The notes under the pieces: model-generated | Databases searched by the model: none | What the model was told of the DNA's origin: nothing | The model's input: only the letters and a program-made list of their open reading frames with translations | Origin: Stenotrophomonas maltophilia | GTDB taxonomy: Bacteria > Pseudomonadota > Gammaproteobacteria > Xanthomonadales > Xanthomonadaceae | DNA length: 64,000 bases | Direction: 5' to 3' | NCBI RefSeq assembly: GCF_002799245.1 | Contig: NZ_NEQV01000002.1 | Span: 868,001-932,000, forward strand | Shown: positions 1 through 64,000 of the stretch, one piece after another | Numbering within the stretch: the stretch's first letter is position 1 | Layout: each line of letters begins with the position of its first letter | Position numbers and translations under genes: made by a program

Positions 1-2469
1 GACAATGATCGTTACTCGTGGTCGGCCATTTTCGGCAGCGGTTTCGCCGATGGCCGTGGCCACTTCACCATCGCTGCCGAACTGGACAACAGCGATGGCG
101 TGAACGCGCTCCAGCGCGACTTCTACCGTAACGGCTACAGCCTGCAGACCAATCCGACTGCGGCAAACGTGGCGCGCTTCCAGCCGTGGCGTACCCCGGG
201 CAATGACGGCCGCATCGACCCCAGCATCCCGTTCAACACCGGGCCGGCTGACGGCATCGCCGACCAGGTCTGGATCCGCAACCGGCGAATTTCCAGCATG
301 ACCTTCGGCGGCCTGATCATGCCGTCGGACATCCAGGTGCGGCGCAGCTACCAGCGCAATGCCACGGGTGAGTTGAACGGCTTCGGCCCGAACAACAAGC
401 TCTGGCACTTCAACAACAAGGGCGACCTGGTTGCCTACGATCCGGGCATTTCCTATCCCAGCGGCAATGCGTCCGGTGGCGATGGCCTCAACCTCAACGA
501 AACCCTCCCGCTGATCGCTGACCTCGAGCGCCGTACGGTCTATTCGACCGGCAGCTTCGACTTCAACGACAACGTGCGTGGCTTCTTTGAACTGTCGCAC
601 TACAGCGCCACCGCGCGCGAGACGTTGGACCAGAACGTCTACAACGCCGCCGGCTTTGGTGCCGCAAATCCCGATGGCAGTGGTGACCAGAGCGGCGCGA
701 TGCTGTTCAGCGCGAACAATCCGTTCCTCAGTGCCGAGTCGCGCCGCATCCTGGCCGAGAACGGCATCACCTCGTTCCGCCTGTCGCGCTCCTCGCGCGA
801 CCTGAGCATGAACAACGCCAGCACCGATACGCGCCTGAGCCGCATCGTGCTCGGCCTGGACGGCTTCTTCGATATCGGCGAGCGCCGTTTCAACTGGGAA
901 GCCAGTGTGACCCACGGTCGAGGCGACTTCGACTACAAGGGGACCGGCCTGATCCAGCAGAACTTCATCAATGCGCTCAATGTGAAGCGCGATGCCAGCG
1001 GCAACATCGTCTGTGATGCGTCCGCCCCGGGCACCACGGCGGATCCGAACTGCCGTCCGCTGAATCTGTTCGGCGAGAACCAGGCATCGCCTGAAGCGCT
1101 GGCCTATGTGTCAACGCCGACCCTGGCCAAGGCACGGACGCGCCAGACCGTGTTCAACGCGTCGGTGACCGGTGGCCTGTTCGACATGCCGGGCGGCGAG
1201 TTCTCCTTCGCCGCAGGCGTGGAGCATCGTCGCGAAGAAGGTTCGTTCACTCCGAGCGAGTATCAGCGGCTGGGGCAGGGCCGTTCGGTGCCGATCCAGG
1301 GCGCCAAGGGTGACTATCACACCAATGAAATCTTCGCCGAGTTCCTGGCACCGCTGTTCAACCCCGACTGGGATCTGCCAGGCCTGCATCGCCTGGACGT
1401 GACCCTGAAGGGCCGCCGCGTGGTCAACTCGGTGGCCGGTGGCTTCAATGCGTACACCTATGGCATCCAGTACGAGCCGTTCGCGGGAATCCAGCTGCGC
1501 GGCAGCAAGACCCAGTCGCTGCGTGCCCCGTCGATTGCCGAGCTCTACACCTCGCTGCAGCCGGCGTACTACAACATCCCGGAAGTCTGCTCCGTGTCGG
1601 CCATCAACGGCGGCACCAATCCTGCGATTCGCCGCCGCAACTGCGAGGCCTTCTTCCAGGCTTACCCGGGGGCGGATCCGGCAACGTTCCAGGCCTCGCC
1701 GACCAACACCCTTGGCTCGGTCAACGGCTATACCGGCCTGAAGAACGAGAAGGCAAAGTCCTGGACAGCGGGCATCGTGTTCGCACCGGACTGGGCCAAG
1801 GGCCTGCGGGTCGCGGCCGACTGGTATGACATCAAGATCACCGATGTGATCACCAGCCTCAGCCCGACCGACATCATCACCGGCTGCTTCGACAACCCGG
1901 ACTTCAATGCCTCCAACGTGCCCAACGCCAACCGCTTCTGCAGCCTGGTGACGCGCAATCCGCTGAGTGGTGCGGCCACCGATATCCGCACCGAGTACGG
2001 CAATGGCCCGGTGCTGATGTTCCGCGGCTGGACGGCCGAGGTGGACTACAACTGGGATATGGGCCGATTCGGCCAGGTGGCACTTGGCTTCTACGGCTAC
2101 ATGCCGAAGAACCGTGGCCAGGCCGCCAACGCGGATGTGCCGTTCGTGGAGCGCGTGGGTACGTTCGACGAGCCCAAGCGCCAGTTCCGCTGGACGGCGC
2201 AGCATGCCATCGGCAAGTGGAGCTATGGCGTGACGTCCAACTACACGAGCGGCTCGCAGTTCAGCCTGACCGCAACCCCGGAAAGCCGGCAGTACTTCAA
2301 GCGCGACAGCTGGACGACCTGGGACGCCAATGTCAGCTACCGCCTGACCGACAATGCACGCGTGAACCTGTCGGTGCTGAACCTGTCCGACGACATCGGT
2401 CCGTTCCCGTACGTGCTGGATGCACTGGGCCGTCGCTACATGGCCAGCCTGCGCTACAGCTTCCGCTGA
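1..2469 (+). CDS. TonB-dependent receptor, 5' end outside window
   Basis: C-terminal 822 residues of an outer-membrane TonB-dependent receptor; the frame is open from base 1, so the signal peptide, TonB box and part of the plug lie upstream. What is visible is almost entirely beta-barrel: alternating aromatic and polar strands, long surface loops with paired cysteines, and the barrel motif RAPSIAELYTS near residue 503 of the visible part. The chain ends in the strand SLRYSFR. Such receptors import a scarce ligand (siderophore, sugar, peptide) using TonB energy; nothing here fixes the ligand. It is followed by a bidirectional terminator and two further receptor genes on the opposite strand. 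The family call is firm and the substrate unknown. Confidence 0.9.
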   Translation, partial: DNDRYSWSAIFGSGFADGRGHFTIAAELDNSDGVNALQRDFYRNGYSLQTNPTAANVARFQPWRTPGNDGRIDPSIPFNTGPADGIADQVWIRNRRISSMTFGGLIMPSDIQVRRSYQRNATGELNGFGPNNKLWHFNNKGDLVAYDPGISYPSGNASGGDGLNLNETLPLIADLERRTVYSTGSFDFNDNVRGFFELSHYSATARETLDQNVYNAAGFGAANPDGSGDQSGAMLFSANNPFLSAESRRILAENGITSFRLSRSSRDLSMNNASTDTRLSRIVLGLDGFFDIGERRFNWEASVTHGRGDFDYKGTGLIQQNFINALNVKRDASGNIVCDASAPGTTADPNCRPLNLFGENQASPEALAYVSTPTLAKARTRQTVFNASVTGGLFDMPGGEFSFAAGVEHRREEGSFTPSEYQRLGQGRSVPIQGAKGDYHTNEIFAEFLAPLFNPDWDLPGLHRLDVTLKGRRVVNSVAGGFNAYTYGIQYEPFAGIQLRGSKTQSLRAPSIAELYTSLQPAYYNIPEVCSVSAINGGTNPAIRRRNCEAFFQAYPGADPATFQASPTNTLGSVNGYTGLKNEKAKSWTAGIVFAPDWAKGLRVAADWYDIKITDVITSLSPTDIITGCFDNPDFNASNVPNANRFCSLVTRNPLSGAATDIRTEYGNGPVLMFRGWTAEVDYNWDMGRFGQVALGFYGYMPKNRGQAANADVPFVERVGTFDEPKRQFRWTAQHAIGKWSYGVTSNYTSGSQFSLTATPESRQYFKRDSWTTWDANVSYRLTDNARVNLSVLNLSDDIGPFPYVLDALGRRYMASLRYSFR

Positions 2470-2540
2470 GCGGAAGAACCGGAGGAGGGCAGGCCCGGCT
2501 TCAGCTGGGCCTGTTCTTCCGGCCGGTCATGCCGGACAAG

Positions 2541-2569
2541 GAAAAGCCCCGCCATGGCGGGGCTTTTCC
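2541..2569. terminator. Bidirectional rho-independent terminator
   Basis: A GC stem (AGCCCCGCCATGGCGGGGCT) is flanked by AAA on the left and TTTT on the right, so it can terminate both convergent receptor transcripts. It fills the middle of the 118-bp gap between their stop codons. Confidence 0.85.
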
Positions 2570-2587
2570 GTTGCTGCGGTTGCTGGC

Positions 2588-5395
2588 TTACTTCACGCCG
2601 AACGCGTACTTGGCCTGCACGTAGATCGCGCGCCCGTAGGCGTTGTACAGGTAGTTGTTGTACGGCTGGCCGCTGGTGCCGGCGAAGCTGTAGCGCTGGT
2701 TGTCCGGCATCTTGTTGAACACGTTGTTGACCATCAGCGACAGGGTCAGGTTCTCCATCGCGCGGTAGTTCACGCTCAGGTTGTAGGTGGTGTAGGAACC
2801 CCACTTGCCCGCCTTGTAGCCGGAGCTGTGCACGTAGTCATAGCCGTTGCCCACGTAAGCCATGTAGTTCGGCGTCTTGCCGATGTAGTTAGCGTACAGG
2901 GTGGTGGTCCAGTTGTCCTTGGCCCAGCCGATCGAGCCGTCCGCACGGACCTTCGCGTAGGAGTCGTACACCCACATCGCATACGGGTCGTGCAGCAGGT
3001 CCAGGTACTCGTCGCCCGGCTGCGGCTGCAGCTTGCGCTTGAGCATGTCGGTGTAGTTGGCCGAGAACTGCAGCGAACCGAAGCGACCGATGTCCTGCAC
3101 GTACTTGAAGCTGGCGGTCAGCGCTTCCAGGTTCTGGCGGGCGACGTTCATCTTCGGCGTGTAGATCTCGTCGAGCACGCCCGATGCATCACGGGTGATC
3201 CAGTCACTGACGTTCTGGCAGCTGGCCGAGGTGTTGTTGGACTGGCCGTTGCGGCAGTAGTACTCGGCCAGCAGCAGCTGGTCGGAGCTGAGCGTATCGA
3301 CCTCGTTCTTGATCTTCCAGTTGTAGTAGTCGACCGACAGCGACAGGTTGTTGATCGGTGCCCACACGACGCCTGCATTCCAGACATCGGCGGTGATCGG
3401 CTCCAGGTCGGGGTTGCCCGAACGGGTGCCGAACACCGAGACGCTGTCGTAAGGGCAGCCGGCAGTGTTGGCCGGGTCGTAGCCCAGCTGGCCGCAACGG
3501 TAGTAGTCGGTGGAGCCGTTGGCGTAGTAGCCACTGCGACCCTGGAAGGCGTCGGAGAGCGTCGGCGCGCGGAAAGCCGTACCGTACTTGCCGCGGAACA
3601 GCAGGCTTTCGATCGGACGGAACTCGATGCCGACGCTGTAGGTGGCCTTGTCCACGGTGTTGCCGCCGATCTTGAAGGCGTCATAGCGGCCGGAGCCGGT
3701 GACGGTCAGCGTTTCCAGCAGCGGCATGCGCAGTTCGGTGGTCACCGCATAGTTGCTGCGATGGCCGGCACCGGACACGGCGGTGGTGCCCCACACGCTG
3801 CCGTCCATCAGGCCCGGGTCGGGCGTGTAATCCCAGCCTTCGCTGCCACCTTCGACAACCACGGCGAAGCCGGCATCACCACCGGGCAGCTTGAACAGCG
3901 AGCCGTTGGTGACCTGGGCACGGGCCAGGTTCTGCCAGGTGCGGCTTTCGCTGTAGCTGTAGCCGGTGAAGCTCTGGAAGTCGCCGGCCGGCAGCGGCGC
4001 ATAGAACGCTTCCCAGTTCGGGCTGTAGATGTCGTAGCCGGTGCTGGTGGTGCCCAGTACCGGGCCCAGCACGCGCTGCTCGAAGTAGTCGTTGATCGGG
4101 TCGTTCCAGCGCACGAAGTTGCGCTCGGTCAGCTTGTACTCGCCTCGGGTGAAGCTGAGGCTGTAGTCCCAGTTGCCAGCGGTGCCGCGGCCGCCGAGGG
4201 TGACCTGGTAGGCCTTGTTGCGGTCGGTGTTCATGATGTCGCGGTAGCCACCACCGCCGATGTCCTCCGGCGCGAACACGCGCTGCAGGTTCATGTACTG
4301 GCCGCTGGCCTGGTCATAGAAGCGGCCCCAGCCCGAGGAGGTGCCCCACCAGGTGTAGCCGGAACCGGTTGCGTACTTGACCTCCTCCAGGCTGTACAGC
4401 GCGTCGCCGAACAGCTGGAAGTTGTCGTTCACATCGAAGGTGGCCGAGCTGTAGATCTGCCCGCTTTCCTTGCCGTTCTTGATGGTCTTGTAGCCCGTGC
4501 CATAGACCGAGCCGCAGGCCTGGCCGGTGGGCCGGGTGCCAAGCACGGTGGTGCCGTCGAACTGGCCCGCCACGTTGGCGCACAGGTTCGGGTCCATCAT
4601 CGCGTAGCGGTTGTTGGCGGCCGGCAGCAGCACCAGGAAATCATTGGAGACGTACTGCGGGCTGTAGCCGTCGGGGTTGTTGACCTTGGTCAGGTCGCGC
4701 TGGTAACCCCAGATCGGGCTGGTCTTCTCATACTGCACGTTGACCAGTGCATGGAAGCGGTCGTCCTTCGAGTTGAAGCCGCGTGCGCCACTGAGGCGGA
4801 AGCTGTTGCCGCCGCCTTCGCTGTAGGCGCCGCCACGCACATTGAGCACGCCGCCATCCATGCGCTCCTTGAGGATGATGTTGACCACGCCGGCGATCGC
4901 GTCCGAGCCGTACAGCGACGACTGGCCGCCCGGCAGGATCTCGATGCGCTCGACGATGTCGATCGGGATGCCGCTGATGTTGTTGAAGGTATCGCCGCCG
5001 TTGTACAGCGCCGGATACGAGAGCATCGGGCGGCCGTTGATCAGGTACTTGGTGTAGCCCGGGCTGAGGCCGAACATGCCGGCCGCTTCGGCACCCTGGG
5101 TGAAGGATGCGGAGGTCTGGCCGCCCTGCAGGCCGCCGGTGGACAGCGAGGACTGCTGCAGGACATCGGCGACGCTGGTGAAACCGCGGGTCTGGATATC
5201 CTCGGCGGTGACGGTCAGGACGGGCGTGTGGTTCTCGATCTCGGTCTGCGGAATCAGCGATCCGGTGACGGTCACACGGTCAAGCTGGGTCGGCGCATTG
5301 CGGTCCTGGGCCAGGGCGGTGCCGGAGGCCAGGAGGGTGCCGAGCAGGGCGAGGGTCAGAGGGTGACGCGAGAGCGTGGAACGTTGGCGAGACAT
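2588..5395 (-). CDS. TonB-dependent receptor (paralogue of 5806-8595)
   Basis: A complete 935-aa outer-membrane receptor. Residues 1-29 form a signal peptide ending TALAQ. A TonB-box-like segment, RVTVTGS, follows at about residue 40. The plug domain (about 50-175) contains IERIEILPGGQSSLYGSDAI-type sequence typical of TonB-dependent receptors, then a long barrel. It is clearly a paralogue of the next gene: the plug and large parts of the barrel match almost word for word, while loops differ. Family knowledge says it imports a ligand with TonB, ExbB and ExbD; there is no adjacent periplasmic or inner-membrane transporter to identify the ligand. The start was chosen because it gives a standard signal peptide. 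It is probably transcribed from its own promoter in the 410-bp upstream gap. Confidence 0.92.
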   Translation of the reverse strand: MSRQRSTLSRHPLTLALLGTLLASGTALAQDRNAPTQLDRVTVTGSLIPQTEIENHTPVLTVTAEDIQTRGFTSVADVLQQSSLSTGGLQGGQTSASFTQGAEAAGMFGLSPGYTKYLINGRPMLSYPALYNGGDTFNNISGIPIDIVERIEILPGGQSSLYGSDAIAGVVNIILKERMDGGVLNVRGGAYSEGGGNSFRLSGARGFNSKDDRFHALVNVQYEKTSPIWGYQRDLTKVNNPDGYSPQYVSNDFLVLLPAANNRYAMMDPNLCANVAGQFDGTTVLGTRPTGQACGSVYGTGYKTIKNGKESGQIYSSATFDVNDNFQLFGDALYSLEEVKYATGSGYTWWGTSSGWGRFYDQASGQYMNLQRVFAPEDIGGGGYRDIMNTDRNKAYQVTLGGRGTAGNWDYSLSFTRGEYKLTERNFVRWNDPINDYFEQRVLGPVLGTTSTGYDIYSPNWEAFYAPLPAGDFQSFTGYSYSESRTWQNLARAQVTNGSLFKLPGGDAGFAVVVEGGSEGWDYTPDPGLMDGSVWGTTAVSGAGHRSNYAVTTELRMPLLETLTVTGSGRYDAFKIGGNTVDKATYSVGIEFRPIESLLFRGKYGTAFRAPTLSDAFQGRSGYYANGSTDYYRCGQLGYDPANTAGCPYDSVSVFGTRSGNPDLEPITADVWNAGVVWAPINNLSLSVDYYNWKIKNEVDTLSSDQLLLAEYYCRNGQSNNTSASCQNVSDWITRDASGVLDEIYTPKMNVARQNLEALTASFKYVQDIGRFGSLQFSANYTDMLKRKLQPQPGDEYLDLLHDPYAMWVYDSYAKVRADGSIGWAKDNWTTTLYANYIGKTPNYMAYVGNGYDYVHSSGYKAGKWGSYTTYNLSVNYRAMENLTLSLMVNNVFNKMPDNQRYSFAGTSGQPYNNYLYNAYGRAIYVQAKYAFGVK

Positions 5396-5744
5396 GGTGG
5401 ATCCCCGTAGTGAGCAATGTCTTGGCGGCGCATTCCCTGCGCATTAACAATTCGTTCAGTGTGATTCCATTCAGGTCGACCGTAACACGTCGTTAACGTT
5501 GCCAACACGGACCTGTCACATCAGGGTGCCACGGGAAGGCAAAAAAACGCTTCTGAATCAATGGATAAGGCGGTTTGTTTTGGCATGTTTCAAAAGATGG
5601 CGACATGCAAGGGAGCATGTCGATGTGGAGAATGTCCCTTTAAAATCAATGAATTGCGCGCAATCCGCGTTTCCCTGAACGCTGGTGCTGGTGCGGTGTG
5701 GGTCACACTTTCTGCCGCAGGCAGAACAGGCAGGCCGGTGCCCC
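5396..5744. other. Relatively AT-rich leader/promoter region between tandem receptors
   Basis: About 350 bp without a convincing protein gene. It is noticeably richer in A and T than its surroundings and should carry the promoter of the 2588-5395 receptor, read leftward. At 5601-5622 lies a hairpin, CGACATGC-AAGGGA-GCATGTCG. Short motifs such as TTAACAAT also occur upstream of the sister receptor, near 8708. No known riboswitch or small RNA was recognised; the hairpin could be a leader element or an sRNA part. Confidence 0.4.
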
Positions 5745-5773
5745 AAAAAAAAGGCCCCGCCGAAGCGGGGCCT
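5745..5773 (-). terminator. Rho-independent terminator of receptor 5806-8595
   Basis: Read on the minus strand this is a stem AGGCCCCGC/GCGGGGCCT with a four-base loop followed by eight T residues, 32 bp after the receptor stop codon. It should separate the two tandem receptor transcripts. Confidence 0.88.
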
Positions 5774-5805
5774 GGTCCAGACACGAGGTCCGGAATACGA
5801 CGGGA

Positions 5806-8595
5806 TCAGAAGTCGTACTTGACCTGGGCCGAGATCTGACGGCCGTAGACGCTGTAGAAGCCGTCGTTGAACGGGGTCGATTCGTTGCCCGGGTAGTTGT
5901 AGCGCTGGCCTTCCGGCAGCTTGTTGAACACGTTGTTGACCATCAGCGACAGGGTCAGATCATCCTGCGCCTGGTAGTTCAGGCTCATGTTGTACGTGGT
6001 GTACGAGCCCCACTTGCCGGCCTTGGCGCCGGAGGAGTGGACGTAGTCATAGCTGCGGCCGGTGTAGGCCAGGTAGTTCGGGGTGCTGCCGACGTAGTTG
6101 GCGTACACGGTGGTGGTGAACTTGGAGATGGCCCAAGCCACCGACACGTCGCCGCGGACCTTGGCGAAGTTGTCGTAGTACCACATGTTGTACGGATCGC
6201 TCAGCAGGTCCAGCTTCTGCGCACCCGGCAGGGCCACCACTTCACGCTTCAGCATGTTGGTGTAGTTGCCGGAGAGCATCAGCGAACCGAAGCGGCCCAG
6301 GTCCTGCTGGTACTTCGCACCGACGGTCACCGCTTCCAGGTTCTGGCTGGCCACGTTGAGCTTCGGGGTGTACACGCGGGTCAGGTTGCCACCGGCGTCG
6401 CGGGTCACCCAGTCGGTCACGTTCTGGCAGCTGGCCGAGGTGTTGTTCGGCAGGCCGTTGTGGCACTGGTACTCGGCCAGCAGCAGCTGGTCGGTGCTCA
6501 GGGTCTTGACCTCGTTCTTGATCTTCCAGTTGTAGTAGTCGACCGACAGCGAGAAGTTGCTCACCGGGGCCCACACCACGCCTGCGCTCCACACGTCGGC
6601 GGTGATCGGCTTCAGGTCCGGGTTGCCGGACTTTTCGCTGTACACCGAGGTGGTCTTGTAGAACGAGCAGGCTTCGTCACGCAGCGCGTAGCCCATCTGG
6701 CTGCAGCGGTAGTAGTCGTTCTGGCCGGAGGCGAACGAGCCGCTCATGCCCTGGAAGGCATCGGACAGGGTCGGCGCGCGGAACGCGGTGCCGTACTTGC
6801 CGCGCAGCAGCAGGCTTTCAACCGGACGGTATTCCAGGCCGATGCTGTAGGTGGCCTTGTCGACGGTCTTGTCGGCGATCTTGAAGGCGTCATAGCGGCC
6901 CGAGGCGCTGATGGTCAGCGACTCGAACACCGGCATGTGCAGTTCGCTGGTCACTGCGTAGTTGCTGCGGTGGCCGGCACCGGCCACGGCGCTGGCGCCC
7001 CAGGCGTTGCCATCGACGAAGGCCTGGTCGGGCGAGTAGTCCCAACCTTCGCTGCCGCCTTCCAGCACGACGGCCAGGCCGGCGTCGCCGCCCGGCAGGG
7101 AGAACAGCGAACCGTTGGTCACCTGCACGCGACCCAGGTTCTGCCAGGTCTTGCTGCGGTGGGTGCCATAGCCGGTGAAGCTGGCGAACTGGTCCGGGGT
7201 GATCGGCGAGTAGAACGCGGCGTAGTTCGGGTTGTAGATGCCGAAACCATCAGCGGTGGTGCCCAGGCGCGGGCCCAGCACGGTGTCGCCGAAGAAGCCC
7301 TCGATCTTGTCCTTCCAGCGCGCGAAGCGGTTCTGGTCCAGGCGGTACTCGCCACGGGTGAAGCTGGCGCTGTAGTCCCAGTCGCCGACCATGCCCTTGC
7401 CGCCCAGGGTGACCTGGTAGGAACGGCTCTCATCGGAGTTCAGGATGTTGTTGTAGTGGCCCGGGCCGATTTCTTCCGGCGCGAAGGCGCGCTGCAGGTT
7501 CACGACCTTGCCCAGGCCCTGGTCGTAGAAACCGCCCATCACCGACTTGGTGCCCCACCACAGGGCGCTGGAGCCGGAGGTGAACTCGGTCTTTTCCTTG
7601 CTGTACAGCACGTCGGCGAACAGCTGGAAGTTGTCGTTCACGTCGAAGGTCATCGACGAGTAGAACTGGCCACTGTTCTTGCCGTTCTTCAGGGTCTTGT
7701 AGCCGGCGCTGTACACCGAGCCGCACGATTCGCCCGATGCACGCTTGCCGACGGTGGTGGTGCCGTCGTACAGGCCTGCCACATTGGCGCAGCGGGTCGG
7801 GTCCATCATGTACAGCTTGTTGTCGGCGTTGCCGATGACGGCAAAGTCGTTCGACGGCAGCTGCGCGGTGTAACCGACCGGGTTGTTCTGCTTGGTGATG
7901 TCACGCTGGTAGCCCCAGATCGGGCTGCCGTTTTCGATCTGCACGTTGACCAGCGCGTGGAAGCGGTCATCGAACGCGTTGAAGCCCTTGGCGGCGCTGA
8001 AGCGGATGTTGCTGCCACCACCTTCGGTGTAGGTGCCGCCACGGATCGACATCGTGCCGCCGTCCATGCGTTCCTTCAGGATGATGTTGACCACGCCGGC
8101 GATCGCGTCCGAGCCGTACAGCGACGACTGGCCGCCCGGCAGGACTTCGATGCGCTCGACGATGTCGATCGGGATGCCGCTGATGTTGTTGAACGACTCG
8201 CTGCCGTTGTACAGCGCCGGATACGAGAGCATCGGGCGGCCGTTGATCAGGTACTTGGTGTAGCCCGGGTTCAGGCCGAACATGCCGGCCGCTTCGGCGC
8301 CCTGGGTGAACGCACCCGAGGTCTGGCCACCCTGCAGGCCGCCCGTGGTCAGCGACGACTGCTGCAGCACTTCAGCAACACTGCTGAAGCCGCGGGTCTG
8401 GATGTCTTCGGCGGTGATGGACATCACCGGAGTCTGGGTTTCGACCTGGGTCTGCGGGATCAGCGAACCGGTGACGGTGATCTTGTCCAGGTTGGTCGCC
8501 TTGTCCTGGGCCATTGCCGGGGCGGCGGCCATCAGAGCGGAAATCAGGGCGACGGCGAGCGTGTTGCGACGTGCGGTATTGCTGACGTGTTTCAT
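5806..8595 (-). CDS. TonB-dependent receptor (paralogue of 2588-5395)
   Basis: A 929-aa outer-membrane receptor when started at MKHVSNTARR. An upstream in-frame ATG at 8637 would add 14 residues in front of the signal peptide and is less likely. The signal peptide ends at about residue 29 (AMAQ), followed by the TonB-box-like KITVTGS, a plug with EVLPGGQSSLYGSDAIAG, and a long barrel. The chain ends in an aromatic (VKYDF), as barrel proteins recognised by the Bam machinery usually do. Near-identical plug segments with the neighbouring receptor indicate tandem duplication followed by loop divergence. Ligand unknown. Confidence 0.93.
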   Translation of the reverse strand: MKHVSNTARRNTLAVALISALMAAAPAMAQDKATNLDKITVTGSLIPQTQVETQTPVMSITAEDIQTRGFSSVAEVLQQSSLTTGGLQGGQTSGAFTQGAEAAGMFGLNPGYTKYLINGRPMLSYPALYNGSESFNNISGIPIDIVERIEVLPGGQSSLYGSDAIAGVVNIILKERMDGGTMSIRGGTYTEGGGSNIRFSAAKGFNAFDDRFHALVNVQIENGSPIWGYQRDITKQNNPVGYTAQLPSNDFAVIGNADNKLYMMDPTRCANVAGLYDGTTTVGKRASGESCGSVYSAGYKTLKNGKNSGQFYSSMTFDVNDNFQLFADVLYSKEKTEFTSGSSALWWGTKSVMGGFYDQGLGKVVNLQRAFAPEEIGPGHYNNILNSDESRSYQVTLGGKGMVGDWDYSASFTRGEYRLDQNRFARWKDKIEGFFGDTVLGPRLGTTADGFGIYNPNYAAFYSPITPDQFASFTGYGTHRSKTWQNLGRVQVTNGSLFSLPGGDAGLAVVLEGGSEGWDYSPDQAFVDGNAWGASAVAGAGHRSNYAVTSELHMPVFESLTISASGRYDAFKIADKTVDKATYSIGLEYRPVESLLLRGKYGTAFRAPTLSDAFQGMSGSFASGQNDYYRCSQMGYALRDEACSFYKTTSVYSEKSGNPDLKPITADVWSAGVVWAPVSNFSLSVDYYNWKIKNEVKTLSTDQLLLAEYQCHNGLPNNTSASCQNVTDWVTRDAGGNLTRVYTPKLNVASQNLEAVTVGAKYQQDLGRFGSLMLSGNYTNMLKREVVALPGAQKLDLLSDPYNMWYYDNFAKVRGDVSVAWAISKFTTTVYANYVGSTPNYLAYTGRSYDYVHSSGAKAGKWGSYTTYNMSLNYQAQDDLTLSLMVNNVFNKLPEGQRYNYPGNESTPFNDGFYSVYGRQISAQVKYDF

Positions 8596-8799
8596 GTAGT
8601 TCCAATGGAGAGCAAAAACAAAAACGGCACTGCGCATGCGCCATCGCGCGGGCCGGAATACCCCGCTCCGCAGCTCAAAACAGTGCTTATCGAACGTAAC
8701 ATGAACTTAACAATCTGTGCACGAATCTGTCGCAATCCTGAATTTCAGTCAGGTTACGTCCAGCTTGTATGATGTTGGGTTATCCCCCTGACCCCGCCG

Positions 8800-9663
8800 G
8801 TGCTCGTTGTGAACAGTTCTCCCCGCCGTCCCCATGTCAGCCAGGTCCAGAAGGGACTCACGCCGCATGCCCGCATCCGCAATGTCATCGCGGTCGGTTC
8901 GGGCAAGGGCGGCGTCGGCAAGTCCACCACCTCGGTGAACCTGGCCGTGGCGCTGCAGCAGCTCGGCGCGCGCGTGGGCGTGCTCGATGCCGACATCTAT
9001 GGCCCCAGCGTGCCGGCCATGCTGGGCCTGTCCGGCCGCCCGGAAAGCCCGGACAACAAGAGCATCGAGCCGCTGCGCGCGTTCGGCGTGGACACCATGT
9101 CGATCGGCTACCTGATCGAAGAAGACACACCGATGATCTGGCGTGGCCCGATGGCCACCTCGGCGATGACCCAGCTGTTCAACGACACCCTGTGGGACGA
9201 CCTGGATTTCCTGCTGATCGACCTGCCGCCGGGCACCGGTGACATCCAGCTGACCCTGACCCAGAAGATCCCGCTGGCCGGTGCGGTGATCGTGACCACG
9301 CCGCAGGACATCGCCACGCTGGATGCGAAGAAGGCGCTGAAGATGTTCGAGAAGGTCGAGGTACCGGTGCTGGGCATCGTCGAGAACATGGCCGTGCACA
9401 CCTGCAGCAGCTGCGGGCACATCGAGCATCTGTTTGGTGAGGGCGGTGGCGAGCGCATGGCCGCGCAGTACGGCGTGCCGCTGCTGGGGTCGCTGCCGCT
9501 GCAGATCGGCATCCGCGAACAGGGCGATGCAGGCACCCCGATCACCGTGGCCCAGCCGGATTCGGCACCGGCCCAGGCTTACCGCCATGCCGCGCAGCGC
9601 CTGATCGAGGAAGTCGGCAAGCGCCCGCGGGCCTCGATCCCGATCCTGTCGTCGCTGCTGTAA
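8800..9663 (+). CDS. apbC: Mrp/ApbC (NBP35-type) iron-sulfur carrier ATPase
   Basis: A 287-aa P-loop ATPase that, by family knowledge, binds and transfers [4Fe-4S] clusters to apo-proteins in the cytoplasm. The deviant Walker A GKGGVGKST lies at residues 35-43, the second phosphate-binding region LLIDLPPGTGD at about 140, and the cluster-binding CxxC at Cys202/Cys205 (CSSC). The usual N-terminal DUF59/MIP18-like domain of E. coli Mrp is absent. Start is a GTG at 8800; a second in-frame GTG at 8809 is equally plausible. The gene precedes dcd; a small GC hairpin and a TAGAAT box separate them. Confidence 0.9.
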   Translation: MLVVNSSPRRPHVSQVQKGLTPHARIRNVIAVGSGKGGVGKSTTSVNLAVALQQLGARVGVLDADIYGPSVPAMLGLSGRPESPDNKSIEPLRAFGVDTMSIGYLIEEDTPMIWRGPMATSAMTQLFNDTLWDDLDFLLIDLPPGTGDIQLTLTQKIPLAGAVIVTTPQDIATLDAKKALKMFEKVEVPVLGIVENMAVHTCSSCGHIEHLFGEGGGERMAAQYGVPLLGSLPLQIGIREQGDAGTPITVAQPDSAPAQAYRHAAQRLIEEVGKRPRASIPILSSLL

Positions 9664-9671
9664 GCGCGGGT

Positions 9672-9709
9672 GCAGGGGCCGCCGGCCGAGGCCGGGCCCC
9701 TGCTAGAAT
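9672..9709 (+). promoter_or_regulatory. Hairpin and -10-like box before dcd
   Basis: A GC-rich inverted repeat (GCAGGGGCC ... GGGCCCCTGC, 9672-9703) follows the apbC stop codon and may stop its transcript. It runs into TAGAAT (9704-9709), a good -10 element placed 32 bp before the dcd start. No clear -35 was seen. Confidence 0.4.
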
Positions 9710-9741
9710 CCTCGCGCCCCCTCGTACCCCCAGGACAAAGC

Positions 9742-10314
9742 ATGAGCATCAAGAGTGACCGTTGGATCCGCCGCATGTCCGAGCAGCACGGCATGATCGA
9801 GCCGTTCGAGGCCGGGCAGGTCAAGCAGGCCAACGGCCAGCGCATCGTCAGCTACGGCACGTCCAGTTATGGCTACGACGTGCGCTGCTCGCGCGAGTTC
9901 AAGGTGTTCACCAACATCAACTCGACGATCGTCGATCCCAAGCACTTCGATCCGGGCAGCTTCGTGGATATCGTCGGCGATGAATGCATCATTCCGCCCA
10001 ACAGTTTCGCTCTGGCGCGTACCGTCGAGTACTTCCGCATTCCGCGCGATACCCTGGTGGTGTGCCTGGGCAAGAGCACCTACGCGCGCTGCGGCATCAT
10101 CGTCAACGTGACGCCGCTGGAGCCGGAATGGGAAGGCCACGTCACCCTGGAATTCAGCAACACCACGCCGCTGCCGGCGCGCATCTATGCCAACGAAGGC
10201 GTGGCGCAGATGCTGTTCTTCCAGGCCGCCGCCGATGACGTCTGCGAGACCTCGTACCGCGATCGTGGCGGCAAGTACCAGGGCCAGACCGGCGTGACCC
10301 TGCCGCGGACCTGA
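9742..10314 (+). CDS. dcd: dCTP deaminase
   Basis: A 190-aa cytoplasmic enzyme that deaminates dCTP to dUTP, supplying dUMP for thymidylate synthesis. The sequence begins [12 protein letters not shown] and contains the trimeric dCTP deaminase/dUTPase fold signatures [19 protein letters not shown] and [18 protein letters not shown], with the catalytic glutamate expected within the last (family knowledge). The length matches E. coli Dcd (193 aa). The start was chosen because an in-frame upstream ATG at 9670 would add a non-conserved low-complexity tail and lie inside the upstream hairpin. Confidence 0.96.
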
Positions 10315-10330
10315 GCGGCGCGCACATGCC

Positions 10331-10396
10331 GTAGAGCCGGGCCATGCTCGGCTTCCACATATGGGATGGATGCAGCCGAGCATGGCTCGGCTCTAC
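10331..10396. repeat. SMAG-type GTAG palindrome dimer
   Basis: Two inverted copies of a short palindrome, GTAGAGCCGGGCCATGCTCG and its complement ending CTCTAC. This matches the GTAG-headed REP-like family described in S. maltophilia (SMAG). It lies between dcd and the minus-strand unit that follows. Confidence 0.85.
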
Positions 10397-10404
10397 AGGA
10401 ACAG

Positions 10405-10424
10405 AGGCGGCGCTTGCGCCGCCT
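10405..10424 (+). terminator. Probable terminator after dcd
   Basis: Perfect 8-bp stem AGGCGGCG/CGCCGCCT with loop CTTG, followed by a weak T-rich run (TTGCTT). It lies 90 bp after dcd and just beyond the stop of the 55-aa gene, so it may serve both convergent transcripts. Confidence 0.55.
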
Positions 10425-10428
10425 TTGC

Positions 10429-10596
10429 TTATTTGCCGCGGCCGAACAGCATCGCGATGCCGACACCCACCAGGGCCACCGGCCACCAGGTCAGCAGCAG
10501 CTTGGACAGGTTCAGATGCGTCCAGCCGAGATTGCTGGCGAGCATGAACAGGCCGATCAGGATCAGCAGGACGGCGGCAACAAGGTTGAATCGCAT
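10429..10596 (-). CDS. Small DUF5668/LiaF-like membrane protein (55 aa)
   Basis: Short gene read directly from the sequence. The product begins MRFNLVAAVLLILIGLFMLA and ends AMLFGRGK. Two hydrophobic helices flank a short polar turn containing NLGWTHLNL, followed by the WWP motif. This is the pattern of the LiaI/LiaF-like N-terminal transmembrane domain (DUF5668) found in small membrane proteins and envelope-stress sensors. It follows the HIT gene by 15 bp on the same strand and is probably the last gene of that unit. Function unknown; the family resemblance is by eye. Confidence 0.7.
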   Translation of the reverse strand: MRFNLVAAVLLILIGLFMLASNLGWTHLNLSKLLLTWWPVALVGVGIAMLFGRGK

Positions 10597-10611
10597 CGGG
10601 TCGGCGCAGGC

Positions 10612-11034
10612 TCAGGACTGGGCCGGATATCCTAGCCGTTCCTTCCAGTAGGCGACATGCTGGTCCAGCGCCGCCGGCTCGTAACGGTGCGCCGGGCCGC
10701 TGCCCCAGACCGGGCCCGGCCAGGCCGGATCTCCGTCATGGCGGCCGATCACATGGAAATGCAGCTGGCGCACGATGTTGCCCAGCGCCCCGATGTTGAT
10801 CTTTTCCACCCCGTCGGAGCCCTTCAGGGCCTTGCAGGCGCGGTTGAGCTCGGTGCGCAGCTTGTCCTGCTGCTCACCGTCCAGCTCGATCCACTCGGTC
10901 ACTCCGGCCAGGCGCGGTACCAGCACCAGCCAGGGGAATCGTTCGTCGTTCATCAGCCGCACTTGCGACAACGGTCCTTCCGCCACCAGCACGCTATCGG
11001 TGGCCAGGCGTGAATCGAGTTCGAATTCGCTCAT
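10612..11034 (-). CDS. HIT-family hydrolase/transferase
   Basis: A 140-aa cytoplasmic protein of the histidine-triad superfamily, which hydrolyses or transfers nucleotidyl groups. The signature [10 protein letters not shown] sits near residue 92. The first triad His is Gln, a QxHxH variant common in a proteobacterial HIT subgroup. Other family marks are [13 protein letters not shown] and an N-terminal strand-rich half. Its start overlaps the stop of the upstream dienelactone hydrolase gene by 4 bp, indicating coupled translation. The physiological substrate is unknown. Confidence 0.85.
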
Positions 11035-11702
11035 CCAAGATGCTCCGAGAAGAAGTCCAGGGTGCGTTGCAGCGCCAGGGCGGCGCTGTCTGGATCATAC
11101 GCATGTCCGACCTCCCGGTTGAAGGCGTGATCGGCCGGATAGACGTAGGTGGCCATCTGCGGCAGCTTCTCGCGATGGGCCTGGACCGCTTCCGGCGGGA
11201 TGCTGCGGTCCTGGGCACCGAAGTGGAAGATCACCGGGGCCTTGGGTGTTTCATCGAGGAACTGCACGTTGCGCGCACCGTAGTAGCTGACCGACGGCAG
11301 CCCCAGGCGCACTGCGGACAGCATCGCCACCGTGCCACCCCAGCAGTAGCCGACGGTGCCGACCTTGCCCTGCGGCGCCAGCCGGGTTGCCGCAGCCCGG
11401 ACCACCTCCAGCGCCCGTTCCATGCCCAGCGCGCCGACCCGCTCCAGGCCCTGCTTCACGCCCTCGGCGTCGTAGGGCAGTGCGTCCGGATCGGCGTCGG
11501 GGCCGTCGAGCAGGTCAAAGAACGAGGGCGCCAGCACCGCATAGCCTTCAGCCGCGAAGCGCTCGGCCACGCTGCGGATGTGCGGATTGGCGCCGAAGAT
11601 TTCCTGCACCACCACCAAGCCGCCGCGTGCGGTGCCTTCCGGCAGGGCCTGCCAGGCCCGTACCGGGCCGTGATGCGTATCCAGGGTGATCCACTCGGCC
11701 AT
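11031..11702 (-). CDS. Dienelactone hydrolase family protein
   Basis: A 223-aa alpha/beta hydrolase with the nucleophile elbow GYCWGG (Cys120) and the companion acid in VVQEIFG (Glu34). A histidine near the C-terminus (HAFN) completes the triad of the dienelactone hydrolase family. Such enzymes open lactone rings in aromatic catabolism or act as general esterases; there are no aromatic-degradation genes nearby, so the true substrate is open. Start set at 11702 because GAGGAAG is well spaced from it; an in-frame ATG two codons upstream (11708) abuts that site too closely. First gene of a three-gene unit with the HIT and 55-aa genes. Confidence 0.88.
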
Positions 11703-11822
11703 CGTCATCTTCCTCGTTGCAGGGAACAGAGCTGCATTGTCGGTGCTGCGCCGGTTAGCGCGGCGTCAGCGGCTGTGCGTGATCGGGCGGCTGGGCATTC
11801 AGAGCGCGGCCGCCAACCCCGG

Positions 11823-11828
11823 TATACT
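11823..11828 (+). promoter_or_regulatory. -10-like box upstream of rimO
   Basis: TATACT followed by GGCGCCC, 79 bp before the rimO start, in the divergent gap between the dienelactone hydrolase gene and rimO. A GC hairpin (CCCCTGCC ... GGCAGGGG, about 11857-11878) lies in the resulting leader. No convincing -35. Confidence 0.4.
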
Positions 11829-11906
11829 GGCGCCCTTTCAGGCCCCGGCCCCCAGGAACCCCTGCCATGCCGGCAGGGGCCCAGGCCCCCAGAGTCCCGC
11901 GATTCC

Positions 11907-13268
11907 ATGTCCCAGCTGAACCCCAAAGTCGGCTTCGTCAGCCTCGGCTGCCCGAAGGCCCTCGTCGATTCCGAGCGCATCCTTACCCAGCTCCGCTCGG
12001 AAGGTTACGACATCGTCCCGTCCTACGATTCGGCCGACGTGGTGGTGGTCAACACCTGCGGCTTCATCGATTCGGCGGTGACCGAGTCGCTGGATGCGAT
12101 TGGCGAGGCGATGAACCAGAACGGCAAGGTCATCGTCACCGGCTGCCTGGGCAAGCGCCCGGAGCAGATCCGCGAGGCCTACCCCAATGTGCTGGCGGTG
12201 TCCGGCCCGCAGGACTACCAGAGCGTGATGGAAGCGGTGCATGAAGCACTGCCGCCCAAGCACGATCCGTTCGTGGACCTGGTGCCCGACTACGGTATCA
12301 AGCTGACCCCGCGCCACTACGCCTACCTGAAGATTTCCGAGGGCTGCAACCACAAGTGCAGCTTCTGCATCATTCCGTCGATGCGCGGCAAGCTGGTCTC
12401 GCGCCCGGTCGACGAGGTGCTGCGTGAAGCCGAGCGTCTGGTGCGTGGTGGCGTGCGTGAGCTGCTGGTGGTTTCGCAGGACACCTCGGCCTATGGCGTG
12501 GACGTGAAGTACGCCGAGAAGATGTGGCGTGACAAGGCCTACCAGACCCGCCTGAAGGCGCTGTGCGAAGGCCTGTCGGAACTGGATGCGTGGGTGCGCA
12601 TGCACTACGTCTACCCGTACCCGCATGTGGACGAGGTGGTGCCGCTGATGGCCGAGAACCGGATCCTGCCGTACCTGGACATCCCGTTCCAGCATGCGAG
12701 CCCGCGCATCCTGCGTTTGATGAAGCGCCCCGGCGCGGTCGAGAAGACCCTGGAGCGCGTGCAGAACTGGCGCCGCATTGCGCCGGACATCACCGTGCGT
12801 TCGACCTTCATCGTCGGCTTCCCGGGCGAGACCGAGGCCGAGTTCGAAGAACTGCTGTCGTTCCTTGACGAGGCGCAGCTGGACCGCGTGGGCGCGTTCG
12901 CCTATTCGCCGGTTGAGGGGGCGACCGCCAACGATCTGCCCGACGCTGTGCCGGAGGAAGTAAAGCAGGAGCGTCTGGCCCGCTTCATGGAGAAGCAGGC
13001 GCAGATCTCCGCCGCGCGCCTTGAAGCCAAGATCGGCACCGTGCAGCAGTGCCTGGTCGACGCCATCGAAGGCGATATCGCCGTGGCCCGCTCCAAGGCT
13101 GATGCCCCGGAGATCGACGGCCTGGTGCATATCCAGAATGCCGACCAGGTGCCGCTGCGCGTGGGCGAATTCGTCGATGTGGAAATCACCGAGAGCGACG
13201 AGCACGACCTGTACGGTGACGCGCTGCCAGCCGCTACCCGCCCGGCATTCGACCTCAAGATGCTGTGA
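11907..13268 (+). CDS. rimO: Ribosomal protein S12 methylthiotransferase
   Basis: A 453-aa radical-SAM enzyme that methylthiolates the conserved aspartate of ribosomal protein S12. The N-terminal UPF0004 domain holds [16 protein letters not shown] and [10 protein letters not shown], supplying three cysteines for the auxiliary cluster. The radical-SAM cluster motif CxxxCxxC is at Cys147/151/154 (GCNHKCSFC). A C-terminal TRAM domain contains [20 protein letters not shown]. Length fits E. coli RimO (441 aa). The ATG at 11907 gives the canonical start [18 protein letters not shown]; longer in-frame extensions run into non-conserved sequence. The downstream DUF3025 gene overlaps its stop codon. 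Confidence 0.97.
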
Positions 13269-14101
13269 CCGCAGCGACGACCGCCGCCGGTGACGGCAGC
13301 GGTGTCCGCCGCTTCGTGCCGCCGCCGCGTGCGGCGGTCGATCCGCAGGTGTTCGGGCACCCGGTGTTTGCCGGGCTGCAGGATTTCCGTGATCTGCTGG
13401 TGGGTACTCGCTGGCCGTCCATCGCGGCACTTGACGCACGCCTGTCCTTGCCGGGTTGGCAGCTGGTGGAACAGGATGCGGCGCTGCTGGCCGATGGCCT
13501 GCACTACGAAGCGCGCATCGCGCGGGGGCGCATCGCCACCCGCGCCGACAACTGGCACGACCTGTTCAACGCGCTGGTGTGGGCCTGCCACCCGCAGCTG
13601 AAGCGTGCACTCAACGCGCAGCAATGCCGGCATGTCGAGGCGATGCCACCCGGCCAGCGCAATCGCATGCAGGCTGCCCTGACCCAGTTCGACGAATCCG
13701 GCGTGATCGTGCGTGTGCGCGATGACACGTTGCTGCGCGCGTGGGATGGGCATGACTGGCCCGCATTGTTCGAGCCGGCGCGCTGGCAGCGCGGTGACAT
13801 CGCCATTGCTGTGGTATTCGGGCATGCGCTGATGGAGCAGGCACTGCTGCCGGGGCGATTGCTGGTCGGCAAGTGCGTGGTGGTGCAGGGCGATGCCGAT
13901 GCTGCCTGTGTTGACGCGGTGACCGCTGCCATCGCCGAAGGCAGGGCAGTGACCGACCCGCTGCAGTTGCGGCCCCTGCCATTGGCCGGTATTCCCGGCT
14001 GGCATGAGGTGCAGGATCCGGCCTTCTATCGCAATGCCGATTATTTCCGCCCGCTGCGCGCCGGCCGTCATTACCCGCCGCCGTTGGCGTATTCCCTGTA
14101 G
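13265..14101 (+). CDS. DUF3025 domain-containing protein
   Basis: A 278-aa uncharacterised protein recognised as DUF3025 from its [23 protein letters not shown] segment (about residues 97-118) and the C-terminal [27 protein letters not shown] pattern. No signal peptide or membrane helix is visible. It starts with a GTG that overlaps the rimO stop (GTGA), so the two are translationally coupled. Its TAG stop is the TAG of the GTAG head of an adjacent SMAG repeat. No function is known for the family. Confidence 0.85.
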
Positions 14102-14158
14102 AGCCGGGCCCGTGCCCGGCCGATGGTCAAACGCAGCCGAGCATCGGCTCGGCTCTAC
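14098..14158. repeat. SMAG-type GTAG dimer bridging two convergent genes
   Basis: Inverted pair beginning GTAGAGCCGGGCC and ending GGCTCGGCTCTAC. The TAG at 14099-14101 is the stop of the DUF3025 gene and the complementary CTA at 14155-14157 is the stop of greB on the minus strand. The whole space between the two genes is therefore the repeat itself. It can form a stem-loop in both transcripts. Confidence 0.88.
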
Positions 14159-14661
14159 AGCGGCTCGTACTCCACGCCGATCACCGCGAAGGTGAACTGC
14201 CCGCCGGGCAGCTCCAGCGAGAATTCATCATCCAGCCGCTTCTTCAGCAGCGCACGCGCCAGGGGTGAATCGATGCTGATCCAGCCCAGGCCAGCATCGG
14301 TCTCATCCGGCCCGACAATGCGATAGCGGCTGGTGTCGCCGTTGTCCACGTTCTCCAGTTCCACCCATGCGCCGAAGAACACCGCCAGCGGATCGGTTGG
14401 CGTGGTATCGACCACGCGCAGCGATTCCAGCCGCTTGGTCAGGTAGCGCACGCGGCGGTCGATCTCGCCCAGTTGCTTCTTGCGGTACGTGTACTCGGCG
14501 TTCTCGGAACGGTCGCCTTCCGCGGCAGCGGCAGCCAGTGCCTTCACCACCTCCGGGCGGCGCACACGCCATAGCTCATCCAGTTCGGCCTTCAGTCGTG
14601 CATGCCCGGAGGCGGTGATCAGGGCGGTGCTTTTTTCTGCTGGGGGACGCCAACGGGACAT
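14155..14661 (-). CDS. greB: Transcription elongation factor GreB
   Basis: A 168-aa factor that rescues backtracked RNA polymerase by stimulating cleavage of the transcript. The N-terminal coiled coil carries the acidic tip with [20 protein letters not shown] (about residues 49-68), diagnostic of Gre factors. The C-terminal FKBP-like domain contains the [21 protein letters not shown] and [11 protein letters not shown] patterns. The EYTYRKK reading fits GreB rather than GreA. Length is slightly above E. coli GreB (158 aa). Stop codon comes from the SMAG repeat. Confidence 0.94.
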
Positions 14662-14694
14662 GCAATACGACTTCTATTTTTTCAGGGGAAGGAA

Positions 14695-14770
14695 GGGGTC
14701 AGAGCCCTTCCTGCCGGAGGGATCCGACCCCGGGGTCAGATCCCTTTCACACGGAAAGGGCTCTGACCCC
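14695..14770. repeat. GGGGTCAGAGCCC nested palindrome
   Basis: Outer arms GGGGTCAGAGCCCTTCC and GGAAAGGGCTCTGACCCC enclose two further related units (GGGATCCGACCCC, GGGGTCAGATCCC). A second, simpler member occurs at 50690-50729. It lies downstream of the HerA-like ATPase gene and upstream of greB, where it can fold in either transcript. REP-like; no transposase gene nearby. Confidence 0.75.
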
Positions 14771-14782
14771 AGTGGCGGTGAA

Positions 14783-16288
14783 TCAGCGCTTGCCGCCGAA
14801 GATGCCACCGAGGATGCCGCGCACGATCTGGTTGCCCAGCTTGGTGCCGACGGTGCGCGTGGTCTGCTTGGCCATGGTTTCAATCATGCCCTGGCGGCGC
14901 TTGGTGCCGAAGATCGCATCCTTGATCGCCTGGCCGAAACCACCTTGCTGCGCTTCGTCCTGCTCGCGGCTGCGCGCGGCCGGAGCCTGCGCCTGTTCGA
15001 CCGTCTTCTGCGCGCGCTGGGCCAGCAGTTCGGCGGCCGATTCGCGGTTGATCGCGGTGTCGTAGCGGCTGCCGACCGGGCTGCCGGCACGCACCTGGGC
15101 ACGCTCGGCTTCGGTGATCGGCCCCATCCGGCAACGCGGCGGTGCGATCATCGTCTGCTGCACCGGCATCGGTATGCCCTTGTCCTGCAGCGTGGAGACC
15201 AGCGCCTCGCCGGTGCCGAGCTGGCTCAGCACCTTGGTCACGTCCAATTTCGGGTTCGGCACGAAGGTTTCGGCCGCGGTCTTCACCGCCTTCTGGTCGC
15301 GCGGGGTGAACGCACGCAGCGCGTGCTGTACGCGGTTGCCGAGCTGGCCGAGGATGTTGCCCGGCACGTCGTCGGGGAACTGCGAGCAGAAATACACGCC
15401 CACGCCCTTGGAACGGATCAGGCGCACCACCTGCTCGATGCGCTGCACCAGCGACGGCGGCGCATCGTCGAACAACAGGTGTGCCTCGTCGAAGATGAAG
15501 ACCAGCTTCGGCTTGTCCAGGTCGCCCACTTCCGGCAGCTGTTCGAACAGCTCCGACAGCAGCCACAGCAGGAAGGTGGAGTACAGCTTGGGCTTGAGCA
15601 CCAGCTGGTCGGCGGCGAGGATGCCGATCACGCCGCGGCCGTCGTGGTTGACCCGCATGATGTCGGCCAGCTCCAGTGCCGGTTCGCCGAAGAAATTCTC
15701 GCCGCCGTCCTGTGCCAGGCGCAGGACCGAACGCTGGATCGCGGCGATCGACTGCGCGCTGACCAGGCCGTACTCGGTGGAGATGTCCTTGCGCTCCTCG
15801 GCGACCAGGCCGAGCAGGGCGCGCAGGTCGTCCATGTCCAGCAGCAGCAGGCCGCGGTCGTCGGCCAGCTTGAAGACGATGTCGAGCACCCCGGCCTGGG
15901 TGTCGTTCAATTCGAGGATGCGCGACAGCAGGGTGGGGCCCATTTCGCTGACGGTGGTGCGCACCGGGTGGCCCAGCTTGCCGTACAGGTCCCAGAAGAT
16001 GGTGGGGCTGGCGGCCGGTGCATAGTCGGCCACGCCGATCTCGGCGGCACGCTGGAGCAGGTTCTCGGCGCCAGTGCCGGGTACGGCCAGGCCGGAGACA
16101 TCACCCTTCACGTCGGCCAGGAACACCGGCACGCCCAGCCGCGAGAACCCCTCGGCCAGGGTCATCAGGGTCACGGTCTTGCCGGTACCGGTGGCACCGG
16201 CCACCAGGCCGTGACGGTTGCCGAGTTTCGGCAGCAGGGTGACGGCAATATCGTCTGTAATGCCTTTGCCGAGCAGAATCGGATCCAT
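14783..16288 (-). CDS. HerA/YjgR-type P-loop ATPase (DUF853)
   Basis: A 501-aa ATPase of the FtsK/HerA superfamily. It starts MDPILLGKGITDDIAVTLLP, has the Walker A motif GATGTGKT near residue 32, ADVKGDVSGLA after it, and the Walker B strand PKLVFIFDEAHLLF near residue 265. DUF853 proteins such as E. coli YjgR are predicted DNA translocases or helicases without an established role. A basic tail (GGIFGGKR) ends the protein. It stands alone, divergent from the lytic transglycosylase and separated from greB by a palindromic repeat. Confidence 0.9.
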   Translation of the reverse strand: MDPILLGKGITDDIAVTLLPKLGNRHGLVAGATGTGKTVTLMTLAEGFSRLGVPVFLADVKGDVSGLAVPGTGAENLLQRAAEIGVADYAPAASPTIFWDLYGKLGHPVRTTVSEMGPTLLSRILELNDTQAGVLDIVFKLADDRGLLLLDMDDLRALLGLVAEERKDISTEYGLVSAQSIAAIQRSVLRLAQDGGENFFGEPALELADIMRVNHDGRGVIGILAADQLVLKPKLYSTFLLWLLSELFEQLPEVGDLDKPKLVFIFDEAHLLFDDAPPSLVQRIEQVVRLIRSKGVGVYFCSQFPDDVPGNILGQLGNRVQHALRAFTPRDQKAVKTAAETFVPNPKLDVTKVLSQLGTGEALVSTLQDKGIPMPVQQTMIAPPRCRMGPITEAERAQVRAGSPVGSRYDTAINRESAAELLAQRAQKTVEQAQAPAARSREQDEAQQGGFGQAIKDAIFGTKRRQGMIETMAKQTTRTVGTKLGNQIVRGILGGIFGGKR

Positions 16289-16410
16289 GGTCCAGCCCTT
16301 GTGGTGAATAGCCCAATGTTAACCGCCGGCAGTGACGGTCCGATGGTCGGCTTGCCCGGACCTTGGCGGCGCCGCTACTCTGCCTGCCTGTTTCGCACAC
16401 AGTGCCATCA

Positions 16411-18021
16411 ATGCCCGTTCCTGTCCTGATTTCCCGTGGTTGGCCGCTGCTGGCCCTGGCCGGCCTGGTTTCCCTGGCCCCCGACGCCCATGCGCAGCGG
16501 GTTTCGGCCCGGGACAAGGTGAAGGTGGATGCGCTGCAACAGCGCATGACCGCCGCCGAAAAGCGCTACAGCGACGCCCTGCTGCTGGTTGCCAATGCCG
16601 ACCCGAAGGGCAGCAACGAGGCCGATGCCGCGCTGGAGGACATGGAAGATGTCCTCAACGACTGCGTGAAGCAGAAGGGCTGCCAGATGGGCACCCTGCT
16701 GGCCAGCTACAAGCGCCTGCTCAAGCACGACGCCGATGCGGCCGCCAGCGATGACGTGGCCGACGAGGGCGGCGACCGCCTGGAAGCCGACCCCGACCAT
16801 ATCGGCCCGCTGACCGCGGACGTGCCCGAGGCCGCGCGCGCTGCCGCGCTGCTGAACGACAAGCGGCACGCCTTCGACAGCATGGTCGAATACAACCCGG
16901 CGGTGCAGGCCGGCATCCGTCGCTGGCTGACCGACATGCGCCCGGCGCTGCTGACGAGCTACGAGAATTACCAGAACCTGCGCGCGGTGATGTGGCCGGA
17001 GTGGGAGAAGCGCGGCCTGCCCGAGGCGCTTCTGTTCGGCATCATGGCCAAGGAGTCCAACGGTCGCGTGCATGCGTCCTCGCGCGCCGGCGCCGCCGGC
17101 CTGATGCAGTTCATGCCGGCCACCGGCCGTCGCTTCGGCCTGGGCCCGGACGGCACCGGCTTCGATACCCGTTTCGATGCGCGCAGCGCGGCCGAGGCCA
17201 GCGCCAGCTACCTCAACGAGCGCCTGCGCGAACTGAACAACAACGTGGAAATGTCGGTGGCTGCCTACAACGGTGGCGAAGGCCGTGCCGCACGCGTGTT
17301 CAGGCAGAGCAGTGGCCAGAGCTTCTGGACCGACAGCGTCTACAACCAGTTCCCGGGCGAAACCAAGGACTATGTGCCGATGGTGATCGCCGCCGCCTGG
17401 ATCTTCCTGCACCCGCAGCAGTACGGCGTGGAGTTCCCGAAGATCAGCGCGCAGCCGGCCACGCTGCGCCTGGCCAAGTCCACCACCATCTACGAACTGA
17501 CCATCTGCCTGGGCAGCCACGGCACCCGTGATGGCTACATGCGCGCGCTGCGCAATCTCAACCCGCGCTATGAAGCCGATGGCTGGATTCCGGCCGGCAC
17601 GCTGATCAACGCCACCACCCGCATCGCCGGCCTGTACCAGCGCAACTGTGTCAGTGGCCCGCGTGCCGACCTGGCCCGCACGCTGATCACCGCCGATCTG
17701 AACGCGGCGATCAAGCGCCCGACCGCGGCCAGCTATACCGGCAGCGTGGCGGTGGGCGGTGTGGTGCCGGTGGCCGATGCGGCCGCATCCACCAGCGTGC
17801 CGACCACACCGGTGGCCGCAGTGGCGACGCCGCGCCCGGCGCCGGCCGCCCGGCCGAAGCCGGTGCGCAGCCACAAGGTGGGCAAGGGCGAGACCCTGGG
17901 CGCCATCGCGGCGAAGTTCCAGTGCGACGTGCCGACCCTGGCCCGCGCCAACGGCCTGAAGGCCCCGGCCTACAGCCTGCGCCATGGCCAGACGCTGAAG
18001 CTGCAGGGCTGCGACAAGTAA
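16411..18021 (+). CDS. LysM-containing lytic transglycosylase (MltD-like)
   Basis: A 536-aa secreted enzyme that cleaves peptidoglycan glycan strands. The signal peptide covers residues 1-28 (ends DAHAQ). The SLT domain has the catalytic Glu215 in AKESNGR, followed by GAAGLMQFMP and VAAYNGGEGRA. After a Pro/Ala-rich linker, a C-terminal LysM repeat (about 488-533, KVGKGETLGAIAAKF) binds peptidoglycan. Unlike E. coli MltD it has no lipobox and only one recognisable LysM. ATG at 16411 is chosen because it starts a clean signal peptide. A TACTCT box lies 30 bp upstream. Divergent from the HerA-like gene. Confidence 0.92.
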   Translation: MPVPVLISRGWPLLALAGLVSLAPDAHAQRVSARDKVKVDALQQRMTAAEKRYSDALLLVANADPKGSNEADAALEDMEDVLNDCVKQKGCQMGTLLASYKRLLKHDADAAASDDVADEGGDRLEADPDHIGPLTADVPEAARAAALLNDKRHAFDSMVEYNPAVQAGIRRWLTDMRPALLTSYENYQNLRAVMWPEWEKRGLPEALLFGIMAKESNGRVHASSRAGAAGLMQFMPATGRRFGLGPDGTGFDTRFDARSAAEASASYLNERLRELNNNVEMSVAAYNGGEGRAARVFRQSSGQSFWTDSVYNQFPGETKDYVPMVIAAAWIFLHPQQYGVEFPKISAQPATLRLAKSTTIYELTICLGSHGTRDGYMRALRNLNPRYEADGWIPAGTLINATTRIAGLYQRNCVSGPRADLARTLITADLNAAIKRPTAASYTGSVAVGGVVPVADAAASTSVPTTPVAAVATPRPAPAARPKPVRSHKVGKGETLGAIAAKFQCDVPTLARANGLKAPAYSLRHGQTLKLQGCDK

Positions 18022-18045
18022 TCCCCCACGACTGCTGGAATCCGC

Positions 18046-18393
18046 ATGGACCTCGAAGCCACCCGCAACCTGTTCGCCAACCTCCGCGAAAACACCGACT
18101 GGGACATCAACGGCCCGTTGCTGTGGGGGTATTTCTTCGTCCACTCCAGCGCTGAACCGCTGCAGGCACTGGCCGACCACCTGCAGGAGCAGGGCTACAC
18201 CTTCGTGGAACTGTTCGAGCAGGAGCCGGAAGAAGGCGATGCCTCGTTCCACGTGCTGCACGTGGAGCGCGTGGAGATCCACGACGAAACCTCGCTGGAC
18301 CGCCGCAACCAGGCGTTCGCAGCGCTGGCCGCGGAGCGCGGCGTGGAAGACTACGACGGCATGGACGTCGGCCCGGCCCCGGCCCTGCAGTAA
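18046..18393 (+). CDS. rraB: Ribonuclease E inhibitor RraB family protein
   Basis: A 115-aa acidic cytoplasmic protein. The pattern WDINGPLLWGYFFVHSS, the central VELFEQEPEEGDASFHVLHVERVEIH and the C-terminal GVEDYDGMDVG match the RraB/DUF695-like family, whose E. coli member binds RNase E and alters degradosome composition. It follows the lytic transglycosylase by 24 bp on the same strand. Assignment rests on these motifs; whether it regulates RNase E here is inference. Confidence 0.85.
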   Translation: MDLEATRNLFANLRENTDWDINGPLLWGYFFVHSSAEPLQALADHLQEQGYTFVELFEQEPEEGDASFHVLHVERVEIHDETSLDRRNQAFAALAAERGVEDYDGMDVGPAPALQ

Positions 18394-18408
18394 CCCAAGA
18401 AGGGACGC

Positions 18409-18474
18409 AAAAAGGGGACGGAGGGGATTAAGTCGTTAATGCATTAACGACTTAATCCCCTCCGTCCCCTTTTT
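18409..18474. repeat. Perfect 66-bp palindrome, bidirectional terminator
   Basis: Two exactly complementary 33-nt arms, outer part AAAAAGGGGACGGAGGGG, centre TTAATGCATTAA. A-run on one side and T-run on the other make it a strong terminator for both rraB and psd, which converge on it. A relative with the same outer 27 nt but a different loop is at 38508-38574. Confidence 0.9.
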
Positions 18475-18476
18475 CT

Positions 18477-19319
18477 TCAGCGCAGCTTCGCCAGGGCCTG
18501 GCCCAGCTGCACCGGGCTTTCGGCGCCCAGCTGCGGGGCGAATTCGGCTACGCCCGGTGGCAGCAGCACGATCACGGTCGAGCCGTAGTTGAACCGTGCC
18601 ATCTCGGCAAAGCGCTCCAGCTTGATGCCCTGGCCGCGGTAGTCCTTGCGGGTGATGCGATCGCCGTAGGCCGGGATCTCCTCGCCGCTCCACACGGTTT
18701 CCACGCCGGACACCAGCAGTGCACCGACCATCACGCTGACCATCGGGCCGAAGCTGGTGTCGAAGTGGCAGACCAGGCGCTCGTTGCGGGCGAACAGGCG
18801 CGGTACGCCGTTGACGGCTGCCGGGCCGACGCTGAACAGGCGCCCCGGCACGTGCACGGTCTCACGCAGGGTGCCGGTCCACGGCATGTGCACGCGGTGG
18901 TAGTCGCGCGGGGACAGGTACACGGTGGCGTACAGGCCGTCGTTGTACGGCTTGGCATCCTCGGCGCTGCCCAGCAGTTCGGCGGCGGTGAACGACTGGC
19001 CCTTGGCCTGGAAGATGCGGCCGGCCTCGATCCTGCCGAGCTGGCTGATGCGGCCGTCGGCCGGCATCACCAGGCTGCGCGGATCGGCATCGGCCACGCG
19101 TGCGCCCGGCTTCAGCGCGCGGGTGAAGAACTGGTTGAAGGTCGCGTAGCTGCGCGGGTCCGGGTTGGCCGCCTCGTCCAGGTCGACGTTGAACTTGCGG
19201 GTGACGGTGTCGATCAGCCAGCGCGACACGCGCGGATCGTCCGAGTACGCCAGCGAGCGCGCCATCGAGGACAGCAGGCGATGGGGCAGGGCGTACGTCA
19301 GGGCGGTGGTGAGGCTCAT
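18477..19319 (-). CDS. psd: Phosphatidylserine decarboxylase proenzyme
   Basis: A 280-aa inner-membrane-associated enzyme that converts phosphatidylserine to phosphatidylethanolamine. The self-cleavage site generating the pyruvoyl group is in [10 protein letters not shown] at about residue 246 (GST in place of the frequent LGST). Other family marks are [25 protein letters not shown] and [10 protein letters not shown]. Length agrees with proteobacterial Psd (E. coli 322 aa, others about 280). The ATG at 19319 overlaps the stop of the SCO1 gene by 4 bp, so the pair is coupled. A longer in-frame reading would only translate the SCO1 region in another frame. Confidence 0.96.
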
Positions 19320-19966
19320 GGGGCGGTTTTCTCGGTCAGCTTCTGCAGGTCGCGGGCAATCGCCGGCGCATTGAACGGGGGGCGCACCAGGCCGGCAAGG
19401 CGGCCCTGCGGGTCGAGCACGGCCAGGCTGGCCGAATGCTCGACGGTGTAATCCTCGGGGTTCTCGTCGAAATGCTTGCCCGGGACCTTCTGGAACACGA
19501 AGCCCAGCGAGGTGGCGAAGCGCTCCAGCGAGGGGATATCGGCGGTGGCGGCCAGGGTGTCCTTGTGGAAGCCGTGCACGTACTCGCCGAGGCGGGTGGC
19601 GCTGTCGCGATCCGGGTCGACCGAGATGAACAGCACGCGCGGGCGCAGGCCATCGGGCAGGGCCTCCCACTGGTTCTGCGCGCCGGCCAGCTCGGCCAGG
19701 GTGGTCGGGCAGACGTCGGGGCAGAAGGTGAAGCCCAGGAACACCAGGGTCCAGTGGCCCTTCAGTTCGCCCGGGATCAGCCGGGTGCCGTCGGACTGGG
19801 CCAGGTTGAAGTCGGGCAGTTCACGCGGCTGTGGATACAGGGTGATCGCCTCGGTGGCCGGGGCGTTGGCCGGCGGCTTCGGCGCGAACACCTGCTGGGC
19901 GGCCAGCAGGCCGAGCCCCGCGGCCAGGGCGATCAGCAGGATGATGCCGGCGTTGCGATTGAACAT
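19316..19966 (-). CDS. SCO1/SenC copper chaperone-like protein
   Basis: A 216-aa membrane-anchored thioredoxin-fold protein. An N-terminal hydrophobic helix (residues 7-28) anchors it facing the periplasm. The copper-binding CxxxC is at Cys82/Cys86 (FCPDVCP) and the third ligand His177 lies in [14 protein letters not shown] proteins deliver copper to the CuA site of cytochrome oxidase or act as thiol oxidoreductases. No oxidase gene is adjacent; instead it is coupled to psd, so its partner is not given by context. Confidence 0.92.
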
Positions 19967-20054
19967 GGGGGCTCCCGCGCGAAATGGGCTCCATCATAAC
20001 GGCTGCGGCCCGATCGTTTCCGCCGCAACGGATGCCGCCGCGGGCGCCAGCCCC

Positions 20055-20060
20055 TATAAT
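20055..20060 (+). promoter_or_regulatory. -10 element of the prmB unit
   Basis: Consensus TATAAT followed by CGGGGGCC, 29 bp before the prmB start, in the 122-bp divergent gap with the SCO1 gene. The -35 region is not recognisable. Confidence 0.55.
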
Positions 20061-20088
20061 CGGGGGCCACTTTGCCCGCAGTACCGCC

Positions 20089-21018
20089 ATGACCGCTGAA
20101 ACGGCCGCCGAACTCCACACGATCATCGATCTGATCCGCTACGGCACCAGCCGTTTCAACGAAGCCGGGCTGACCTTCGGGCACAGCTACGACAATGCGC
20201 TGGACGAGGCCACCCAGCTGGTGCTGCACAGCCTGCACCTGCCGCATGACCTCGGCCCGGCCTACGGCCAGGCGCGCCTGCTGCAGGCCGAGAAGCTGCG
20301 CGTACTGGAGCTGTTCCAGCGCCGCATCGACGAACGCGTTCCGGCCGCCTACCTGACCGGCGAGGCCTGGTTTGCCGGCCTGAGTTTCAAGAGCGACCCG
20401 CGCGCCCTGGTGCCGCGCTCGCCGATCGCCGAGCTGATCGAATGCGGCTTCCAGCCGTGGCTGGGTGACCGCTACGTGCACCGTGCGCTGGACCTGTGCA
20501 CCGGTTCGGGCTGCATCGCCATCGCCATCGGCCACTACTACCCGAACTGGGAAGTCGATGGCGTGGACCTCAGCGACGACGCGCTGTCGCTGGCCGAGGA
20601 GAACAAGGAACGGCTGCAGGCGCACAACGTCGCCCTGATCAAGTCGGACCTGTTCACTGGCCTGACCGGCCGCCACTACGACCTGATCGTCACCAATCCG
20701 CCGTACGTGACCAACGACGAGACCGATGCCCTGCCGCAGGAATACTCCTACGAGCCGGAAATGGGCCTGCGTGCCGGTGACGACGGCCTGGACCTGGTGC
20801 TGAAGATCCTGCGCGATGCGCCGCTGCACCTGAGCGAAACCGGCCTGCTGATCTGCGAAGTGGGCGAGTCGCAGCAGCATCTGGTCAGGCTGCTGCCGGA
20901 AGTGGACTTCGACTGGATCGAGTTCAAGGTCGGCCAGATGGGCATCTTCGCGGTCGAATGCCGTGAACTGATCGCCCACAGTGCACGCATCACCGAACTG
21001 GCGGCGCAGCGCCCGTGA
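20089..21018 (+). CDS. prmB: 50S ribosomal protein L3 glutamine methyltransferase
   Basis: A 309-aa SAM-dependent N5-glutamine methyltransferase. SAM-binding DLCTGSG spans residues 135-141 and the catalytic NPPY is at 203-206 (VTNPPYVTN). The N-terminal helical domain with [19 protein letters not shown] is typical of PrmB rather than PrmC, whose substrates are release factors. Length equals E. coli PrmB (310 aa). It is followed by aroC with a GTGA overlap, the prmB-aroC order seen in many gammaproteobacteria. Confidence 0.95.
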
Positions 21019-22118
21019 GCTCCAATTCGTTCGGCAAGCTGTTCACCGTCACCACGTTCGGCGAGTCGCACGGGCCGGCCATCGGCTGCGTGATCGATGG
21101 CTGCCCGCCGGGGCTGGCGCTGGACGCGGCCGAATTCGCCCACGATCTGCAGCGCCGCGCCACCGGCAAGAGCCGGCACACCTCGGCACGGCGCGAGGCC
21201 GATGAGGTCGAGATCCTGTCGGGCGTATACGAGGGCCTGACCACCGGTACTCCGATCGCGCTGCTGATCCGCAACACCGACCAGCGCAGCAAGGACTACG
21301 CCAACATCGGCCAGCAGTTCCGCCCGGGCCATGCCGACTACAGCTACTGGCACAAGTACGGCATCCGCGATCCGCGCGGTGGCGGCCGTTCCTCGGCACG
21401 CGAGACCACCATGCGCGTGGCCGCCGGCGTGGTCGCCAAGAAGTGGCTGGCCGAGCGCTTCGGCGTCACCGTGCGTGGCTACCTGTCGCAGCTGGGTGAC
21501 ATCACCCCGGCCGGTTTCGACTGGTCGGCGGTGGAGGACAACCCGTTCTTCTGGCCGCACGCCGCACAGGTGCCCGAGCTGGAGGCGTACATGGATGCGC
21601 TGCGCAAGTCCGGAGATTCGGTCGGTGCATGCGTGGATGTGGTCGCCGACAACGTGCCGCCGGGCTGGGGCGAGCCGATCTACGGCAAGCTCGATGGCGA
21701 CCTTGCCGCCGCCCTGATGAGCATCAATGCGGTGAAGGGCGTGGAGATCGGCGACGGTTTCGCCAGCGCTGCGCAGAAGGGCACCGAGCACCGTGACCTG
21801 CTGACCCCGCAGGGCTTCGCCAGCAACCATGCCGGCGGCATCCTCGGTGGTATCTCCACCGGCCAGCCGGTGGTCGCATCGATTGCCTTGAAGCCGACCT
21901 CCAGCCTGCGCCTGCCGGGCCCGTCGCTGGATACCGCCGGCAACGTGGTGGAGGTGGTCACCACCGGTCGCCACGATCCCTGCGTCGGCATCCGCGCCAC
22001 TCCGATCGCCGAGGCGATGATGGCGATGGTGCTGATGGACCAGGCGCTGCGCCATCGCGCGCAGTGTGGCGATGTCGGCACGATCACTCCGCGCATTCCC
22101 GGGCAGATCGATGGCTGA
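21015..22118 (+). CDS. aroC: Chorismate synthase
   Basis: A 367-aa FMN-dependent enzyme making chorismate from EPSP, the last step of the shikimate pathway that feeds the trp genes further along this window. Signatures are [16 protein letters not shown] at the N-terminus, [14 protein letters not shown] with [14 protein letters not shown], and [15 protein letters not shown] start at 21015 overlaps the prmB stop. The following dehydrogenase gene overlaps by 8 bp, so three genes form one unit. Confidence 0.98.
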
Positions 22119-23148
22119 CACGCGGCCGACCGTGTGGGTGAGCCAGCCGCTGATCGACGCGGCCATCGCGCCGCTGCGCGATCGCGTGCAGCTGCGCAGT
22201 ACCGACACCGTCACCGCCTGGTCGCCGGACCAGATCGCCGCACAGCTGGCCAGCGCCGATGGCGCGATCATCACCCTCAACGAGCGCATCGGTGCGGCCC
22301 AGGTGGCGGATGCCACGCAGCTGCAGGTGATCGCCAATGTCGGTGTCGGCTACAACAACCTGGACGTCGACGCGCTCAGCGCGGCCGGCATCCTGGCCAG
22401 CAACACGCCGGACGTCCTTACCGAAACCACCGCAGATCTCGGTTTCGCCCTGCTGATGGCGACGGCGCGCCGGATCACCGAGTCCGAACGCTGGCTGCGT
22501 GAAGGCCAGTGGCAGCAGTGGTCGTTCCAGACCATGCTCGGTGCCGACATCCATGGCAGCACGCTGGGCATCCTCGGCATGGGCCGCATCGGCCAGGGGA
22601 TCGCCCGCCGTGGCGCGCACGGTTTCGGCATGAAGGTGCTGTACCACAACCGTTCGCAGCTGCCAGCGGCGACCGAAGCGGAGGTGGGCGCCACCTATGT
22701 GGACCTGGATACGCTGCTCGCGCAATCCGATCACCTGCTGCTGGTGCTGCCGTACACCCCGGCCTCGCACCATCTGATCGATGCCGCCGCGCTGGCGAAG
22801 ATGAAGCCGTCGGCAACGCTGGTGAACATCGCCCGTGGTGGCCTGGTCGATGAGATCGCGCTGGCCGATGCGCTGGACAGCGGCCGCCTGGCTGCCGCCG
22901 GCCTGGATGTATACGAGGGCGAGCCGAAGGTGCGCCCGGAGCTGCTGGCACTGCGCAATGTGGTGCTCACTCCGCACATCGGCAGCGCCTCGCTGCTAAC
23001 GCGCACGGCGATGGTACAGCTGGCCGTGGATAATCTGGTTGCCGGGCTTGGCCTGGACGGCGGCCCGTCGCGCATGCCGAGCGCGATCAACGCTGACGCG
23101 GCGATGGCTGCGCGCGTGACTCTGGGCAAAAAAACCGGGAAACGATAG
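22111..23148 (+). CDS. D-isomer-specific 2-hydroxyacid dehydrogenase
   Basis: A 345-aa NAD(P)-dependent dehydrogenase, probably a glyoxylate/hydroxypyruvate or 2-ketogluconate reductase of the GhrB/TkrA kind. The Rossmann motif GMGRIG is at about 156-161, catalytic Arg242 in [10 protein letters not shown], the glutamate in LDVYEGEP and His289 in LTPHIGSAS. The ATG at 22111 lies inside aroC, giving an 8-bp overlap. The exact substrate cannot be read from sequence; pdxB-type 4-phosphoerythronate dehydrogenase is less likely because the C-terminal dimerisation domain is absent. Confidence 0.88.
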
Positions 23149-23182
23149 GGAACCTCCGCGCACCCCGCTTGAGGAGGTTCCC
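23148..23182 (+). terminator. Hairpin after the prmB-aroC-dehydrogenase unit
   Basis: Ten-bp stem GGGAACCTCC/GGAGGTTCCC with a 15-nt loop immediately after the stop codon. No U-tract follows, so termination efficiency is uncertain. Confidence 0.5.
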
Positions 23183-23240
23183 CGAACCCAGCTGTCGTGC
23201 GTGATTTTTCCCCATCCCCGTTTTCGTGAGAGTTTCCCCC

Positions 23241-24269
<1,029 letters not shown>

Positions 24270-24289
24270 TCACAGCGGTTGCCTCACCG

Positions 24290-24363
24290 GTAGTGCCGGC
24301 TGCTGGCCGGCATTGCCGTGAGGGCTGGACGTGCGTGCCTGGCGGCCAGCGGCCGGCACCACC
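24290..24363. repeat. GTAGTGCCGGC-type SMAG variant dimer
   Basis: A GTAGTGCCGGCTGCTGGCC unit (24290-24312) faces a degenerate inverted copy ending GGCCGGCACCACC (about 24340-24363). It is the same subfamily as 42273-42346. A further degenerate AGCCGGGCACGGGCTCGGCT fragment follows at about 24373. Confidence 0.7.
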
Positions 24364-24400
24364 AGGCTGTGCAGCCGGGCACGGGCTCGGCTCTGCATGG

Positions 24401-24430
24401 GTGCGGACCCTGGTCCGCACGCTTTATAGT
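24401..24430 (+). promoter_or_regulatory. Hairpin plus TATAGT box directly at fimV start
   Basis: A perfect 9-bp stem (GTGCGGACC CT GGTCCGCAC, 24401-24420) is followed by TATAGT at 24425-24430. The fimV ATG begins only 8 bp after that box and no ribosome-binding site lies between, so transcription from it would give an almost leaderless mRNA. Confidence 0.4.
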
Positions 24431-24437
24431 GTCGCCC

Positions 24438-26465
24438 ATGAATAAACGGGCCAGGGGCGCAAAGCGCCCGCTCCTCTATCTTTCCACCGCGCTGTTGGCC
24501 CTGGCCAGCAGTTCGGCGCTTGCCCTGGGCTTGGGTGACATCCGTGTCCTGTCCAAGCCGGGCCAGCCCCTGCTGGCCGAAATCCCGGTGGTCTCGGCCG
24601 ATCCGTCCGAGCTGGAGAACCTGCGCGTCGCGCTTGCTTCACCGGTCACCTTCGAGCGCGTCGGTCTGCAGCGGCCGACCGGGCTGGTCAGCGAGCTGCA
24701 GTTCGAACTGACCCGCAATGCGCAGGGCAGGGCGGTGGTGCGGGTGACCTCGCAGACGCCGGTCGAGGCCCCGTCGCTGAGCTTCCTGATCGAGGCCGAT
24801 TGGGGCCAGGGCCGCCTGGTGCGCGAGTATTCGGCACTGGTCGATGCGCCCTCCAGCGCACTGGCGGTGGCCGAGCCGGAGATCGTCGCACCGGCGGGCA
24901 CCCTCTCCAACACCATCGTCCGTGACGCTGCCCCTGCACCGGCCGCCGCAGAGCGCGCGAGCGTGCCTGCGCCGTCCACCGCGGCAGCGCCGGCCCCGGC
25001 CCCGGCTCGCCCGCGTGCAGTGGCTGCACCCGCTGCCGCGCCGGCAGCCGATGGCAGCGTCACCGTCCAGCGTGGGCAGACCCTGTCGCAGATCGCCAGC
25101 GCGGTGGCCCGCGGCAACCAGGTCAGCCGTGACCGCGCAATGATTGCCCTGCTGCGGGCCAACCCGGAGGCCTTCATCCGGGGCAACGTCAACCTGCTCA
25201 AGCAGGGCGCCGTACTGCGCATGCCGGGCAGCGATGCACTGGCGGCGGTCGATGCCGCCGAAGCCGCAGCGCTGGTGCGTGAACACGCCGCACAGTGGCG
25301 GCAGGCGCGCACCGTGCCGCAACCTGCGGGCACCGTTGCCCCGGTCGCCAAGGCGGCAACCACGAACGCTTCTTCCCCGGCTGCGGCCAATGGGGCACGA
25401 CTTGAAATCGCCCCGGCGCTGGCCTCCGACGCCACGCACGCGGGCACAACCACCGGCACCGGAGCCGGCAGCGAGGGTGACATGCTGGGCAACGAACAAC
25501 TGCGCCAGGCACGCGAGGACATCGCGACCCGCGATGCCGAGATCGGCGAGCTGAAGCAGCGCGTGGCCGACCTGGAAAAGCTCAAGGAACAGCAGCAGTC
25601 GCTGATCGCGATGAAGGACAACGACCTGGCCGCCGCGCAGCAGCGCCTGGCGCAGGCACCGGATGGCCGCGATGCGGCAACGCCGTGGTACTGGCTGGGG
25701 CTGCCGGTGCTGCTGCTGGCGGCCGGTGCGGCCTGGCTGCTGCGCCGTCGCAAGCCGTCGCCGCTGCCGCCGCTGCGCGAAGAAGGCGATGCCGCTGGCC
25801 TGGCCGCAGCGGTACCGGCGGGCGCGGCGCTGGATACGCTGGCCGAGCAGTCCTCGTGGTCGTCGCTGGTGCCCGATGGCGGGCGACAGGAGCCGGCGAT
25901 GCCGGCCTGGGCGAGCGGAACCGAGGTGCAGGATGATGTGGCTGTCGAACCGGACGCCGACGTCGCCGCCCAGACTGACTGGCAGGCGCAGACGCTGCGC
26001 GATGACGAAGTGGTGGCGCTGCCTGAGGCAGTGACCGACCTGCCGCGCTGGGACGAGCCGGTGACCACGCAGGACGACCGCGTGGCGGCCGCCTCCGTGC
26101 AGGATGACGCGGTCGCGTCGGCGGCACCTGACGAGGTGGCAGTGCCGGATTACGCGCTGCACGCCGAACAGCAGCCGCAGTTCCGTGGCGTGTTCGACCT
26201 GCCGGCCGAGCGCCATGACAGCGGGGATTCAAGCGAGGCGCCGCACGACGCGCTGGCCACGGCCGCGCACGAAGACGGCGCCGCAGCACCGGCCAGCGAT
26301 GCCGGCTGGGCGCCGCGCGCTGGGCAGGAACGCCTGGAGCTGGCCATCGCCTACCTCGATCTGGGCGATGCCCAGACCGCACGTACGTTGCTGCAGGAAG
26401 TGGCCGACGGCGGCGACCTGCACTGCCAGGCCCAGGCCCGCGAACTGCTGGCCCGCCTGCCGTGA
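24438..26465 (+). CDS. fimV: FimV-like pilus/polarity scaffold protein
   Basis: A 675-aa inner-membrane protein. The signal peptide ends ALALGLGDIRVLS, followed by the FimV N-terminal periplasmic domain (LGDIRVLSKPGQPLLAEI), a LysM-like segment (about 206-262, VQRGQTLSQIASAVARGN), an Ala/Pro-rich linker, a coiled coil (about 355-405), one transmembrane helix (WYWLGLPVLLLAAGAAWLL, about 416-434), and a very acidic cytoplasmic part. The C-terminal TPR-like FimV domain reads RLELAIAYLDLGDAQTARTLL. In Pseudomonas FimV organises the cell pole and type IV pilus/twitching. Shorter than P. aeruginosa FimV (about 919 aa). Upstream of truA, the usual location. Confidence 0.88.
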   Translation: MNKRARGAKRPLLYLSTALLALASSSALALGLGDIRVLSKPGQPLLAEIPVVSADPSELENLRVALASPVTFERVGLQRPTGLVSELQFELTRNAQGRAVVRVTSQTPVEAPSLSFLIEADWGQGRLVREYSALVDAPSSALAVAEPEIVAPAGTLSNTIVRDAAPAPAAAERASVPAPSTAAAPAPAPARPRAVAAPAAAPAADGSVTVQRGQTLSQIASAVARGNQVSRDRAMIALLRANPEAFIRGNVNLLKQGAVLRMPGSDALAAVDAAEAAALVREHAAQWRQARTVPQPAGTVAPVAKAATTNASSPAAANGARLEIAPALASDATHAGTTTGTGAGSEGDMLGNEQLRQAREDIATRDAEIGELKQRVADLEKLKEQQQSLIAMKDNDLAAAQQRLAQAPDGRDAATPWYWLGLPVLLLAAGAAWLLRRRKPSPLPPLREEGDAAGLAAAVPAGAALDTLAEQSSWSSLVPDGGRQEPAMPAWASGTEVQDDVAVEPDADVAAQTDWQAQTLRDDEVVALPEAVTDLPRWDEPVTTQDDRVAAASVQDDAVASAAPDEVAVPDYALHAEQQPQFRGVFDLPAERHDSGDSSEAPHDALATAAHEDGAAAPASDAGWAPRAGQERLELAIAYLDLGDAQTARTLLQEVADGGDLHCQAQARELLARLP

Positions 26466-26491
26466 CCGACCCCGCCGACAAGGACCCTGCC

Positions 26492-26854
26492 ATGAGCCGC
26501 GAGCGCCGCATCGACTACGTTGAATTCGCCTCCACGGATCCTGCGGCCAGCCGCGCCTTCTTCGAAAAGGCGTTCGGCTGGTCGTTCGTCGACTATGGCA
26601 GCGACTACACCGCGTTCGACGACGGCCGCCTGCAGGGGGGCTTCTTCCGCGGCCAGCCACAGCGTGCCAGCGATGCCGGTGCGCCGCTGCTGGTGTTGTA
26701 CGCTGACCAGCTGGCGCCGGTCGAGGCAGCGGTGCGTGACGCTGGCGGTGAGATCGTGCGGCCGGTGTTTTCTTTCCCCGGTGGCAGCCGTTTCCAGTTC
26801 GTCGAGCCCGGTGGCAACGAACTGGCGGTCTGGTCCGAACGCGATCCGGCCTGA
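26492..26854 (+). CDS. Glyoxalase/VOC superfamily protein
   Basis: A 120-aa cytoplasmic protein of the vicinal-oxygen-chelate fold. The beta-alpha-beta-beta-beta pattern is visible: IDYVEFASTDPAASRAFFEKAF at the start and FQFVEPGGNELAVW at the end, with Glu in the last strand as a possible metal ligand. Typical functions are glyoxalase, dioxygenase or bleomycin/fosfomycin binding; the substrate is unknown. I start it at ATG 26492, preceded by AAGGA with 7-nt spacing. A GTG at 26462 that overlaps the fimV stop (GTGA) would add ten residues and is a real alternative. Confidence 0.82.
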   Translation: MSRERRIDYVEFASTDPAASRAFFEKAFGWSFVDYGSDYTAFDDGRLQGGFFRGQPQRASDAGAPLLVLYADQLAPVEAAVRDAGGEIVRPVFSFPGGSRFQFVEPGGNELAVWSERDPA

Positions 26855-26886
26855 GCGCCGCCCCTCCCGCAACATCGAGGTAGCAC

Positions 26887-27657
26887 ATGCGTTACGCGCT
26901 TGGCGTCGAGTACGACGGCAGCGATTTCAGGGGCTGGCAGAACCTGGGCGAGGGTGGCCCCAGCGTGCAGGCCAGCCTTGAGCAGGCCCTGTCGTCGGTG
27001 GCAGATTCGCCACTGCAGGTGGTCTGTGCCGGCCGCACCGATGCCGGCGTGCACGGCCAGTGCCAGGTCGTGCATTTCGACACCGACGTGGTGCGCGATC
27101 CGCGTGCCTGGATGCTGGGGACCACCACCCGCTTGCCGCGCTCGATCGCGGTGCGCTGGTGCGTGCCGGTGGCCGACGATTTCCACGCCCGCTTCTCGGC
27201 ACGTGCGCGCCGTTACCGTTACCGCCTGCTCAACCGCGAGGTGCGGCCGGCGCTGGAGCGGCAGACGCTCAGCTGGGAGCGCCGTGCACTGGACGCGAGC
27301 CTGATGCATGCCGCCGGCCAGGCCCTGCTCGGCGAGAACGACTTCAGCGCGTTCCGTTCGGTGCAGTGCCAGGCGCTGCATGCGCGGCGTGAACTGCAGT
27401 CACTGCGGGTCAGCCGCCAGGACGAGGTGATCGAAGTCGCCGTGCAGGGCAATGCATTCCTTCATCACATGGTCCGCAATATCGTCGGATCGTTGATCCT
27501 GGTGGGCAGCGGCGAAAAACCGGTGGAATGGATCGCCGAACTGCTGGCCGGGCGCGATCGCACCGTAGCCGGTCCCACCGCACCGCCGCAGGGCCTGGTG
27601 TTCCTTGGGCCCCTGTACCCCGACAACTGGCATCTGCCCGCCGAGGTCACGCTATGA
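26887..27657 (+). CDS. truA: tRNA pseudouridine(38-40) synthase
   Basis: A 256-aa enzyme that isomerises uridines 38-40 in the tRNA anticodon arm. Catalytic Asp52 lies in [11 protein letters not shown], with [10 protein letters not shown] at the N-terminus and [13 protein letters not shown] near residue 195. Length fits E. coli TruA (270 aa). The ATG is preceded by GAGG. The stop codon overlaps the trpF start (ATGA), the fimV-truA-trpF arrangement known from pseudomonads and xanthomonads. Confidence 0.97.
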
Positions 27658-28310
27658 GCCGCTCCTACTACCGCACCCGCATCAAGTTCTGTGGCATGAC
27701 CCGGGCCGGCGATGTCCGCCTGGCCGGTGAGCTGGGCGTGGACGCGGTGGGTTTCATCTTTGCCCGTGAAAGCAGCCGTCGGGTTGCCCCGGCCGAGGCG
27801 CGCGCGATGCGCCAGGCGATCGCGCCGATGGTCGACGTGGTGGCATTGTTCCGCAACAACAGCAAGGAAGAGGTGCGCGAGGTGCTGCGCACGGTACGGC
27901 CGACCCTGCTGCAGTTCCACGGCGAGGAAGACGAGAGCTTCTGCCGCAGCTTCAACATGCCCTACCTGAAGGCGATCGCCATGGGCGGGCGTGAAGAGAT
28001 CAATGCCCGCACGCTCCAGCTGCGTTACCCCAGCGCCGCCGGCTTCCTGTTCGACAGCCATGCGCCGGGCGGCGGCGGCGGCACCGGCGTGGCCTTCGAC
28101 TGGGGCCGGATTCCGACCGGCCTGCATCGCCCGTTCCTGCTGGCCGGCGGCCTGAACCCGGAAAACGTCTACGACGCGGTGCTGGCCACCCTGCCGTGGG
28201 GCGTGGATGTCTCCAGCGGCATCGAACTGGAGCCGGGCATCAAGGACGGCTACAAGATGCGTACCTTCGTCGAAGAAGTGCGCCGCGCCGACTGCACGGT
28301 CCTCGAGTGA
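27654..28310 (+). CDS. trpF: Phosphoribosylanthranilate isomerase
   Basis: A 218-aa TIM-barrel enzyme for the third step from anthranilate to tryptophan (Amadori rearrangement of PRA to CdRP). The catalytic base is Cys13 in IKFCGMT and the general acid is Asp185 in GVDVSSGIE, with LLQFHGEE and [10 protein letters not shown] as further signatures. Monofunctional, unlike the E. coli TrpC-TrpF fusion. It is coupled to truA by a 4-bp overlap. Its usual xanthomonad neighbours trpB/trpA are here displaced by about 11 kb, with a five-gene cassette in between. Confidence 0.97.
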
Positions 28311-28345
28311 TCGGCGTCACTATTTGCCGTGATTGAGACCTTGAT

Positions 28346-28375
28346 TTGAGCCTGCACGCATTCTTCACATAGGAT
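28346..28375 (+). promoter_or_regulatory. Putative promoter of the flotillin/ATPase/TelA cassette
   Basis: TTGAGC and TAGGAT separated by 18 bp in a short, relatively AT-rich stretch after trpF. The first gene of the cassette starts 104 bp after the -10 box. No operator-like dyad was recognised. Confidence 0.45.
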
Positions 28376-28478
28376 GGTCCCTAGCGCGCCTGCCATGAGG
28401 GCCGGCGCCGGGATCGACGGGGCGGGCATTGCGCGCCCTGAACGGGCGGCCGCCGCCCACAGCCCAGGAAGGCAAGCG

Positions 28479-29153
28479 ATGCAGGAGTTTCTCACCGTCG
28501 TGCTCGGTTACCCGACTCTGCCGTACAGCATTCTGCTGATGGTGTCGGTGATGTATTGGGCGGTTGCGGCGTTCGGCCTGGTCGATGACGGCTTCGGCGA
28601 TCTCGGCGCCGATGGCGCACTCGAGGCCGGGACCGATCTCAGTGGCCTGTCGGCCGTGCTGGCGCGCTGGGGCCTGGGCGGCGTCCCGATCATGGTGGTG
28701 GTCACATTGCTGGGCCTGTTCGGCTGGTTCATCACCTATTTCATCCATCTGTTCGTACTGCTGCCGCTGCCGGACCTGCTGCGCTGGGGGCTGGGCACGC
28801 TCGTGGCGGTGCTGGCACCGCTGCCTGCAGTACCGCTCACCGCGTTGATCCTGCGCCCGGTCCGGCGCTTCCTGCTGCGCCTGCGGCCGGTGCCTCAGGC
28901 ATCGCTGCTGGGCCGGATCGGCGTGGTCGCATCGCCGAAGGTGGACGCACGCAGCGGCCATGCCAATGTCGATGACGGCGGCGCCGGGCTGGTGCTGCAG
29001 GTCCGCAGCGACATCGAACTGCAGCGTGGCGAGCGCATCGTGCTGGTCGAGCACATGGCCGAACAGCACTATTACCGGGTGGTCCGCGCCGATGCGGTCG
29101 CCCTCGATTTCCAGGACAACCTGCTTCCGGGCAACAAGGAGAATCATCAATGA
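28479..29153 (+). CDS. YqiJ/NfeD-like inner-membrane OB-fold protein
   Basis: A 224-aa membrane protein. Hydrophobic segments are near residues 10-32, 65-90 and 100-122; the C-terminal part (about 140-205, LLGRIGVVASPKVD ... GERIVLVEH) looks like the OB-fold of YqiJ/NfeD proteins. Such proteins accompany flotillins (yqiJ-yqiK in E. coli, nfeD-floT in Bacillus) and are thought to help build membrane microdomains. ATG at 28479 has AGGAAGG upstream. Its last codons overlap the flotillin gene (ATGA). Assignment comes from topology, motif and context; an exact family hit would need a profile search. Confidence 0.8.
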   Translation: MQEFLTVVLGYPTLPYSILLMVSVMYWAVAAFGLVDDGFGDLGADGALEAGTDLSGLSAVLARWGLGGVPIMVVVTLLGLFGWFITYFIHLFVLLPLPDLLRWGLGTLVAVLAPLPAVPLTALILRPVRRFLLRLRPVPQASLLGRIGVVASPKVDARSGHANVDDGGAGLVLQVRSDIELQRGERIVLVEHMAEQHYYRVVRADAVALDFQDNLLPGNKENHQ

Positions 29154-31168
29154 CGTTGGCGTCCCTCTTACCGATCCTGGCCGTCGCCGGCGGCCTGCTC
29201 GTCCTGTTGCTGGGCGTGGCCGGCCTGTTCAAGGCCTTCTATCGCAAGGTCGACCAGGGTGTGGCCCTGATCGTCAACGACATGAGCTCCACGCCCAAGG
29301 TGCATTTCACCGGTGCACTGATCATCCCGGTGCTGTACCGCGCCGAGCTGATGCGGATCAGCCTGATCACCCTGCAGATCGACCGCCGCGGCAAGGAAGG
29401 CCTGATCTGCCGCGACAACATGCGTGCCGACATCGCCGTTGCCTTCTATCTGCGGGTGAACGAGACCCAGGCCGACGTGCTGCGCGTGGCCAAGGCCATC
29501 GGTGCTGATCGTGCGTCGGACAAGCATGCCGTCGATGAGCTGTTCAACGCCAAGTTCTCCGAAGCGCTGAAGACGGTCGGCAAGAAATTCGACTTCACCG
29601 AACTGTTCGAGAAGCGCCAGGAATTCCGCGACGAGATCATCGCGGTGATCGGCAACGACCTCAACGGCTACGTGCTGGAAGACGTGGCGATCGACTACCT
29701 GGAACAGACCCCGAAGTCGCTGCTGGACCAGTTCAACATTCTCGATGCGCAGGGCATCCGCAAGATCACCGAGCTGACCGCCGCGCAGAACGTGGTGACC
29801 AACGAGCTGGAGCAGAACGAGAAGCTCGCCATCACCAAGAAGAACGTGGAAGCCCGTGAAGCGCTGCTGGCACTGGAGCGCCAGCAGGCCGAAGCCGAAG
29901 CACGCCAGAAGCGCGAGATCGAGACCATCCGCGCGCGCGAGGAAGCCGAGACTGCCAAGGTGCAGGAAGAACAGCGCCAGCTGTCCGAGAATGCCCGCAT
30001 CGAGGCGCAGCAGCTGATCGAGATCCGCGACCAGAACCGCCTGCGCGAAGTGGAAGTGGCCGAGCAGAACCGCCAGCGTGCGGTGGCCATCGAAGCCGAG
30101 CGCGTGGAGCGCGCGCGCCAGCTGGAGCAGGTCACCACCGACCGTGAAGTGCAGCTGCAGGGCGTGGAGCGCGACAAGGTGGTCGAGCAGGGCAAGATGG
30201 ACGTGGCCAACATCACCCGCGAACGCATCTCCATCGACAAGACCGTGGCGCAGGAAGAGGAGCGCATCAAGGAAGTGCGCGAGGTCTCCGAGGCCGACCG
30301 CCAGAAGCAGGTGCTGATCCTGGAGGCCGAGGCCAAGGCGCAGGAATCGCTGGTGCGCGAAGTGAAGGAAGCGCAGGCGCGTGAAACCGCCTCCAAGCAT
30401 CGTGCGGTGGAACTGACCACGCTGGCCCAGGCCGAGCACGAAGCGGCTGGCAAGCAGGCCGAAGCCAAGCGCCTGTTGGCCGATGCCCTGCGTGCCGAAC
30501 AGGCCGCTCCTGGCCTGGCCGAGGCGCAGGTGCGTGAAGCCTCGGCACTGGCCATCGAGAAGGTCGGCATCGCCGAGGCCCGCGTGATCGAAGCCAAGGC
30601 CGAAGCCAGCCTGAAGCAGGGCAGCAACGAAGCCCGGGTGCTGGCCGAGACCCTGCAGGCGCAGGCACAGGGTGAGGAAAAGATGGGCCTGGCCCGTGCC
30701 ACTGCCACCGAGTCGCTGGGCAACGCCGAAGCCGGCGTGGTGCAGAAGAAGCTGCTGGCCGAGGCTGAGGGCCTGGTGCGCAAGTTCGAAGCCATCGCCT
30801 CGCTGAGCGACCAGGCACGTGGCCACGAAGAGTTCCGCATGATGCTGGACAACAGCCTGAAGCAGGCGCTGGCCTCGATCGAAGCCGGCAAGGAAGTCTC
30901 GCGCGAGAACGCCAATGTCATCGCCAGCGCGCTGCGCAACGCCGATATCGACCTGGTCGGTGGCGACGGCGGCATGTTCGAGAACCTGGTCAAGGCCGTG
31001 TCGCTGGGCAAGTCGATCGAAGGCTTCGCCGGCAAGAGCCCGATCGTGCAGGAGCTGATGCAGCGCTACCTGGGCGTGGCCGTGGCCGAACCGGCACCGC
31101 GCCAGATCGCCGAGGATGCCGAAGCGGTGCCGACCGTGTCGGCCACCGTGGTCGACAGCGCCCGTTGA
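29150..31168 (+). CDS. Flotillin-family (YqiK-like) membrane scaffold
   Basis: A 672-aa SPFH/flotillin protein. One N-terminal membrane helix (residues 5-28) is followed by the SPFH domain (DQGVALIVNDMSSTPKVHF, then RRGKEGLICRDNMRADIAVAFYLRVNE). A very long Glu/Ala/Gln/Arg-rich coiled coil runs from about residue 220 to 550. A C-terminal region has MMLDNSLKQALASIEAG and GGDGGMFENLVKAVSLG. YqiK-type flotillins oligomerise into membrane microdomains that gather partner proteins. Coupled to the YqiJ-like gene by a 4-bp overlap; the ATPase gene follows after 85 bp. Family call firm, cellular role here inferred. Confidence 0.92.
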   Translation: MTLASLLPILAVAGGLLVLLLGVAGLFKAFYRKVDQGVALIVNDMSSTPKVHFTGALIIPVLYRAELMRISLITLQIDRRGKEGLICRDNMRADIAVAFYLRVNETQADVLRVAKAIGADRASDKHAVDELFNAKFSEALKTVGKKFDFTELFEKRQEFRDEIIAVIGNDLNGYVLEDVAIDYLEQTPKSLLDQFNILDAQGIRKITELTAAQNVVTNELEQNEKLAITKKNVEAREALLALERQQAEAEARQKREIETIRAREEAETAKVQEEQRQLSENARIEAQQLIEIRDQNRLREVEVAEQNRQRAVAIEAERVERARQLEQVTTDREVQLQGVERDKVVEQGKMDVANITRERISIDKTVAQEEERIKEVREVSEADRQKQVLILEAEAKAQESLVREVKEAQARETASKHRAVELTTLAQAEHEAAGKQAEAKRLLADALRAEQAAPGLAEAQVREASALAIEKVGIAEARVIEAKAEASLKQGSNEARVLAETLQAQAQGEEKMGLARATATESLGNAEAGVVQKKLLAEAEGLVRKFEAIASLSDQARGHEEFRMMLDNSLKQALASIEAGKEVSRENANVIASALRNADIDLVGGDGGMFENLVKAVSLGKSIEGFAGKSPIVQELMQRYLGVAVAEPAPRQIAEDAEAVPTVSATVVDSAR

Positions 31169-31253
31169 TGCATCGGGCGGTGGCCGCTGTGGCCATCGCC
31201 CGCCCGCGCCGGCCGCAACCGCGGCCGTCCGCCCGTGAGCCGGAAGCCTGCTG

Positions 31254-34200
31254 ATGTCTGAAACCCATCCGTCCGCCGAACCCATCGCATCGGAGGTCGG
31301 CAGCAACACCGTCGACCAGGCCGTCGCCCAGGGGGGCGCCTACGAAGTCCTGCGCCGCCGCCTGGCCGAGCAAGGCCAGCGCCTGCAGGGCCTGGCCGAG
31401 ACGCTCAACCGCCAGCGCCTGGCCGAGTTCGGCGACAGCCGCCTGGAGGTGGTCGGGCGTTTCCGCATCCGCAGCGAGAACAACTGCGTTGGCCGTGACA
31501 TCGTGCAGGTCGGCCCGGACCGACTGCTGTTCGGCTACAACGTGTTCATCGGGCTGAAGACCCACACCCGCATCGAGGATGTGTTCGGCCTGTACCGGCT
31601 GGTGCAGGGCAACGACGGCTACGACGTCGCTGCGCTGGAGCTGAAGGGCAGCTTCCTCGACCAGCCCGGCTTCGTGCACGATTTCAACGAGCTGTATGCC
31701 TACTACAAGCACGCACGCCTGCTGCAGCTGATCGTGGTGGGCGACAAGCTGCTGGCCTCGTTCCAGATCGGCGAGCGCAGCAGCGACGTGCGTGTGTTCC
31801 GCTGGGCGCTGGCGCGCGATGGCGAACTGACCTATCTGGATGCGCGCGGTGAGCGCGATATCGCACTGCCGCCGCCGTTCGACTTCGAATGGACCAAGGC
31901 GACCCGCGACCTGGCGGTCAATGGCCGCCATTCGCACCTGAACATCCTCGACACCCTGTTCGTGGAGACCACCGGCGGCGACCTCACCATCAAGGTCGAG
32001 AACAACACCGAGACCGGGCAGGGCATCTACAGCGAACCGGTCGAGGACAGCACGCAGTCGCTGGACGACGCCCAGTTCGAATTCGCCCGGGTCGGTTCGC
32101 TGGTGCTGCTGAAGGTGCTGCCGTACCGCGAGACGGAGTGGCGCGGCCTGATCTACAACACGCTGACCGGCGGCATCGTGCGCAACGATGCCATCGTGCA
32201 GGCCTGCGTGCAGCTGCCCGAAGACCACGGCGTGATCTTCCCGGGTGGCTATTACCTGCAGGGCGGCGAGCACAAGGCATTCGACGCCTCGATGGCCGGC
32301 ATGCAGTTCAAGCGCAGCATCCGCTCGCCGAACGGCGAGGACGTGCTGTACATCTTCTACGAGCGCGAAGGCGGACGCTCGGCGCTGTTCGTCTACAACA
32401 CCATCCAGCGCGTGCTGCAGAACCCGGTGTTCGGCCATGGCTACGCCCTGATGCAGGACGGGCGCATGGTGCTGTTCCACGCCGAAGGCAGCGAACCGAC
32501 CCGCATCCATCCGATGCAGGTCTGGCAGACCCCGTTCAGCAGTGACGAGTTTGCTGCCAGCCGACCGCCCGGCAACACCTTCATGGGCCGCATCGGCAAC
32601 GCCGAACTGGTGCGCGGCATCTCCAACCTGTTCAACCTGGCACGCGAGATCGACGGCCAGGACGTGTCGGTACAGCGTTACCAGCGCCTGGTGGCCGATA
32701 CCCGGCGCCTGTTCGATGCACACCACTGGCTGGGCGACGAGGCCTGCGACGGTGCCGAGGCGCTGCTGCGGCAGATCAGCGCCACCGGCGAATCGGTGCT
32801 GGACGAATACGAGAAGGTGCAGTCGATCCGCCAGCAGTCGACGCAGGCGATGGTCGAGGCAGAGGCCGCGCACAAGGCGCTGCTGGGCCGGCTGCAACCG
32901 CAGAACTGGAGCGAGGTGCAGACCTTCGTCGAGGGCCTCAATGCGATCACCGCATTGCGTGGCCGGCTGCTGACCATCCGCGAGCTGCGCTACATCGATA
33001 CCGCGCGCATCGAGACGATGACGGCCGAACTGGTGCAGGCGCAGGACCAGGTCGGTGCCGCCACAGGCGAGTTCCTCGCCGGTGACGCCGCGCTGGTGCC
33101 GCTGACCACGCGCCTGCAGGCGCTGGATGAAGCTGCCCAGCAGGCACAGAGTGCCCGCCAGCTGGACGAGCAGCTGGAGGGACTGCGTGGGATGGCGGCC
33201 GACCTGGACATGCTGTCCGAGCTGATGGCCGGCCTGAAGGTGGACGATGCCACTGCCCGCACCCGCGTGGTCGAGTCGATCTCGGTGCTGTACGGCCGCC
33301 TCAACCAGGCCCGCGCGCGTGCTGAACAGCGCCGCAGGTCGCTCGGTTCGGCTGAGGCCGTGGCCCAGTTCGCCGCACAGTTCGCACTGTTCTCGCAGTC
33401 GATCACCAGTGCGCTGGCCCTGTCCACCGACCCGGAACGCGCCGACGAGCAGCTGTCGCGCCTGCTGGTGCAGCTGGAGGAACTGGAGAGCCAGTTCGGC
33501 GAACACGAGCAGTTCCTCGGCGACATCCTGAGCAAGCGCGAAGAGCTGGTTGAAGCCTTCGAAACGCACAAGCAGGCCTTGCTGGATGACCGCCAGCGCA
33601 AGGCGCGCTCGGTCCTGGATGCGGCCAACCGCATCCTCGACGGCCTGGCCAAGCGCACCGAGCGCTTCGCCACCGCCGACGAGCTCAACGCATTCTTCGC
33701 CGGCGATCCGCTGATCCTCAAGCTGCGTGAACTGGCCGAGCGCCTGCGCACGCTGCACGACAACGTCAAGGCCGACGACATCGAGGCGCGGTTGAAGGGC
33801 GTGCGTGACCAGGCGGTGCGCCAGCTGCGTGACCGCAGTGATCTGTACGAAGCCGGCGGCAACGTGGTGCGGCTGGGGCCGCGCCACCGCTTCAGCGTCA
33901 ACACCCAGGCACTGGACCTGACCCTGTTGCCGCGTGGCGATGCGCTGGCCATCCACCTGACCGGCACCGACTTCCTGGAGACCCTGCACGATCCGGAGCT
34001 GGATGCGCTGAAGCCGTTCTGGCCGGTCACGCTGGACTCTGAATCACCCACGCTGTATCGCGGCGAATACCTGGCCGGCAGCCTGCTGATGGCCGCGCAG
34101 GAGGGGCGCGACGGCCTCGACCTGGCCATGCTGCAGCAGGACGTTGCCAACCCCGATGCGCTGGACCAGCGCGTGCGTGCGTTCGCCGCACCGCGCTATC

Positions 34201-36644
34201 GCGAAGGCTACGAGCGCGGCATCCATGACCATGATGCCGCGCTGATCCTGCGTGCGTTGCTGCCCTTGCAGCAGGCCGCTGGCAGCCTGCGCCATGTGCC
34301 GCGGGTACGTGCGCTGGCGCTGCTGTTCTGGGCAGGCGAGCAGCGGCGCGAGGCGGTGGCGCAATGGCCGGCGCGGCAGGTGGGCGCCGAAGCGCTGGCA
34401 CGCCTGCTGGGGTCCGACGAAGGGCGGCTGGCGTTGCGTGCGGAAATGGCCGAGGCGCTGCTGGCGTATGCGCAGTCCCACGCGCTGCCGTTCGATGCCG
34501 ATGCCGCGGAAGCCGCAGCCGCCTATCTGGGCGAAGAACTGGCGGCGGGCGATCCGGTGTTCAGCAGCAGCCGCCATGCGGTGGCACTGCTGGAGGCATT
34601 GGCGCAGCAGCTGGAACAGGCCGGGCAGCGCGAGGCGGTCGAACGCGCCCTGCAGCGCAGCCAGGACCCGCTGGCCGCGCGCTGGGCGCTGGCCGGGCAG
34701 TGGCTGCGTGCGCTGGCGCGGATGCCGGCGCATGCCACGCATGCCGGTTATGTCGATGAAGCTGCGGCGTTGCTGCTGGTGCAGCGGCAGCTGCGCAGCC
34801 GCGCCAGCGACGCTGCGCTGCAGTCGGAGGTCAGTGGCCTGCTGGGCGAGCACGCGCGCATCAGCAATGGCACGCTGGTGGTGTCGCTGGATGACTTCCT
34901 GGCACGCCTGAAGCAGCACCTGCGCCACTTCGTGCCGGCGTTCCATGCCTACCAGGCGCTGCGCCAGGGCATCATCAGCCGCGAGCGCGAGACCCTGCGG
35001 CTTTCCGAGTTCAAGGCGCGGCCGCTGTCCTCGTTCGTGCGCAACAAGCTGATCAACGATGTCTACCTGGGCGTGATCGGTGACAACCTTGCCAAGCAGA
35101 TGGGCACGGTCGGCGAGAACAAGCGCAGCGACCTGATGGGCCTGCTGATGATGATTTCGCCCCCGGGTTACGGCAAAACCACGCTGATGGAATACGTGGC
35201 GCACCGCCTGGGCCTGGTCTTCATGAAGATCAACGGCCCGGCGCTGGGCCATGAGGTGCGCTCGCTGGACCCGGCCCAGGCACCGGACGCGACCTCGCGG
35301 CAGGAGCTGGAAAAGCTCAACCTGGCGCTGGAGATGGGCAACAACACCATGCTGTATGTGGACGACATCCAGCACACCCATCCCGAGTTCCTGCAGAAGT
35401 TCATCTCGCTGTGCGATGGCACGCGCCGTATCGAGGGTGTGTGGCGCGGTCGTACCCGCACCTATGACATGCGCGGCAAGAAGTTCTGCGTGGTGATGGC
35501 CGGCAACCCGTACACCGAGTCCGGCGAGGTGTTCAAGATTCCGGACATGCTGGCCAACCGTGCCGACATCTACAACCTCGGTGATGTGCTCGGTGGCATG
35601 GAGGCAGCCTTCATCCTCAGCTACATCGAGAACAGCCTGACCTCCAATCCGGTGCTGGCGCCGCTGGCCACGCGCGAGATGGCTGACCTGTACGTGCTGG
35701 TCGACCGCGCAATGGGCAAGGAGGTCTCGACCAACGGCCTCAGCCACGCCTACAGCAGCGCGGAGATCAATGAGATCACCGCCACCCTGCAGCGCATGCT
35801 GCGCGTGCGCGACGTGGTCTACCGGGTCAACCAGCAGTACATCGCCAGTGCCGCACAGGACGACCGCTACCGCACCGAGCCGCCGTTCCGCCTGCAGGGC
35901 AGCTACCGCAACATGAACAAGCTGGCCGAGAAGATCTCGCCGGTGATGAATGAGGATGAGCTGCAGCAATTGATCTCTGACCACTATCTGGGCGAGGCAC
36001 AGCTGCTGACCACCGGCGCCGAAGAGAACCTGTTGAAGCTGGCCGAACTGCGCGGCGTGCTGGATGACACGCAGGCGCAGCGCTGGGCACAGATCAAGCG
36101 TGACTTCCTGCGCAACAAGGCCATGGGGGCCGACGACAGCGATGTTGGCGGGCGCGTGGTTGCGCAGTTGGCCGATATCGCCACCGCGCTGCAGCTGCCC
36201 CCGCCGGCGCCGGAAGCGATCGCCGTTGCCGACCCTGCACCGTGGCCGGCGTTGCTGGAGGCCCTGCATCGCCTTTCTGAAACGCGTCCTGCTGCCACCG
36301 CACCGGTGCCGGTTGCGGCCGCCGCCAGTGTGCCGTCCGCGGTCCTGGCCGAAGACCTGCAGGCGGGCCTGGCGCCGCTGGTGGAACTGCTGGCGGCATC
36401 GCAGGCGCAGCAGATGCAGGTGTCGCAGACCCTGGCCGCGTTCGCTGGCTGGGCGCGGCAGCAGGTCGAGCGTGGCGCGCCCAGCGCTGTGGTGGCGCAG
36501 CGCGCGCGCGTGCGCCGCGCCGCGACGCCGGAGGAGCGGGCGTTGGATGAGGCCTTGATGCGCCACTTCTACGGCGAGTCATTGCCGCCGGAAGACAGCG
36601 ACGGCATCCCGGCATCCACGCCGAAGCCGCCGCCGCTGCCGTGA
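31254..36644 (+). CDS. Giant AAA+ ATPase of the DUF3686 'DNA repair ATPase' type
   Basis: A 1,796-aa protein. The N-terminal 500 residues are strand-rich (RFRIRSENNCVGRDIVQVGPD onward), matching the DUF3686 region. About 500-900 is mostly coiled coil, with a helical middle domain to about 1200. An AAA+ domain follows: Walker A PPGYGKTT at about residue 1303, Walker B MLYVDDIQ at about 1366 and sensor-1 VVMAGNPY at about 1415. A Pro/Ala-rich linker leads to a short conserved tail, RHFYGESLPPEDSDG. No nuclease or membrane helix is seen. The 'DNA repair' label of the family is an annotation tradition, not a proven activity. Downstream gene overlaps by GTGA. Confidence 0.82.
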   Translation: MSETHPSAEPIASEVGSNTVDQAVAQGGAYEVLRRRLAEQGQRLQGLAETLNRQRLAEFGDSRLEVVGRFRIRSENNCVGRDIVQVGPDRLLFGYNVFIGLKTHTRIEDVFGLYRLVQGNDGYDVAALELKGSFLDQPGFVHDFNELYAYYKHARLLQLIVVGDKLLASFQIGERSSDVRVFRWALARDGELTYLDARGERDIALPPPFDFEWTKATRDLAVNGRHSHLNILDTLFVETTGGDLTIKVENNTETGQGIYSEPVEDSTQSLDDAQFEFARVGSLVLLKVLPYRETEWRGLIYNTLTGGIVRNDAIVQACVQLPEDHGVIFPGGYYLQGGEHKAFDASMAGMQFKRSIRSPNGEDVLYIFYEREGGRSALFVYNTIQRVLQNPVFGHGYALMQDGRMVLFHAEGSEPTRIHPMQVWQTPFSSDEFAASRPPGNTFMGRIGNAELVRGISNLFNLAREIDGQDVSVQRYQRLVADTRRLFDAHHWLGDEACDGAEALLRQISATGESVLDEYEKVQSIRQQSTQAMVEAEAAHKALLGRLQPQNWSEVQTFVEGLNAITALRGRLLTIRELRYIDTARIETMTAELVQAQDQVGAATGEFLAGDAALVPLTTRLQALDEAAQQAQSARQLDEQLEGLRGMAADLDMLSELMAGLKVDDATARTRVVESISVLYGRLNQARARAEQRRRSLGSAEAVAQFAAQFALFSQSITSALALSTDPERADEQLSRLLVQLEELESQFGEHEQFLGDILSKREELVEAFETHKQALLDDRQRKARSVLDAANRILDGLAKRTERFATADELNAFFAGDPLILKLRELAERLRTLHDNVKADDIEARLKGVRDQAVRQLRDRSDLYEAGGNVVRLGPRHRFSVNTQALDLTLLPRGDALAIHLTGTDFLETLHDPELDALKPFWPVTLDSESPTLYRGEYLAGSLLMAAQEGRDGLDLAMLQQDVANPDALDQRVRAFAAPRYREGYERGIHDHDAALILRALLPLQQAAGSLRHVPRVRALALLFWAGEQRREAVAQWPARQVGAEALARLLGSDEGRLALRAEMAEALLAYAQSHALPFDADAAEAAAAYLGEELAAGDPVFSSSRHAVALLEALAQQLEQAGQREAVERALQRSQDPLAARWALAGQWLRALARMPAHATHAGYVDEAAALLLVQRQLRSRASDAALQSEVSGLLGEHARISNGTLVVSLDDFLARLKQHLRHFVPAFHAYQALRQGIISRERETLRLSEFKARPLSSFVRNKLINDVYLGVIGDNLAKQMGTVGENKRSDLMGLLMMISPPGYGKTTLMEYVAHRLGLVFMKINGPALGHEVRSLDPAQAPDATSRQELEKLNLALEMGNNTMLYVDDIQHTHPEFLQKFISLCDGTRRIEGVWRGRTRTYDMRGKKFCVVMAGNPYTESGEVFKIPDMLANRADIYNLGDVLGGMEAAFILSYIENSLTSNPVLAPLATREMADLYVLVDRAMGKEVSTNGLSHAYSSAEINEITATLQRMLRVRDVVYRVNQQYIASAAQDDRYRTEPPFRLQGSYRNMNKLAEKISPVMNEDELQQLISDHYLGEAQLLTTGAEENLLKLAELRGVLDDTQAQRWAQIKRDFLRNKAMGADDSDVGGRVVAQLADIATALQLPPPAPEAIAVADPAPWPALLEALHRLSETRPAATAPVPVAAAASVPSAVLAEDLQAGLAPLVELLAASQAQQMQVSQTLAAFAGWARQQVERGAPSAVVAQRARVRRAATPEERALDEALMRHFYGESLPPEDSDGIPASTPKPPPLP

Positions 36645-37348
36645 CCCCGCAGGCACCGCTGCCGTCGCCGATGCTGCCGGGCACGGCCGATGTCGCCGTG
36701 CTGGCCGACTACGGTGCGCCACTGCTGGAGGCGCTGGCGCAGCGCGAGACAACGTTGCCGGCGGGTGCGGGCGAGGGCCTGGTGGCCGCGCTGGCACGCA
36801 TCGCGCTGGCCCTGCAGGCCGGCAACCCGGCGCAGATCCGGCAGCAGGAGGGCTGGTGGGGCCGATTGCTGGGGCGCGATGTCGCTCGCGAGGCGGAAGC
36901 GCGCGCGCTGCAGTCGCAGCTGGGCGTACTGGCCCTGCAGGCGCGTGAGCAGGCCCAGCACCTGCAGCAGCACCTGCAGCGGCGGACCATGGCCATCATC
37001 GAACATTCAGAGGCGGCCGCGGCACTGGAGGGCTGGGCCGAACTGGCGGCGTCGCGGCTGACGCCGCTGGATGTCGCCGGCCAGGCCGCGCTGTCGCAAC
37101 GGCTGGATCACCTTCGCCGGCTGGCGGCACTGCGGCGCCTGGAAGCCAGCCAATGGCAGCTGCTGCAGGACCAGGACAACATACTGCTGCAACGGTTCGC
37201 GCGCATCCATGACGTCCTGCTGCCGGCCTGGCGGCAGGCGGCACTGGTGGACCAGGCCGCTGCGGGCGCTGCGTTGGCCGGCAAGGCGGCCACGCTGCAC
37301 GCACAGATCGATGACGAGGTGGCTGCGGCTCAGGCTAGACTGCCTTGA
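36641..37348 (+). CDS. Uncharacterised helical protein between ATPase and telA
   Basis: A 235-aa protein with no motif I recognise. It is almost wholly alpha-helical and rich in Ala, Leu, Gln and Arg. A short segment QQEGWWGRLLGRDV (about residues 66-79) may be amphipathic, and coiled-coil stretches run from about 80 to 115 and 150 to 235. No signal peptide or membrane helix. GTG start overlaps the ATPase stop (GTGA); an ATG ten codons later (36671) is possible. Position between the ATPase and telA, with tight coupling, suggests a dedicated partner or adaptor of one of them. Confidence 0.75.
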   Translation: MTPQAPLPSPMLPGTADVAVLADYGAPLLEALAQRETTLPAGAGEGLVAALARIALALQAGNPAQIRQQEGWWGRLLGRDVAREAEARALQSQLGVLALQAREQAQHLQQHLQRRTMAIIEHSEAAAALEGWAELAASRLTPLDVAGQAALSQRLDHLRRLAALRRLEASQWQLLQDQDNILLQRFARIHDVLLPAWRQAALVDQAAAGAALAGKAATLHAQIDDEVAAAQARLP

Positions 37349-37392
37349 GCCGGCCGCCGCTGCCGCTTACCCAACTGCAAGGAGACTGCCCG

Positions 37393-38502
37393 ATGACCCA
37401 GGACAGCCAGACCCCCGGAGCCCTCGTGCCCGGCACGACCACCGCCGCTCCTCTCGATGAAGGTGCATTGCAGGCGCTGGGACTGGTCCGCGAGGATCTG
37501 CCGCGCATCGCCGAGATCCGCCTGGAGCTGGAAGATCTGCGCCCGGGCAACCTGCAGGTCTTCGGTCGCGAAGCGGCCACGCGCACCGCAGCGTTCTCCA
37601 GCCAGCTGCTGGACCAGGTGCGCAATCGTGACCTGGATGCCAGTGGCGAGAAGCTGGGCGAAGTGGTGCGCATCGCGCGCGGCCTGAAGCTGGATGGCTT
37701 CGCCCAGCGATCGAAGGTGCCGGTGATCGGCGGCCTGATCGACCGCCTGCGCGTATCCAAGGGCGAGCTGGTGCAGAAGTTCAGCGACACCAATGCGCAG
37801 ATCGAGCAGTTGCTTGGCGATGTCGGTGTGCAGCAGGCGCTGATGGGCAAGCGCGTGGGCGAGTTCGACCGCATGCACGACATCGTCCGCGAAGAACGCC
37901 ATGCGCTCGGCCTGTATGCGGCAGCGGGCAAGCAGCGGCTGGCCGAACTGCAGGCCGAGCAGCGGGCCGGGCAGGGCAGCGAGGATCCCCAGCAGCGCAT
38001 CCGCCAGGGCGAGATCGACAACGCGATCCGGTTGATCGAGAAGCGCGTGTCCGACCTGCAGCTGATGCAGCACGCCGCCGACCAGTCGCTGCCGATGATC
38101 CGCCTGATCCAGGCCAATGCGCTGCAGCTGATCGAGAAGTTCAACACCGTCCGCGACATCACCATTCCGTCGTGGAAGCGCCAGTTCGCCATCCAGCTCT
38201 CGCTGGGCGAACAGAAGGCGGCGGTCGAACTGTCCACGGCCATCGACGATGCCACCAACGAGTTGATGCGCCGCAATGCCGACCTGCTGCGCCAGGCCTC
38301 GGTGGATACCGCACGCAGCAACCAGCGCGGAGTGATCGACGTGGCCACGCTGCGCCATGTGCACGACCAGCTGATCGCCACGGTGGAAGAAGTGCGCAGC
38401 ATCCATCGTGAGGGGATGCAGCAGCGGCAACAGGCGGAAGTGGAACTGTCGCGCCTGCGCGAGGACCTGCAGCAGCGGTTGGCTGCCCCCACCGCCCCCT
38501 GA
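37393..38502 (+). CDS. TelA/KlaA 'toxic anion resistance' family protein
   Basis: A 369-aa, mainly helical cytoplasmic protein of the TelA family. Recognisable features are KVPVIGGLIDRLRVSKGELVQKFSDTNAQI near residues 112-140, a long coiled coil, the segment MIRLIQANALQLIEKFNTVRDITIPSWKRQF near 236-266, and the C-terminal VIDVATLRHVHDQLIATVEEV. TelA proteins were named from plasmid tellurite resistance, but their biochemistry is unsettled and they occur with Ter-type stress genes. ATG at 37393 is preceded by AAGGAG with 8-nt spacing; a TTG at 37345 overlapping the upstream stop is the alternative. Last gene of the cassette, ended by a palindromic terminator. Confidence 0.9.
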   Translation: MTQDSQTPGALVPGTTTAAPLDEGALQALGLVREDLPRIAEIRLELEDLRPGNLQVFGREAATRTAAFSSQLLDQVRNRDLDASGEKLGEVVRIARGLKLDGFAQRSKVPVIGGLIDRLRVSKGELVQKFSDTNAQIEQLLGDVGVQQALMGKRVGEFDRMHDIVREERHALGLYAAAGKQRLAELQAEQRAGQGSEDPQQRIRQGEIDNAIRLIEKRVSDLQLMQHAADQSLPMIRLIQANALQLIEKFNTVRDITIPSWKRQFAIQLSLGEQKAAVELSTAIDDATNELMRRNADLLRQASVDTARSNQRGVIDVATLRHVHDQLIATVEEVRSIHREGMQQRQQAEVELSRLREDLQQRLAAPTAP

Positions 38503-38507
38503 AGTAG

Positions 38508-38574
38508 AAAAAGGGGACGGAGGGGATTAAGTCGCATACGCCACATACGACTTAATCCCCTCCGTCCCCTTTCT
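38508..38574. repeat. 27-bp-stem palindrome, bidirectional terminator
   Basis: Arms of 27 nt starting AAAAAGGGGACGGAGGGG, with a 13-nt unpaired loop containing CATACGCCACATA. The arms match those of 18409-18474, apart from one base near the outer end. It lies between the convergent telA and LysR-type genes and can terminate both. Confidence 0.88.
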
Positions 38575-38579
38575 CGTTG

Positions 38580-39467
38580 TCAACGGAGTTGCTGGCCCAG
38601 CCAGTCTGCCAGCGCATCCACGCGCGCATCGACCAGACCATCTGGTCGCGCCAGCACCCAGAAGCCACCGGTGGCGGCAAACCCCCATGGCGCGACCAAC
38701 CGGCCCGCAGCCAGGTCCTCGGCCACCAGCGGCTCGGGCGCGATCGCCGGGCCCAGCCCGGCCACCGCGGCTTCCAGCAGGTAATACAGGTGCTCGAAGG
38801 CGGTGCCCAGCTGCAGCTTCGAGGTGTCCAGATCGTGCGCCTGCGCCCACGCCGGCCACGCCTGTGGCCGTGAGCTGGTGTGCAGCAGCGTCTCCTGCAG
38901 CAGTGCCGAGGGCGGTACATGCCGCAGGCGCTGCGCTGCCGGATGCGATGGTGCCACCACCACGCCGACCCGTTCCGGCGCCAGCTCACGCACCTGCCAG
39001 CCCCGGGGCCATGGCCCCTGCGCCAACAGCAGTACCGCATCCAGTGCTGCCTGCGCTTCGGTGAAGCTGCCATCCAGCGCCGACCACTGCAGGCGCACGC
39101 CGGGCAGGGCGGCCTGCAGAGCAGGCAGGCGCGGGATCATCCAGCGCGCCAGCACGCTGCCGCTGCAACCCAGCACCAGTGCCGGGGCCGCCGCCGGCCG
39201 CCGCAGTTCGCGCACGCAGTCTTCGATGCCGCTGAAGGCCTCGCTGCACGCTGCCTGCAGGCGCGTGCCGGCAGCGGTCAGGCGCAGGCCGCGACCGGCA
39301 CGCTGGAACAGCGCCAGGCCGAGATGGTCTTCCAGCAGCTTCAGCTGTCGGCTGACCGCGCCGTGGGTGACATGCAGGTCCTGTGCGGCGCGGCCAACCC
39401 CGCCGAGGCGGGCGGTGGCCTCGAACGCGCGCAGCGCGTTGAGCGGTGGCAGCAGGGAACGGCTCAT
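38580..39467 (-). CDS. LysR-type regulator divergent from trpB (TrpI-like)
   Basis: A 295-aa transcription factor. The N-terminal winged helix reads LNALRAFEATARLGGVGRAAQDLHVTHGAVSRQLKLLE (residues 9-46, taken in parts: recognition helix around HGAVSRQLK), followed by an effector-binding domain of two Rossmann-like halves. It resembles the GcvA/TrpI/AmpR branch. In Pseudomonas, TrpI is divergent from trpBA and activates it with indoleglycerol phosphate; the same layout here suggests the same job. The gene symbol is withheld because this is inferred from position and subfamily only. Confidence 0.85.
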   Translation of the reverse strand: MSRSLLPPLNALRAFEATARLGGVGRAAQDLHVTHGAVSRQLKLLEDHLGLALFQRAGRGLRLTAAGTRLQAACSEAFSGIEDCVRELRRPAAAPALVLGCSGSVLARWMIPRLPALQAALPGVRLQWSALDGSFTEAQAALDAVLLLAQGPWPRGWQVRELAPERVGVVVAPSHPAAQRLRHVPPSALLQETLLHTSSRPQAWPAWAQAHDLDTSKLQLGTAFEHLYYLLEAAVAGLGPAIAPEPLVAEDLAAGRLVAPWGFAATGGFWVLARPDGLVDARVDALADWLGQQLR

Positions 39468-39477
39468 GTGAGATTTC

Positions 39478-39494
39478 CTGACGATATGTGCCAG
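39478..39494. promoter_or_regulatory. Possible LysR-type operator in the trpB intergenic region
   Basis: CTGACGATATGTGCCAG is an imperfect dyad (CTG-N11-CAG) of the size LysR regulators use. Its centre is about 45 bp upstream of a TAGAGT -10-like box (39528-39533), within the 97-bp gap separating the regulator from trpB. Confidence 0.35.
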
Positions 39495-39564
39495 ATAATA
39501 TCCATTTTCCGGTCACGACCCGTGCGCTAGAGTATCCACCTGTCTCGAACCAGCGGTCGCTTCC

Positions 39565-40782
39565 ATGTCTGCCTCCCCCATTGCCGACTATCACGCCTTC
39601 CCGGATGCCCAGGGCCATTTTGGCCGCTACGGCGGCAGCTTCGTTGCCGAAACCCTGGTCGGCCCGCTGCAGGAACTGGCCCAGGCCTATGACCAGGCCC
39701 GCCAGGACCCGGCATTCCAGGCCGCCTACGACCGCGATCTGGCCCATTACGTGGGCCGGCCGAGCCCGATCTACCACGCCCAGCGGCTGAGCGACCATGT
39801 CGGCGGTGCGCAGATCCTGCTCAAGCGCGAAGACCTGAACCACACCGGCGCGCACAAGATCAACAACACCATCGGCCAGGCGCTGCTGGCGGCGCGGATG
39901 GGCAAGAAGCGCATCATCGCCGAGACCGGTGCCGGCCAGCACGGCGTGGCCAGCGCCACGGTTGCCGCGCGGCTGGGCCTGGAGTGCGTGGTGTACATGG
40001 GCGCCACCGATATCGAGCGGCAGAAGATCAACGTCTACCGCATGAAGCTGCTCGGCGCGACGGTGGTGCCGGTCACCTCCGGCTCGGCCACCCTGAAGGA
40101 CGCGCTCAACGAAGCGATGCGCGACTGGGTGACCAATGTGCAGGACACCTTCTACATCATCGGTACGGTCGCTGGTCCGGATCCGTATCCGCGCATGGTG
40201 CGCGACTTCAACGCCATCGTCGGCCGCGAAGCACGCGAGCAGATGCTGGCCGAGTACGGCCGCCTGCCCGATGCGATCACCGCCTGCGTGGGGGGCGGCA
40301 GCAATGCCATCGGCCTGTTCCATGCCTTCCTCAACGACCGCCAGGTCGAGATCGTCGGCGCCGAAGCCGCAGGTGATGGCATCAGCACCGGGCGCCATGC
40401 GGCGTCGATCGCGGCCGGTCGCCCGGGCGTGCTGCATGGCAACCGAACCTATGTACTGTGCGACGACGACGGCCAGATCATCGAGACCCATTCGGTGTCG
40501 GCCGGCCTGGACTATCCGGGCGTCGGTCCGGAGCACGCATTCCTGGCCGACACCGGCCGTGCACGCTACCTTGGCATCACCGATGAAGAAGCATTGCAGG
40601 CCTTCCACCTGCTGGCGCATACCGAGGGCATCCTGCCGGCACTGGAGTCCAGCCATGCGCTGGCACAGGCGATCAAGCTGGCGCGCGAGCGTCCGCGCGA
40701 CCAGATCGTGCTGTGCAACCTGTCCGGCCGTGGCGACAAGGACGTGCATACCATCGCCGCGCGCGAAGGGCTGGTGCTGTGA
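39565..40782 (+). CDS. trpB: Tryptophan synthase beta chain
   Basis: A 405-aa PLP enzyme condensing indole with serine to tryptophan. PLP lysine is Lys98 in [11 protein letters not shown], with [16 protein letters not shown] at the N-terminus and the phosphate-binding GGGSNAIG near residue 245. Length fits TrpB (397 aa in E. coli). It is followed not by trpA directly but by a lipoprotein gene whose GTG start overlaps the trpB stop; trpA then follows 1 bp after that gene. Confidence 0.98.
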
Positions 40783-41459
40783 GCGCGCTGCTGCGCAACA
40801 GCGGCGTGCTGCTGCTGGCGCTGGGGTTGGCCGCGTGCCAGCCACCGGAGCCGCCGGTGCTGGCTCCGGCCGCCAAGGCCACCACGCAGCCGGCACAGCA
40901 GCCGGCCGCCAACGATGACCTCGACCCGATGGCGCGTGCGCCGATTGTCGATCCGCCGTCTGTGGAAGGCACGGACAGCGATGACGCGCCCGCGGTGGCC
41001 TCGGTGGCGCTGGACCATGCCGGCGAGGTGCTGATCGGCCAGCACATGACGGATCTGAAAGCGCTCGGGCCGTGGACGGCACAAGGGGCCGTCGAAGCCA
41101 TCGGCGGCAGTTGCGAGTACTACGACGGCAAAGGGCTGCCGCCCGGCGTGTCGATGATGACCGATGAAGATCGCGTCGTCCGTTTCGACCTTGGCCTGGA
41201 TCCGGAGAGCGGGGCGCCGACCCAGCAGCCCGGTCCGTTCGGCCTGCGTGTCGGCATGACCCGGGCCCAGGCCATGGCCCAGTTCCCGAAGCCACCGGTG
41301 TCCAGCCCGCACGCCTACGACGGTGACCAGGGCGAGTACCTCACCTGGCAGGACCCGGGTTCGGACCTGGGGATCCGCGTGGAACTGTTTGAAGGGAAGG
41401 TCACCCAGATGTACTGGGGAACCAGCGATGCGATTGAACTGATTGAAGGATGTGCCTGA
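40779..41459 (+). CDS. Lipoprotein of unknown function between trpB and trpA
   Basis: A 226-aa predicted lipoprotein. The start [20 protein letters not shown] carries a lipobox LAAC with Cys20, so it is acylated and exported. A Pro/Ala/Asp-rich linker (about 21-75) precedes a small domain with a Cys in [19 protein letters not shown] and the repeating [15 protein letters not shown] motif, and a C-terminal Cys (IEGC). Two cysteines could form a disulphide. GTG start overlaps trpB; the gene ends 1 bp before trpA, so it must be co-transcribed with the trp genes. No family recognised. Confidence 0.82.
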
Positions 41460-41460
41460 A

Positions 41461-42270
41461 ATGTCCGTATCCCGACTCGATGCCTGTTTCCAGCGTCTGC
41501 GCGAACAGCAGCGCAAGGCGCTGATTCCCTTCGTTACTGCCGGTGACCCCTCGCTGGAGGCCACCGTGCCGGTCATGCACGCACTGGTCGAGGCCGGTGC
41601 CGATGTGATCGAACTGGGCGTGCCATTCTCCGACCCGATGGCCGATGGCCCGACCATCCAGCGCAGCTCCGAGCGCGCGCTGGCACGTGGTGCCGGCAGC
41701 CGCTACGTCCTGCAGGCCGTGGCGCAGTTCCGCGAGCGCGATGCGCAGACCCCGGTGGTGTTGATGGGGTATCTGAACCCGGTGGAGATCCACGGCTATG
41801 CGGCATTCGCCAAGGCTGCCGTGGAAGCCGGCGTGGACGGCGTGCTGCTGGTCGATCTGCCGCCGGAAGAAGCGGGCGAGGCCCTGCAGGCGTTCGACGC
41901 AGCCGGCCTTGCGCTGGTCCTGCTGGCGTCGCCGACCACCAGCGAGGCGCGGGCCGACAAGCTGCTGGCGCTGGCCCGTGGCTATCTCTATTACGTCAGC
42001 TTTGCCGGTGTCACCGGTGCGTCCGAGCGCCTGGACAGCGATGCCGCCAGTGCCCGCCTGCAGGCCTTGCGCGCGCGTGCTTCGGTGCCGGTGGTGGCAG
42101 GCTTCGGCATCAAGGATGCCGACAGTGCCGCGGCGATGGCCCGCCAGGCCGACGGCGTGGTGGTGGGAAGCGCGCTGGTCGCAGCGCTGGCCGAAGCGGG
42201 TTCGGCTGAAGAGGCCGCGCAGCGCGCCCGGGCCTTCCTCGCCCCGCTGCGGCAGGCGCTGGACGCGTAA
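41461..42270 (+). CDS. trpA: Tryptophan synthase alpha chain
   Basis: A 269-aa TIM barrel releasing indole from indoleglycerol phosphate for TrpB. Catalytic Glu51 and Asp62 are in VIELGVPFSDPMADGP. FVTAGDP at the N-terminus and GFGIKDADSA (phosphate site) are also present. Length equals E. coli TrpA (268 aa). ATG at 41461 lies 1 bp after the lipoprotein stop; an in-frame ATG 18 bp upstream lies within that gene. A GTAG-type repeat follows directly. Confidence 0.98.
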   Translation: MSVSRLDACFQRLREQQRKALIPFVTAGDPSLEATVPVMHALVEAGADVIELGVPFSDPMADGPTIQRSSERALARGAGSRYVLQAVAQFRERDAQTPVVLMGYLNPVEIHGYAAFAKAAVEAGVDGVLLVDLPPEEAGEALQAFDAAGLALVLLASPTTSEARADKLLALARGYLYYVSFAGVTGASERLDSDAASARLQALRARASVPVVAGFGIKDADSAAAMARQADGVVVGSALVAALAEAGSAEEAAQRARAFLAPLRQALDA

Positions 42271-42272
42271 CG

Positions 42273-42346
42273 GTAGTGCCGGCCGCTGGCCGGCATCCTC
42301 CATACCCGTCCGCGTGGAAGGGCTGCCGGCCCGTGGCCGGCACTAC
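42273..42346. repeat. GTAGTGCCGGC-type SMAG variant dimer
   Basis: Inverted pair: GTAGTGCCGGCCGCTGGCC at the left and its counterpart ending GGCCGGCACTAC at the right, only 2 bp after the trpA stop. The pair could fold in the mRNA and shield or end the trpA transcript before accD. Confidence 0.85.
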
Positions 42347-42431
42347 CCGGCACCTAAACGTACGTCCCAGCATGGTTTTTTCCGGCTGCCCCGTGGCTGG
42401 CAAGGGGGTGCACGGGCGGGGAAAGCGGAGC

Positions 42432-42437
42432 TAGACT
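42432..42437 (+). promoter_or_regulatory. -10-like box upstream of accD
   Basis: TAGACT followed by GTCCGCC, 50 bp before the accD start. It suggests that accD has its own promoter after the trpA repeat. No clear -35 element. Confidence 0.35.
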
Positions 42438-42486
42438 GTCCGCCTTTGCGGCCCCTGGGCCGCCCTGAACGGAAGTGTCCTCCCGC

Positions 42487-43361
<875 letters not shown>

Positions 43362-43362
<1 letters not shown>

Positions 43363-44723
43363 TGGGAGGCCGCAAGTACTTCGGTACTGATGGCATCCGT
43401 GGGCGGGTCGGCCAGGGCGTGATCTCGGCCGACTTCGTGCTGCGCCTGGGCAACGCCCTGGGCCGTGTCCTGGTCGCCCAGCGCGGCCAGGACGGGCGTC
43501 GGCCGATCGTGGTGATCGGCAAGGACACCCGCATTTCCGGTTACATGTTCGAGGCAGCACTGGAAGCCGGCCTGGTCGCCGCTGGTGCCGATGTACAGCT
43601 GCTGGGACCGATGCCGACCCCGGCGGTGGCGTTCCTGACCCGTACGCTGGGCGTGGATGCCGGCATCGTCATCAGTGCCTCGCACAACCCGCACTACGAC
43701 AACGGCATCAAGTTCTTCTCCGCCCAGGGCGAGAAACTCGACGATGCCACCGAGCTGGCCCTGGAAGCGGCGCTGGACGTTCCGTTCACCACCGCCGAAT
43801 CGGAAAAGCTGGGCAAGGCGTCGCGTGCCCGCGAGGCGGTCGGCCGCTACATCGAGTTCTGCAAGGCCAGCGTGCCGCGCGCGTTCGACCTGCGTGGCGT
43901 ACGCCTGGTGCTGGACTGCGCGCACGGCGCCACCTACCAGATCGCACCGCTGCTGTTCCGCGAACTGGGCGCCGAGGTGATCGGCATTGGTGCCGAGCCC
44001 AACGGCGTCAACATCAACGCCGGCGTGGGCTCCACCCACATCGACAACCTGGCGGCCAAGGTCCGCGAAACCCGCGCCGATCTCGGCATCGCCTTCGACG
44101 GTGATGGCGACCGCGTGCTGATGGCCGACGACCAGGGCAACCCGGTCGACGGCGATGACCTGCTGTATATCCTGGCCCGTGCATGGAAGGCCGAAGGCCG
44201 CCTGCGCGGCCCGGTGGTCGGCACGCTGATGAGCAACTACGGCATCGAGAAGGCATTCGCCGACCTGCAGATTCCGTTCGTGCGCAGCAATGTCGGTGAT
44301 CGCTACGTGCACCAGGCGCTGATCGAAGGCGGTGGCGTGCTCGGCGGTGAAGCGTCCGGCCACCTGCTGTGCCTGGATCGGGCCACCACCGGTGACGGCA
44401 TCGTCAGTGCCCTGCAGGTGCTGGTGGCGCTGCGCAACAGCGGGCAGACCCTGCGCCAGGCACTGAAGGGACTGGTGCGGGTGCCGCAGAAGACGGTCAA
44501 CGTGCGGCTGGGCAATGTCTCGGCCAAGGCCACGGTGCAGGCCGGCAGCGTGCAGGCCGCGCTGGCCGTCGCGCAGCAGTCGGTGGCCGGCCGTGGCCGT
44601 GCATTCCTGCGCCCGTCCGGTACCGAGCCGGTGGTGCGGGTCACGGTCGAGGCCGATGATGCAACGCTGATGCAGGACACGCTGGACCGCCTGTCCGCCG
44701 CGGTGCGTGAAGCCGCCGCCTGA
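43362..44723 (+). CDS. glmM: Phosphoglucosamine mutase
   Basis: A 453-aa enzyme interconverting glucosamine-6- and -1-phosphate on the way to UDP-GlcNAc for peptidoglycan and LPS. N-terminal [13 protein letters not shown], phospho-serine Ser107 in [16 protein letters not shown], metal-binding DGDGDR, and C-terminal [11 protein letters not shown] are all present. Length matches E. coli GlmM (445 aa). The ATG begins at the last base of the accD stop. In E. coli glmM is followed by secG-leuU; here tpiA-secG-tRNA-Leu lie 6 kb further on. Confidence 0.97.
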
Positions 44724-44750
44724 GGCCGGCGGCGCTACAACCTGGCACCT

Positions 44751-44778
44751 CGACATGGCCGCTTCTGCGGCCATGTCG
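44751..44778 (+). terminator. Hairpin after glmM
   Basis: A 12-bp stem (CGACATGGCCGC/GCGGCCATGTCG) with a TTCT loop, followed by a weak CTTTA tail, 28 bp after the glmM stop. Strong stem, poor U-tract. Confidence 0.6.
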
Positions 44779-44980
44779 CTTTACCGCGGCACTGACTGAA
44801 CCGATCACGACCCGCGATCATGTTCAGCTGCGGCTGTGCGCTTTGTGACGCGTCGTGAACGATACCCGGCGTATTCCCGGGATCAGGATCCCTTGCTGCC
44901 ATGCGGAGCCCGCGCAGGCAGGGACCCGGTCGGAGCGGATCGCGCTCCATCCTTCTTCTTCCGTTGCAAGGACCACGACC

Positions 44981-45463
44981 ATGAATACCTCATTGCGCTA
45001 CAGCCGCTGCCTGCTGGCAGGTGCGCTGCTGGTGCTGCCGTTGCTGGGTGGCGTTTCCATTGCCGCCGCCGAGCGCCGCCCCGAAGGCGGGCCGCATATG
45101 ACCGCCCCGCGCGAGGAGCCCATGCGCGCGCCGTGGGGCTATCCACGGATGGAGCGTCCGCGCGAACTGGGTAATGCGCGCCCGGCGTTCCGCGAAGAGT
45201 ACCGGCACAATTTCCGTGCCGACCACGCCTTCCGCATCGGCCCATACCATCCGCCGGTCGGCTACGCCTACCAGCGCTGGCACTACGGCCAGATCCTGCC
45301 GCGTCCCTACTGGGCGGGCGATTACATCCTCAACGACTTCTGGCTGTTCGGCCTGGACATGCCGCCGATGGGCTTTGAATGGGTGCGTTATGGGCCGGAC
45401 GCGCTGCTGATCAATACCGGCAACGGTGAGATCGTGCAGGTCGTGTACGGGCGATTCTTCTGA
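44981..45463 (+). CDS. RcnB-like periplasmic protein
   Basis: A 160-aa exported protein. The signal peptide ends near residue 27 (SIAAAE). The mature part has a charged spacer and the RcnB-type domain: GYAYQRWHYGQILPRPYW, YILNDFWLFGL, PPMGFEWVRYGPDALLIN and a closing IVQVVYGRFF. E. coli RcnB is a periplasmic modulator of Ni/Co homeostasis, but most relatives are uncharacterised and no rcnA efflux gene is nearby. ATG at 44981 is chosen for the signal peptide and an AAGGA ten bases upstream; longer in-frame extensions lack support. Confidence 0.8.
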   Translation: MNTSLRYSRCLLAGALLVLPLLGGVSIAAAERRPEGGPHMTAPREEPMRAPWGYPRMERPRELGNARPAFREEYRHNFRADHAFRIGPYHPPVGYAYQRWHYGQILPRPYWAGDYILNDFWLFGLDMPPMGFEWVRYGPDALLINTGNGEIVQVVYGRFF

Positions 45464-45475
45464 CACCGTCGCAGG

Positions 45476-45502
45476 CCTCCCGCGCCCTCGTGGGCGCGGA
45501 GG
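45476..45502. terminator. Hairpin between convergent genes
   Basis: CCTCCCGCGCCC pairs with GGGCGCGGAGG (one bulged C) around a short loop, between the RcnB-like gene and the minus-strand polysaccharide operon. GC-rich stem without a long U-tract. Confidence 0.5.
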
Positions 45503-45511
45503 TTGCCGGGT

Positions 45512-46369
45512 TCACGGCCCCGGCACCATCTTCTTCTGGCGCGCCTTGAAGCCATTGAACAGCGGCGCGATCAGGGGGGTGTAGCTCTGCGCGATGCGCT
45601 TGCGCAACCAGCTCGCCGGGCGGTTGCGGATCGCGAAGCGATAGATGCGTTCCGGATCGCCGCCGACCACGTTGCGGCCGAACGGATGGGTGGTGTGCAG
45701 GTAGCGGAAGCCCTGCTCGCGTGCCACCTCGATGTGGTCCTGGTCGAAATCGCCGTATGGCCAGCACAGCGTATCGGACACCTCGCCGAGCTTGTCCTGC
45801 AGGACCTCGCGCGAGACTGCCAGGTCGTGGCTCAGGCCGGCACGGCGCTGTGCGCGGTCCAGGTCGTCGCGGCGCAGCCAGCGGGTGTGGGTATGGGTGT
45901 GGCAATGCACTTCGAAGGTGCCGGCGGCGATGGCCGCGCGCGCTTCGCTCCAGCGCATCATCACGTCGTCGCTGCGGTTCTGCTCGTAGATCGCCGCTTC
46001 GCAGCCGCGGTGGTCCGGCGTGGCAGGCAACGTTGCCCCGGCAAGCCCTGCATGGGGCCGCTCCGGGCCTTCGCCCATCCAGCCGGTGACCACGAACACC
46101 ACCGCATGCATGCCGTACTTCTGCAGGATCGGGTGCGCGTATACCCAGTTGTCCAGGTAGCCATCGTCGAAGGTGATCACGATCGACTTGCGCGGCACCG
46201 GCTTGCCGGCCAGGAAGCCGGCGTACTGGTCCAGTGTCAGCGAGGTCCAGCCGTTGCCGGCCAACCATGCGATCTGGCTTTCGAAATTCTCCGGTGACAC
46301 GGTGATCATGCCCGGAGACGGACTGACGTGGTGGTGCATCAGCACCGGTACGGTTCGGGCATCAGCCAT
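45512..46369 (-). CDS. Polysaccharide deacetylase family protein
   Basis: A 285-aa NodB-type carbohydrate esterase. The first catalytic motif is ITFDDGY (Asp68/Asp69) and the metal-binding His pair is in EVHCHTHTHT, about residue 155. A third motif, LCWPYGDFD, follows near residue 205. No signal peptide, so it probably acts in the cytoplasm on lipid-linked or nucleotide-linked sugars, as in cell-surface polysaccharide synthesis. Its start overlaps the upstream glycosyltransferase by 8 bp. Confidence 0.9.
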   Translation of the reverse strand: MADARTVPVLMHHHVSPSPGMITVSPENFESQIAWLAGNGWTSLTLDQYAGFLAGKPVPRKSIVITFDDGYLDNWVYAHPILQKYGMHAVVFVVTGWMGEGPERPHAGLAGATLPATPDHRGCEAAIYEQNRSDDVMMRWSEARAAIAAGTFEVHCHTHTHTRWLRRDDLDRAQRRAGLSHDLAVSREVLQDKLGEVSDTLCWPYGDFDQDHIEVAREQGFRYLHTTHPFGRNVVGGDPERIYRFAIRNRPASWLRKRIAQSYTPLIAPLFNGFKARQKKMVPGP

Positions 46370-47507
46370 GTCCCAGCTCCTTCAGCCACTGGTGGTAATA
46401 GTGTTCGGTGGTCTCACCGTGGCCGTCGGGGGTGAACCGGTGCGCGCTGCGCATCCAGTCCCACCCGGCGCGGCCCATCTGCCGCCGCCGTTCCGGATCG
46501 TCCACCAGCAGGCGCAGGGCGCCTGTCAGGGCTGCATTGTCGCCCAGCCGGGTGAGGATCGCATTGCTGCCATCGACCACCATTTCCGGCACGCCCCCCA
46601 CCCGCGTGGCCACGATCGGCACCCCGACATAGGCGGCCTCCAGGAAGACGGTACCGGCAGCTTCCTTGTGCGAAGCCAGCGCGAAGATGTCGAAGCCGGC
46701 CATCAGCCGGCATGCGCCATCCCGATAGCCGAGCAGATGGACCTGCTGCTGCAGCCCGTGCTCGTCGCGCAGCGCCTGCAGCCGGTCCATGACCGGCTGG
46801 CCATCGCCGATCACCACCAGGTGCAGGTTCGGGTGGGTCTTGCACAGCGGTATCATCGCCTGCAGCAGGTCGGCATGGCCCTTGGGCTCGCGCAGCACCG
46901 CCACGCAGCCGACGACGACGTCCTGTTCGCCGAAGCCGAGCTCGGCACGGATTTCAGCCCGGACCTCCTGCAGCCGCTGCCACGGGTTTTCCAGGCGCAT
47001 GTCGCTCCAGCGCGGCGGGACTGCGATGGGCGGCACGATCCCGATGTGCTCGGCCGGGATGCCACGCTCGGCCAGCAACTGCTTGACGAAGCCGCTGACG
47101 GTCAGCACCCGGTGCGGCAGGCCGGTATAGGTCAGCAGCGAGTTGACCGGGCTCATCAGGTGGCGCGAGCGCACCACCAGCGGTGTGCCGCCCAGGCGTG
47201 CGCCGGCGGCGGCGATCAGCGCGTCACGGCGGCTGGTGGTGTTGACCACGTCGTAGCGCTCGCGGCGCACCAGGCGCGATACCGACCAGATGCCGCGCAG
47301 CAGGCGCAGCAGGCCGCCCATGCGCAGGGTGTGCACGGTGAAACCATCATCGCGTGCCAGCTGGGCCAGTCGCGCTTCGGGCTGGCACAGCAGTGCCACT
47401 TCGTGGCCGCGCGCGCGCATCACCTGCATGTGGCGGAAGATGTAGATCTCCTGCCCGCCCATTCCCTTGGCGGCTTCGGTGTGCAGGATGCGCAGCGGAC
47501 GGTTCAT
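46362..47507 (-). CDS. Group 4 glycosyltransferase (GT-B)
   Basis: A 381-aa glycosyltransferase. The N-terminal acceptor domain begins MNRPLRILHTEAAKGMGGQE. The C-terminal donor domain shows VVGCVAVLREPKGHADLLQAM and the GT4 EX7E region (FALASHKEAAGTVFLEAAYVG), which retains the nucleotide-sugar phosphate. The sugar and acceptor are not predictable. ATG at 47507 gives the canonical start. The gene sits 20 bp after the YejM-like gene and overlaps the deacetylase, so the three form one operon for envelope glycans. Confidence 0.92.
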   Translation of the reverse strand: MNRPLRILHTEAAKGMGGQEIYIFRHMQVMRARGHEVALLCQPEARLAQLARDDGFTVHTLRMGGLLRLLRGIWSVSRLVRRERYDVVNTTSRRDALIAAAGARLGGTPLVVRSRHLMSPVNSLLTYTGLPHRVLTVSGFVKQLLAERGIPAEHIGIVPPIAVPPRWSDMRLENPWQRLQEVRAEIRAELGFGEQDVVVGCVAVLREPKGHADLLQAMIPLCKTHPNLHLVVIGDGQPVMDRLQALRDEHGLQQQVHLLGYRDGACRLMAGFDIFALASHKEAAGTVFLEAAYVGVPIVATRVGGVPEMVVDGSNAILTRLGDNAALTGALRLLVDDPERRRQMGRAGWDWMRSAHRFTPDGHGETTEHYYHQWLKELGHG

Positions 47508-47527
47508 GCGGGATCGATCCTTGAGGG

Positions 47528-49405
47528 TCAGCGGTTGCGGAAGCGGGTCAGCGCTTCCCATGCAGTGCGTACGGCGGCCGCATCGGGCGCCTGCTGCGGC
47601 AGTGGGCGGTAGTGCAGGTCCAGCGCGGTGGCGTTGCCGAACTTGTCGAACACGTAGATGGCATTGCCATGGCGCACCGCGCGCTGCGACCAGCTTTCGA
47701 CCACCAGCGCACGCGTGCCCTGCGGCTCGGCCAGCAGGTCCTGGCCGGTGCTGTAATCGGTCAGTGCGTTCTCGCAGCCCAGCGCGTGGCGCATCAGCGT
47801 CGGTACCCAGTCTTCGTGCGAGCTGGTGCGTGCGTCGTGGCCAGCAGCCTTGCCCGGCCAATGCAGCACGAACGGGACCTGCAGCTGGTAGTCGGAGAAG
47901 TTGCCGTTGTGGCCCCAATAGTTCAGCTTCAGGTCGTTGAACTCTTCGGCATGGTCACCGGTGACCAGCACGATGGTGTCCTCGGCCAGGCCCTGTGCAC
48001 GCAGGTCGTCCAGCAACGAGCCGATCAGGCTGTCGGCATAGTGCACGGCGGTGCGGTAGCGGTTGAGTTCCGGCGTCGGGTCATGCTCCGGGCCGAATTT
48101 GAGGAAGTCGATGTCCGCAGCCATCGGCGTCGCCACCGGCGGGTAACCGTCGGGCATGTGGTACGGCGCGTGGGTGGAGTCGAGGAACACGAAGCCGAAC
48201 CAAGGGCGCTGCGCGGCCTGGCTGGCGCGGATATCCTGCTGCAGTGCGCTGATGATCGCGCGGTCGCGGCCGTCGGACTTCAGTGCCGATGGCCCCTGGT
48301 GCAGCTGGTCGCGCACATCGGCGAACACAGTGCGATCGAATTCCGGGCTGTACAGCGGCGCGCTGCCGTACAGGTGCAGGTCGTAGCCCTGCTGGCCCAG
48401 CACCTGGAACAGCTGCGAGCCCCGCTGCTCGTCGAGCATGCTGGGCCAGTAACCACCGGGCAGGCCGTACAGCAGCCCGAACAGGCCGTAGCGGGTGGCA
48501 TTGCCGGTGCTGAAGTGGTGATCGAACACGCGCGCATCCTGCGCCAGCGCCGCGGTGTTGGGCATCAGCTGAGGTGTCAGCGCGTCCTGGCGCAGCGATT
48601 CCAGCACCACCATCAGCACATTGGGTCGATGCGGGCTCTGGCAGCGCAGCGGGTGCAGCGGGTACAGCAGCTGCGCATGGCGCGGGTCGGGCAGGCCGGC
48701 CTGCTGCTGGCTGACCACGCCCAGGCGCCGCATGAAGCTCTTGGCCGTGATCGGTTGCGCCCACGGCAGGTAGTTCCACTGCGCGATCACATCGCGGTCG
48801 CCGCGGGCATCGTAGTAGGCCGTGGCGACCTGGCCGCCGCCCATCAGCAGCGCGACCACGGCCCAGGCCTGCAGCACCCGGCGCCGCCGCGGCGCGGCCG
48901 GCAGCAGCTTCCAGCACGCCCAGGCCAGCAGGCCTTCGGCGGTGAAGACCGCGGCAACCAGCAGGGCGACCTGCAGCCAGGTCTTCCAGGACAGGGCAAC
49001 CTGGTCCTGCAGGGCGCCGCCGAACACCATGTTCACGACCATGGCATTGAGGTGGAAGCGGTACAGGGTGAAGACCTTGGCGTCGACCAGCAGCAGGCAC
49101 AGCCACAGGCCCTGCAGCAGTACGGCGGTGATGCTCAACGTACGCGCACTGCGCGGCCACAGGCCCAGCAGCAGCGGCAGCAGGCCGGCCAGCGCACCGA
49201 ACGCGAGCAGGTGACCGGGCAGGGCGATCGCCAGGTAGGCCAGGCCGGCGCCGCCGCCCGGATTGTCGCGCAGCGGTACGTTGCCCAGCGCGATCGCCGC
49301 GGCCAGAACCGCATTGCCGGCGATGAACAGCGACCACCAGGCCAGCCGGCGCCAGCGTCGGGCGGAACCTTCAATGACAGGGGCGGCAGAGGCAGCTGCG
49401 GGCAT
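47528..49405 (-). CDS. YejM/PbgA-like membrane protein with sulfatase-fold domain
   Basis: A 625-aa inner-membrane protein. About five hydrophobic helices fill residues 20-210 (DUF3413-like), followed by a periplasmic alkaline-phosphatase/sulfatase fold from about 260: NVLMVVLESLRQDAL, STGNATRYGLFGLLYGLPGGYW and VLVTGDHAEEFND. E. coli YejM (PbgA, LapC; 586 aa) has this architecture and tunes LPS synthesis through LapB/FtsH/LpxC. Alternatively it could be an active phosphoethanolamine-type transferase. First gene of an operon with a glycosyltransferase and a deacetylase, unlike in E. coli. The family is likely, the role open. Confidence 0.82.
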   Translation of the reverse strand: MPAAASAAPVIEGSARRWRRLAWWSLFIAGNAVLAAAIALGNVPLRDNPGGGAGLAYLAIALPGHLLAFGALAGLLPLLLGLWPRSARTLSITAVLLQGLWLCLLLVDAKVFTLYRFHLNAMVVNMVFGGALQDQVALSWKTWLQVALLVAAVFTAEGLLAWACWKLLPAAPRRRRVLQAWAVVALLMGGGQVATAYYDARGDRDVIAQWNYLPWAQPITAKSFMRRLGVVSQQQAGLPDPRHAQLLYPLHPLRCQSPHRPNVLMVVLESLRQDALTPQLMPNTAALAQDARVFDHHFSTGNATRYGLFGLLYGLPGGYWPSMLDEQRGSQLFQVLGQQGYDLHLYGSAPLYSPEFDRTVFADVRDQLHQGPSALKSDGRDRAIISALQQDIRASQAAQRPWFGFVFLDSTHAPYHMPDGYPPVATPMAADIDFLKFGPEHDPTPELNRYRTAVHYADSLIGSLLDDLRAQGLAEDTIVLVTGDHAEEFNDLKLNYWGHNGNFSDYQLQVPFVLHWPGKAAGHDARTSSHEDWVPTLMRHALGCENALTDYSTGQDLLAEPQGTRALVVESWSQRAVRHGNAIYVFDKFGNATALDLHYRPLPQQAPDAAAVRTAWEALTRFRNR

Positions 49406-49600
49406 GGCGGGGCGGATTCAGGGAGCGCAGGGGCAACGGGAGGCGCCAACGTGACGGAAGCGTTACGCCGCGCGCGGGTCGCGCATTGTATCGGTTTGTT
49501 TCTTCGTATCGAGTGGCGTCCCCCGGGCGATCTGTCACAATGTTCAGGCGGGCCATGAATGCGCTGGCCCCCCAGACCCAACGACAAGCCAGGAACCGCT

Positions 49601-50536
49601 GTGAGCCAGATCCCCACCCTCGACATCACCCGTTTCGACAGCGACCGCGAGGCCTTCGTGGCCGAGCTGGGCGCGGCCTACCGCCAATGGGGATTCGCGG
49701 GCATCCGCAACCACGGCATCCCGCAGGCCGACATCGACGCGGCCTACGATGCCTTCAAGGCCTTCTTCGCACTGCCGGAAGAGGTCAAGCGCAAGTACCA
49801 CGTGGCCGGCAGCGGCGGCGCCCGCGGCTACACCCCGTTCGGCGTGGAAACCGCCAAGGGCTCCAAGCATTTCGACCTGAAGGAGTTCTGGCACATCGGC
49901 CGCGAGATCGCCGACGACTCCAAGTACCGTGACGTGATGGCGCCGAACCTGTGGCCGACCGAGGTCGAGGGCTTCCGCGAGCGCGGTTACGGCCTGTACC
50001 AGGCGCTGGACAACCTGGGCTCGCGCGTGCTGTCGGCGCTGGCCCTGCACATCGGCCTGCCGGAGACCTTCTTCGCCGACAAGACCAACTTCGGCAATTC
50101 GATCCTGCGCCCGATCCACTACCCGCCGATCACCACCGACGACATTCCGAACGTGCGTGCCGGTGCCCACGGCGACATCAACTTCATCACCCTGCTGGTC
50201 GGTGCCAGCGCCGCGGGTCTGGAAGTGCAGTCGCACGAGGGCGAATGGGTGCCGTTCACCTCGGACGCGGACACCATCGTGGTCAACATCGGCGACATGC
50301 TGCAACGCCTGACCAACCACGTGTATCCGTCGACGATCCATCGCGTGGTCAACCCCCCGGGCGACCTGGCGCGCCAGCCGCGCTACTCGGTGCCGTTCTT
50401 CCTGCACCCGAACCCGGACTTCCTGATCGACGTGCTGCCCTCGTGCATCACCCCGGAGAACCCGAGCCGGTACCCGGAGCCGATCACCGCCCACGGCTTC
50501 CTCGAGGAACGCCTGCGCGAGATCAAGCTGAAGTAA
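49601..50536 (+). CDS. 2-oxoglutarate/Fe(II)-dependent oxygenase (IPNS-like)
   Basis: A 311-aa oxygenase of the isopenicillin-N-synthase/flavonol-synthase type. The iron ligands are His190 and Asp192 (AHGDINFITLL) and His247 (STIHRVVNP); Arg261 and Ser263 (RYSVPFF) would bind 2-oxoglutarate. An N-terminal DIOX_N half (WGFAGIRNHGIP) is present. The substrate is unknown; these enzymes oxidise small metabolites. GTG at 49601 preceded by AGGAA was chosen, giving SQIPTLDITRF as N-terminus. Divergent from the YejM-like operon and followed by a strong terminator. Confidence 0.9.
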   Translation: MSQIPTLDITRFDSDREAFVAELGAAYRQWGFAGIRNHGIPQADIDAAYDAFKAFFALPEEVKRKYHVAGSGGARGYTPFGVETAKGSKHFDLKEFWHIGREIADDSKYRDVMAPNLWPTEVEGFRERGYGLYQALDNLGSRVLSALALHIGLPETFFADKTNFGNSILRPIHYPPITTDDIPNVRAGAHGDINFITLLVGASAAGLEVQSHEGEWVPFTSDADTIVVNIGDMLQRLTNHVYPSTIHRVVNPPGDLARQPRYSVPFFLHPNPDFLIDVLPSCITPENPSRYPEPITAHGFLEERLREIKLK

Positions 50537-50546
50537 CGAGAAGTGA

Positions 50547-50573
50547 GGCCGCCGAAAGGCGGCCCTTTTCTTT
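50547..50573 (+). terminator. Rho-independent terminator of the oxygenase gene
   Basis: Seven-bp stem GGCCGCC GAAA GGCGGCC followed by CCTTTTCTTT, 10 bp after the stop codon. Confidence 0.88.
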
Positions 50574-50615
50574 GCAGGGTTGCACCCCACCCCTGCACCG
50601 TCCCGATCAGGGTTG

Positions 50616-50639
50616 GTAGGTGTCGACCTTGGTCGACAC
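50616..50639. repeat. Single GTAG-headed palindrome
   Basis: GTAG followed by GTGTCGACC TT GGTCGACAC, a perfect 9-bp stem. The GTAG head resembles the SMAG family, here as a monomer. Confidence 0.6.
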
Positions 50640-50689
50640 GGTATATCCAGGCCATGCGTGGATGAGATCTGTCAGGTCGAAGTGGGGTA

Positions 50690-50729
50690 GGGGTCAGATC
50701 CCTTTTCCTGCGGAGAGGGATCTGACCCC
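50690..50729. repeat. GGGGTCAGATCCC palindrome
   Basis: Arms GGGGTCAGATCCC and GGGATCTGACCCC are exact complements around a 14-nt loop. Same family as the nested element at 14695-14770. Confidence 0.8.
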
Positions 50730-50802
50730 GGAATCCGCCCCGGGGCTCTCCGCGCCCCCCCAACCCCCGCCACGTGGGGCTGCGCCGTTGCCTGAAAAAC
50801 CA

Positions 50803-50816
50803 TGTAACCGCTTACA
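50803..50816. promoter_or_regulatory. Operator-like dyad upstream of tpiA
   Basis: TGTAACCGCTTACA is a 14-bp near-perfect palindrome with a central CG, the shape of LacI-family operators. It lies 27 bp upstream of a TATCAT -10-like box (50843-50848), i.e. near the -35 region. No regulator gene is in this window. Confidence 0.35.
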
Positions 50817-50881
50817 CGGAAACGGGTTTTTCCCGTAACGGGTATCATGGACGGCTGACTTCACACAGGAGCCACCCGCTC

Positions 50882-51637
50882 ATGCGCCGCAAGATCGTCG
50901 CCGGAAACTGGAAGCTGCATGGCAGCCGTCAATTCGCCAATGAACTGCTGGGGCAGGTGGCCGCCGGGCTGCCACTGGAGGGGGTGGAGGTGGTGATCCT
51001 GCCGCCGCTGCCTTACCTGGGTGAGCTGGTCGAGGACTTCGGCGAGACCGGCCTGGCCTTTGGCGCGCAGGACGTGAGCAGCAACGAGAAGGGCGCCTAT
51101 ACCGGCGAGGTCTGCGCGGCCATGCTGGCCGAAGTGGGCGCACGCTATGGCCTGGTCGGCCACTCCGAGCGCCGCCAGTACCACCATGAAAGCAGCGAGC
51201 TGGTCGCGCGCAAGTTCGCTGCCGCCCAGCACGCCGGCCTGGTGCCGGTGTTGTGCGTGGGCGAGACCCTGGAGCAGCGCGAGGCCGGGCAGACCGAAAC
51301 GGTCATCGCCAGCCAGCTGGCGCCGGTGCTGGAGCTGGTCGGCGCGGCCGGTTTCGCCAAGGCCGTGGTCGCCTACGAGCCGGTCTGGGCCATCGGCACC
51401 GGCCGCACCGCCAGCAAGGAGCAGGCGCAGCAGGTGCACGCGTTCATCCGTGGCGAAGTCGCGCGTATCGATGCTAGAATCGCTGATTCACTGCCCATTG
51501 TTTACGGCGGTAGCGTGAAGCCCGACAATGCCGGGGAACTGTTCGCGCAGCCGGATGTCGATGGTGGGCTGGTCGGCGGCGCCTCCCTGGTGGCCGCGGA
51601 CTTCCTGGCCATCGCACGGGCGGCGGCCGCGAACTAA
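50882..51637 (+). CDS. tpiA: Triosephosphate isomerase
   Basis: A 251-aa TIM-barrel glycolytic enzyme interconverting DHAP and glyceraldehyde-3-phosphate. Catalytic residues appear in RKIVAGNWKLHG (Lys), LVGHSERRQYHHES (His) and VVAYEPVWAIGTGRTAS (Glu, loop 6). C-terminal VYGGSVKPDNAGEL binds phosphate. ATG at 50882 has AGGAG upstream. First gene of the tpiA-secG-tRNA-Leu-nuo stretch. Confidence 0.98.
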   Translation: MRRKIVAGNWKLHGSRQFANELLGQVAAGLPLEGVEVVILPPLPYLGELVEDFGETGLAFGAQDVSSNEKGAYTGEVCAAMLAEVGARYGLVGHSERRQYHHESSELVARKFAAAQHAGLVPVLCVGETLEQREAGQTETVIASQLAPVLELVGAAGFAKAVVAYEPVWAIGTGRTASKEQAQQVHAFIRGEVARIDARIADSLPIVYGGSVKPDNAGELFAQPDVDGGLVGGASLVAADFLAIARAAAAN

Positions 51638-51669
51638 TCCTAAGAAGTATTGTCCGAGGGCGGTTTCCA

Positions 51670-52107
51670 ATGCTGATGTTGATCCTCAATGTCGTCTACG
51701 TGCTGGTCGCTGTGGCCATGATCGCGCTGATCCTGATGCAGCGTGGCTCGGGTGCGGCGGCGGGTTCGGGCTTTGGTGCCGGTGCCTCGGGCACGGTGTT
51801 CGGTGCGCGCGGCGCCTCGAACTTCCTGTCCAAGTCGACCAAGTGGCTGGCCGTCGTGTTCTTTGGCATCAGCCTCTTCATGGCCTGGTATGCCGGTCAC
51901 GGCACCCGTCCGGCGGCCGACCAGGATCTGGGCCTGATGTCCGCCCCGGCGGCGACCGCTCCGGCGGCCCCGGCGGGCGAACTGCCGGCCGTTCCGAAGG
52001 CCGATGCGGTCCCGGCAGCCCCGGTTCCGGCCGCGAATGTGCCGGCTAAGGCGGAATCTTCGGTTTCTGGTGAAGAAAAGCCTTCGGAAGGCTCCCAGAA
52101 AGACTGA
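51670..52107 (+). CDS. secG: Protein-export membrane protein SecG
   Basis: A 145-aa inner-membrane subunit of the SecYEG translocon. Two hydrophobic helices (about 2-20 and 55-77) flank the typical MQRGSGAAAGSGFGAGASG loop followed by FGARGASNFLSKST. The C-terminal tail is long and rich in Pro/Ala/Glu, making it longer than E. coli SecG (110 aa), as in other xanthomonads. It follows tpiA by 32 bp. Confidence 0.94.
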   Translation: MLMLILNVVYVLVAVAMIALILMQRGSGAAAGSGFGAGASGTVFGARGASNFLSKSTKWLAVVFFGISLFMAWYAGHGTRPAADQDLGLMSAPAATAPAAPAGELPAVPKADAVPAAPVPAANVPAKAESSVSGEEKPSEGSQKD

Positions 52108-52114
52108 AGCCGGT

Positions 52115-52120
52115 TACAAT
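52115..52120 (+). promoter_or_regulatory. -10-like box before tRNA-Leu
   Basis: TACAAT followed by ACGCGGCG, 39 bp before the mature tRNA start and just after the secG stop codon. Could drive the tRNA separately from tpiA-secG. Confidence 0.4.
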
Positions 52121-52159
52121 ACGCGGCGCATCGGGAAGATAGTCTGATGTGATCGTTTG

Positions 52160-52244
52160 CCCAGGTGGCGGAATTGGTAGACGCACTACCTTGAGGTGGT
52201 AGCGACGCAAGTCGTAGGGGTTCGAGTCCCCTCTTGGGCACCAT
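52160..52244 (+). tRNA. tRNA-Leu (anticodon GAG)
   Basis: An 85-nt class II tRNA with encoded CCA. Acceptor arms GCCCAGG and CTTGGGC pair, the anticodon stem CTACC/GGTAG encloses TTGAGGT (anticodon GAG), a long variable arm follows, and the T arm contains GGTTCGAGTCC. In E. coli the equivalent leuU also follows secG. It reads CUU/CUC leucine codons. Confidence 0.96.
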
Positions 52245-52263
52245 TTGTAAGTAAAGCGGGTTC

Positions 52264-52286
52264 GTCTGGCGCGCAAGGCGCCAGAC
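52264..52286 (+). terminator. Hairpin between tRNA-Leu and nuoA
   Basis: GTCTGGCGC GCAAG GCGCCAGAC forms a perfect 9-bp stem 20 bp after the tRNA. There is no U-tract, so it may be an attenuator or a processing signal rather than a full stop before the nuo genes. Confidence 0.45.
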
Positions 52287-52354
52287 AGATTCCCGTCCAC
52301 TCCCCCATGCCAAAGCGCCTGCAGGCGCAGCGGCAGAGGCAAGAGAGAATCGCT

Positions 52355-52711
52355 GTGCTGGCCGAATATTTGCCGTCTCTGCTGTTTCTGATCGTTGCCA
52401 CCGGTATCGGCATTACGCTGATGCTGGTTGGTCGATTCCTCGGTCCCCGCCGCCCCGATCTGGAAAAGCTGTCGCCGTACGAGTGCGGCTTCGAAGCCTT
52501 CGAAGACGCGCGCATGAAGTTCGACGTGCGCTACTACCTGATCGCGATCCAGTTCATCGTCTTCGACCTGGAAATCATCTTCATCGTGCCGTGGACCCAG
52601 GTCTTCATGGAACTGGGCGCCCGTTCACTGGTCACCATGGGCCTGTTCGTCGGCATGCTGTTCCTCGGTTTCATTTACGTCTGGAAGAAGGGAGCGCTGG
52701 AATGGGAGTGA
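52355..52711 (+). CDS. nuoA: NADH-quinone oxidoreductase subunit A
   Basis: A 118-aa membrane subunit of complex I with three transmembrane helices. The conserved loop [23 protein letters not shown] and the acidic [13 protein letters not shown] are diagnostic. I start it at the GTG 52355 ([13 protein letters not shown]), the usual N-terminus; a longer in-frame reading from further upstream adds an Arg/Gln-rich stretch without support. First gene of the nuo operon; overlaps nuoB by 10 bp. Confidence 0.94.
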
Positions 52712-53256
52712 TTCAGACTCTCGATGGCCTCATGAACAACCCGTCGCCGGAAGGCCGGGTTGATGACATCCTGCGGCCGGAAGGCGACAACCCGCTGCTG
52801 GAAAAGGGCTTCGTCACCACCAGCGTCGACGCACTGCTGAACTGGGCTCGCACCGGCTCGATGTGGCCGATGACCTTCGGCCTGGCCTGCTGTGCGGTCG
52901 AGATGATGCACGCCGGCGCCGCGCGCCTGGACCTGGACCGTTACGGCGTGGTGTTCCGCCCGTCGCCGCGCCAGTCCGACGTGATGATCGTCGCCGGAAC
53001 CCTGGTCAACAAGATGGCCCCGGCGCTGCGCAAGGTCTACGACCAGATGCCGGACCCGAAGTGGGTCATCTCGATGGGTAGCTGCGCCAACGGCGGCGGC
53101 TATTACCACTACTCCTATTCTGTCGTGCGCGGCTGTGATCGCGTGGTGCCGGTGGACGTCTACGTCCCGGGCTGCCCGCCGACCGCCGAGGCGCTGGTGT
53201 ACGGGATCCTGCAGCTGCAGAAGAAGATCTGGCGTACACAGACCATCGCCCGCTGA
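52702..53256 (+). CDS. nuoB: NADH-quinone oxidoreductase subunit B
   Basis: A 184-aa peripheral subunit holding iron-sulfur cluster N2, the last electron carrier before quinone. Ligand cysteines lie in [20 protein letters not shown] and [10 protein letters not shown]. The start [14 protein letters not shown] lies inside the end of nuoA, so translation is coupled. Confidence 0.97.
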
Positions 53257-53289
53257 CCCCTTCACCTGACAAGAGCGCGCCAAGCCCCC

Positions 53290-54039
53290 ATGGCAGAGCA
53301 AGCATCCTTCATCGACCGACTCTCCGCACGTTTCGCAGGTGCGAAGGTCATCGTGGTCGAACCCCGCGGCGAAGTGACGCTGGAAGTGCCTGCCGCCGAG
53401 TGGCACGCCACCGCCCTGGCGCTGCGTGACGAGTTTGGTTTCGAACAGGCCGTGGATCTCTGCGGCGTCGACTACCTCGGTTATGGCTCCGACGAATGGG
53501 ACACCGCCGACGTGTCCTCGCAGGGCTTCAGCCGTGGTGTCGAAGGCAAGGCCCAGGGCCGCTTCGCGTGGGGCGAGTTCCCCACCGAGGAGAACGGTGC
53601 CGACGGTGCCCGCCCGCAGCACATGCCGACCCAGCGCTTCGCCGTGGTCGCCCAGCTGCGTTCGTACCAGCACAACCTGATGATGCACCTGCGTTGCTTC
53701 GCCCCTGACGAAGCGCTGCCGGTGGTGTCCTCGCTGACCAGCATCTGGCCGGGCCTGAACTGGTTCGAGCGCGAAGCGTTCGACCTGTACGGCGTGATCT
53801 TCGAAGGCCACCCGGACCTGCGCCGGATCCTGACCGACTACGGTTTCGTCGGCCATCCGTTCCGCAAGGACTTCCCGCTGATCGGCAATGTCGAAGTCCG
53901 CTACGACGAAGAAAAGAAGCGCGTGATCTACGAACCGGTCACCTCGGTGGAGCCGCGCGTCGGCGTGCCGCGCGTGATCCGCGACGACGCCCGTCTGCAG
54001 ACCGCAGAAGGTGAGCGCGCGCAGGAGGCAGTGAAGTGA
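53290..54039 (+). CDS. nuoC: NADH-quinone oxidoreductase subunit C
   Basis: A 249-aa hydrophilic subunit of the connecting module. [39 protein letters not shown] (seen in pieces near residues 155-195) is the family hallmark. It is a separate gene here, unlike the nuoCD fusion of E. coli. Its stop overlaps the nuoD GTG start. Confidence 0.96.
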
Positions 54040-55343
54040 GCCACGTACACCAGGCCGGCGAAGCATTCGCCAGCAACGCCGCCGAAAGCCGGCAGGAAAT
54101 CCGCAACTACACCATGAACTTCGGCCCGCAGCATCCGGCCGCCCACGGTGTGCTGCGCCTGATCCTGGAAATGGACGGCGAAACCATCATGCGCGCCGAC
54201 CCGCACGTGGGTCTGCTGCACCGTGGTACCGAAAAGCTGGCCGAGTCCAAGCCGTTCAACCAGTCGATCGGCTACATGGATCGCCTGGATTACGTGTCGA
54301 TGATGTGCAACGAGCACGCCTACGTGCGCGCGATCGAGACCCTGATGGGTATCGAGGCGCCGGAGCGTGCGCAGTACATCCGCACGATGTACGACGAGAT
54401 CACCCGCATCCTCAACCACCTGATGTGGCTGGGTTCCAACGCGCTCGACCTGGGTGCGATGGCGGTGATGCTGTATGCCTTCCGCGAGCGCGAAGAGCTG
54501 ATGGACTGCTATGAAGCGGTCTCCGGCGCGCGCATGCACGCGGCGTACTACCGTCCGGGCGGTGTCTACCGCGACCTGCCGGACCACATGCCGAAGTACA
54601 AGGAATCGCGCTGGCACAAGGGCAAGGCGCTGAAGCAGCTCAATGCTTCGCGTGAAGGCTCGCTGCTGGACTTCCTGGAAAACTTCACCAACGAATTCCC
54701 GGGTCGCGTCGACGAGTACGAGACCCTGCTGACCGACAACCGTATCTGGAAGCAGCGTACCGTCGGCATCGGCGTGGTCACTCCGGAGCTGGCCCACCAG
54801 TGGGGCATGACCGGCGTGATGCTGCGCGGCTCGGGCGTTGCCTGGGACCTGCGCAAGAAGCGCCCGTACGCCAAGTACGATGCCGTCGATTTCGACATCC
54901 CGCTGGGCAAGGAAGGCGACTGCTACGACCGCTACCTGGTTCGCGTTGCCGAAATGCGCGAATCCAACCGCATCATCAAGCAGTGCGTGGCATGGCTGAA
55001 GGCCAACCCCGGCCCGGTCATGGTCAAGAACTTCAAGGTCGCTCCGCCCAAGCGCGAGGACATGAAGGACGACATGGAAGCGCTGATCCACCACTTCAAG
55101 CTGTTCAGCGAAGGCTACTGCGTGCCGGCCGGCGAAACCTACGCGGCAGTGGAAGCGCCCAAGGGCGAGTTCGGCTGCTACCTGGTCTCCGATGGCGCCA
55201 ACAAGCCCTTCCGCGTGCACCTGCGCGCACCGGGCTTCGCCCACCTGTCCTCGATCGATTCGATCGTGCGCGGCCACATGCTGGCCGACGTGGTGGCGAT
55301 GATCGGTACCTACGACCTGGTGTTCGGCGAGGTTGACCGGTAA
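54036..55343 (+). CDS. nuoD: NADH-quinone oxidoreductase subunit D
   Basis: A 435-aa subunit that with NuoB forms the quinone-reducing site. [16 protein letters not shown] (about residue 28), [14 protein letters not shown] and the C-terminal [22 protein letters not shown] identify it. GTG start overlaps nuoC (GTGA). After its stop comes an unusual 97-bp gap before nuoE, filled by a small frame (see 55343-55444). Confidence 0.97.
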
Positions 55344-55444
55344 TGCCGTCCGCCACGCCAACGCCCGCTGCAGGCAGCCGGCGCAAGCCGGCGCCGCAGT
55401 TTCTGGAATTTCACGTTATGCATTTCGCTGAGGTCGGCCGATGA
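55343..55444 (+). CDS. Possible 33-aa leader/coupling ORF between nuoD and nuoE
   Basis: The ATG at 55343 shares its A with the nuoD TAA stop; the TGA stop at 55442-55444 overlaps the nuoE ATG (ATGA). The frame would encode [20 protein letters not shown] and a further 13 residues. It bridges the only sizeable gap between nuoC and nuoG. It may keep ribosomes moving from nuoD to nuoE rather than make a functional peptide; it could also be chance. Confidence 0.35.
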   Translation: MPSATPTPAAGSRRKPAPQFLEFHVMHFAEVGR

Positions 55445-55968
55445 AGGCGACAGGTAATTTCGAGGCGGCGCGCGACGTCGACCCGATGGTGGTGCTGAGC
55501 GACAAGACCCGCGCTCACATCGATCACTGGCTGTCCAAGTTCCCGCCGGACCGCAAGCGCTCTGCCGTGCTGCAGGGCCTGCATGCGGCCCAGGAGCAGA
55601 ACGAGGGTTGGCTGACCGACGAGCTGATCGCCGGCGTGGCCAAGTACCTCGACCTGCCGCCGGTGTGGGCCTACGAGGTCGCCAGCTTCTACTCGATGTT
55701 CGAGACCGAGAAGGTAGGCCGCAACAACGTGGCCATCTGCACCAACATCAGCTGCTGGCTCAATGGCGCCGAGGACATCGTCCGCCATTGCGAGAAGAAG
55801 CTGGGCATCAAGCACGGTGAATCGACGCCGGACGGCCGCGTCTACCTCAAGCGCGAGGAAGAGTGCCTGGCCGGTTGCGGTGGCGCGCCGATGATGGTCA
55901 TCAACGGTCACTACCATGAGCGTCTGACCCTGGAAAAGGTCGACGAGCTGCTGGACGGGCTGGAGTAA
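55441..55968 (+). CDS. nuoE: NADH-quinone oxidoreductase subunit E
   Basis: A 175-aa thioredoxin-like subunit of the NADH-dehydrogenase module with the [2Fe-2S] cluster N1a. Ligands are in [11 protein letters not shown] (CxxxxC) and [10 protein letters not shown] (CxxxC). It contains [30 protein letters not shown], typical of the family. Length compares with E. coli NuoE (166 aa). It ends 4 bp before nuoF. Confidence 0.96.
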
Positions 55969-55972
55969 GGGC

Positions 55973-57313
55973 ATGGCACATCACCACGAATCCAAGGGTC
56001 CGGTCGGCCCCGCGCCGCTGCCGCACCAGGTGGTCTACACCACCCTGCATTACGACACCCCGTGGTCGTACGAAAGCTACCTGAAGACCGGTGGCTACGC
56101 CGCCCTGCGCAAGATCCTCGAAGAGAAGATCCCGCCGGAGCAGGTCATCGAGATGGTCAAGGCCTCGGGCCTGCGCGGCCGCGGTGGCGCGGGCTTCCCG
56201 ACCGGCCTGAAGTGGTCCTTCATGCCCAAGGGCAACATGCAGAAGTACATCCTCTGCAACTCGGACGAATCCGAGCCGGGCACCTGCAAGGACCGCGACA
56301 TCCTGCGCTACAACCCACATTCGGTGGTGGAAGGCATGGCGATCGCCTGCTACGCCACCGGTTCGACCGTGGGTTACAACTACCTGCGCGGTGAGTTCCA
56401 CCACGAGCCGTTCGAGCACTTCGAGCAGGCCCTGGCCGACGCCTATGCAAACGGCTGGCTGGGCAAGAACGTGATGGGCTCGGGCGTGGACATCGATATC
56501 TACGGTGCGCTGGGCGCCGGCGCGTACATCTGCGGCGAAGAAACCGCGCTGATGGAATCGCTGGAAGGCAAGAAGGGCCAGCCGCGCTACAAGCCGCCGT
56601 TCCCGGCCAACTTCGGCCTCTACGGCAAGCCGTCGACGATCAACAACACTGAAACCTACGGTTCGGTGCCGGCGATCATCCGCAATGGTCCGGAGTGGTT
56701 CAAGGGCCTGAGCCTGACCGCCAACGGCGGCCCGAAGTGCTTCTCGGTGTCCGGCTGCGTGCAGAACGGCGGCAACTTTGAAGTGCCGCTGGGCACCACC
56801 TTCGACGACCTGCTGGAAATGGCCGGTGGCCTGCGCCCGGGCCGCAAGCTGAAGGGCGCGATCCCGGGCGGCGTATCGATGCCGGTGCTGACCGCGGCCG
56901 AGCTGAAGGGCCTGCCGATGGACTACGACACCATCCGTGCGCTGGGCTCCGGCCTGGGTTCGGGTGCGATCGTGGTGCTCGACGACAGCGTCTGCTGCGT
57001 CAAGTTCGCCTGCCGCATCAGCCAGTTCTTCCACAAGGAATCCTGCGGCCAGTGCACCCCGTGCCGTGAAGGCACCGGCTGGATGCACCGCGTGCTGGAG
57101 CGCATCGTCGCCGGCAAGGCCACGATGGAAGACCTGCACCAGCTGAAGGCGGTGGCCGGCCAGATCGAAGGCCACACCATCTGTGCGTTCGGCGAAGCGG
57201 CTGCATGGCCCATCCAGGGCTTCCTGCGCCAGTTCTGGGACGAGTTCGAGTACTACATCGTCAACGGTCATTCGATGGTTGACGGCAAGAAGGTGGAGGC
57301 AGCCGCCGCATGA
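55973..57313 (+). CDS. nuoF: NADH-quinone oxidoreductase subunit F
   Basis: A 446-aa flavoprotein that oxidises NADH. The glycine-rich NADH/FMN region reads [18 protein letters not shown] (about residues 65-82), [14 protein letters not shown] and [19 protein letters not shown] follow, and the N3 [4Fe-4S] ligands lie in [12 protein letters not shown] plus the later GHTICAFG. Coupled to nuoG by a 4-bp overlap. Confidence 0.97.
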
Positions 57314-59544
57314 GCGCGCAACCCGTAAATCCGAGCGTCCCACCCGATCACGTCACCATCGAGATCGATGGCAAGTCGCTGGTCGTGCCCAAGGGCTCGA
57401 TGATCATCCAGGCCGCCGACAAGGCCGGCATCTCCATTCCGCGCTTCTGCTACCACGAGAAGCTGCCGATCGCCGCCAACTGCCGCATGTGCCTGGTGGA
57501 CGTGGAGAAGTCGCCGAAGCCGGCGCCTGCCTGCGCCACCCCGGTGATGGACGGCATGAAGGTCGCCACCCGCAGCGAGAAGGCACTGAAGTTCCAGCGC
57601 TCGGTGATGGAGTTCCTGCTCATCAACCATCCGCTGGACTGCCCGATCTGCGATCAGGGCGGCGAGTGCGAGCTGCAGGACGTGTCGCTGGGCTATGGCC
57701 GTTCGGTCAGCCGCTTCAACGAGCGCAAGCGCGTGGTGCCGGACGAGGACATGGGCCCGCTGGTCGCCACCGAGATGACCCGCTGCATCCAGTGCACCCG
57801 CTGCGTCCGCTTCACCGCCGACGTTGCCGGTACCTACGAACTGGGTGGCATGTACCGCGGTGAGAACCTGCAGATCGGTACCTTCGACGGCAAGCCGCTG
57901 ACCACCGAACTGTCCGGCAACGTCGTCGACGTCTGCCCGGTCGGCGCGCTGACCAACAAGGTGTTCCAGTTCCGCGCCCGCCCGTGGGAACTGACCGCGC
58001 GCGAGTCGCTGGGCTACCACGACGCGATGGGTTCGAACCTGTTCCTGCACGTGCGTCGCGGCGAAGTGCTGCGCACCGTGCCGCGCGACAACGAAGCCGT
58101 GAACGAGTGCTGGCTGTCCGACCGTGACCGCTACTCGCACCAGGGCCTGTACAGCGAAGACCGTGCGGTCAAGCCGCTGCGCAAGGTCAATGGCGAGTGG
58201 AAGGAAGTGAGCTGGGCTGAAGGCCTGGCCGCCGCCGCCGGGATCCTCAAGGCGAACCAGGGCGACAACCTGGGCGTGTTGGTGCATCCGTCGACCTCGA
58301 ACGAGGAAGGCGCGCTGCTGGCCCGTCTGGCCAAGGGCCTGGGCTCGAGCAACATCGACCACCGCATCAACAACCGCGATTTCTCCGACGCCGCAACCGC
58401 CGAAGTGTTCGGCCTGCCGCTGGCCGAGATCGAGGGCGCTGACCGCATCGTCGTTCTGGGCAGCAACATCCGCCACGAACTGCCGCTGCTGCATGCCCGC
58501 CTGCGCAAGGCACAGACCACCAACGGCGCGAAGATCCACGTCGTCAACCCGGTGGACTTCGACTTCGCCTTCAGCATCGCCGGCAAGCAGATCGTCGCGC
58601 CGTCGAAGTTCGTCGACGCGCTGGCCAACGCCGAGCTGCGTTCGGCGGTGCAGGGCGGCAACAACACCGTGCTGATCGTCGGTGGCATCGCCGAGAACCA
58701 CCCGCAGGCTGCCGCGATCCGCGCCGCCGCGCGTGACTTCGCCGCCGCCACCGGTGCCAAGCTGTGCCGCATCCCGCAGGGCGCCAACGCCGTTGGCCTG
58801 ACCCGCGCCGGCGTGCTGCCGGCCGGCAAGGACGTCGCCGCGATGCTGGCGCAGCCGCGCCAGGCCTACGTGGTGTACGGCCTGGAGCCGGGCCTGGACT
58901 TCGCCGATGCACCTGCCGCGCGCAAGGCACTGGTCGGCGCCCAGGTGGTGGCCTTCAGCCAGTTCGCCTGTGCCTCGACCCGCGACGTCGCCGACGTGAT
59001 CCTGCCGATCGGCGCGCTGCCGGAAATCGACGCCACCCTGACCAACCTCGATGGTCGCGAGCAGTCGGCCCGTGCCGGCGGCAAGCTGCCGGGCGAGGCC
59101 CGTGAGGGCTGGCGCGTGCTGCGCGCACTGGGCGGCGAAATGGCGCTGGCCGGTTTCGACTTCACCGACCTGGCCGGCCTGCGCGCCAGCCTGGCCCCGG
59201 TGTCGGTCGCCGTTGCCGCTTCGGCGCAGCCGGTGATCGCCGGCGAAGGCCTGGAAGTGGCTTCGACCGCTGCGATCTACCGCACCGATGCGGTGGTCCG
59301 TCGCGCCCCGGCGCTGCAGTCGCATCCGCTCAACAACGCCCCGCGCATCGTGCTGAACGCTGAAGATGCCGCTCGCCTGCAGCTGCAGGAAGGGCAGATG
59401 GCCAAGGTCGGCACCGATGCCGGCAAGGCCACCCTGCCGGTGGTGGTCGACGCCCGCGTCGCTGCGGGTTCGGTCTGGATTGAATCGGGCCACGGCGCGA
59501 CCGCGCCGCTGGGTGCCGCTCGCGTAACGGTGGTGGCTGCATGA
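57310..59544 (+). CDS. nuoG: NADH-quinone oxidoreductase subunit G
   Basis: A 744-aa iron-sulfur subunit carrying electrons from NuoF toward NuoI. The N-terminal ferredoxin domain has Cys47, Cys58 and Cys61 ([16 protein letters not shown]) and a fourth Cys in PACATPV; the next clusters are bound by [16 protein letters not shown] and [13 protein letters not shown]. The rest is a molybdopterin-oxidoreductase-like domain without its cofactor. Shorter than E. coli NuoG (908 aa). It overlaps nuoF and nuoH by 4 bp each. Confidence 0.96.
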
Positions 59545-60635
59545 ACGAATTGCTGTTGAACGCGGTCGACCCGCTGCACCAGTGGCTGCTTGGCCTCGGT
59601 GACATCGGCGCGCTGATCTGGATCATCCTGAAGATCCTGGTGATCACCGTCCCGGTGATCATCTCGGTGGCCTTCTACGTGGTCTGGGAACGCAAGCTGA
59701 TCGGCTGGATGCACGTCCGCCACGGCCCGATGTACGTGGGCATGGGCATCTTCCAGGCCTTCGCCGACGTCTTCAAGCTGCTGTTCAAGGAAGTGGTCCA
59801 GCCGAGCAGCGCCAACAAGGCGATCTACCTGCTGGCACCGCTCATCACCCTGGCCCCGGCCTTCGCGGCCTGGTCGGTGGTTCCCTTCGATTCGCAGATC
59901 GTGCTGTCCAATGCCAACGCCGGCCTGCTGTACCTGCTGGCGATGACCTCGCTGGGCATCTACGGCATCATCCTGGCCGGTTGGGCGTCCAACTCGAAGT
60001 ACGCGTTCCTGGGTGCGATGCGCGCCTCGGCGCAGATGATCAGCTACGAAATCGCCATGGGCTTCGCCCTGGTCGGCGTGATGATCGCGTCGGGCAGCCT
60101 GAACCTGAGCAACATCGTGATGGCGCAGGCCGGCAGTTCCGGTTTCTTCGACTGGTTCCTGCTGCCGCTGTTCCCGCTGTTCGTCATCTACTGGGTGTCG
60201 GGCGTGGCTGAAACCAACCGCGCGCCGTTCGACGTGGTGGAAGGCGAGTCGGAAATCGTCGCCGGCCACATGGTCGAGTACTCCGGCGGTGCCTTCGCCC
60301 TGTTCTTCCTGGCCGAATACGCGAACATGATCCTGATCAGCTTCCTGATCTCGATCTTCTTCCTCGGCGGCTGGCTGAGCCCGGTCCAGGGCTGGGTCAA
60401 CTTCGGCGATGTCTCGCCGCTGGTCGACTGGATCTGGAAGGGTGGCGCACCGTGGCTGTTCGTCAAGGTGTTCTTCTTCGCCAGTGCCTACATCTGGTTC
60501 CGTGCCAGCTTCCCGCGCTTCCGCTATGACCAGATCATGCGCCTGGGCTGGAAGGTCTTCATCCCGCTGGCCATTCTGTGGATCGCGGTTACCGCCGTCA
60601 TGGTGTTCTTCGGCGTGATTCAAAAGGGCGTCTAA
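59541..60635 (+). CDS. nuoH: NADH-quinone oxidoreductase subunit H
   Basis: A 364-aa membrane subunit, about eight helices, lining the quinone chamber and joining membrane and peripheral arms. Conserved loops include [33 protein letters not shown] and [22 protein letters not shown]. Length near E. coli NuoH (325 aa) with a longer C-terminal region. Confidence 0.97.
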
Positions 60636-60639
60636 AGTG

Positions 60640-61128
60640 ATGAACAGGATTACCCATTACTTCAAGAGCCTGCTGCTGCTCGAACTGCTGGCGGGCCTCT
60701 GGCTGACGCTGAAGTACAGCTTCAAGCCGAAGTACACGATGATGTACCCGATGGAGAAGTTCCCGCAGTCGCCGCGCTTCCGTGGCCTGCACGCGCTGCG
60801 CCGTTATCCCAACGGCGAAGAGCGCTGCATCGCCTGCAAGCTGTGCGAAGCGGTGTGCCCGGCGCTGGCCATCACCATCGACTCGGCCAAGCGCGAGGAC
60901 GGCACCCGCCGTACCACCCGCTACGACATCGACCTGTTCAAGTGCATCTTCTGTGGCTTCTGCGAAGAAAGCTGCCCGGTGGACTCGATCGTCGAAACCC
61001 ACATCCTCGAGTACCACTTCGAGAATCGTGGCGAAAACATCGTTACCAAGCCGCAGCTGCTGGCCCTGGGCGACCGTCTCGAATCCGAGATCGCCGAGCG
61101 TCGCGCCGCCGATGCCGCTTACCGCTGA
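60640..61128 (+). CDS. nuoI: NADH-quinone oxidoreductase subunit I
   Basis: A 162-aa ferredoxin-like subunit with two [4Fe-4S] clusters (N6a, N6b), ligands in [12 protein letters not shown] and [12 protein letters not shown]. The N-terminal amphipathic helix [19 protein letters not shown] packs on NuoH. I use the ATG at 60640; a GTG immediately before it (60637) adds one residue. Confidence 0.97.
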
Positions 61129-61137
61129 GGTCGAGAG

Positions 61138-61794
61138 ATGGATTGGGTAAATATCGCTTTCTGGGTGTTCGCCATCGCGGCAACGGTTTCGGCCGGTGCG
61201 GTGATCAGCGTGCGCAACCCGGTTCACGCCGTGCTCTGCCTGGTGCTGACCTTCTTCTCCATTGCCTGCGTGTGGCTGCTGGTGGGCGCCGAGTTCCTCG
61301 GTGTGGCGCTGGTACTGGTCTACGTCGGCGCGGTGATGGTGTTGTTCCTGTTCGTGGTGATGATGCTGGACATCGACCCCACCAAGATGCGTGAGGGTTG
61401 GGTGCGCTACCTGCCGGTCGGCCTGATCGTGGCCGTGGCGATGCTGGTGCAGATGCTGATCCTGATCGGCGTGAAGGGCAGGGCGGTTACCCCGTTCCCG
61501 GCCGACAACGCTGCCGCGGTCGCTGCTGACAGCTCCAACGTCACCTGGCTGGCGCGCACGCTGTTCACCGAATACCTGCTGCCGTTCGAGTTCGCCGCCG
61601 TCATCCTGACCGTGGCCGTGGTTGCCGCCGTGATGCTGACCCTGCGTCGCCGTACCGGCGTGAAGAGCCAGAACCCGGGCGAGCAGACCATGGTCAAGGC
61701 CGGCCAGCGCCTGCGCATGGTCAAGATGGGCGCCGAGGCACCGGTCGTGCACAGCAACAGCAAGCCGGCCGCCGGCGAGGAGACCCAGCCGTGA
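61138..61794 (+). CDS. nuoJ: NADH-quinone oxidoreductase subunit J
   Basis: A 218-aa membrane subunit with five helices. [23 protein letters not shown] and [29 protein letters not shown] contain the conserved pi-bulge helix region. A basic/hydrophilic C-terminal tail follows. Overlaps nuoK by 4 bp. Confidence 0.95.
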
Positions 61795-62096
61795 TTACCC
61801 TTGGCCACATGCTTGCGCTGGGCGCGGTGCTGTTCGCCATCAGCCTGGCCGGCATCTTCCTCAACCGGAAGAACGTCATCGTCCTGCTGATGTCGATCGA
61901 ACTGATGCTGCTGTCGGTGAACATCAACTTCGTCGGCTTCTCGCGTCAGCTGGGCGATCCGTCCGGCCAGCTGTTCGTGTTCTTCATCCTGACCGTCGCC
62001 GCCGCGGAAGCCGCCATCGGCCTGGCGATCCTGGTGACCCTGTTCCGTACCCGCCGCACGATCAATGTCGGCGAAGTCGATTCGCTGAAGGGCTGA
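61791..62096 (+). CDS. nuoK: NADH-quinone oxidoreductase subunit K
   Basis: A 101-aa three-helix membrane subunit. Conserved glutamates lie in [17 protein letters not shown] and [14 protein letters not shown], both needed for proton transfer in the family. GTG start overlaps the nuoJ stop (GTGA). Length equals E. coli NuoK (100 aa). Confidence 0.96.
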
Positions 62097-62103
62097 TCCA
62101 CAG

Positions 62104-64000
62104 ATGGAAATCACTCTCTCCAAGAGTCTGTTGATCGCAGTGGTGCTTGCACCGCTGTTCGGCAGCATCATCGCCGGCCTGTTCGGTCGCCAGGTCAAGC
62201 GCTTCGGCGCGCAGACCATCACCATCCTCGGCGTCGCGGTTGCCTGCGGCCTGTCGATGTACACGCTCTACCAGCTGCTGTGGGGCGGTGCGCAGCCGTT
62301 CAACCAGAACATCTACACGTTCTTCGAAGTCGGCCAGTATTCCGCGCACGTCGGCTTCATGGTCGACAAGCTGACCGCGATGATGATGGTGGTGGTGACC
62401 TTCGTGTCGCTGCTGGTCCACATCTACACGATCGGCTACATGCAGGATGATCCGGGCTACCAGCGGTTCTTCAGCTACATCTCGCTGTTCACCTTCTCGA
62501 TGCTCACCCTGGTGATGAGCAACAACTTCCTGCAGCTGTTCTTCGGCTGGGAAGCGGTGGGCCTGGTGTCGTACCTGCTGATCGGCTTCTGGTTCAAGCG
62601 CCCGACCGCGATCTTCGCCAACATGAAGGCGTTCCTGGTCAACCGCGTGGGTGACTTCGGCTTCCTGCTGGGCATCGCCGGCGTGCTGTGGGTGTTCGGC
62701 ACCCTGGACTACTCGCAGGTGTTCTCGCAGGCCGGCATGCTGGCTGACCCGCGCGCCCAGCTGCAGATCTGGGACGGCACGATCCTGGGCATGCAGCTGC
62801 TGAACGAGCCGGTGATCTGGTCGATCGCCACCGTCATCTGCATCTGCCTGTTCATCGGTGCCATGGGCAAGTCGGCCCAGGTCCCGCTGCACGTGTGGCT
62901 GCCGGACTCGATGGAAGGCCCGACCCCGATCTCGGCACTGATCCACGCCGCGACGATGGTGACCGCCGGTATCTTCATGGTCACCCGCATGTCGCCGCTG
63001 TTCGAGCTGTCGCAGACCGCGCTGAACTTCGTGCTGTTCATCGGTGCCACCACCGCGTTCTTCACCGGCCTGATCGGCATCGTGCAGAACGACATCAAGC
63101 GCGTGGTCGCGTACTCGACCCTGTCGCAGCTGGGCTACATGACCGTCGCCCTGGGCGTGTCGGCATACTCGGCCGCCGTGTTCCACCTGATGACCCATGC
63201 CTTCTTCAAGGCGCTGCTGTTCCTGGGTGCCGGCTCGGTCATCATCGCGATGCACCACGAGCAGGACATGCGCAAGATGGGCGGCCTGCGCAAGTACATG
63301 CCGATCACCTTCGTCACCATGTGGATCGGTACCCTGGCGCTGGTCGGTACGCCGTTCTTCTCCGGCTTCTACTCGAAGGACACCATCATCGAGGCCGCCG
63401 AGCTGCACGCGCACCTGTCCAACAACTGGGTGGCCACGTATGGCTACTGGGCGGTGCTGGGCGGCGTGATCGTCACCAGCTTCTACAGCTTCCGCCTGCT
63501 GTTCCTGACCTTCCACGGCAAGGAACGTTTCCGCGACGCGCATGATGATCATGGTCATGGCCATGACGATCACCACGCTGCCGACGCCCACCATGGCGAT
63601 GCGCATCACGACGACCACGGCCATGGCCACGGTCCGCATGAGCCGCACGAAACCCCGTGGGTGGTGACCCTGCCGCTGATCCTGCTGGCCATCCCGTCGA
63701 TCGCCATCGGTTTCTTCAGCATCGGTCCGATGCTGTACGGCACCGACTGGGCCGGCAACCATGCGCACGACGCCATCAAGGGCCAGGCGCACACGTTCTT
63801 CACCGGCGTCGTCGATTTCTACGATCCGGCCAAGAACACCATCGGCTTCCTGGGCGAGGAGTTCCACGGCCCGGTCGCCTTCGCGCTGCACGGCATGATG
63901 GCTCCGGCGTTCATGCTGACCGTTGCGGGCTTCCTGCTGGCCGCACTGTTCTACCTGTGGAAGCCGGACCTGTCGGGCAAGGCCCGCAAGACCTTCGCTC
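62104..64000 (+). CDS. nuoL: NADH-quinone oxidoreductase subunit L, 3' end outside window
   Basis: The first 632 residues of the antiporter-like proton-pumping subunit, beginning MEITLSKSLLIAVVLAPLFG. Family signatures: FFGWEAVGLVSYLLIGFWF (key Glu), MGKSAQVPLHVWLPDSMEGP (key Lys) and STLSQLGYMTVALG. The reading frame is still open at the window end, at WKPDLSGKARKTFA. Unusual is a block of 15 histidines in 37 residues (residues 480-516, HDDHGHGHDDHH onward) between transmembrane helices, which E. coli NuoL does not have. It is preceded by nuoK with a 7-bp gap. Confidence 0.96.
   Translation, partial: MEITLSKSLLIAVVLAPLFGSIIAGLFGRQVKRFGAQTITILGVAVACGLSMYTLYQLLWGGAQPFNQNIYTFFEVGQYSAHVGFMVDKLTAMMMVVVTFVSLLVHIYTIGYMQDDPGYQRFFSYISLFTFSMLTLVMSNNFLQLFFGWEAVGLVSYLLIGFWFKRPTAIFANMKAFLVNRVGDFGFLLGIAGVLWVFGTLDYSQVFSQAGMLADPRAQLQIWDGTILGMQLLNEPVIWSIATVICICLFIGAMGKSAQVPLHVWLPDSMEGPTPISALIHAATMVTAGIFMVTRMSPLFELSQTALNFVLFIGATTAFFTGLIGIVQNDIKRVVAYSTLSQLGYMTVALGVSAYSAAVFHLMTHAFFKALLFLGAGSVIIAMHHEQDMRKMGGLRKYMPITFVTMWIGTLALVGTPFFSGFYSKDTIIEAAELHAHLSNNWVATYGYWAVLGGVIVTSFYSFRLLFLTFHGKERFRDAHDDHGHGHDDHHAADAHHGDAHHDDHGHGHGPHEPHETPWVVTLPLILLAIPSIAIGFFSIGPMLYGTDWAGNHAHDAIKGQAHTFFTGVVDFYDPAKNTIGFLGEEFHGPVAFALHGMMAPAFMLTVAGFLLAALFYLWKPDLSGKARKTFA

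Follow-up and report, generated by a model that had tools for sequence, protein, structure and literature searches.

PspA is regarded as central to phage shock, and KlaA and TelA have been associated for decades with the tellurite and kil functions of plasmids; we know of no agreed mechanism for either of the latter two. In the kilA operon (klaABC) of the IncP plasmid R702, klaA and klaB are adjacent; kilA is linked with tellurite resistance, inhibition of fertility and KorA/KorB control. The closest described chromosomal arrangement is the CesT/Tir(DUF2170)-PspA-YqiJ-flotillin-AAA+ operon, described together with abbreviated versions, PspA-less ones among them (Ravi et al., 2024, PMC11237479), and the portions of that paper available to us contain no occurrence of TelA. 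A related set is the bac operon of Pseudomonas aeruginosa, bacABCDEF, described in the available parts of three papers as encoding a DUF2170 protein (BacA), PspA (BacB), a short NfeD protein, the flotillin PaFlo3 and the products of two more genes, with a proposed sigma54 site (PMC2587700, PMC10948618, PMC13086221). Gene order suggests that bacE encodes the DUF3686 ATPase and bacF a PLD protein; PA3728, which adjoins the operon, is tabulated as an ATPase in the part of the source used here (PMC8190622), and other Pseudomonas loci read DUF2170-PspA-YqiJ-flotillin-DUF3686. A TelA-family protein is also encoded in Listeria by lmo1966-lmo1967 (xpaC-telA), where, according to the sections of the report at hand, lmo1967 is listed as LiaR-regulated alongside a PspC-type set, and nisin sensitivity rises 4-fold when lmo1967 is mutated (PMC12791056). 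The Listeria protein thus belongs to an envelope-stress (LiaR) regulon, but its partner is XpaC-like and those sections describe no flotillin or DUF3686 partner.

We analyzed a window of 64,000 nucleotides from Stenotrophomonas maltophilia (GCF_002799245.1, NZ_NEQV01000002.1, forward strand, 868,001 to 932,000), within which all coordinates below are counted. Five co-directional plus-strand genes occupy positions 28479–38502, with trpF on one side and a LysR gene and trpB on the other. They encode a YqiJ-like short NfeD membrane protein of 224 aa (28479–29153) and a YqiK-type flotillin/SPFH protein of 672 aa (29150–31168), both assigned from homologues and layout, a giant DUF3686 AAA+ ATPase of 1,796 aa (31254–36644), a 235-aa protein with a GTG start (H235; 36641–37348) and a 369-aa TelA protein starting with ATG at 37393 (37393–38502). 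The ORF calls bear out the initial annotation in the order and strand of these genes and in their junctions of -4, +85, -4 and +44 bp. The flanks were recognized by Pfam as PRA isomerase (trpF), LysR, PALP enzyme (trpB) and TrpA. The minus-strand LysR-family gene (38580–39467; LysR_substrate and HTH_1) lies between the cassette and trpB, is also present at this site in cassette-negative loci and was treated as a flank outside the unit.

The core of this locus, YqiJ, flotillin and DUF3686 AAA+ ATPase in one operon, resembles the bac operon. The initial annotation knew of no described function for the combination, yet its core is already known together with DUF2170-PspA from the available text of Ravi et al. 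(2024, PMC11237479), and the bac papers, as far as consulted, report mutants. Neither YqiJ nor the flotillin matched any Pfam family. YqiJ contains several 19-residue hydrophobic stretches and, among the loci scanned, lies next to the flotillin in 112; the flotillin has a single N-terminal hydrophobic stretch and a weak match to NCBIfam FloT (E 0.0011) that is far below the family cut-off. The ATPase matched DUF3686 (645 bits, residues 44–491), DUF7902 (86 bits, residues 613–696) and AAA_5 (31 bits), and has one AAA+ module at about residues 1298–1425 with a Walker A motif (ISPPGYGKTT) and a Walker B-like motif (MLYxDD) that are invariant across 9 aligned homologues. In four pairwise comparisons dN/dS was 0.01–0.08 for the flotillin, 0.04–0.15 for TelA and below 0.41 for all five genes.

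What is new here begins with the identity of the last two genes, which by homology are klaA and klaB, the neighbors of the kilA operon, joined to chromosomal flotillin and ATPase genes in the plasmid order and orientation but without klaC. H235 matched no Pfam or NCBIfam family above the cut-off, and the initial annotation had taken it for an unknown adaptor. Its family profile, however, matched 5/5 plasmid KlaA proteins at 68–87 bits, against a best score of 6.7 bits among 402 shuffled or reversed control sequences. A single BLASTP pairing with an S. maltophilia plasmid KlaA protein aligned 201 columns at 26% identity (E 1e-11), and H235 also matched the PHROG annotated 'tellurite resistance' (E 7e-4). 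An identity could therefore be given to a protein that falls below every Pfam and NCBIfam cut-off. TelA matched PF05816 at 238 bits and shares 46–49% identity with KlaB-type proteins of IncP plasmids; the H235 and TelA profiles were built from separate sequence sets. The AlphaFold2 model of H235 is all helical (pLDDT 90), that of TelA is poor (pLDDT 70), and fold comparison against the PDB returned nothing at E <= 0.001, with weak matches to helical proteins only. We rejected H235 as a relative of PspA or DUF2170, as profile similarity was absent, and profiles of TelA and PspA likewise showed none. A klaC profile made from four plasmid KlaC or KlaC-position proteins had 0 matches at E <= 1 in the neighborhood ORFs. 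Taken together, we hold the operon anatomy and these homologies with high confidence.

Wherever a KlaB-type TelA was found, KlaA accompanied it (41/41 loci, 39 distinct). The klaA-klaB pair is also carried by five of the six plasmids inspected (two IncP, one Stenotrophomonas plasmid, IncHI2 and Aeromonas), the sixth, from Acinetobacter, having TelA without KlaA. The chromosomal KlaB proteins form one clade with one origin among those sampled, and the pair apparently entered the operon once, in Lysobacteraceae. Among 258 genomes of the family, 70 had DUF3686 and 43 had TelA, and in 36 of these 43 TelA lay 5.5–6.2 kb from DUF3686 on the same contig. The seven TelA proteins away from DUF3686 belong to a different subfamily; at four of their loci there was no KlaA-like ORF and no match to the KlaB-type profile, and rescoring of two of the seven proteins gave no support for the KlaB type.

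The state of PspA differs between operons with and without the pair. Among DUF3686 genomes without it, PspA scored 129–185 bits in 30/34, at 3.7–4.6 kb from DUF3686, and the remaining 4 had no PspA beside the ATPase; with the pair, PspA scored 25–77 bits in 26/36, at 3.4–6.5 kb, and was undetected in 10/36. The Mann-Whitney p takes no account of relatedness and is given no weight here. Compared with two Pseudomonas orthologues (7 loci without TelA, 18 with TelA), mean identity fell from 63% to 32% for PspA, from 60% to 49% for DUF2170, from 71% to 65% for the ATPase and from 80% to 63% for the flotillin. On the ATPase tree, a quick one whose chosen outgroup is not a single clade and whose alignment omits the frame-broken locus L046, the gain of TelA and the divergence of PspA fall on one branch, as does the flotillin divergence, and the correlation thus amounts to approximately one event without an independent replicate. 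PspA is retained in 18 of the 33 TelA loci on this tree, which rules out strict mutual exclusion and indicates addition before loss rather than a clean swap. In the window's genus, PspA was found in 0/91 genomes (E <= 0.001), the window's own included and also where the cassette is absent, while the same search was positive in 9 of 14 control genomes. The idea in the available text of Ravi et al. (PMC11237479) that PspA is supplied from elsewhere for abbreviated operons is thus unsupported in this genus. No DUF2170/CesT gene was found in the 24 kb of the window that were searched; the bac operon, as described in the sources available, contains PspA and DUF2170 along with its proposed sigma54 site.

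The cassette is patchy in the window's genus, being present in 56/91 genomes, and appears as a whole or not at all: all five genes are present at 55 of the 56 positive loci, the one exception lying on a 5,540-bp contig whose end cuts it, and 0/32 fetched negative loci hold any. The insertion of one unit in the trp neighborhood, as proposed in the initial annotation, is supported. Both trp genes were visible at 54 positive loci, and every one of these has the insertion at trpF-LysR/trpB; of 29 negatives showing both trpF and LysR, 22 have the two genes 20–310 bp apart. Cassette and flank distances correlate closely (r 0.983, in 49/56 positives, leaving out 7 with at least one gene missing at the length required), which disfavors recurrent acquisition by mobility at this site and indicates vertical inheritance of the unit in this genus. 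On the tree of the genus, the unit has to be gained or lost 15 times.

Our preferred reading, to which we give slightly less than an even chance, is a PSP/BAC-type envelope-maintenance operon in which KlaA/KlaB stand in place of PspA/DUF2170 as the client of the ATPase. The YqiK-type flotillin and short NfeD protein YqiJ would form an inner-membrane scaffold, a part of the initial annotation's membrane-platform proposal that is reasonable in light of what is available of Ravi et al. (2024, PMC11237479). The DUF3686 ATPase would dock on this scaffold and remodel or disassemble membrane-associated coiled-coil proteins, the client in many bacteria being PspA with its DUF2170 chaperone. After a kilA-type plasmid klaA-klaB pair joined the operon in Lysobacteraceae, PspA would have diverged sharply, and the operon would have lost PspA, DUF2170 and the PLD gene on the branch of the window's genus. 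KlaA and KlaB, short and long helical proteins of one superfamily, may now be the clients, with the envelope role kept without PspA. Several parts of this reading are predictions: that the proteins contact one another, that the ATPase acts on KlaA/KlaB, that the role is at the membrane and that the pair moved from plasmid to chromosome. Besides the homologies, linkage and PspA scores, the inheritance of the unit, the dN/dS values and the Listeria TelA regulon speak for the reading. Against it speak the single event on the ATPase tree, the flotillin divergence on that branch, the TelA loci that retain PspA, the failure to detect PspA in cassette-free members of the genus as well, the loci with neither client, the fold comparison and poor TelA model, and the lack of profile similarity of TelA and H235 to PspA. 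It is possible, and we put it more cautiously, that this was a non-homologous displacement in which plasmid-derived KlaA/KlaB were captured by the flotillin/AAA+ machine, first beside PspA and then replacing it, a step that would be drawn from about one evolutionary event. If so, a Vps4-like ATPase would have KlaB as its membrane client in the manner of PspA, and the plasmid tellurite/KilA proteins would gain a mechanism. A lineage that keeps the machine without detectable PspA suggests that the two are separable; KlaA/KlaB are named here as candidate PspA stand-ins, and KlaA/TelA are offered a concrete cellular partner.

The pair may instead keep its plasmid-conflict or toxic-oxyanion role, acting through the flotillin/ATPase platform on envelope complexes of incoming elements. 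Its presence on most of the plasmids inspected and the kilA roles in fertility inhibition (FiwB) and tellurite resistance would fit, but FiwB requires KlaA, KlaB and KlaC according to the part of the report used (PMC5696584), and klaC (TrbC-pilin-like in R702) was not found in the neighborhood ORFs. The single origin of the sampled chromosomal clade and its vertical inheritance in the window's genus also argue against this role, which we consider somewhat unlikely. KlaAB could also be a hitch-hiker beside a core that works alone, with PspA decay due to some other lineage-specific change. The single event on the ATPase tree would allow this, and core-only loci are common: three family loci (L062, L068, L069) have neither PspA nor KlaAB alongside, and by our own profiles 20 of 60 named loci have YqiJ and flotillin alone beside the ATPase, which may thus work without either client. 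We think a passenger improbable given the constant pairing of KlaA with KlaB-type TelA, the low dN/dS of TelA and the retention of both genes in 55/55 uncut loci of the window's genus despite the 15 unit gains or losses.

Phage defence, one of the three roles suggested for the platform in the initial annotation, fared worse. The patchy distribution would suit a mobile anti-phage cassette, and in one study, as far as its text was available, PA3728-PA3732 are among 17 genes up in all phage-infected P. aeruginosa samples (PMC12041424), but such induction also fits general membrane stress. PADLOC gave no convincing match, the ATPase having two weak partial matches only (E 0.0035 and 0.0045), and our searches of viral contigs and phage records turned up no relative of the ATPase. 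With a single fixed site and a strong vertical signal in the window's genus as well, we judge this explanation very improbable.

The regulatory features at the ends of the operon were not confirmed as initially annotated. In the trpF-yqiJ intergenic region (28311–28478, plus strand), where a promoter-like box had been proposed, our scan gave no site at threshold, leaving a weak promoter-like pair, TTGAGC-N18-TAGGAT, that is shared with close relatives among 20 aligned; the single sigma54 pattern tried matched 0/54 upstream regions. The palindrome 3' of the operon (38509–38573) had been described as its terminator, but the hairpin has a terminator score on the minus strand only and is followed by only three T on the plus strand. 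An exact inverted repeat of at least 8 bases occurs in the TelA-LysR gap of only 16/50 relatives. The arm of the palindrome has 111 copies in its own genome (55 forward, 56 reverse) against 0 for the controls, so the hairpin is a copy of a dispersed palindromic repeat rather than a dedicated terminator, possibly also serving as a terminator at this position.

Gene calls bore out the five genes of the cassette (28479-38502, plus strand), which encode a YqiJ-like protein, a flotillin, a DUF3686 AAA+ ATPase, a 235-aa protein and TelA, together with all four junctions. Pfam assigned names to the ATPase (DUF3686, DUF7902, AAA_5) and TelA only; the flotillin had a weak FloT match in NCBIfam, far below the cut-off. 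By hydropathy, YqiJ has several membrane-like stretches and the flotillin a single, N-terminal one, and none was found in the ATPase, the 235-aa protein or TelA. In the flanks, Pfam confirmed trpF, LysR and trpA and found a PLP enzyme at trpB.

TelA shares 46-49% identity with KlaB-type proteins of IncP plasmids, on which klaA is the gene preceding klaB; in total, 793 plasmid records match TelA. A tblastn search with the 235-aa protein found no plasmid. Its family profile scored KlaA of five plasmids at 68-87 bits, KlaB at 11-28 bits and 402 shuffled or reversed controls at no more than 6.7 bits, and KlaA of R702 aligned over profile positions 9-221 of 229. By these profile and sequence matches, the last two cassette genes are a klaA-klaB pair without klaC, which the plasmid kilA operon has. 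The direct link between the 235-aa family and TelA is weaker than that to KlaA (hhalign probability 63-85%), and all three plasmid KlaA proteins tested exceeded the Pfam TelA cut-off. A 2017 paper reports, from profiles, that KlaA and KlaB are homologous (PMC5696584). The 21 chromosomal KlaB proteins group in a single clade (support 100/100), which a long stem sets apart from six plasmid proteins; which way the transfer went is not proved by this topology.

Further copies were seen. In Lysobacter xinjiangensis the DUF2170 gene is preceded by a second KlaA-like gene (L117:3515-4342, 113.7 bits), and two genus genomes carry second copies elsewhere (L262:5523-6602 and L263:5447-6277; 88.6 and 79.5 bits), possibly from integrated plasmids. 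In a few Lysobacteraceae, TelA proteins encoded apart from DUF3686 belong to a separate subfamily, which the KlaB-type profile missed (L258:5283-6497, L260:7371-8927).

The initial annotation knew of no described function for this gene combination. We found no open-access paper joining the cassette's genes, but the core of YqiJ, flotillin and ATPase is in print, being the same as that of the operon described by Ravi et al. (2024; PMC11237479). DUF3686 occurred in 10 of 397 genomes of a phylum sample and in none of 14 controls. In a named scan we took 80 of 555 confirmed DUF3686 loci, set 20 aside and kept the 60 with enough flank. Among these listed matches, DUF2170, PspA, YqiJ and flotillin occurred together in 36, YqiJ and flotillin alone in 20, TelA without PspA in three, and TelA with PspA in one. 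The four TelA loci among the matches listed all came from the family containing the genus, which we call Lysobacteraceae: L117 (Lysobacter xinjiangensis), L118, L120 (Xanthomonas chitinilytica) and L126 (Stenotrophomonas sp. RAC2). DUF2170 from one of the operons matched the solved DUF2170 structure 8q8o (E 1.6e-9). Among relatives of the core, the best studied seems to be the P. aeruginosa bac operon. Papers on it report a single transcript, a rise in PspA upon osmotic shock, and defects in biofilm, rhamnolipid and virulence in bacA or bacB mutants (PMC2587700, PMC10948618), with a biofilm loss of only about 20% on flotillin deletion (PMC13086221).

Among 258 Lysobacteraceae genomes, DUF3686 was found in 70 and TelA above cut-off in 43, in 36 of them beside DUF3686. 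Near the ATPase, these 36 had PspA of 25-77 bits (26 genomes) or none (10). The other 34 DUF3686 genomes had PspA of 129-185 bits, 3.7-4.6 kb from the DUF3686 match (30 genomes), or only elsewhere, at 38-48 bits (four). With operon-trained profiles, loci fetched from the family dropped from 260-324 bits without TelA to 108-242 with it for PspA, and from 279-302 to 234-273 for DUF2170. PspA was undetected in all 91 genus genomes, whether or not the cassette was present. TelA required one change and PspA presence two on a tree built from the ATPases of 49 loci, 43 of them from the family. The score series and the tree together indicate that KlaAB joined the operon apparently once, that PspA changed alongside this gain, and that PspA and DUF2170 were lost later, on the branch toward this genus.

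In the view of Ravi et al. (PMC11237479), a scaffold and an AAA+ machine would act on membrane-bound coiled-coil clients. What the cassette might add is a change of client, KlaA/KlaB for PspA, a reading that we offer tentatively and hold slightly less probable than even; its main weakness is that the change occurred about once.

Within the genus, DUF3686 was present in 56 of 91 genomes and TelA above cut-off in 55, the 56th DUF3686 sitting on a 5,540-bp contig. We fetched loci from all 56 positives and from 32 of 35 negatives (the remaining three had no trpB match). The unit was complete in 55 of the 56 positive loci, and it lay between trpF and trpB in all 54 that had both trp genes in view. 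The 55 include L057, from a genome 85% complete (G430), where a broken flotillin frame (L057:13215-15906) reflects decay or sequencing error. None of the five genes was matched in the 32 fetched negatives (E 1e-5). Trp genes also fell within the fetched stretch at three of three loci of a second genus (g235), and were not found in that of the other 34 family loci (33 distinct) tabulated.

Nucleotide distances of cassette and flank correlated at 0.983 (slope 0.96; 49 positives), although exchange of the whole region, flank genes being linked to the cassette, would give the same pattern. A flank tree of 85 loci, which counts gains and losses alike, required 15 presence/absence changes against 24.8 with shuffled labels; 13 of the 15 were forced by well-supported branches, and we read most as losses of the whole unit. 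In four comparisons, dN/dS was below 0.41 in all five genes and highest in klaA (0.27-0.40).

The promoter proposed at the cassette head is suggestive only. The tail hairpin (38509-38573) had been taken for a terminator, but its arm, GGGGACGGAGGGGATTAAGTCG, has 55 forward and 56 reverse copies (at most one mismatch) in the 4.7-Mb genome of this strain, mostly as close inverted pairs, against no match with the reversed control sequence. The palindrome is a dispersed REP-like element, and the initial annotation is thus only partly confirmed: its genes and junctions stand, and the palindrome is only possibly a terminator as well.

The insertion site was empty in most relatives lacking the cassette, with a gap of 20-310 bp between trpF and LysR in 22 of the 29 negatives showing both genes; in the other seven, different DNA of 551-2,959 bp separated the two. 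In L170:6249-8843, L166:6248-8857, L173 and L174 the site is occupied by a gene for a 618-aa protein that combines NlpC/P60 and peptidoglycan-binding domains, and in L194 this gene accompanies the cassette. The C-terminus of the protein looks like the XVIPCD tag carried by antibacterial effectors of the X-T4SS. The neighbouring gene is lipoprotein-like by eye, and partial copies of the insertion occur in L167, L169 and L182.
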